A stretch of DNA of 21,679 nucleotides from a virus. Below the pieces are notes generated by a model that was not told the origin of the DNA, did no database searches, and saw only the letters and a list, made by a program, of their open reading frames with translations. Location of the stretch: the IMG/VR virus record IMGVR_UViG_3300031857_001601, positions 1 to 21,679 of that record. One strand, 5' to 3'. Positions within the stretch are counted from its first letter, which is position 1. Each line of letters starts with the position of its first letter. Below, one piece after another: positions 1-21,679 of this stretch. The position numbers and the translations under genes were made by a program.

Positions 1-215
1 GACCACTTTTCACCTTTAAGTCCAAGCATATTGGCTTTACCCCTAGTTAATTTGTATAATTCGTTCCAATTAGAGCCTCGTTTATTTGTATTTTGAGTTG
101 CACTTTCACCACCACCCCCTGAAGCGGGAGCGTCTTGTTCACCCATTTCCATTTTGGTATTTTCACCTGAAAAGGAATTTAGAATATCAATATATAAATC
201 AATGTCAAACTTCAT
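1..215 (-). CDS. Hypothetical protein, C-terminus outside window
   Basis: The reading frame opens at an ATG on the minus strand and runs without a stop for 71 codons off the left edge, so only the N-terminal part is visible. It starts MKFDIDLYIDILNSF, followed by an acidic stretch and a Gly/Ala/Ser-rich linker (residues about 34-42). A basic segment then contains WNELYKLTRGKANMLGLKG. I do not recognise the family. The flexible linker and basic RGKAN segment recall phage structural proteins, but that is an impression only. A one-mismatch ATATTTATA-type box (TATTTATT) lies 20 bases upstream of the start. Confidence 0.6.
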   Translation of the reverse strand, partial: MKFDIDLYIDILNSFSGENTKMEMGEQDAPASGGGGESATQNTNKRGSNWNELYKLTRGKANMLGLKGEKW

Positions 216-277
216 TTTTGGGCATACGATTATCCAATAAATACCCAAAAAAATCAAAATTTAAATAATTGGAAAAA

Positions 278-610
278 TTAAAACGGTACCAAATCAGGAA
301 GATTTGTTTCGTCTTCACCATAGAACTCATTAAGAAAATTTCGGAGTTCTACTTTATCCACTCTTATTTCATTAAAATCAGGTTCATCACCCAAAACTAA
401 TTCATCTGTATCTTCTTCATATTCATAAAGAAATTCTTTTGACTCAGGATAATCTGAGTCTAAAATAAAATAACCGTAATCTTTTGTTGTTGATAAATCA
501 AACTCAGCTTCTCTCATTTGAGTCTCGGGGTCTCCCTTCATCCTAAAGCTTACTTCAATTGTCTCTGCCACGGGACAATAGTAGTAATCTATAATCTCTT
601 TCACTTTCAT
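278..610 (-). CDS. Small acidic hypothetical protein (110 aa)
   Basis: The 110-residue product is strongly acidic, with Glu/Asp runs around residues 62-80 (YEYEEDTDEL). It has no signal peptide or membrane segment and starts MKVKEIIDYYYCPVAETIEV. The start overlaps the stop of the upstream zinc-ribbon gene by four bases (ATGA), so the two are probably translationally coupled. I do not recognise the family. Its acidity and overlap suggest it is a genuine gene; the opposite-strand frame over the same DNA is a shadow. Confidence 0.7.
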   Translation of the reverse strand: MKVKEIIDYYYCPVAETIEVSFRMKGDPETQMREAEFDLSTTKDYGYFILDSDYPESKEFLYEYEEDTDELVLGDEPDFNEIRVDKVELRNFLNEFYGEDETNLPDLVPF

Positions 611-1089
611 AAGTATTTTTTGAACTTTCTAAACCAATCAAGTGATTCGTTGATTTGGTTATATACTTCGCCTTTTTTAGATTTTACTTTTATACTTTCT
701 TCTATTTCTTCCATAGAATATTTCATTCCTTCTTTCATCGAACATTGTTCACACACTTTACCCTCGGATAATACATTTCCACATTGTTCACACGTCTCAC
801 CTTCTTTCATTGAGCATTGTTCACACGTCTCACCTTCTTTCATTTCAGTTCCGCAGTTTTTACAATTTTTTTTCATTGGTTTGTTAATACCCGTATTCTT
901 GTATTCACTTACTTCATTTTTATTATTAACCGTAATTCCTTTTTCATCTAAAGCCAAATTTTCAGTATATAGAGGAGTCTCCTTACTCATTTTTGGTTCC
1001 ATCGTCTGATAACCATCATAAATGCTTCTCTGTTTTTCTCTAATTGATTTTTTTTCTTCTTCTGATATGTTTAAAAAATATGCTCTCAT
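607..1089 (-). CDS. Tandem zinc-ribbon protein with conserved N-terminal leader-like segment
   Basis: This 160-residue protein has four CxxC pairs: C76/C79, C89/C92, C100/C103 and C113/C116. They read as two tandem CxxC-x9-CxxC zinc-ribbon units. Part of the array arose by duplication, since MKEGETCEQC occurs twice and is encoded by a 30-base exact direct repeat. The N-terminus (FLNISEEEKKSIRE) resembles the leader of the gene at 13869-14378 (FKIDESEKKRILE). Both match F-x-I-[SD]-E-x-E-K-K-x-I, and here the segment ends in the I-R-E triad expected of a T4 gp21-type cleavage site. The C-terminus is Lys-rich. Zinc binding is inferred from cysteine spacing; function is unknown. A TATTTATT box lies 15 bases before the ATG. 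Confidence 0.75.
   Translation of the reverse strand: MRAYFLNISEEEKKSIREKQRSIYDGYQTMEPKMSKETPLYTENLALDEKGITVNNKNEVSEYKNTGINKPMKKNCKNCGTEMKEGETCEQCSMKEGETCEQCGNVLSEGKVCEQCSMKEGMKYSMEEIEESIKVKSKKGEVYNQINESLDWFRKFKKYL
782..844. repeat. 30-base direct repeat, period 33, inside the zinc-ribbon gene
   Basis: Two identical 30-base copies occupy 782-811 and 815-844, beginning CATTGTTCACACGTCTCACC. The 33-base period equals 11 codons, so each copy encodes one MKEGETCEQC unit on the minus strand. A diverged relative lies around 735-760. This looks like recent in-frame expansion of zinc knuckles. Confidence 0.9.
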
Positions 1090-1104
1090 TATAAAATGTT
1101 TTGC

Positions 1105-1112
1105 AATAAATA
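1105..1112 (-). promoter_or_regulatory. ATATTTATA-type box (one mismatch) before zinc-ribbon gene
   Basis: The minus strand reads TATTTATT, ending 15 bases before the ATG at 1089. It fits the longer spacing class (13-16 bases) of the recurrent box in this window. A promoter role is inferred from position only. Confidence 0.4.
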
Positions 1113-1154
1113 TGTTGGTATTTTCATTTTATAAAAATTGATATATAATTGTTT

Positions 1155-1676
1155 ATGAGTTTAGAACCTTATCAACTAGACGCTCCTGTATTTGAGGACC
1201 ATCGGGGATGTTTTGCACCAGTTAAATTATATGGTGATTGGTTACAATCAAACATCAGTATAAACGATAATATCTTCACTTTTAGAGGACTTCATCTCCA
1301 AAGTGGACAACATAAACAAACCAAAAAATTGGCAGTAATTAGAGGGTCTATAATCGATTTTGTTGTTGATTTAAGACCCGAAACTTTTGGTAATGTTTAT
1401 CAATTTAAACTAGAGGCAGGTCAAGCTGTTTTTGTTCCAAATTATTGTGCTCACGGATTTTTGACATTAAAGTCAGGTACCATTTGTAATTATCTTGTAG
1501 ATAATGACTATAATAAAGACAGTGAAGTTTGTATCAAGTGGGACTCAGTTCCTGATGTAAAAGAAACAATTACAAAATACATTTCAGGATGGGATATTGA
1601 AATGGTTATTAATCACAAGGATGAAGAAGGTATAACGCTCGAAGAATTTAAGGAAAAGTTTGTGAATTTGGTATAA
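1155..1676 (+). CDS. dTDP-4-dehydrorhamnose 3,5-epimerase-like protein (RmlC family)
   Basis: RmlC-family cupins epimerise C3 and C5 of dTDP-4-keto-6-deoxyglucose on the way to dTDP-rhamnose. The 173 residues carry the family signature in order: DHRG (15-18), FRGLHLQ with the catalytic-base His47 (43-49), VIRGSIIDFVVDLR (61-74) and VPNYCAHGFL (95-104). A CNYLVDNDYN...IKWD segment corresponds to the usual Y-x..Y..E-x-x-I-x-W-D region. Length is close to the typical 180. I start at the ATG at 1155 rather than the in-frame TTG at 1149, because RmlC homologues need no extra residues there. No RmlA, RmlB or RmlD is nearby, so it must work with host enzymes, act on another sugar, or have partners elsewhere in the genome. 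Exact substrate is uncertain. Confidence 0.87.
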   Translation: MSLEPYQLDAPVFEDHRGCFAPVKLYGDWLQSNISINDNIFTFRGLHLQSGQHKQTKKLAVIRGSIIDFVVDLRPETFGNVYQFKLEAGQAVFVPNYCAHGFLTLKSGTICNYLVDNDYNKDSEVCIKWDSVPDVKETITKYISGWDIEMVINHKDEEGITLEEFKEKFVNLV

Positions 1677-1683
1677 ATATAAT

Positions 1684-2181
1684 TTAAGCCCTTGTTGGGT
1701 CGTCAACTTCACAGTAGTCCGTCATATTACCAGCGAATCCTTTTAAATGGTCCCAAACTTGATTAACAGGGAGAAGAATCTCATCACCAATCCATTCTCC
1801 CAAGTCTTGGTTGTCATAATTGTAAAAATTTGATATTTTACAAAATTCATCTTGGGTTTTAATTTTTTTAATAGTATCCATTGTACTAATTCCTAATGAA
1901 ATCCCATCCATTGCATTATGTAATTCTTTAGACATATCAATAGATTTAGAATCAGGAATGAATCTATTTTTATTACCTCTACACCATTTTACAAGTTCTT
2001 TTATATTTTTTACATAACAAGCCCAATCATCTCCCCCTGCTGGGTCATCTAAAATTCTTGGTGTTTTACCTGAAAAACCTCTTGGGGCTTTTGATAAATT
2101 TGGTATCGGACCTTGCTCACTAATAACTCTCTTAATTATTTTTACTAAATCTGATTCTGTTAATCTTACAATCTTTTTCAT
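1684..2181 (-). CDS. Virion-cargo-type protein with LTESDL leader (165 aa)
   Basis: The N-terminus contains LTESDLVKIIKRVISE followed by Q23. Two other proteins here (at 4713-5123 and 10383-10703) share nearly the same leader on unrelated bodies. I-S-E before Q fits the T4 prohead-protease rule (I/L)-x-E, so I infer a removable capsid-targeting leader of 22 residues. The mature part is Cys-containing and soluble. It includes a segment KIKTQDEFCKISNFYNY and then LGEWIGDEI, which vaguely resembles an annexin-like repeat in phage proteins; this is weak. The gene begins four bases after the stop of the DUF4314-like gene and probably shares its promoter. Function of the mature part is unknown. Confidence 0.75.
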   Translation of the reverse strand: MKKIVRLTESDLVKIIKRVISEQGPIPNLSKAPRGFSGKTPRILDDPAGGDDWACYVKNIKELVKWCRGNKNRFIPDSKSIDMSKELHNAMDGISLGISTMDTIKKIKTQDEFCKISNFYNYDNQDLGEWIGDEILLPVNQVWDHLKGFAGNMTDYCEVDDPTRA

Positions 2182-2185
2182 ATTT

Positions 2186-2830
2186 TTATCTATAGGTTGT
2201 CATCCACATATCTAATACCATCCCCGCATATTTTTTAATTACTCGAGAAACTTTTTCAACTGTTATTTCTTTTCCTTCTTTTTCTAAAATTTTTACAGCC
2301 CCCTGAATCATTTTATCTTTTACCTCATCGGCCATTTCTACAAGTTCATCAAAGGCTTCTTCATCTTTATTTTCATTGTAGTGATTCTCGCCATAAATTC
2401 TACCCCCACCCATATAAAGATAAGGAGCCGCCGCATACATATTTACAATTCCTGATTCTCTTAATTTTTCTAAAAATTTAAACAAAAATTCTCTATCAAA
2501 TGTTCTGAATACCTCAACATTTGCCATAAATTTTTTCATTTTTTCTTCTTCAGATTCTCCCAAGTTTTTTCTTTTTTTTAATTTCATTAAACCATCAAAA
2601 TCTTCTTCCATCATCCATCTGTCACCAACACTTGATTTATCACCAATGTCTTCAATCATAGCTAAACGACTACCATTATCCCAATCTACAAAATATTGTA
2701 TAAAGGAATGTGCGGGATTAACTTTACTAATGGTTCCTCTATCACCATAAGAAACTGAATCTTCACCTGGCATCATAATAAGGACAATTCTATCCCCCTC
2801 TTTCAATCTTGGATTAATCTTATCTTTCAT
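2186..2830 (-). CDS. DUF4314-like N-terminal domain protein (214 aa)
   Basis: Residues about 8-66 read PRLKEGDRIVLIMMPGEDS, then YGDRGTISKV, then FVDWDNGSRLAMIEDIGD. This is the pattern of DUF4314-type small beta-barrel domains (GDRI..., G-x-x-G-x-V, WDNGS-x-L). The rest is mostly helical, with a charged KKRKN stretch and a C-terminal helical region ending MWMTTYR. No leader peptide is apparent at its N-terminus. The start lies in the palindromic AT box shared with the divergent gene at 2846. The downstream tagged gene follows after four bases. Function is not established for this domain. Confidence 0.72.
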   Translation of the reverse strand: MKDKINPRLKEGDRIVLIMMPGEDSVSYGDRGTISKVNPAHSFIQYFVDWDNGSRLAMIEDIGDKSSVGDRWMMEEDFDGLMKLKKRKNLGESEEEKMKKFMANVEVFRTFDREFLFKFLEKLRESGIVNMYAAAPYLYMGGGRIYGENHYNENKDEEAFDELVEMADEVKDKMIQGAVKILEKEGKEITVEKVSRVIKKYAGMVLDMWMTTYR

Positions 2831-2831
2831 A

Positions 2832-2843
2832 TATTTATAAATA
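2832..2843. promoter_or_regulatory. Palindromic TATTTATAAATA box shared by divergent genes
   Basis: The 12-mer TATTTATAAATA is its own reverse complement. It sits between two divergent start codons only 15 bases apart (ATG at 2830 on minus, 2846 on plus). Read in either direction, TATTTATA ends 5-6 bases before the ATG, and TATAAATA (the T4 late-promoter sequence) ends 1-2 bases before it. Transcription starting 5-6 bases past TATTTATA would give leaderless mRNAs both ways. Promoter function is inferred. Confidence 0.55.
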
Positions 2844-2845
2844 TT

Positions 2846-3493
2846 ATGGAAATTACAATTTCTGAAGATATACAGAGGAAACTTATAACTGAATCACTTA
2901 TGGGTGATTTGTCAAAAACATTGTCAAATATTTCTCAAATTGGAAAAGAAAATCTAAAGGATACCCAAAGAATGATGAAATTTGATTTAAAATTTCTTCT
3001 TACTTGGAGTGCAACAATTGGTGGTTTTATGGGACCACTGACTCAATATATTAAAGACCAAAATGTTGAATTAACTGAGGCAAATATAAATCTAATAGTT
3101 GTTGGGGTTTGTGCGACTTTATTTTATAACAATGAAAAATTGGTTGCGGAATTAGTTTCTAAAATTAAAGAAGAGGGATTACTTCCTGTTTTTGAATCAG
3201 CTCTTGAAAAAGGTGCCGAACTAAGAAGTGCTCTTATGAGATTTTTGGAGTCTATCGGATTAACTGTAGGAAATTTATTTGCAATTGCAAGTTTTACATT
3301 TTTAATTCCAATCATTGGTATTTTGAATACATATGCAACGAGTGGTGAAATTACACCTGAAAGTATTCAAGAAATATCTGAAAGAATTGCAATGGCCGGT
3401 GTTACATCTTTAAGTGCAACTACAATAAGAAATTTTTTAAAGAAGTTTTTTGCTAAATCCGAGACGGGTCAAAGTGAAGAACGGCATTCTTAA
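2846..3493 (+). CDS. Multi-pass membrane protein with capsid-targeting-like leader
   Basis: The first 16 residues, MEITISEDIQRKLITE, align with the leader of the gene at 16970-17356 (MKIVITESQYYKILSE) as M-x-I-x-I-[ST]-E-x4-K-[IL]-[IL]-[ST]-E. They end in the I-T-E triad before Ser. The body has hydrophobic segments at about 49-67, 80-95 and 138-161, perhaps a weak one at 183-197, and a basic C-terminus (FLKKFFAKS). It could be an internal virion protein that inserts in the host membrane, or simply a holin-like protein; the leader favours the first. The 3' end overlaps the convergent metallopeptidase gene by 41 bases, with both frames coding. Confidence 0.75.
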   Translation: MEITISEDIQRKLITESLMGDLSKTLSNISQIGKENLKDTQRMMKFDLKFLLTWSATIGGFMGPLTQYIKDQNVELTEANINLIVVGVCATLFYNNEKLVAELVSKIKEEGLLPVFESALEKGAELRSALMRFLESIGLTVGNLFAIASFTFLIPIIGILNTYATSGEITPESIQEISERIAMAGVTSLSATTIRNFLKKFFAKSETGQSEERHS

Positions 3494-4436
3494 TTTTTGC
3501 AACTTCATCGTCAGTAAGTTCAAACTTTTCTTGTCTAAACATAAACCAATCATCGATTACATCCTCCATTGGTAATCCCATAGATTTCGCTTTTTGTTTT
3601 AAACCAAAATACTGAGCTTCAATTTCTGCAGGTTGCATAAAATATTCAAAATTATCTCCTTGGAAATCTTCATCATCTAATCTTCCTTCTTCTGATTGTC
3701 TTGAATGTTGTAATTCGTGAGTTAAATCATCATTTAATTCACCTATAATAGAAAATAAACTTTTCTCTAATCTATCGGGGTCGACCTGTATTAAAATTTC
3801 AACATCTCCAGTGTCGGTATTATAAAATGAATTTAAATCAAAATCTCTTGCCGATTCTATTTCGTCATTAAATCTGATATCAACCATTATGTTATATTCT
3901 TCCCCACCTGACATAAAAGGAATATTAATTTCACCCTCCTCTTTCTTTTTAAGAGTATTAACAATCTTTTGAATAATACCCCTAACCATAGTTCTTGGTA
4001 CTTTTGCTTCAGAAACTTGAGCTCTACGTAGTGGGTCCTCAGTTTCAACTGATTCTGATATTTTTAAATTTTCTACTTGAGCATTTACATTAGTGTCAAG
4101 AACTTTAAAAATTTGTTCCATTTCAGACCCTATATCTCGCATCAAGTAATCAAATCCGGCGGTATTCCTATTTTCAAGCATTTCAACCCTGTTATAATTA
4201 TTCCCCTTACGGCTATCAAACATTAGGTGTGAATACATCCCCGAAACTTTAACAACCTCCACATCTAATTGTATTGTATCATATGGTTCCCCCATACTAT
4301 ACATAACTCTCTGACCTGTTACTTTTGCTGTAAAATAAAATTTTAATCCCGCAAAGTTACCATACTTTTTATCAACACTAAAAACTTTGTTTTTTAGTAT
4401 TAGATTTGCAACCTTTAATTGACCTTCACTATACAT
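3453..4436 (-). CDS. HExxH zinc metallopeptidase-like protein (327 aa)
   Basis: Residues 240-244 are HELQH in the context LNDDLTHELQHSRQ, a zincin HExxH site. Glu271 or Glu273 in QPAEIEAQYFGL is a candidate third zinc ligand, about 30 residues downstream. Residues 1-115 form a separate beta-rich region with no recognised family. A Lys/Glu-rich linker (about 118-170) contains QVSEAK, a V-S-E-Ala site that would separate the two halves if the phage prohead protease cuts there. The protein starts MYSEGQLKVANLILKNK with no signal peptide. The gene overlaps the upstream cupin-like gene by eight bases. Substrate is unknown; tagged neighbours suggest a virion or assembly role, which is inference. 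Confidence 0.8.
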   Translation of the reverse strand: MYSEGQLKVANLILKNKVFSVDKKYGNFAGLKFYFTAKVTGQRVMYSMGEPYDTIQLDVEVVKVSGMYSHLMFDSRKGNNYNRVEMLENRNTAGFDYLMRDIGSEMEQIFKVLDTNVNAQVENLKISESVETEDPLRRAQVSEAKVPRTMVRGIIQKIVNTLKKKEEGEINIPFMSGGEEYNIMVDIRFNDEIESARDFDLNSFYNTDTGDVEILIQVDPDRLEKSLFSIIGELNDDLTHELQHSRQSEEGRLDDEDFQGDNFEYFMQPAEIEAQYFGLKQKAKSMGLPMEDVIDDWFMFRQEKFELTDDEVAKIKNAVLHFDPSRI

Positions 4437-4704
4437 TTACAAATTCTATTTTTACTTTTAGGTCTCCCTCTCCTTTTATTACTCTATGGTATACACCCAT
4501 AGGAATAAATATTTTATTTTCTTTTACGAGTTTTTTTGGTAGTTCATTATCTAATTGTATATACCAATTTTCTCCTTCAATTAATTCAACAACTCTATCT
4601 TCTCTGTCCCTATGCCAGGTATATTCACCGGAATCTGTATCAGAACTAAATGTTCTAATTTTTACACTTTCAGATAAATTTTCTTGATAAAAAGGTAAAC
4701 CCAT
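4429..4704 (-). CDS. Small cupin-like phage protein (91 aa)
   Basis: The sequence runs FSSDTDSGEYTWHRDREDRV, then EGENWYIQLDNELPKKL, then KIFIPMGVYHRVIKGEGDLKVKIEF. The order of Trp-His-Arg-Asp, a Gly-Glu turn, NELP, and the closing IP-x-x-x-x-HRV matches a compact cupin seen in many cyanophage and marine phage genomes. Two histidines (in TWHRD and YHRV) could bind metal. The N-terminus contains NLSE-Ser, a possible L-x-E cleavage site after residue 12, though it is not clearly a leader. It overlaps the start of the metallopeptidase gene, and follows the coiled-coil gene after eight bases. Function is unknown. Confidence 0.75.
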   Translation of the reverse strand: MGLPFYQENLSESVKIRTFSSDTDSGEYTWHRDREDRVVELIEGENWYIQLDNELPKKLVKENKIFIPMGVYHRVIKGEGDLKVKIEFVNV

Positions 4705-4712
4705 TTTAAAAA

Positions 4713-5123
4713 TTAACTCAAATTTTTAATCATTTCATTTTTTTCAATCACTTTTCCAATCAAAGTTCTATACTCTTCTAATTCCTTTTTAAAGTCCTCA
4801 ATTTCTTGTCCTAAACCTTGATTACTCATATTTTTTTCATTATACCTCTCAACTCTTGACATAAAATCTTCTTTAAATAGTAAATTCAAGTCGTTCTGTA
4901 TATCGTTTAAAAGAGGACTTGATTGTTCGGCGGTTGATTGGAGTCTTGTTATTGCTTTTATTAATTGTTTAGCATCTCTACCCTCACCATCCTTTCCAGC
5001 CCTTAGGGCGTTTATGAATCCCTTGAATCTTGAGACTAATCTTGTCCCAAAATCTTCATTAATTACCTTTTGAACGATTCTTTTTAAGTCGTTCTCTGTT
5101 AATTTAACAATTTTATTTTTCAT
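4713..5123 (-). CDS. Virion-cargo-type helical protein with LTENDL leader (136 aa)
   Basis: The leader LTENDLKRIVQKVINE ends at residue 23 with I-N-E before Asp. It is nearly the same as the leaders at 1684-2181 and 10383-10703. The remainder is charged and helical, with a likely coiled coil from about residue 85 to the end (EIEDFKKELEEYRTLIGKVI). A basic patch follows the leader (RLVSRFKGFINALRAGKDG). It resembles the build of T4 internal proteins: small, basic-then-charged, with a removable N-terminus. It sits in a minus-strand run with the DUF5872-like gene upstream and the cupin-like gene downstream. Function beyond probable packaging is unknown. Confidence 0.75.
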   Translation of the reverse strand: MKNKIVKLTENDLKRIVQKVINEDFGTRLVSRFKGFINALRAGKDGEGRDAKQLIKAITRLQSTAEQSSPLLNDIQNDLNLLFKEDFMSRVERYNEKNMSNQGLGQEIEDFKKELEEYRTLIGKVIEKNEMIKNLS

Positions 5124-5155
5124 TAGAATTATTTATTTTTTATTTTTTTATTTTA

Positions 5156-5785
5156 TTACCAAAAACCTGGATAAGTTTTTCCACCCCAAAGGTGTCCGTA
5201 TCTATTAATTCTACAAGCCCAATAACCTGCGGTCATTCTATCTTTCTTTTTTTCACACTGGTGACGAGATGCAAATGCTTTTCTAGCCTTAGCATTTGAA
5301 ACTTTTGCAGTAAGTCCACCACTAACATCACCAAATGAGATTTTTTTAATTTTACCTGTGGATGGATTTTTAACGTAAACAACATATTTTTTTCCTCCAC
5401 CTGAGTTTCTCATCGGTCTCCCAACCTGAACCTTTCTACCTTGATATTCAGCTTCATTTAAACTTTCCTCTATAACTGGAATATCTAAATAAACTTCTTT
5501 TCCATTATTTAACTGAACTTTTTTACCCAAATCACTTTCAATTAATTCGAGGTCTTGTCCACCAAGTTCAATCATCTCATTTTCATAAAGATATCTAACT
5601 TCATTAATTAAGTCAAAGAAAGCTTCAGAATGACTTCTAAAAACATTATTAAATAATGGAATTTTATTATCTAAGTGGTACTGTAAATTTTCAGTTATTT
5701 CAACATTTTCAGTTAATACCATAGACTCTTTAATATTGTCGGCTTCGACCAATATTTTCTTAATAAGAGAATTAATGTTTTTCAT
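5156..5785 (-). CDS. DUF5872-like phage structural protein with N-terminal leader
   Basis: The C-terminal half (about 114-209) reads GRKVQVGRPMRNSGGGKKY, VYVKNPSTGKIKKISFGD, ARKAFASRHQCEKKKDR and TAGYWACRINRYG. This resembles the conserved C-terminal domain (DUF5872-like) of structural or core proteins of T4-like phages, with its H-x-C and Y-W-x-C cysteines (C177, C191). The first 14 residues, MKNINSLIKKILVE, form an amphipathic helix ending L-V-E before Ala. A second site, L-N-E before Ala at residue 111, lies exactly where the conserved domain begins, so proteolysis could release it. The start overlaps the upstream membrane-protein stop by four bases. Confidence 0.78.
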   Translation of the reverse strand: MKNINSLIKKILVEADNIKESMVLTENVEITENLQYHLDNKIPLFNNVFRSHSEAFFDLINEVRYLYENEMIELGGQDLELIESDLGKKVQLNNGKEVYLDIPVIEESLNEAEYQGRKVQVGRPMRNSGGGKKYVVYVKNPSTGKIKKISFGDVSGGLTAKVSNAKARKAFASRHQCEKKKDRMTAGYWACRINRYGHLWGGKTYPGFW

Positions 5786-5988
5786 TTATTTAATCTTTTC
5801 AATAAAAAATACAATCCAAAAAAGAATGCTGAGACGCAATAAAATATTATAGTAGTTCCCCAGTATGAACCTGTCGAGTCCATTACCATTTTGAACAGCA
5901 CGTCGAATCCAAGAGGATTGAAGAAAGTTGCGACTACTAATGCTACTGTCGCCAGGTTCTTGTGAAGTGTCTGTTTCCAAGTTGTCAT
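5782..5988 (-). CDS. Small two-helix membrane protein (68 aa)
   Basis: Two hydrophobic segments (about 12-32 and 42-63) are separated by a short polar loop, MVMDSTGSYWGT. The N-terminus WKQTLHKN is cytoplasmic-like and the C-terminus is KRLNK. An overlapping frame on the same strand (start 5995) is rejected because this one has clean membrane segments and an ATGA stop/start junction with the DUF5872-like gene. It could be holin-related or an accessory membrane protein; I cannot decide. It is first in the minus-strand run that ends at 3453. Confidence 0.7.
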   Translation of the reverse strand: MTTWKQTLHKNLATVALVVATFFNPLGFDVLFKMVMDSTGSYWGTTIIFYCVSAFFFGLYFLLKRLNK

Positions 5989-6015
5989 TACCCATTTAAT
6001 TGGATTTAAAATTTA

Positions 6016-6046
6016 TGCTCAAATGAGCAGTTCTCATTTATAAATA
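6016..6046. promoter_or_regulatory. Overlapping hairpins and TATAAATA in a divergent intergenic region
   Basis: TGCTC (6016-6020) can pair with GAGCA (6025-6029). Alternatively AAATGAG (6021-6027) can pair with CTCATTT (6033-6039). The two hairpins share bases, so only one can form. TATAAATA follows at 6039-6046 on plus, which reads TATTTATA toward the minus-strand operon starting at 5988. The 87-base gap holds the control signals for both directions; an operator is possible but unproven. Confidence 0.35.
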
Positions 6047-6052
6047 CCACAA

Positions 6053-6060
6053 TATTTATA
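6053..6060 (+). promoter_or_regulatory. ATATTTATA box before the 43-aa basic gene
   Basis: TATTTATA, preceded by CACAA, ends 15 bases before the ATG at 6076. This is the long-spacing class of the recurrent box. Promoter function is inferred from repeated placement upstream of genes. Confidence 0.5.
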
Positions 6061-6075
6061 AGTAAATAGAACATT

Positions 6076-6207
6076 ATGGCAACAAAAACAGCAGGGGCTA
6101 GTAAAGTAACTTTCGGCTCAAAAAAATCAGGAAAATCAACAAAGAAATTCACAGCAAATAAAAGGTCAAAAAATTATAAGAAACCATATAGAGGTCAAGG
6201 CCGATAA
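6076..6207 (+). CDS. Tiny highly basic protein (43 aa)
   Basis: This short frame encodes 43 residues beginning MATKTAGASKVTFGSKKSG and ending YKKPYRGQGR. About a third of the residues are Lys or Arg, and there are no acidic residues at all. I recall similar tiny Lys-rich proteins ending in RGQGR in other uncultured phage genomes. Such a protein could neutralise packaged DNA or bind nucleic acid, but that is inference. It is the first gene of the plus-strand run leading into the lysis-like cassette, has its own ATATTTATA box, and ends 19 bases before the holin-like gene. Confidence 0.75.
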   Translation: MATKTAGASKVTFGSKKSGKSTKKFTANKRSKNYKKPYRGQGR

Positions 6208-6226
6208 ACTATAAAAATAATAAAAA

Positions 6227-6496
6227 ATGAAAAAAGGTTCTGTTAGGAACTTCTTCAGTAGAATGTTTTCTTCTGACTCGGGAGTCTCATCCAAAAGAGT
6301 TATTAGCTTTATTATTTTAATAAACGTAATTATATTTTGTTACGTCGCTACTTTTTTAGGAAAAATAATTCCTGAATTTATGTTTGACGGACTCGCATTA
6401 GTTGGTGGAGGAGGAATCGGACTCACAGCTATTGAGAACATATTCAAAAAAGGTGGTACTAAAAAAGATATAAATAACGAACCCGAACAACAATGA
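6227..6496 (+). CDS. Holin-like membrane protein A (89 aa)
   Basis: A basic N-terminus (MKKGSVRNFFSRMFSSDSG) is followed by VSSKRVISF, a first membrane segment (about 26-46), the motif EFMFDG and a second Gly-rich hydrophobic segment (about 55-70). The tail is charged. It aligns with the protein at 17353-17655, which has EFVFDG at the same place between its two helices. Two-helix architecture, size and position before spanin-like genes suggest a holin, which would permeabilise the inner membrane at lysis. The stop overlaps the next start (ATGA). A holin role is inference from architecture and context. Confidence 0.7.
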   Translation: MKKGSVRNFFSRMFSSDSGVSSKRVISFIILINVIIFCYVATFLGKIIPEFMFDGLALVGGGGIGLTAIENIFKKGGTKKDINNEPEQQ

Positions 6497-6918
6497 TTGA
6501 ATTTTTAAAGAAAAGTTGGTACATAATAATTATTGTGTTATTAACAATAATACTTGTTTATCAGTTCAAACAAAATTATCACGTAATTCAAAAGACCGAA
6601 CCTGTTGAGAAATCTACTCGTATTGAGGAGCTCAGGGATTCGGTGGAAAAACTCGTTCAAAAAAATGAAGAATTACAAACGGCTTATGATAATAAGCAGA
6701 CAACGGTAATTAACAATATAATAAATAAAAATAATCAAGATGGGAAAAAAATTAACGCTATTCCTCTTTATTCTAACACTCAGCTCGACAGTGTTTGGGC
6801 AAGTAAGTCTAATACCGAAAAGGATAGTATACCAAGGGGATACTGGGATATTCTTAACCAAAAAACAGGAGGTAGAAGTATTAAAGACCTTCGAGTACAA
6901 AGAGATATACAAGAGTAA
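6493..6918 (+). CDS. Rz-like (i-spanin-type) membrane/coiled-coil protein (141 aa)
   Basis: An N-terminal membrane anchor (SWYIIIIVLLTIILVYQF, about 8-25) precedes a long charged region predicted to lie in the periplasm. It has coiled-coil character at about 38-65 (IEELRDSVEKLVQKNEELQ). This is the build of an inner-membrane spanin, Rz in phage lambda. The last 179 bases also encode the start of the next protein in the +1 frame, the same relative register as lambda Rz/Rz1. It starts within the stop of holin-like A. No endolysin was seen in the window. The spanin assignment rests on architecture and overlap, not on recognised sequence similarity. Confidence 0.65.
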   Translation: MIEFLKKSWYIIIIVLLTIILVYQFKQNYHVIQKTEPVEKSTRIEELRDSVEKLVQKNEELQTAYDNKQTTVINNIINKNNQDGKKINAIPLYSNTQLDSVWASKSNTEKDSIPRGYWDILNQKTGGRSIKDLRVQRDIQE

Positions 6919-7291
6919 TCTAGATTCAATGTTTCGATATGCAGATAATTGCACCGAGGCATTGATGTTATCTCGTGAAGCCTTTTTTGGACTTTACGAC
7001 CAGTACAATAAACTTGAGGACGAGGCCAAACTTCAAAGAGATAACGCAATAAATGAGGCGAAATTAAAACAAGGTGCTCGAGATAGTCTTGCAACTGAAA
7101 CTGTAAGAAAAAAAACTTGGAGAAGAGCGGCAATTGGTGAAGGTATTTTAATTGCTGGAGCCGTTGTGGGTGCGGCGACGGGGGCTTGGGTTCCTGTAGC
7201 GACAATCGTTATAGTTGCCGAAGTTGCAATTATATTAGATGTAAAACCTCCTAAGATTACAATGAAAAACTTATTTTTTAAGCCTGAGTAA
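6740..7291 (+). CDS. Exported protein overlapping Rz-like gene, with C-terminal hydrophobic hairpin
   Basis: It opens inside the Rz-like gene at an ATG in the +1 frame and continues 373 bases beyond it. A signal peptide is clear: MGKKLTLFLFILTLSSTVFG before Gln21, with no lipobox cysteine. Then come IVYQGDTGIFLTKKQEVEVL, a charged helical stretch (about 75-125) and a long hydrophobic, Gly/Ala-rich region (about 131-166), perhaps a membrane hairpin. Position and register suggest an outer partner of the spanin pair. However, a classic Rz1 is a short Pro-rich lipoprotein, so this would be an unusual version. The 3' end overlaps the convergent gene by 21 bases. Confidence 0.7.
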   Translation: MGKKLTLFLFILTLSSTVFGQVSLIPKRIVYQGDTGIFLTKKQEVEVLKTFEYKEIYKSNLDSMFRYADNCTEALMLSREAFFGLYDQYNKLEDEAKLQRDNAINEAKLKQGARDSLATETVRKKTWRRAAIGEGILIAGAVVGAATGAWVPVATIVIVAEVAIILDVKPPKITMKNLFFKPE

Positions 7292-7888
7292 AATCTCTTC
7301 TTCGATTAGATGTCTCATCTTAAATAAATCATCGAGACTTTTACTTTCGATAATATTAGAAACCCCTTCCACAAGGGGTTTTTTGTTTTTTGATTCTTTT
7401 ATTAATGTAACGTCGTAAATTTCAACATCGTGGGTTTCTGAATCGTGAGTATCCTCATCTACCATATTACCTTCCCAATAGTCAAGTTCACCGTTTGACA
7501 TTTTGGTCCGACTGATAATTTCACAATTTTCTCTACTATAAGACTCAGCATTTACGTTCCACCATTCATTTGCATATTTAGTAACACTCACTCTAACTTC
7601 AACTTTATACTCACCTATTTTTGGTCTTTTAAGTGGTTGAGTTAATGGTTCGGTACTTTTAAGGTCATCCCAATTTTCTTTACATAGAGCCGCAATAAAA
7701 TCAGCGTCTTCAAAAATGTCATCAACTAAACCTGTCGGTTTGAATTTATCTTCCAATATTTCTCTTTCACTATCATTATCATCGAGTAAATCTCTAACAT
7801 AACCGATAGAACTATTATACCCCTCCAAAAGAGGATTAATTAATCTATGTAATACTTTATCAGGTAGACTTTCTAACTTTGATGCCAT
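7271..7888 (-). CDS. Hypothetical protein (205 aa) containing the opposing operon's terminator
   Basis: I start at the ATG at 7888 rather than the TTG three bases upstream. The soluble product begins MASKLESLPDKVLHRLINPL and is acidic. It has a beta-rich middle (YKVEVRVSVTKYANEWWNV) and a helical C-terminus (FKMRHLIEEEILLRLKK). No family is recognised. A possible L-L-E-Gly site at residue 22 exists, but the region does not look like the other leaders. The codons for KKPLVEG form the hairpin that terminates the plus-strand lysis-like operon. TATTTATA ends five bases before the ATG, overlapping the previous gene's stop codon. Confidence 0.7.
   Translation of the reverse strand: MASKLESLPDKVLHRLINPLLEGYNSSIGYVRDLLDDNDSEREILEDKFKPTGLVDDIFEDADFIAALCKENWDDLKSTEPLTQPLKRPKIGEYKVEVRVSVTKYANEWWNVNAESYSRENCEIISRTKMSNGELDYWEGNMVDEDTHDSETHDVEIYDVTLIKESKNKKPLVEGVSNIIESKSLDDLFKMRHLIEEEILLRLKK
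7361..7392 (+). terminator. Rho-independent terminator inside an opposing coding region
   Basis: AACCCCTT (7361-7368), loop CCAC, AAGGGGTT (7373-7380) and then a T-rich tract form a perfect 8-bp stem. It lies 70 bases after the stop at 7291 on the plus strand, within codons of the minus-strand gene 7271-7888. Confidence 0.75.
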
Positions 7889-7892
7889 CAAG

Positions 7893-8099
7893 TTATAAAT
7901 ATCCTAAAACTTTGCTTTTAGTCGAACTTAAATTATGGGACATATTTTCTACCAACTTTTTGGTATACTCACAGTCTTTCCCTCTCTTATTAAAAAATAA
8001 TTTTTTAAAATTAGTTATTAATTTTTCGCATGACTCGAATTGAGTTTTTGTTTTAGACGAGTCAATACACTTATTTATCTTAATGTAGTGGTCATTCAT
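7893..8099 (-). CDS. Small basic hypothetical protein (68 aa)
   Basis: The product begins MNDHYIKINKCIDSSKTKTQ and has three cysteines (residues 11, 24 and 43). It is Lys-rich, without membrane segments or a leader. A Bacteroidetes-type TATATTTG box ends four bases before the ATG, which supports this start and suggests expression by the host polymerase with essentially no 5' leader. The stop lies within the ATATTTATA box of the next gene. Family unknown. Confidence 0.6.
   Translation of the reverse strand: MNDHYIKINKCIDSSKTKTQFESCEKLITNFKKLFFNKRGKDCEYTKKLVENMSHNLSSTKSKVLGYL
7894..7901 (-). promoter_or_regulatory. ATATTTATA box before gene 7271-7888
   Basis: The minus strand reads GATATTTATA, ending five bases before the ATG at 7888. 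It overlaps the TAA stop of the upstream gene. Short-spacing class; promoter role inferred. Confidence 0.5.
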
Positions 8100-8103
8100 A
8101 GAA

Positions 8104-8111
8104 CAAATATA
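8104..8111 (-). promoter_or_regulatory. Host-type TATATTTG (-7) box
   Basis: TATATTTG matches the Bacteroidetes -7 consensus TAnnTTTG and ends four bases before the ATG at 8099. No convincing TTTG lies at the expected upstream distance, so only half of the promoter is seen. Confidence 0.45.
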
Positions 8112-8435
8112 CTAAAGAAAATTGTAACTAGGAAATTTCTTGTTAAAGTAGGTTCTTATCAATTGAGCTTCTTTAACACCGGTATTAATTTTTCTTTGTT
8201 TAGAAAATTCCAAGACCCATTTGTTTGCAATCTCAAGAAGTACCTCTGAAAAAGTTTTTCCGTTAACTCCAACCATATAAGTATCATTAAAAAAATCCTG
8301 ATTAGTTTCATTAACTAATTGAATATTAATTTTTGTTCTAAGAGGTGAAGTGTCTTGACAGAATTTCAAATACTGTTTTATTACTTCAAATTTAGAGTTA
8401 TCGTAAGAACTATTATTTTTAATATTAATTTCCAT
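8112..8435 (-). CDS. Possible inactive zinc-peptidase-like protein (107 aa)
   Basis: The segment INIQLVNETNQ, then EVLLEIANKWVLEFSKQ, then EAQLIRTYFNKKFPSYNFL has the layout of small phage metallopeptidases of the type LVN...DILRSIAHELVHFKQ...EANAxAGxLIRxFxKxHP. Here the HExxH core is replaced by N-K-W-V-L, so both zinc histidines and the catalytic Glu are gone. The downstream KEAQLIR still resembles the E-A-N region. I recall the family pattern from other phages; the match is by eye. If right, this is a non-catalytic descendant, perhaps structural. It overlaps the upstream gene by 11 bases. Confidence 0.6.
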   Translation of the reverse strand: MEINIKNNSSYDNSKFEVIKQYLKFCQDTSPLRTKINIQLVNETNQDFFNDTYMVGVNGKTFSEVLLEIANKWVLEFSKQRKINTGVKEAQLIRTYFNKKFPSYNFL

Positions 8436-8727
8436 AATCTGTTTCTAAACTAATCCAAGGCACAACGCCCTTTATTTTAAACATAGAGTAAAATAAATCC
8501 TGTCCGAGTGAAGATAAATTACCTAATGTTTCGTCATTTTCAAGAGCGACTCTAACTTTCCACTTAACTGTTACACCCAAAGTCTGCCAAGGAAAATCCT
8601 TGCCACTTTCCATAATTTGCTCAAAAGCCTCAGGGTCCACGTCTACATCAACTATACTTTTATACTTACGTTTAAGAGTCCCCTTAAAAATTGTTTGATA
8701 TTGTAAAAATTCTTTGTTATAATTCAT
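8425..8727 (-). CDS. Hypothetical protein (100 aa)
   Basis: The soluble product begins MNYNKEFLQYQTIFKGTLKR and contains VDVDVDPEAFEQIMES and a beta-like stretch VTVKWKVRVALEN. No signal peptide, membrane segment or leader is visible, and I do not recognise a family. Its start codon lies five bases from the start of the divergent gene at 8733, so each gene's promoter must overlap the other's coding sequence. It overlaps the following gene by 11 bases, indicating an operon. Confidence 0.65.
   Translation of the reverse strand: MNYNKEFLQYQTIFKGTLKRKYKSIVDVDVDPEAFEQIMESGKDFPWQTLGVTVKWKVRVALENDETLGNLSSLGQDLFYSMFKIKGVVPWISLETDYGN
8695..8723 (+). promoter_or_regulatory. Sigma70-like promoter TTGATA-17-TATAAT
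   Basis: TTGATA (8695-8700), a 17-base spacer and TATAAT (8718-8723) give a near-consensus vegetative promoter. It ends nine bases before the ATG at 8733 and lies within the first codons of the opposite gene. In an AT-rich genome this could be chance, but the spacing is exact. Confidence 0.4.
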
Positions 8728-8732
8728 ATGTA

Positions 8733-9122
8733 ATGGATAGGAAAATTCTACTAGAATACCACTTAAATAAATATGTTGTTCCTGACTATCTTACTGTAAA
8801 AAGAATAGAAGTTAAAAATATATCAGAGGTTAAAGATAGTAGAATTGATGTGAGTTTACAGATAATATGTGATAATTATGAGTTTAGGAAAGAGTTTAAT
8901 TTAACGGATAACCTTTCAGATTTATTTTTAAATGAAGGTGTAATATCCCAAACTTTTTTACTAGCACCTATTTTTAAAGAGTCAAAAGAAGTGGATTTTG
9001 ACAAAATGAAAAAAGACATAAAACATTACATAAAGATTGTTGTGAACAAGAGAATCAATATTTTTAAAATGGATTTAAAACTTGAAAACTCATATTCAGA
9101 CAACAATAAACAAAGTTCATAA
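8733..9122 (+). CDS. Hypothetical protein (129 aa)
   Basis: I start at the ATG at 8733, which begins MDRKILLEYHLNKYVVPDYL; the longer in-frame extension upstream has no support. The product is soluble with alternating beta strands and helices (RIDVSLQIICDNYEF, IKHYIKIVVNKRINIF). No family is recognised. The layout loosely resembles the next gene's product and the proteins at 16065-16970, so they may be distant relatives. It is first in a four-gene plus-strand run and overlaps the next gene by 41 bases. Confidence 0.65.
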   Translation: MDRKILLEYHLNKYVVPDYLTVKRIEVKNISEVKDSRIDVSLQIICDNYEFRKEFNLTDNLSDLFLNEGVISQTFLLAPIFKESKEVDFDKMKKDIKHYIKIVVNKRINIFKMDLKLENSYSDNNKQSS

Positions 9123-9369
9123 AAGGGAACTAAATGAGTTATTCGGAGAAAATGCAAAAGTTATTGTTGAGGATTTTACATATTCAACAAATGGGAAATT
9201 CTTTTCTTGTTCCGTTACACTTTATGTTGAAGATGTTGATAAGCATCTTGATTTATTCCCTTTTGCTCTTGAGCAGCTTATAATGGATTCGTTTAGATTA
9301 TTCGCTCTTGGTAGAGAATTACAAATTACGTCATCAATAAAACAAATAGAAAATGGCTCATCCAATTGA
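9082..9369 (+). CDS. Hypothetical protein with TTG start (95 aa)
   Basis: The frame opens just after a stop at 9076-9078 and has no in-frame ATG until codon 68. The best start is therefore the TTG at 9082, giving KTHIQTTINKVHKRELNELF after the initiator. Strand-rich segments (KVIVEDFTYS, FSCSVTLYVEDVD) and a helix (FPFALEQLIMDSFRLFALG) follow. The start lies 41 bases inside the previous gene, and the end overlaps the next gene by 17 bases, so translation is probably coupled. Family unknown. Confidence 0.65.
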   Translation: MKTHIQTTINKVHKRELNELFGENAKVIVEDFTYSTNGKFFSCSVTLYVEDVDKHLDLFPFALEQLIMDSFRLFALGRELQITSSIKQIENGSSN

Positions 9370-9703
9370 ACACGCAGAGTCTTCGGTTAAAACTTGGGGA
9401 GGAAAAGTAGAAGATTATCTTCCGATGCATAACTGGCTTGATGAAACAAAAGGATGGGTTTGTTATTCGAGTCATAGAATGTTTCGTCACCATTCTGAGG
9501 GCATATTTGAAATGGAGAGAATTTTCGGTCAGTCATTTATTAACTCTGATGGAAAAGTTGTTTACACAAGATATGTTGGTGAATTACACGTTAGAGAAGA
9601 CCTTAATGGGTATGTCCCGACCGCAAAAGAGTGGTTAACCGCAATAGAGAAGAATGAGAGACCCATTTGGATGATGAGAACCAAAAAATTAAAAGAAGAA
9701 TAA
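9353..9703 (+). CDS. Conserved phage protein, DUF6915-like (116 aa)
   Basis: The sequence MAHPIEHAESSVKTWGGKVE, followed by HNWLDETK, SSHRMFRHHSEGIFEMERIF, YVGELHVREDLNGYVPTAKEW and IWMMRTKKL, matches a conserved family in phages and bacteria. The family's hallmarks are MAHPxxHA at the start, R-H-H-S/A-E-G-I-F in the middle and GExHVxEDL near the end; I place it as DUF6915-like. Several histidines (H3, H7, H48, H49) are conserved in that pattern and could bind metal, but no activity is established. No leader peptide. The start is unambiguous and overlaps the preceding gene. Confidence 0.8.
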   Translation: MAHPIEHAESSVKTWGGKVEDYLPMHNWLDETKGWVCYSSHRMFRHHSEGIFEMERIFGQSFINSDGKVVYTRYVGELHVREDLNGYVPTAKEWLTAIEKNERPIWMMRTKKLKEE

Positions 9704-9711
9704 TATTTATT
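9704..9711 (+). promoter_or_regulatory. ATATTTATA-type box (one mismatch) before gene at 9715
   Basis: AATATTTATT ends three bases before the ATG at 9715. Short-spacing class of the recurrent box; promoter role inferred. Confidence 0.35.
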
Positions 9712-9714
9712 ATT

Positions 9715-10386
9715 ATGAATTTAGAACTATCGCCCGAAGAAATAAAAGCAGTTAAACAATTTTTCGCATACATCAAAAGTAACGGAGCGGATACCGCCTC
9801 AATTGACGCTAATTTTGAATGGGGAAACCAATCATATATCGGTAGAATGTATGGTGATAATGGAAGAGTAATTCCAAACTTCCCCCCCGTAGAACCAATT
9901 ATTGAAAAGATTTTTGATAAGGTAGATACGGATGAATTTGAAGATAACTTTCATGCCGGCGAAAATGATGTAGATTTTTTTAGTGTAGACCTTATTTTTG
10001 ATACGGATTCAAAAAAAATTATTGTTGAATGTAATTATTCCACTCCTGATGAAGAAGAGGCATTTGACGAAAGTGAAATTAATGATATGGATATTTTCAA
10101 AGAATATACCGATAGAGGGGTATCAGAAATAATTTGTTCTTACAATGGTGGTGGTGACAGTGGATATGTTGATGGTGATATGTCGGTTGATGGTGAAAGA
10201 GAAAGTACTCCTACCTTTCTTGAGGACATGTGTTATGATGCTTTAAGTGGCTTCGGTGGTTGGGAAATAAATGAAGGCTCCCAAGGAAATATCGTTTTTA
10301 ACTTAGTCGATAAAACAATAACCATAAACCATAGTTGGAACACGGAAGAACACCACCGTTTCAGACTTCTTGAAATGGAAGTTTAG
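9715..10386 (+). CDS. Acidic conserved hypothetical protein (223 aa)
   Basis: I use the ATG at 9715 (MNLELSPEEIKAVKQFF) rather than the 48-base upstream extension, which would run through the preceding gene's 3' end. The protein is very acidic. Its C-terminal part has a distinctive pattern: SYNGGGDSGYVDG (142-154), then EDMCYDALSGFGGWEINEGSQG (170-191), then TITINHSWN. The G-D-S-G and G-G-W-E-I-N-E-G-S motifs occur in a phage/bacterial family of unknown function (DUF6878-like, from memory). No leader. The 3' end overlaps the convergent tagged gene by four bases, without a visible terminator. Confidence 0.75.
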   Translation: MNLELSPEEIKAVKQFFAYIKSNGADTASIDANFEWGNQSYIGRMYGDNGRVIPNFPPVEPIIEKIFDKVDTDEFEDNFHAGENDVDFFSVDLIFDTDSKKIIVECNYSTPDEEEAFDESEINDMDIFKEYTDRGVSEIICSYNGGGDSGYVDGDMSVDGERESTPTFLEDMCYDALSGFGGWEINEGSQGNIVFNLVDKTITINHSWNTEEHHRFRLLEMEV

Positions 10387-10703
10387 AACACTTGAATTGT
10401 TCTTTTTGGTCTATCGTCACCAAAATCAGGACAGAAATAAACATTATTTCCATCGTGATAGATTGTTCCACCAACTCCGTTTGGAATCTTATGTTTTTCG
10501 TGGGACTTTTCACCCAAATCTATTTGGTAATTTCCATCGTGAACTAAGAAACATAAATTCTCGTATCCGCAAGTATATTGCTGGTCTTTGTTCTTGTGTC
10601 TCATAAACTCGTCAAATGACATAACATAACGAGCATTTTCATTCATAAGTCTTTTAACGACTCTATCTAATTGACTTTCTGTTAATTTAATTTCTTTTCC
10701 CAT
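10383..10703 (-). CDS. Virion-cargo-type protein with LTESQL leader (106 aa)
   Basis: The leader LTESQLDRVVKRLMNE ends at residue 22 with M-N-E before Asn, a slight departure from the I/L-x-E rule. The mature part begins with NARYVMSFDEFMRHKNKDQ. It contains YTCGYENLCFLVHDGNYQID, with two cysteines, and a beta-rich end GTIYHDGNNVYFCPDFGDD. Family unknown; it may be a small enzyme or binding domain. The ATG is abutted by TATTTATAAATT, and the gene directly follows PPK2 on the same strand. Confidence 0.72.
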   Translation of the reverse strand: MGKEIKLTESQLDRVVKRLMNENARYVMSFDEFMRHKNKDQQYTCGYENLCFLVHDGNYQIDLGEKSHEKHKIPNGVGGTIYHDGNNVYFCPDFGDDRPKRTIQVF

Positions 10704-10707
10704 AATT

Positions 10708-10715
10708 TATAAATA
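10708..10715 (-). promoter_or_regulatory. ATATTTATA box before gene 10383-10703
   Basis: The minus strand reads AATATTTATA, ending four bases before the ATG at 10703. It fills the gap right after the PPK2 stop codon. Short-spacing class. Confidence 0.5.
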
Positions 10716-11828
10716 TTAAGAATTTTCATTTGTTTCAGGTCTTAGAACAGTCATAGCTTCAGGAAATTCTTTATCTAATAATTGTTCATTTTTATTTTCA
10801 TAAGGAATATTCTGAAGCACATATCTAATCGCATTTAATCCTGAAATTTTTTTATCGTTTGCATCCAAAACAATCCAAGGGTGATTTATTGTGGATGTCT
10901 TGTCAAATAATCTTTGTTTGAACTCTGTGAACCTCTCCCACATATCTTGCATTTTGGCATCGTTAGGAGAATATTTCCAATATTTGAGAGGAGATTTTTG
11001 TCTCATTTCAAATCTTCTTGCTTGAGTTTCCTTATCAATTGAAAACCATAGTTTAAATAAGTAATCTCCTTTTTCTACAAGTTCGTTCTCAAAATTCTCT
11101 ACGTTCTCCATAAAGTCTTCATACTCCTGTTCACTACCATAACCCATAACAGGTTCAACAAGTCCTCTGTTGTACCAGCTTCTATCGAAGAAATTAATCA
11201 TACCAGGTTTAATGTGTTTTTTGTATCTACCAAACCAGTCTTGTCTTTCTTCAGGTGATGGAATACCTAAAGCAATAATATTGAAATATCTTGGATTAAG
11301 ATTTTCTGTGAATTTTTTAATCGTGGAGCCTTTTCCTGCCGAGTCTCTACCCTCAAATACAATGATAACAGTTTTTCCTGTTTCCATTAACCATTCTTGT
11401 AGTTTGAGGAGTTCTACCTGTAAGTAATAAAGTTCTTTTCTGAATACTTTTTTCTTTAGGATTGATGGTTCCTCGGGTTCAAAACTATAATCATCTTGCT
11501 CAGGCTCAATTTCATAAGTGTCAGGTTCTCTGTCTTTTAACGACCCCAAAACCTTTTCAAAATACTTAACTATCGCACTATACTTATCACCTTTTTTAAG
11601 TAATGTATTTCTAACTCCGTGTTCTAATAAATCAAAATTAATAATTTGGTCATCGGCAAGTTCAATAATACTATTAAGAAGAATTTCCACTTCTTTTTTC
11701 AATAAATTGTTTGCACTTAAAATTGTCTGAATTGACTTAATGTGTTGCTCGCTCGGTTTAGCCATTTCATTAATAGATAAACCAATCATCTTTTTTATTT
11801 TTTCAACTTCAGTTAGAAGACTCTTCAT
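10716..11828 (-). CDS. Polyphosphate kinase 2 (PPK2) family protein with N-terminal virion leader
   Basis: PPK2 enzymes transfer phosphate between polyphosphate and nucleotides, mostly making ATP or GTP from ADP or GDP. The kinase domain (about 125-345) has the Walker A GRDSAGKG (160-167), Walker B INFFDRSWYNR (211-221), MGYGSEQEYEDF, and the lid RRFEMRQKSPLKYWKYSP (271-288). It ends with HPWIVLDANDKK and IRYVLQNIPYE. All key residues appear intact, and the pattern is closest to single-domain class I enzymes. Residues 1-21 (LLTEVEKIKKMIGLSINE at 4-21) form a leader ending I-N-E before Met. It is like the leader of gene 12887-13318. Residues 22-120 are an extra helical and then acidic region not typical of PPK2. 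A box lies 15 bases upstream of the ATG. Confidence 0.92.
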   Translation of the reverse strand: MKSLLTEVEKIKKMIGLSINEMAKPSEQHIKSIQTILSANNLLKKEVEILLNSIIELADDQIINFDLLEHGVRNTLLKKGDKYSAIVKYFEKVLGSLKDREPDTYEIEPEQDDYSFEPEEPSILKKKVFRKELYYLQVELLKLQEWLMETGKTVIIVFEGRDSAGKGSTIKKFTENLNPRYFNIIALGIPSPEERQDWFGRYKKHIKPGMINFFDRSWYNRGLVEPVMGYGSEQEYEDFMENVENFENELVEKGDYLFKLWFSIDKETQARRFEMRQKSPLKYWKYSPNDAKMQDMWERFTEFKQRLFDKTSTINHPWIVLDANDKKISGLNAIRYVLQNIPYENKNEQLLDKEFPEAMTVLRPETNENS

Positions 11829-11843
11829 AAAAAAACTTTTTTA

Positions 11844-11851
11844 TATAAATA
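11844..11851 (-). promoter_or_regulatory. ATATTTATA box before the PPK2 gene
   Basis: The minus strand reads AATATTTATA, ending 15 bases before the PPK2 ATG at 11828. Long-spacing class. The same bases read TATAAATA on the plus strand, so a role in rightward transcription toward 12020 cannot be excluded. Confidence 0.5.
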
Positions 11852-11960
11852 TTGTGTAACTATTGATTACTTTTTTAAAAAAGGATATATTTAAATTTAA
11901 TGAAAATAATAAAAGAGAAAAGAAAGTTACGAATAAATTACAATATTTTATTTTCATTAT

Positions 11961-11990
11961 AATCCTGACATTTGTCAGGATTTTTTTTGC
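11961..11990 (+). terminator. Rightward terminator in the leader region of the AsnRS-like gene
   Basis: AATCCTGAC (11961-11969), loop ATTT and GTCAGGATT (11974-11982) form a perfect 9-bp stem followed by six more T residues. No plus-strand gene ends nearby. It therefore either ends a short transcript begun in 11841-11960 or works as an attenuator before the gene at 12020. A 20-codon frame (11900-11962) runs into it. Confidence 0.6.
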
Positions 11991-12019
11991 CCTGTTAATA
12001 AACCAATAAATAAATAAAA

Positions 12020-12850
12020 ATGAAAAACACAGAAGTTTACAACGAATTAGTTCAAAAGATGAGAACATTCTTCCAATCAAAAGGATTTAAAGAAGTTCCA
12101 ACACAATCAAGACTGTCAATTTTGGCAGCATGTGAAAATCCACATTCAATTACGACATTTGAGTACAAAGGAGAGGTTTGGCCTCTACCACAAACAGGTC
12201 AAATGTGGTTAGAATATGAATTGCTTAAAAACCCTGAATGGGAGGGAGTATATTGTATTTCAACATCCTATAGACAAGAGAAAAATCCAATTCCAGGTCG
12301 TCACGAATTAATTTTCCCAATGTTTGAATTTGAATCAAAAGGAACGATGAAGGATTTATTGAAACTCGAAGAAGAATTACTTGAGTATCTTGGATTTGAT
12401 GAACCAGTTAACACAACCTATGAGGGAGTTTGCTCCGAATATGGAGGAGCGTCAATACTTGAGGACGAGCACGAACAAAGAATGTGGAAAGAAAAGGGTT
12501 CAGTAGTATCACTCCAACATTTCCCACTCAGAACCAACCCATTTTGGAATATGCAACACGGAACAAATGGAATCTTCAATAAAGTTGATGTCATTATGTA
12601 CGGTCAAGAAACAATCGGCTCGGCCGAAAGAAGTTGTGATGTGGAGAAAATGAGAGAGATGTTTTATACAATAGAAAATGGTGGTTATTCTAATAAACTT
12701 TTTGAACTTTTTGGAAAAGATAGAGTTGAGAAGGAACTTGAGGAGTTTTTATCATTTGAGTTCTTCCCTCGTTTTGGTGGCGGAATCGGAATGACTCGTC
12801 TTGCAAGAGCATACGAACTTTTAAAACAAGAACAATTACAAGAAATTTAA
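12020..12850 (+). CDS. Class II aminoacyl-tRNA-synthetase-like catalytic domain (AsnRS / asparagine-synthetase-related)
   Basis: The 276 residues contain class II motif 2 (YCISTSYRQEKNPIPGRHE, 78-96, then FPMFEFE), a VDVIMYGQETIGSAERS segment (189-205), and motif 3 GGGIGMTRL (253-261). The last segment corresponds to the G-G-x-x-R region of AspRS/AsnRS. There is no N-terminal OB-fold anticodon-binding domain, so it is unlikely to charge tRNA in the usual way. Archaeal AsnRS-like proteins of this build (AS-AR) make asparagine from aspartate using ATP; that is one candidate activity. Others are peptide or protein aminoacylation. It has no leader peptide. It stands alone between a leader region with a terminator and a bidirectional terminator. 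Confidence 0.82.
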   Translation: MKNTEVYNELVQKMRTFFQSKGFKEVPTQSRLSILAACENPHSITTFEYKGEVWPLPQTGQMWLEYELLKNPEWEGVYCISTSYRQEKNPIPGRHELIFPMFEFESKGTMKDLLKLEEELLEYLGFDEPVNTTYEGVCSEYGGASILEDEHEQRMWKEKGSVVSLQHFPLRTNPFWNMQHGTNGIFNKVDVIMYGQETIGSAERSCDVEKMREMFYTIENGGYSNKLFELFGKDRVEKELEEFLSFEFFPRFGGGIGMTRLARAYELLKQEQLQEI

Positions 12851-12857
12851 TATAAAT

Positions 12858-12885
12858 AAAAAACCCCTCTTTTGAGGGGTTTTTT
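12858..12885. terminator. Bidirectional terminator between convergent genes
   Basis: AAAAAACCCCTC (12858-12869), loop TTTT and GAGGGGTTTTTT (12874-12885) form a perfect 12-bp stem with T tracts on either strand. It serves both the AsnRS-like gene (+) and the gene ending at 12887 (-). Confidence 0.9.
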
Positions 12886-12886
12886 A

Positions 12887-13318
12887 TTAACTTTTTGAGT
12901 AGACTGCTCCCCAATAATGTTTAATTTGTTTTGTCCCATCACCTGAGTCTTCCTCAAACTCACCTATATATGTTGGGGCAAGTTTTTCAGAGTTATATCC
13001 GTCCACTTTTGATGAGTTTATTGCTGCCGATAATTTCATTGTTTTGGCCTTTTCTTTATCTATTGATTTTCCAAGTACACACACAGAACCTTCAGTAGTC
13101 CTTTCGGTACACCATTTCTTGACATCCGAACCTACCCACTTACCTAAATTACCACTACCACTTAAAAAATCTGTATTTAATTCTTTTTGCCCATTTATAT
13201 AAGTAAACAATTGCACGGGAGCCGAACCAAGTTCACTTTGTTCTGAAACAACAATACCTCTTCTATAGCCAAAAAGGTATTGAATCTGATTAATTTCTTC
13301 TTTCAATATATTTCCCAT
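12887..13318 (-). CDS. Virion-cargo-type protein with ILKEEI...LFGY leader (143 aa)
   Basis: I start at the ATG at 13318. The frame is open 39 codons further upstream, but that extension crosses the promoter box and the opposite gene's promoter. The leader contains ILKEEINQIQYLFGY (4-18) and ends VVSE at residue 26 before Gln. It shares L-x-E-x-x-x-I-x-x-[LM]-[FI]-G with the PPK2 leader. The mature part is soluble, with GSGNLGKWVGSDVKKWC, two further cysteines-containing stretches and an end KHYWGAVYSKS. Family unknown. Box TATTTATA lies 14 bases before the ATG and a bidirectional terminator lies at the 3' end. Confidence 0.75.
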   Translation of the reverse strand: MGNILKEEINQIQYLFGYRRGIVVSEQSELGSAPVQLFTYINGQKELNTDFLSGSGNLGKWVGSDVKKWCTERTTEGSVCVLGKSIDKEKAKTMKLSAAINSSKVDGYNSEKLAPTYIGEFEEDSGDGTKQIKHYWGAVYSKS

Positions 13319-13332
13319 ATTAACATTTTTTT

Positions 13333-13340
13333 TATAAATA
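13333..13340 (-). promoter_or_regulatory. ATATTTATA box before gene 12887-13318
   Basis: The minus strand reads GATATTTATA, ending 14 bases before the ATG at 13318. Its position supports that start over the longer frame. Long-spacing class. Confidence 0.5.
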
Positions 13341-13357
13341 TCTTTTTTAAAATAAAA

Positions 13358-13390
13358 TTTGGAGTAGAGCAGTAAATTACAGTATATTTG
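13358..13390 (+). promoter_or_regulatory. Bacteroidetes-type promoter TTTG-21-TATATTTG
   Basis: TTTG (13358-13361) and TATATTTG (13383-13390) are 21 bases apart, matching the Bacteroidetes -33/-7 pattern. The -7 box ends 19 bases before the ATG at 13410. Confidence 0.6.
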
Positions 13391-13409
13391 TAGAATAAAT
13401 CCAAAACAA

Positions 13410-13826
13410 ATGAGAAATACCATCCTAACCATCACCTTTATCCTTTTGAGTTTTATCTCTAATTCTCAAGTTATTACCATTGAGTTTGATACAATTCAGT
13501 TTTTTTCTCACTCATCAAGTATTAATACCGATGAAGCTCGATTGACAAATAAAATTGTTTACGGAAATTTGGCAAAATGTGTAAAAACTGAAGTGATTAC
13601 TTTTGACTTGGATAATATGGTTGAAAAGTATAATGGTTTTGAAAATGTAATCATCAAAAATAATAATTCTAAAAATTTGGTTGATGTTGAGGTTGACGAA
13701 GCCGGCCGTATCGGACTCTGTATCTTGGGTAAAACTGAGGACAATCAAATGATTTATCTATTTGAAACAATTAAAGGTGATAAGGTTGAGGGTTACTTTG
13801 TCATTAATCCTAAAATTATTCAATAA
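13410..13826 (+). CDS. Exported hypothetical protein (138 aa)
   Basis: An N-terminal signal peptide (MRNTILTITFILLSFISNS before Gln20) is followed by a beta-rich soluble domain (VITIEFDTIQFF, KTEVITFDLDNM, DVEVDEAGRIGLCILGKT). No lipobox and no membrane anchor are seen. Such small exported proteins of Flavobacteria-type style could be host-derived. A host-type promoter and a bidirectional terminator frame the gene, so it looks like a self-contained early or accessory cassette. Function unknown. Confidence 0.7.
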   Translation: MRNTILTITFILLSFISNSQVITIEFDTIQFFSHSSSINTDEARLTNKIVYGNLAKCVKTEVITFDLDNMVEKYNGFENVIIKNNNSKNLVDVEVDEAGRIGLCILGKTEDNQMIYLFETIKGDKVEGYFVINPKIIQ

Positions 13827-13851
13827 AAAAGGGGACATAAGTCCCCTTTTT
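13826..13851. terminator. Bidirectional terminator between convergent genes
   Basis: AAAAAGGGGAC (13826-13836), loop ATAA and GTCCCCTTTTT (13841-13851) form an 11-bp stem. It starts at the last base of the stop codon of gene 13410-13826 and ends 18 bases before the convergent gene's stop. Confidence 0.88.
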
Positions 13852-13868
13852 CAATTCATAGTAGTTTA

Positions 13869-14378
13869 TTAACTTCTACAATATTGTGATGATTTAATTT
13901 TTGAATTAACCGCATCAGCAAGTGTTTTTGTTGTTAGGTCAGAAATTTCTTGGGACAATTCTGTAACATTAGGTACTCCTGAAAATTGGTCTAATGTATA
14001 TTGCGCTCTACACAAATTTTCTTTAGACGAAACTCTTTGAGCTAAATAATTCAGTGAATCTCTAACGGCAGACAAAGCCTTTTTTCCTAAACCTGAACCC
14101 ATTCCACCAGGTGATTCCATTTGTAAATTAGTTCCTAAAATTGAATTAAGGTCACTTAACTCTTGCGGAGTAAAAGCGTTGTCACCTATAAAACTCTCCA
14201 ATGAAGTTTTGTCAACTATACCTGGTAACCTATAGGGGTTCCCTTCAATTGTAACTGTTGCCTGAGGTTGTTGCTGTTGATTTTCTTGCTCACCCAAATA
14301 ATTTCTTTTTGTTGCATTTTCGTGCATTTCAAGAATCCTTTTCTTTTCGGATTCGTCTATCTTAAATAATTGTCTCAT
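13869..14378 (-). CDS. Virion-cargo-type protein with IDESEKKRILE leader (169 aa)
   Basis: I choose the ATG at 14378 (MRQLFKIDESEKKRILEMHE) over the in-frame ATG 30 bases upstream. The leader pattern starts here and the promoter box lies between the two. The leader resembles that of the zinc-ribbon gene, and L-G-E before Gln at residue 30 is a good (I/L)-x-E site. A Gln-rich linker (QENQQQQPQ) follows. The mature region has helical stretches and a compact part with NAFTPQELSDLNSILGTNL, a Gly/Met-rich loop and two cysteines (near 136 and 167). Function unknown. Confidence 0.73.
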   Translation of the reverse strand: MRQLFKIDESEKKRILEMHENATKRNYLGEQENQQQQPQATVTIEGNPYRLPGIVDKTSLESFIGDNAFTPQELSDLNSILGTNLQMESPGGMGSGLGKKALSAVRDSLNYLAQRVSSKENLCRAQYTLDQFSGVPNVTELSQEISDLTTKTLADAVNSKIKSSQYCRS

Positions 14379-14394
14379 ACTTTTGATTTTTTTA

Positions 14395-14402
14395 TATAAA
14401 TA
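14395..14402 (-). promoter_or_regulatory. ATATTTATA box before gene 13869-14378
   Basis: The minus strand reads GTATTTATA, ending 16 bases before the ATG at 14378. Long-spacing class. Confidence 0.45.
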
Positions 14403-14415
14403 CTTCATTATTTAG

Positions 14416-14423
14416 TATATTTG
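14416..14423 (+). promoter_or_regulatory. Host-type TATATTTG (-7) box
   Basis: TATATTTG matches TAnnTTTG and ends five bases before the ATG at 14429. No TTTG is found at the normal upstream distance. The same sequence precedes genes at 8099 and 13410. Confidence 0.45.
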
Positions 14424-14428
14424 TACCC

Positions 14429-14917
14429 ATGAACATATTTTTTTTAGATTGGGACGTAAATAAATGCGCAAAGGACCACTGCGATAAGCATGTGGTTAAA
14501 ATGATTCTTGAAACCGCTCAATTATTGTGTGGTGTACATCATATTACCGACCAACCGACCGACCAAGTACCGTACAGGTTATCTCATAAGAATCACCCCT
14601 GTTCTATATGGACCAGAACCTCATTATCGAATTATCTTTATCTTTGTGAACTTGGACTTGCTCTTTGTAAAGAGTACACTAATAGGTACGAAAAACGTCA
14701 TAAATCACAAGATGTAATTGAGTGGTGCTTGGTTAATAAACCAAACATTAAAGACATTGGATTTACCGAACCCCCAAAGGCAATGCCTGAGGAATACAAG
14801 GTTGTTGACGTAGTAGAATCATATCGAAACTACTATCGTGGAGCAAAGATGGGTTTTGCTGTATGGAAAAATGGACATAAACCTGAGTGGCTTATTGATA
14901 TATTGGAAGAAGTTTAG
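14429..14917 (+). CDS. Conserved phage protein with HCDKHVVK motif (162 aa)
   Basis: The protein begins MNIFFLDWDVNKCAKDHCDK and carries HCDKHVVKMILETAQLL (17-33), then SHKNHPCSIW (52-61), TEPPKAMPEEYK (113-124) and SYRNYYRGAK (131-140). This motif order is familiar from many T4-like marine phages, where the protein has no agreed function. The clustered His/Cys residues near the start (H17, C18, H21) and H53/H56 might form a metal or catalytic site. No leader or signal peptide. It is followed by the FKBP gene after 24 bases, apparently one operon driven by a host-type box. Confidence 0.82.
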   Translation: MNIFFLDWDVNKCAKDHCDKHVVKMILETAQLLCGVHHITDQPTDQVPYRLSHKNHPCSIWTRTSLSNYLYLCELGLALCKEYTNRYEKRHKSQDVIEWCLVNKPNIKDIGFTEPPKAMPEEYKVVDVVESYRNYYRGAKMGFAVWKNGHKPEWLIDILEEV

Positions 14918-14941
14918 TATAATTAATAAAAATAAAGAAAA

Positions 14942-15367
14942 ATGACACAAATTACAAATGGTAGCAGTGTTTCCGTAAACTACACTGGCCGATTGGAAGA
15001 CGGCACAATCTTCGACACATCACTCCAAGAAGGACGAACTCCATTAACAGCGACTTTAGGTCAAGGACAACTTATTCCAGGTTTTGAGAATGGTCTTATT
15101 GGTATGGCAGTAGGAGAAAAGAGAACAATTCAAATTGAGCCAAAAGACGCTTATGGTGAACTCAATCCTCAAATGGTAACCGAAGTAGGTTTGAACCAAG
15201 TACCTGAGGGTGTTAAAGAAGGCGATATGCTTCAGGGGCAAAACGAATATGGTCCTGTACAAGTAACTGTAAAAGAAATTAAAGAATCTTCAGTTATAAT
15301 TGATATGAACCATCCATTGGCCGGAAAAAAGTTGATTTTTGATTTGGAAGTTGTTTCTGTTGACTAA
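14942..15367 (+). CDS. FKBP-type peptidyl-prolyl isomerase, SlyD-like
   Basis: The 141 residues match a SlyD-type FKBP, which catalyses prolyl cis-trans isomerisation and acts as a chaperone. Visible are VNYTGRLEDGTIFDTS (12-27), GQLIPGFENGLIGM (42-55), GEKRTIQIEPKDAYGELN (58-75), an insert-in-flap region (about 76-120) and DMNHPLAGKKLIFDLEV (121-137). The metal-binding His/Cys-rich tail of E. coli SlyD is absent. No signal peptide, so it is cytoplasmic. It probably helps fold phage or host proteins; bacterial origin by transfer is likely. It ends just before a bidirectional terminator. Confidence 0.95.
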   Translation: MTQITNGSSVSVNYTGRLEDGTIFDTSLQEGRTPLTATLGQGQLIPGFENGLIGMAVGEKRTIQIEPKDAYGELNPQMVTEVGLNQVPEGVKEGDMLQGQNEYGPVQVTVKEIKESSVIIDMNHPLAGKKLIFDLEVVSVD

Positions 15368-15378
15368 TTAAATCGAAT

Positions 15379-15405
15379 AAAAAACCCCTCATCGAGGGGT
15401 TTTTT
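15379..15405. terminator. Bidirectional terminator after the FKBP gene
   Basis: AAAAAACCCCTC (15379-15390), loop ATC and GAGGGGTTTTTT (15394-15405) form a 12-bp stem. Its right end overlaps the stop codon of the convergent gene at 15404. Confidence 0.9.
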
Positions 15406-15589
15406 ATTTCATAAGAGACATCATTTGATTTGATATATTATTAAGAACTCCTTGTAACCTTCTAATACGATTTTGTTGTTCCTCATTTAAATCTATGGAT
15501 TCTCCTTTAATCGATGAAATTTGATTTGATACCCTGTCATGTTCACTTAGTAAACGTGTATAGAGAATTGATTTTTCTTCTTGCGTCAT
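15404..15589 (-). CDS. Small coiled-coil protein (61 aa)
   Basis: The product is almost entirely helical, with heptad-like stretches (LYTRLLSEHDRVSNQISSI and NRIRRLQGVLNNISNQMMSL). Its start, MTQEEKSILYTRLLSE before His, ends in L-S-E and could be a leader, but it continues smoothly into the coiled coil, so I am unsure. I recall similar small phage proteins with T-R-L-L-x-E-H-D. The palindromic TATTTATAAATA box shared with the gene at 15613 lies 16 bases upstream in its direction. Role unknown. Confidence 0.65.
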   Translation of the reverse strand: MTQEEKSILYTRLLSEHDRVSNQISSIKGESIDLNEEQQNRIRRLQGVLNNISNQMMSLMK

Positions 15590-15601
15590 AATGTTTTTTT
15601 A

Positions 15602-15613
15602 TATTTATAAATA
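15602..15613. promoter_or_regulatory. Second palindromic TATTTATAAATA box between divergent genes
   Basis: The 12-mer TATTTATAAATA repeats exactly the one at 2832-2843. On plus, TATTTATA ends three bases before the ATG at 15613, whose A is the last base of the palindrome. On minus it ends 16 bases before the ATG at 15589. It combines both spacing classes in one site. Confidence 0.55.
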
Positions 15614-16068
15614 TGAAGTTTGATGTACAACAAATACTCTCAACGCTAACAAGAAGACAAAGAATGACTGGTCTTGTAATTCTTGTTATTGCGGCAATTT
15701 TAATATTTGTACTACCACCATATTTTAAGTCAGTTTCTCCTGAAAATGAAGAGCTCAAAAAAACTATTTCATTCCAACAGGAACAAATTGACACTTTAAA
15801 CTCAAATTTAGTTTTACAAAATCAAAAACTTGTAGATTTAAGTAGACAAATTATTTCGAACCAGCAAGAATGTACCAATAGAATTGTAGAAAGAGAAAAA
15901 GAAATTATGTTGATAATAGATGAAATGAAAAGTTCTCTAAAATATAGGCAAGAGAAATTAGTTATACAGGATTCCGCAATGATAGAATATACTCCAAGAA
16001 TTATAAATGAAGATAAAAGTTATAAAACTCTTTGTGATTTAGAGAAAAAAATTAAGAAAAAAAATTAA
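15613..16068 (+). CDS. Membrane-anchored coiled-coil protein, spanin-like (151 aa)
   Basis: A short cytoplasmic N-terminus (MKFDVQQILSTLTRRQRMT) precedes one membrane segment (about 20-38, GLVILVIAAILIFVLPPYF). A long helical region (about 45-125) with coiled-coil character follows, and the end is a basic KKIKKKN. One cysteine pair candidate exists (C91 and C141). This is the architecture of an inner-membrane spanin or another periplasm-spanning phage protein. It has no outer partner gene here, unlike the pair at 6493-7291. The 3' end overlaps the convergent gene by four bases. Confidence 0.65.
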   Translation: MKFDVQQILSTLTRRQRMTGLVILVIAAILIFVLPPYFKSVSPENEELKKTISFQQEQIDTLNSNLVLQNQKLVDLSRQIISNQQECTNRIVEREKEIMLIIDEMKSSLKYRQEKLVIQDSAMIEYTPRIINEDKSYKTLCDLEKKIKKKN

Positions 16069-16613
16069 TCTTCTTTAATGGAACTCTGTGTGTAAGACCA
16101 TTGATATCTGTCTAAATCATAATCAACCAAACCTTTTAATTGTTCTAAAAATTCTTTAAAAACATTTCTATCTAAAGGAAGTTTTCCAAATTTTAACTTA
16201 GGAGTGGGAGAATCAAAATCGGCCTCCATAGTTACTTGAGCATTAGGGAACTCGGTTTTTTTGATTGCGTTTCTTATATCTTTGATTAATTTGTCTGTAT
16301 AATCATAATTTTTGAAAGTAAGATAACCTTCAATATTTGTATCAACAGGTATTGATAAAACTTTTTTCATTTCGTGAATGAATTCAAGTATTTTACCTTC
16401 TTTTCTACGAAAAAATCCTTTTGGTTTTGCGTAAATCTTGTTATAGTATTCCTCGTCGTATTTATCCGAGTTAATATCGTATTTCGATAGGTCAACAACA
16501 AAATAAACAAATTCCCTATTTTTTTCCATTTGATACTTAATTTCAACACCCATTACTCGAGACATCATCTCGATATACTTTTCAACTGAGGTTCTTTGGG
16601 TATCGTTTAACAT
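16065..16613 (-). CDS. Hypothetical protein (182 aa)
   Basis: The soluble product begins MLNDTQRTSVEKYIEMMSRV and alternates helices and strands (KYQMEKNREFVYFVVDLSKY, NIEGYLTFKNYDYTDKLIKD). A basic segment KPKGFFRRKEGK lies near residue 64. No family or leader is recognised. It is the last gene of the minus-strand run that starts at 18872 and lies nine bases after the preceding gene. The architecture is loosely like the product of 16623-16970. Confidence 0.65.
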   Translation of the reverse strand: MLNDTQRTSVEKYIEMMSRVMGVEIKYQMEKNREFVYFVVDLSKYDINSDKYDEEYYNKIYAKPKGFFRRKEGKILEFIHEMKKVLSIPVDTNIEGYLTFKNYDYTDKLIKDIRNAIKKTEFPNAQVTMEADFDSPTPKLKFGKLPLDRNVFKEFLEQLKGLVDYDLDRYQWSYTQSSIKED

Positions 16614-16622
16614 TTTACAAAT

Positions 16623-16970
16623 TTAATTAAAATCTTGAATTACAGGTGTTACATCAATAAGAATTCTTTTAGGATTTACATTATCAAAAGATGAAATTGA
16701 GCTTACAACAGTGTTAAATAACAATTCAAACTGTTGTTGAGCCGCATCCAACATTTCTTCGTTACCCCTTAACATATCAAGATTTTTTCTATCAATAACA
16801 ATTGATACGTCGTAATTTTTTAGAGAATTGGATGACATTTTATTTTTTTGAAAACTGTTTTTGTCAATATTAACATCTTCAATCCAAGGATATTGTCTCT
16901 TCATAAATTTTTTAATAGAGTTTTCGACTCTATTAAATTCATCCTCTATTTCAGGTCTTAACCATTCCAT
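16623..16970 (-). CDS. Hypothetical protein (115 aa)
   Basis: It begins MEWLRPEIEDEFNRVENSIK, followed by KKFMKRQYPWIEDVNI, a strand YDVSIVIDRKNLDML and a helix DAAQQQFELLFNTVVSSI. No family is recognised. The ATG shares one base with the stop of the upstream tagged gene (TAATG), so translation is coupled. The helix-strand-helix layout recalls gene 8733-9122, possibly a paralogue, at low confidence. Confidence 0.65.
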   Translation of the reverse strand: MEWLRPEIEDEFNRVENSIKKFMKRQYPWIEDVNIDKNSFQKNKMSSNSLKNYDVSIVIDRKNLDMLRGNEEMLDAAQQQFELLFNTVVSSISSFDNVNPKRILIDVTPVIQDFN

Positions 16971-17356
16971 TATATCTCTTTTGGTATTTGTCTTTCTTTT
17001 CCGTCCAAAGTTATTTTCAAATTAACCATATTGAAACCTCTTTCTTTATTGAGCGGTTCCATAGAAAATCTATATGTATTTCCTTTGTAATTTCCTGTCA
17101 AAGATAATGGAAAAATGGGAAATTTATAACCCTCATTTTCGATGTGAAAAGCACTGAACTTAATAGGGGAGTTTCCCAATATTTTCATAAAATTATCTGA
17201 TGATAATTCTTTAGGTAGTTTAAACTCCCTTTGAAATTCTTCAGGAGCTAAGACCAAATTTATCATAGTCTTACCTGTAAAAACATTTTTAAGTGAGTCT
17301 AATGCACTCTCACTTAAAATTTTATAATATTGTGATTCAGTTATTACGATTTTCAT
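16970..17356 (-). CDS. Virion-cargo-type protein with MKIVITESQY leader (128 aa)
   Basis: The leader MKIVITESQYYKILSE is 16 residues long, ends L-S-E before Ser and aligns position by position with the leader of the membrane protein at 2846-3493. The remaining 112 residues are beta-rich and soluble (INLVLAPEEFQREFKLP, FPIFPLSLTGNYKGNTY, MVNLKITLDGKERQIP). No family is recognised. The start overlaps the upstream holin-like gene's stop by four bases, and its own stop overlaps the next start by one base. It is thus tightly embedded in the minus-strand run. Confidence 0.73.
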   Translation of the reverse strand: MKIVITESQYYKILSESALDSLKNVFTGKTMINLVLAPEEFQREFKLPKELSSDNFMKILGNSPIKFSAFHIENEGYKFPIFPLSLTGNYKGNTYRFSMEPLNKERGFNMVNLKITLDGKERQIPKEI

Positions 17357-17655
17357 CCTTCAGTTGTTTCTTCCTCGTCTTCTGTAACCTCGTTAATTTT
17401 CTTTTTAGCCGTTACGTATTTGTCAATGGATGCAATACCAAATGCTCCGAGAGTAATGTAAAGGAAACCATCAAATACAAATTCATTAATTGGGAACTTC
17501 ATTCCATAAAAACCTGTGTAAATGTCTATTCCAAGACAAATTACCATCATAATAAATGCGGCGAATCCCACAATTGATTTTTCATTAATATCATTCTCGT
17601 CCATAAACATCTTAACCAAGAATGAAGGTTGTTTTTTCTTAATTTTCTGTTTCAT
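17353..17655 (-). CDS. Holin-like membrane protein B (100 aa)
   Basis: A Lys-rich N-terminus (MKQKIKKKQPSF) is followed by MDENDINEKSIVGF, membrane helix 1 (about 29-49), INEFVFDG, helix 2 (about 61-77) and an acidic tail EVTEDEEETTEG. It matches holin-like A at 6227-6496 in N-E-K/S-S-K-x-[IV]-[VI]-x-F, in E-F-x-F-D-G and in helix spacing, so I judge the two homologous. Similar two-helix proteins are annotated as holins in Bacteroidetes phages. It sits among virion-type genes rather than next to spanin genes. A second holin or an anti-holin is possible. Confidence 0.7.
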   Translation of the reverse strand: MKQKIKKKQPSFLVKMFMDENDINEKSIVGFAAFIMMVICLGIDIYTGFYGMKFPINEFVFDGFLYITLGAFGIASIDKYVTAKKKINEVTEDEEETTEG

Positions 17656-17656
17656 A

Positions 17657-17989
17657 TTATTTTTTTCTAAATATTAAATATTGATTAGGTCTTAAACTAT
17701 TTTTAATAGTAACATTATCATTCATAAATGTTACCTCAATTATTTCTTCAAAATCATTTTTATATAAAATTTTCCTACCTTTAACTTCTACCACATTGTA
17801 AATCAATGAATCCAAATCATATTTTTGGACTAATAAAGAATCGCCCGAAAAATACCAAGTACCCTTATAATCATGTTCTACACGAGATTTTCCATTGTAG
17901 TCAATCATTTTGTTATACTCAACAGAATACTTCACCTGACATAATAATCCAAGTGGTAAGAATAATAATATGAATAAAAATAATTTCAT
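17657..17989 (-). CDS. Exported hypothetical protein (110 aa)
   Basis: I start at the ATG at 17989, just after the preceding gene's stop, because it begins directly with a signal peptide (MKLFLFILLFLPLGLLC). The longer frame would overlap the upstream gene by 70 bases. The cysteine at 17 is preceded by L-L rather than a good lipobox, so cleavage by signal peptidase I or II is open. The mature part is beta-rich (VKYSVEYNKM, GTWYFSGDSLLVQKYDLDSL, IEVTFMNDNVTIKNSL). It lies between a tagged gene and holin-like B. Function unknown. Confidence 0.68.
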   Translation of the reverse strand: MKLFLFILLFLPLGLLCQVKYSVEYNKMIDYNGKSRVEHDYKGTWYFSGDSLLVQKYDLDSLIYNVVEVKGRKILYKNDFEEIIEVTFMNDNVTIKNSLRPNQYLIFRKK

Positions 17990-17990
17990 T

Positions 17991-18872
17991 TTAGAAATAA
18001 TCGTAGTCCATGTCCTCAAATGGAACTCTAAAATTTTCTTTTGAATACGTATAAATGTCATTAATCATTGACTGTAATCTCTTTTCTCCGATTTCCTTCA
18101 TCAAACTTGAATCCAGAATTATTGATTGATTAATAACAAGTTTCTTACTTGTTGGTCTTGTTTGATATCTTTCAAATATACTCTCTCCGACAATCTTAAT
18201 CTTTTCGTCCTTTGTTAAACTTCTTTTCATAAGAAGTACAAGGTCCTTATAGATAACACAATTCACATCAGGAGACTCAATTAATTTTTTATAAATTGCC
18301 TGAACTTCCTTTGTTGCATTTGGTTCTGACTGCATAAATCCTAATGTATTAAGCATTTGTTTGTAAATCTTAATACCAATATTATAACCTAATAATGTTT
18401 TGGGTAGACCTTTTGGGAAGTGAGTTCTGTTTCTTGGTCTATCAACGTAGGAGTAAATAAAATCATTCTCCAAGTAATCAAAATAGTCGTCGTAAAATTG
18501 TTCGATTTTTTCTTTTGGTGAAACTAAGTTTGTATAATCATTCTCAACAAGTTCACCATAAAAGTCTGCAAGTCTTCTCATCTTTGTTTTTATTTTAGAT
18601 GGAAGAATAATATAGAAAAACATATCTTTTGGGTGAAGATAGATATCTTCCCAATTTAAATTTTTAAGTTCATCAGAAATTTGAGAGTATAAAGTATTAA
18701 CCTTTTCAGTTATTGTTTTCAATCTCTTCTTTTCTTCTGCAGCCTTTTCTTCTTTTTTGGTTGTCTTAACAAGATATTGTTTTGGTTGCAGGGATTTTAA
18801 ACGACTAACCTTAATGCCCATTTCGGCCATCTCAGCTTCTTCCCTAAGAACTTTAAATATCAAATCCCTCAT
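17991..18872 (-). CDS. Virion-cargo-type protein with short MRDLIFKVLRE leader (293 aa)
   Basis: I start at the ATG at 18872, which places the box TATTTATA four bases upstream; the frame is open eight codons further, across the box. The first 11 residues, MRDLIFKVLRE, form a short amphipathic helix ending L-R-E before Glu. A Lys/Glu-rich coiled-coil region follows (about 38-60). The rest is a large helical soluble domain with SYVDRPRNRTHFPKGLPKTL and the acidic end FEDMDYDYF. No family is recognised. It is the first gene of the minus-strand run down to 16065 and is isolated upstream by a terminator. Confidence 0.72.
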   Translation of the reverse strand: MRDLIFKVLREEAEMAEMGIKVSRLKSLQPKQYLVKTTKKEEKAAEEKKRLKTITEKVNTLYSQISDELKNLNWEDIYLHPKDMFFYIILPSKIKTKMRRLADFYGELVENDYTNLVSPKEKIEQFYDDYFDYLENDFIYSYVDRPRNRTHFPKGLPKTLLGYNIGIKIYKQMLNTLGFMQSEPNATKEVQAIYKKLIESPDVNCVIYKDLVLLMKRSLTKDEKIKIVGESIFERYQTRPTSKKLVINQSIILDSSLMKEIGEKRLQSMINDIYTYSKENFRVPFEDMDYDYF

Positions 18873-18876
18873 ATTG

Positions 18877-18884
18877 TATAAATA
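18877..18884 (-). promoter_or_regulatory. ATATTTATA box before gene 17991-18872
   Basis: The minus strand reads ATATATTTATA, ending four bases before the ATG at 18872 and starting 10 bases downstream of the terminator hairpin. Terminator then box then gene is the expected order for an independent transcription unit. Confidence 0.55.
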
Positions 18885-18894
18885 TATCAAAAAC

Positions 18895-18921
18895 AAAAAA
18901 CCCCTCGAAATGAGGGGTTTT
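18895..18921 (-). terminator. Leftward terminator after gene 18926-19264
   Basis: Read on minus, AAAACCCCTC, loop ATTTC and GAGGGGTTTTTT form a stem of about 10 bp (CCCCTC/GAGGGG plus A-T pairs) followed by a T tract. It ends the minus-strand run coming from the right, five bases after the stop at 18926. Confidence 0.85.
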
Positions 18922-18925
18922 AAAT

Positions 18926-19264
18926 TTAATCAAAATAACATTCTTGTTCTTCACCTGTAATCTTTTCTCTCATTACGTCGGATTGACTACATTCATCGTA
19001 AAGGGATTCGTACCATTCTTCATTTGTTGATTTCATGTCAGACCAATTATCCTTAATATAATCTTTCATTTCTTCTTCTGACATTCCGTTTAGTTCGGGA
19101 TAATCCTCAACATTAATTTCAATTGGTTCACGAACAACCATGGTATTATAATACTCAACCATTTTAACTGAAATTGTTTTCGGAGCGGTTACAACTGTCT
19201 TCTCAACAACTTTTTTCTTTTTTTCTTTCTTTGGTGCTGCCATTTTTGCTTTTTCTTTTTTCAT
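18926..19264 (-). CDS. Lys-rich then acidic hypothetical protein (112 aa)
   Basis: Residues 1-30 are extremely Lys-rich (KKEKAKMAAPKKEKKKKVVE). The rest is acidic (VREPIEINVEDYPELNGM, EEEMKDYIKDNWSDM), with two cysteines near the end (SQSD and EEQECYFD regions). An alternative ATG is at codon 8 (MAAPKKEKKKK). I keep the first because a near-consensus TATAAATT/AATTTATA element ends three bases before it. The split charge suggests binding to nucleic acid or to an acidic partner; no function is known. It is last before a strong terminator. Confidence 0.68.
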   Translation of the reverse strand: MKKEKAKMAAPKKEKKKKVVEKTVVTAPKTISVKMVEYYNTMVVREPIEINVEDYPELNGMSEEEMKDYIKDNWSDMKSTNEEWYESLYDECSQSDVMREKITGEEQECYFD

Positions 19265-19273
19265 AGTTATAAA

Positions 19274-19474
19274 TTATAAAGAGTCATAAAAATTTTTCTC
19301 AATATCGGCAAGTTCTTCTTGGGTAAACTCATCGTCATCAGTTTCAATATCTTCAACTGAATCATAATCATCTCCTGAACGAACAACTATTGCAAATGTT
19401 CTACCATCTTCCATTTCACCATAATATTTGGTGAGTTTAAACATTAATTGGGGGGTTTCAAAATTTATATTCAT
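19274..19474 (-). CDS. Small acidic protein (66 aa)
   Basis: The product begins MNINFETPQLMFKLTKYYGE, has a strand RTFAIVVRSGDDYDS and an acidic tail rich in Asp/Glu (VEDIETDDDEFTQEELADIE). Very acidic small proteins in phages are often DNA mimics or inhibitors, but nothing specific supports that here. It follows the membrane gene after five bases and precedes the Lys-rich gene after nine, so it belongs to one minus-strand operon. Confidence 0.65.
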   Translation of the reverse strand: MNINFETPQLMFKLTKYYGEMEDGRTFAIVVRSGDDYDSVEDIETDDDEFTQEELADIEKNFYDSL

Positions 19475-19479
19475 ATTAA

Positions 19480-19677
19480 TTATTTTTCGTAAATTGTATC
19501 ACATTCATTCCATACAACCAAATATTTTTCACCTGTTTCAATGTCTTCTCCGTAACCATCCATTTCTTTACAGATAATTGTATCAATAGTTTTAACTGGC
19601 TCTCTCTTAGTCAGATATAAATGGGTTGAATAAAGAGCAATTACAACACCAATCAAAATTAAAGTTCCGTATTTCAT
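19480..19677 (-). CDS. Small single-pass membrane protein (65 aa)
   Basis: A membrane segment at about 4-22 (GTLILIGVVIALYSTHLYL) is followed by a soluble part with two cysteines (C36 and C54) in IDTIICKEMDGYGEDI and VVWNECDTIYEK. The N-terminal helix could equally be an uncleaved signal anchor placing the rest in the periplasm. It heads a three-gene minus-strand run (with 19274-19474 and 18926-19264). No family is recognised. Confidence 0.65.
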   Translation of the reverse strand: MKYGTLILIGVVIALYSTHLYLTKREPVKTIDTIICKEMDGYGEDIETGEKYLVVWNECDTIYEK

Positions 19678-19739
19678 AAATAAAATATAGGAAAATAATT
19701 TAATAAAAAAAAGAGGTTGATAACCCTAAAGGGAAAATT

Positions 19740-20438
19740 TTACAATAAACCTAATATTGGTTTTGCAAATTCCTTAACAAGTCGTTTAGAATTAATTTGC
19801 AGGTCACCAAATGATTCAAGAGTAAATGGTCTACCATCAACCTTTGTCATAAACTCAGCCTCAACACCCGGCTTAAAGTTCCCAATAGAGGATATCTCAC
19901 CATAACCAGGAAAATCGGAATTGTTGGTTCCAAACAAATAGTTATTCTCCCCACCTTTTTCCAAAATCATAACGCTATCTTGACAAAACATTTCACCGAG
20001 TTTTTTTATCTTATCAATAAAACTTGGGTCACCAGAAAGGTTAACAACAAAGAAACTATCTTCCTTAACCTCAATTTGATTGTCTGATAAATAATTTTCA
20101 ATATATGAGCCCTTAACTTTTGTAACTCCATATCCCAATGATAATAAAACGGCCTTTAAACTTTTATTCCTTCCCTTGTTATCATAGATATTTAATTTTT
20201 CAAATTCAGTATTATCAACGCAATTTACCAACTTGGACCTAAATGCGGTTATGATTGCACAATCATAGTTAATTATAAATGAGTAAACCCGGTTAAGAGA
20301 AGATTCATTTAGATTAGAAGATTTATTAGTACTATTTAATTTAATTCCCTCCATCAAACTATTTGCGCCAATTTGAGCATAACCCTCATTCAAAGAATTA
20401 AAGTTTTTAACCTTATCAATAAATTTTCTAATATCCAT
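19740..20438 (-). CDS. Virion-cargo-type protein with several L-x-E sites (232 aa)
   Basis: The first 18 residues, MDIRKFIDKVKNFNSLNE, end L-N-E before Gly. L-M-E before Gly (residue 30) and L-N-E before Ser (residue 45) follow, giving three possible prohead-protease sites in a low-complexity N-terminus. The body (about 50-232) has IINYDCAIITAFRSKLV, LLSLGYGVTKVKGSYIENYL, EDSFFVVNLSGD, FCQDSVMILEKGG and EFMTKVDGRPF. I have the impression of a conserved family with the G-Y-G-V...V-K-G-S-Y-I-E and Q-D-S-V motifs, function unknown. A box lies 13 bases before the ATG. Only a weak hairpin follows the stop. Confidence 0.72.
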   Translation of the reverse strand: MDIRKFIDKVKNFNSLNEGYAQIGANSLMEGIKLNSTNKSSNLNESSLNRVYSFIINYDCAIITAFRSKLVNCVDNTEFEKLNIYDNKGRNKSLKAVLLSLGYGVTKVKGSYIENYLSDNQIEVKEDSFFVVNLSGDPSFIDKIKKLGEMFCQDSVMILEKGGENNYLFGTNNSDFPGYGEISSIGNFKPGVEAEFMTKVDGRPFTLESFGDLQINSKRLVKEFAKPILGLL

Positions 20439-20451
20439 AGTTTTTTTGTAT

Positions 20452-20459
20452 TATAAATA
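20452..20459 (-). promoter_or_regulatory. ATATTTATA box before gene 19740-20438
   Basis: The minus strand reads ATATATTTATA, ending 13 bases before the ATG at 20438, in the gap after the preceding gene's stop. Long-spacing class. Confidence 0.5.
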
Positions 20460-20461
20460 TA

Positions 20462-20926
20462 TTAAATATTAACAATCAATTCATCAAGTCCCTCAACAAT
20501 AATCCCACAAGATTCATAGAACTCATAATTTGGTTTACCAGTATTCTTGGCTCTAAGTGTAACAAGATTATGTTCTTCCTCAGTTAATGTAATGGTGGAT
20601 GCATATTTCTTACATAAAATAATAAAATCCTCAACTAACATATTAGAATTTAAAACAAGAGCATCCATAATATAACCCATAGCAAGTTTACGGGGGATGT
20701 AATGGTCCTTAACTTTTTTAACACCATAAAACTTTGAGCCATTGGAGGACAATCCTGTTTCCCAAAACTTTGTATTTGTCATATCAAAAAGTGGGTTACG
20801 GTTTCTCGATAGAAACATATCATAAAGCTTTTCATTACCTTTAACCTCAAGATACCTTGGAATAAGACACACGAAGTCCTTCAATGTCTCTTCGGCTCTA
20901 ATAAGTTGCTCAGGTGATAATTTCAT
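20462..20926 (-). CDS. Hypothetical protein with host-type promoter (154 aa)
   Basis: The soluble product begins MKLSPEQLIRAEETLKDFVC and contains LFDMTNTKFWETGLSSNGSK, DHYIPRKLAMGYIMDAL and a helical end. No leader and no recognised family. It is preceded by the best Bacteroidetes-type promoter in the window (TTTG-19-TATCTTTG), whose -7 box ends four bases before the ATG, so early expression by host polymerase is likely. The next gene downstream has its own ATATTTATA box. Confidence 0.68.
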   Translation of the reverse strand: MKLSPEQLIRAEETLKDFVCLIPRYLEVKGNEKLYDMFLSRNRNPLFDMTNTKFWETGLSSNGSKFYGVKKVKDHYIPRKLAMGYIMDALVLNSNMLVEDFIILCKKYASTITLTEEEHNLVTLRAKNTGKPNYEFYESCGIIVEGLDELIVNI

Positions 20927-20930
20927 ACCA

Positions 20931-20961
20931 CAAAGATACGCAACTTTTTTATAAAAACAAA
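20931..20961 (-). promoter_or_regulatory. Bacteroidetes-type promoter TTTG-19-TATCTTTG
   Basis: On minus, TTTG (plus 20958-20961) and TATCTTTG (plus 20931-20938) are separated by exactly 19 bases, the classic Bacteroidetes -33/-7 arrangement. The -7 box ends four bases before the ATG at 20926, predicting a leaderless or nearly leaderless mRNA. Confidence 0.7.
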
Positions 20962-20964
20962 AAA

Positions 20965-20992
20965 GGGGGTAGGGGGAATCGGGAACCGACGG
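20965..20992 (+). other. G-rich tract in an AT-rich intergenic region
   Basis: Runs GGGGG, GGGGG, GGG and GG occur within 28 bases on plus, just upstream of the host-type promoter. Three runs of three or more are too few for a standard G-quadruplex, but a two-tetrad form is possible. Nothing else is seen in 20927-21001. Confidence 0.4.
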
Positions 20993-21001
20993 AAAAAAAT
21001 T

Positions 21002-21172
21002 TTAGAAATTAATTAACCAAACAAAGATATAAACCCAAAAACAAACAACGAGAACCCAATATAAAATCCGAACAATCTCGTACTCACTCTCTTTCATCTG
21101 CTCAAAAAACTCAAACACCATCCCAATTACAGCAAAAATTAAAATAAAAAATATAAATAGGAACCAAAACAT
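21002..21172 (-). CDS. Small two-helix membrane protein (56 aa)
   Basis: A 57-codon frame encodes MFWFLFIFFILIFAVIGMVF (first membrane segment, about 2-21), a charged loop EFFEQMKESEYEIVR, and a second hydrophobic segment LYWVLVVCFWVYIFVWLINF running to the C-terminus. It starts three bases after the stop of gene 21176-21634, so it is probably its operon partner. Size and topology would fit a holin or small anchor, but sequence gives no clear family. Confidence 0.65.
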   Translation of the reverse strand: MFWFLFIFFILIFAVIGMVFEFFEQMKESEYEIVRILYWVLVVCFWVYIFVWLINF

Positions 21173-21175
21173 ATA

Positions 21176-21634
21176 CTATAGAGAAAAGAATTTAAAAAAC
21201 TCCTTATGTTTATCATTCTCTCCACCAATAACGTGTTTAACCTCAAACTTATATGAACCATTATTAGGATACGTCATTTTAAAAAGGTGATTAATCTTTT
21301 CAGTATAATCTTTCTTAGTATAAAGTTGTTTTACATCCCAACTAAGTTTAAGTTCAATATAAAGATTAAAAGTAGTATTATCAGAACCCCACGATTCATA
21401 ATTTAAAACTCTAACATCTTCAAGTCCTTCAATGGATTTTTTAAGTATAGTTTCAAACGCATATGGAATAACAATCTTATTATCTACATTATCTCTATAG
21501 TTACTAACTTGTGGTTCCCACTCAGTTCCACCACCAGTATAAGTTAGAAATGTACCATCAACATTTAAAGTACTAGTTAGTGTATAAGCACCCGTATAAG
21601 GGATGGTTATAGCATTATCATCTTCAGGGTCCAT
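21176..21634 (-). CDS. Hypothetical protein (152 aa)
   Basis: It starts MDPEDDNAITIPYTGAYTLT and has a Gly/Thr-rich beta-type N-terminus (TLNVDGTFLTYTGGGTEWEP). The second half is a mixed domain (KIVIPYAFETILKKSIEGLE, FNLYIELKLSWDVKQLY, YKFEVKHVIGG). No leader, signal peptide or family is recognised. The second half loosely resembles the layout of genes 8733-9122 and 16065-16970. It is the rightmost gene, followed directly by the small membrane protein; its promoter was not identified. Confidence 0.62.
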   Translation of the reverse strand: MDPEDDNAITIPYTGAYTLTSTLNVDGTFLTYTGGGTEWEPQVSNYRDNVDNKIVIPYAFETILKKSIEGLEDVRVLNYESWGSDNTTFNLYIELKLSWDVKQLYTKKDYTEKINHLFKMTYPNNGSYKFEVKHVIGGENDKHKEFFKFFSL

Positions 21635-21679
21635 ATAAAATATTTTTTATAATGATAAATTAAATAAGTGAAATAAAAA

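What the first reader, a model, noticed from the sequence alone, without database searches (positions are those of the whole stretch)
10716..11828. A polyphosphate kinase 2 that appears to be carried inside the phage head
The PPK2 domain has intact Walker A (GRDSAGKG), Walker B (DRSWYNR) and lid motifs. It is preceded by a leader (LLTEVEKIKKMIGLSINE) matching the cargo class and by about 100 extra residues not typical of PPK2. A virion-delivered PPK2 could turn host polyphosphate into nucleoside triphosphates at the start of infection, or work in reverse to alter nucleotide pools. Phage-encoded PPK2 is itself uncommon, and delivery with DNA would be a new use.
Basis: partly seen in the sequence, partly recalled or inferred. 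Interest (0 to 1): 0.86.

Follow-up and report, generated by a model that had tools for sequence, protein, structure and literature searches.

The report
Phage polyphosphate kinase with capsid-targeting leader
This phage gene encodes an enzyme that makes nucleoside triphosphates from polyphosphate, and its front end looks like the cut-off 'pack me into the head' tag of phage T4 internal proteins, so the virus probably carries the enzyme into the next host cell with its DNA.

Summary
The ORF at 10716-11828(-) is an intact class I polyphosphate kinase 2 (PPK2) with a 21-residue leader and a helical N-terminal domain of about 100 residues. Both are confirmed. Its relatives are not rare: 354 IMG/VR contigs match, some in jumbo and huge phages. 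In the tree they form a phage group apart from cellular PPK2s. The N-terminal domain was found in none of the 79 nearest cellular PPK2s.

The cargo reading is well supported, but only by inference. The leader class recurs on unrelated proteins of the same phages and is under codon-level constraint. It ends in [ILV]xE, like the predicted capsid-protein cleavage site. A relative with 92% identical PPK2 encodes T4-type gp20, gp21 protease and gp23. Huge-phage PPK2s (635-735 kb genomes) carry a different leader, resembling the T4 capsid-targeting sequence and typical of their own genomes. In 12 natural fusions such motifs bracket the PPK2 module. Window-type PPK2 genes have a promoter-like element found before several structural genes.

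Caveats: the window's own leader scores weakly against non-PPK2 leader profiles, and the window itself lacks the protease. Packaging, cleavage and activity are untested. Best reading: a gp21-processed, head-packaged kinase that charges NDPs from host polyphosphate on entry.

The parts
10716..11828 (-). PPK2 precursor gene, 370 aa
11766..11828 (-). Leader, residues 1-21 (MKSLLTEVEKIKKMIGLSINE); predicted protease cut after E21
   Evidence: translated and constrained; class shared with non-PPK2 proteins in relatives; cleavage itself is inferred
11460..11765 (-). Phage-specific N-terminal region, residues 22-123: helical domain plus uncertain linker
10785..11459 (-). PPK2 kinase domain, residues 124-348
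11328..11351 (-). Walker A GRDSAGKG, residues 160-167
11166..11186 (-). Walker B DRSWYNR, residues 215-221, with class I signature N220
   Evidence: signature rule from PMC11641546
10959..11015 (-). Lid region, residues 272-290
11845..11851 (-). TATTTAT late-type promoter-like element, 16 nt before the ATG
10383..10703 (-). Next gene downstream, also leader-bearing (MGKEIKLTESQLDRVVKRLMNE|N)

Best explanation
The gene encodes a class I PPK2 that is packaged in the phage head. Step 1 (inferred from the upstream element): it is transcribed late with virion genes. Step 2 (inferred from the leader and co-occurring protease): the N-terminal leader docks the precursor in the prohead core, as the T4 capsid-targeting sequence does. 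Step 3 (inferred from [ILV]xE motifs at the MCP, leader ends and fusion junctions): the T4-type S77 protease cuts after E21 and releases the helical domain plus kinase. Step 4 (inferred from the fate of T4 internal proteins): the mature enzyme enters the next host with the DNA. Step 5 (inferred from the class I signature): it transfers phosphate from host polyphosphate to NDPs, giving the incoming phage NTPs before its own genes are expressed; this could also blunt host responses that drain nucleotides. Shown here: an intact conserved enzyme, a translated and constrained leader, leader sharing, protease and capsid genes in relatives, and motifs bracketing the module in fusions.
For: Intact class I PPK2. 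Leader under codon constraint and conserved in 52 distinct proteins. Profile of non-PPK2 leaders hits 62/80 window-type PPK2 N-termini and 0/79 cellular, 0/29 prophage-like, 0/2224 internal segments. S77 protease, gp20, gp23 in G003 and S77 in 11 of 24 further PPK2 contigs. MCP FLINE|A. Huge-phage PPK2s with T4-CTS-like leaders enriched in their genomes. Motifs at both PPK2 borders in 12/12 fusions. Late-type element before 44/52 window-type PPK2 genes. T4 precedent (PMC9026906).
Against: No virion proteome, no cleavage and no activity data. The window's own leader scores only 0.1 and 1.4 bits against non-PPK2 leader profiles. The window contig lacks the protease and capsid genes. [ILVMF]xE is common by chance (47% of 18-residue internal windows). 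A few huge-type PPK2s lack a clear leader. Most huge-type PPK2 genes lack the TATTTAT element (4/35). Whether hosts hold polyphosphate is unknown.
Confidence: 0.6

Rival explanations
1. Ordinary auxiliary metabolic gene: PPK2 is made during infection and acts in the same cell, making NTPs from polyphosphate or polyphosphate from NTPs. The leader is a targeting or regulatory extension not linked to the virion.
For: Virus-encoded ppk2 is already read this way (PMC13188868, PMC9636769). Enzyme under very strong constraint.
Against: Leader class shared with unrelated proteins, second T4-CTS-like leader type in huge phages, cleavage-like motifs at fusion borders including fusion to lysozyme-like domains, late-type element rather than the TAnnTTTG element.
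Confidence: 0.15
2. Head-packaged, but its main job is to remove polyphosphate as a host stress signal, or to refill nucleotide pools drained by host defences, rather than to feed normal early transcription and replication.
For: Other leader-bearing proteins include counter-defence types: SAM lyase, RNA ligase and an Acb1-like hit.
Against: No direct link to a particular defence. PPK2 gene products would do both jobs at once, so sequence cannot separate them.
Confidence: 0.15
3. Head-packaged structural or core protein in which the enzyme activity is a leftover.
For: The phage-specific helical domain could serve assembly; no known fold match.
Against: All catalytic motifs invariant and dN/dS 0.017 in the kinase domain.
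Confidence: 0.05
4. The true start is Met22 and the 'leader' is untranslated or chance sequence.
For: Residue 22 is Met in the closest orthologues.
Against: Codons 2-21 have dN/dS 0.165; the leader is conserved in homologues without Met there, such as L110 SLNE|SPKS and L113 TINE|ETKS.
Confidence: 0.03

Closest known systems
Phage T4 internal proteins IPI-IPIII and Alt (capsid-targeting sequence cut by gp21; PMC9026906)
   Same: Short N-terminal leader ending in a hydrophobic-x-Glu motif, shared by otherwise unrelated proteins; S77 protease, gp20 and gp23 in relatives; huge-phage PPK2 leaders look like the T4 type
   Different: Cargo is a metabolic enzyme; the window-type leader is longer (21 aa) and of another sequence class; PPK2 also occurs inside fusions with motifs on both sides; packaging not shown
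Class I PPK2 of Francisella tularensis (4YEG, 5LL0) and Sinorhizobium meliloti (3CZQ, 6DZG)
   Same: Kinase domain, Walker A, Walker B with class I Asn, lid, fold
   Different: Phage-specific helical N-terminal domain and leader; below the TIGR03707 equivalog cut-off; separate phage group in the tree
phiKZ and SPN3US inner-body and ejection proteins
   Same: Head proteins with propeptides cut by a prohead protease after Glu and sent into the host (PMC5694885, PMC13282480)
   Different: Much longer propeptides, AxE or SxE sites, RNA polymerase subunits and unknown proteins as cargo, no PPK2
Virus-encoded ppk2 reported as auxiliary metabolic gene (PMC13188868, PMC9636769)
   Same: PPK2 on viral contigs
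   Different: The passages read there do not mention a leader, packaging or delivery

Membership tests
PPK2, class I | PPK2 domain over the Pfam cut-off | tested here: met
   PF03976, 247 bits against 22.3
PPK2, class I | Walker A DxxGK, Walker B RSxY, lid | tested here: met
   D162-K166, R216-Y219, lid aligned with F. tularensis PPK2
PPK2, class I | Asn after Walker B | tested here: met
   N220, invariant in 59 phage PPK2s; rule from PMC11641546
PPK2, class I | Class I fold as best structural match | tested here: met
   5llb/5ll0 TM-score 0.95 by target length
PPK2, class I | polyP-dependent NDP kinase activity | not testable with these tools
   needs an enzyme assay
TIGR03707 PPK2 equivalog (P. 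aeruginosa type) | Score over the curated cut-off | tested here: not met
   272.2 against 301.8 bits
T4-type capsid-targeted internal proteins | Short N-terminal propeptide ending in [LI]xE | tested here: met
   MKSLLTEVEKIKKMIGLSINE|M; conserved in orthologues
T4-type capsid-targeted internal proteins | Leader shared with unrelated proteins of the same phages | tested here: inconclusive
   Met for the PPK2 family (62/80); the window's own leader scores only 0.1 bits
T4-type capsid-targeted internal proteins | gp21-type S77 protease in the genome | tested here: met
   In G003 with 92% identical PPK2 and 11 of 24 further contigs; not within the 21.7-kb window
T4-type capsid-targeted internal proteins | Cut form present in mature virions and sent into the host | not testable with these tools
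   needs virion proteomics

The most novel reading that the evidence does not exclude
T4-like jumbo and huge phages carry a modular protein payload. Enzyme cassettes (PPK2, lysozyme-like domains, SAM lyase, RNA ligase and others) are joined to a leader or lined up in polyproteins between prohead-protease sites, freed during head maturation and injected with the genome. PPK2 is the part that recharges nucleotides from host polyphosphate before any phage gene is expressed.
Probability: 0.35. Interest if true: 0.87.

Novelty: new variant of a known kind. Interest (0 to 1): 0.74.

Why it matters
If true, viruses deliver a ready-made energy enzyme with their DNA. Viral ppk2 genes, now read as auxiliary genes acting in the producing cell, would instead act in the next cell. 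It would also give a sequence rule for reading the injected protein payload of uncultured T4-like jumbo phages, most of which has no known domain. The claim can be tested directly by virion proteomics and an enzyme assay.

Tried and rejected
Met22 start: rejected on codon constraint and homologues lacking that Met. Recent capture from a host: not supported, because phage PPK2s form their own group; two long-branch cellular rows fall inside it, and the tree is a quick one. Extension shared with cellular PPK2: not found in the 79 nearest. Intein in the 649-660 aa PPK2s: rejected, they are fusions to lysozyme-like domains. Known fold for the N-terminal domain: none at E<=0.001. DNA-level match to annotated phages: none. 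Literature on packaging of phage PPK2: none found in the held library. Cultured relative for proteomics: Flavobacterium phage immuto has a related MCP (40.5%), but no PPK2 match or annotation was seen, and I found no proteome for it. A first narrow leader regex found few non-PPK2 leaders and was replaced by profiles.

Full report
What is there. The ORF at 10716-11828 on the minus strand codes for 370 residues. Residues 124-348 are a PPK2 domain (PF03976, E 2e-73). The score for the NCBI equivalog TIGR03707 is below its cut-off (272 against 301.8), so it is a divergent PPK2. Asn220, directly after the RSWY of Walker B, is the class I signature (PMC11641546), which points to phosphorylation of nucleoside diphosphates. 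It is invariant in 59 phage PPK2s. The closest solved structures by fold are class I PPK2s of Francisella and Sinorhizobium; by sequence they are near the top, with the two-domain PA3455 protein first. The AlphaFold2 model (mean pLDDT 85.7) shows a low-confidence leader (1-23), a confident helical domain, an uncertain linker and the kinase core.

Source. The window is a 21.7-kb IMG/VR virus record. Seven contigs hold a PPK2 91-94% identical. One of them, G003 (80 kb), has T4-type terminase, portal (with an intein), S77 protease and gp23 capsid genes. Its capsid protein matches Flavobacterium phage immuto and other T4-like phages. Its N-terminus contains ASFLINE|AAST at residue 60, which I read as the counterpart of the T4 gp23 cleavage site; the T4 sequence is from my own knowledge.

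The leader is real. In six orthologues codons 2-21 show dN/dS 0.165, the helical region 0.069 and the kinase 0.017. A wider scan found 354 viral contigs with a PPK2 relative; the best 80 include contigs up to 321 kb. Nearly all of their 52 distinct proteins begin with M..LL.E[IV].RIK..MG...[ILV].E or a close variant. Some apparent exceptions are explained by upstream GTG or TTG starts.

The leader is shared. In the 321-kb contig G013 five non-PPK2 proteins begin with the same class, for example MNLNENISRVKELMGLVSE|E, against PPK2 MKLLSEIDRFKSLMGVVNE|E. A profile built from 10 non-PPK2 leaders scores 62 of 80 window-type PPK2 N-termini at 8 bits or more, and none of 79 cellular PPK2s, 29 prophage-like PPK2s or 2224 internal segments. 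The 80 include duplicates. The window's own leader scores only 0.1 bits there and 1.4 in an earlier profile, so its assignment rests on close orthologues (L109, 92% identical, scores 13.8).

A second leader type. Huge phages LR756502, LR756501 and LR745206 (635-735 kb) carry PPK2s 40-56% identical. These begin MINNFIKFINE|E, MISNYDNFMNE|S and MPVYNFHKFINE|E, which resemble the T4 internal-protein targeting sequence (its letters are from my own knowledge). The pattern [YFWH]..[FYM][ILMVF].E occurs in the first 22 residues of 30 of 831 (LR756502) and 57 of 834 (LR756501) proteins, against 0.57% and 0.73% of internal windows. PPK2 thus carries, in each phage group, a leader typical of that group. 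T4 targeting sequences are 10-19 residues long, are cut by gp21 and can carry foreign proteins into the head and the host (PMC9026906).

Fusions. In L117, L120 and L126 PPK2 is fused to a protein with a lysozyme-like domain whose homologue is a separate, leader-bearing gene in G004. Homology between the two begins at the motif [LI]NE|TEG or LKE|QEG. In L292, L293, L295, L314, L318, L319, L320, L329 and L337 PPK2 sits inside or beside other proteins. A [ILVMF]xE motif lies at the N border and the C border in all 12; in L337 a stricter motif occurs only twice, at the two borders. Several of these are near-copies, the C-side search window can also contain motifs belonging to the kinase end, and the Fisher value (9e-7) treats residues as independent, so it is only a guide.

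Timing. TATTTAT peaks 4-6 and 13-17 nt before start codons in these contigs. Within 30 nt it precedes protease and portal genes, the G003 terminase, a baseplate gene, a head-completion gene and endolysin, and it lies a little further from the tail tube and sheath genes. It does not precede the DnaB, exonuclease, RecA, SSB or ThyA genes; MCP and hub also lack it. It is before 48 of 71 leader-bearing genes and 136 of 671 others, and before 44 of 52 window-type PPK2 genes against 26.7% of all genes. I take it as a late-type promoter element; this is not proven. Huge-type PPK2 genes mostly lack it (4 of 35).

Extension and origin. The helical domain was detected in 79 of 79 window-type PPK2s, weakly in LR756501 (E 0.0018), and in none of 79 cellular PPK2s; the cellular set is only the nearest loci found. 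In a quick tree 62 phage PPK2s group apart from cellular and prophage-like ones (SH-aLRT 100) except for two long-branch cellular rows.

Mechanism. I infer late synthesis, docking in the prohead core, a cut after E21 by the S77 protease, ejection with the DNA and polyP-driven NDP phosphorylation at the start of infection. I hold packaging at about 0.8; the exact role is less certain. Other leader-bearing proteins include types linked to counter-defence (S-adenosylmethionine lyase in the window; RNA ligase and an Acb1-like hit in the huge-phage and G013 set), which suits an early-acting payload.

Known or new. Virus-encoded ppk2 has been reported and read as an auxiliary metabolic gene (PMC13188868, PMC9636769). 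I found no paper in the held library on packaging of PPK2 in virions. I call it a new variant of a known kind: T4-style head cargo, with a polyphosphate-dependent kinase as the cargo.

Noticed in passing
window 19740-20438 (-): S-adenosylmethionine lyase family protein (PF23780, E 7e-9) whose N-terminus MDIRKFIDKVKNFNSLNE|G also looks like a leader: a possible head-packaged anti-restriction protein.
   Followed up: partly
window 1684-2181, 4713-5123, 5156-5785, 10383-10703, 12887-13435, 13869-14408, 16970-17356, 17991-18896 (all -): Further ORFs with leader-like N-termini of several classes (LTESDLxxIVKRVIxE|Q, IDESEKKRILEMHENATKRNYLxE|Q, LxEEINQIxYLFGY...SE|Q and others); the mature parts tested had no Pfam match.
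   Followed up: partly
L117, L120, L126, L292, L293, L295, L314, L318-L320, L329, L337: PPK2 occurs in fusions with lysozyme-like domains, with homologues of window proteins 2186-2830 and 3453-4436, and with unknown proteins, with [ILVMF]xE motifs at both module borders, as in a polyprotein.
   Followed up: partly
L022:1821-4718: The T4-type portal gene of contig G003 holds an intein with a LAGLIDADG-like endonuclease domain.
   Followed up: no
window upstream regions; L019-L032, L421-L437: TATTTAT at two sharp distances (4-6 and 13-17 nt) before start codons, probably a late promoter element; a TAnnTTTG element typical of Bacteroidota is seen before other genes.
   Followed up: partly
LR756501 and LR756502 (L033-L102): Dozens of huge-phage proteins share T4-CTS-like N-termini (for example MIKKYxxFINE|S). 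Domains found in the scanned leader set (huge phages plus G013) include RNA ligase, 2'-5' RNA ligase/Acb1-like, methyltransferases, DeoC-type aldolase, radical SAM and DHH.
   Followed up: partly
window 12020-12850 (+): Protein resembling a class II (Asp/Asn-type) tRNA synthetase core without the usual N-terminal part; belongs to phrog_29758 (unknown function).
   Followed up: no
window 607-1089 (-): Small protein with repeated Cys pairs (CKNCGTEMKEGETCEQCSMKEGETCEQCG...), possibly zinc-ribbon repeats of variable number.
   Followed up: no
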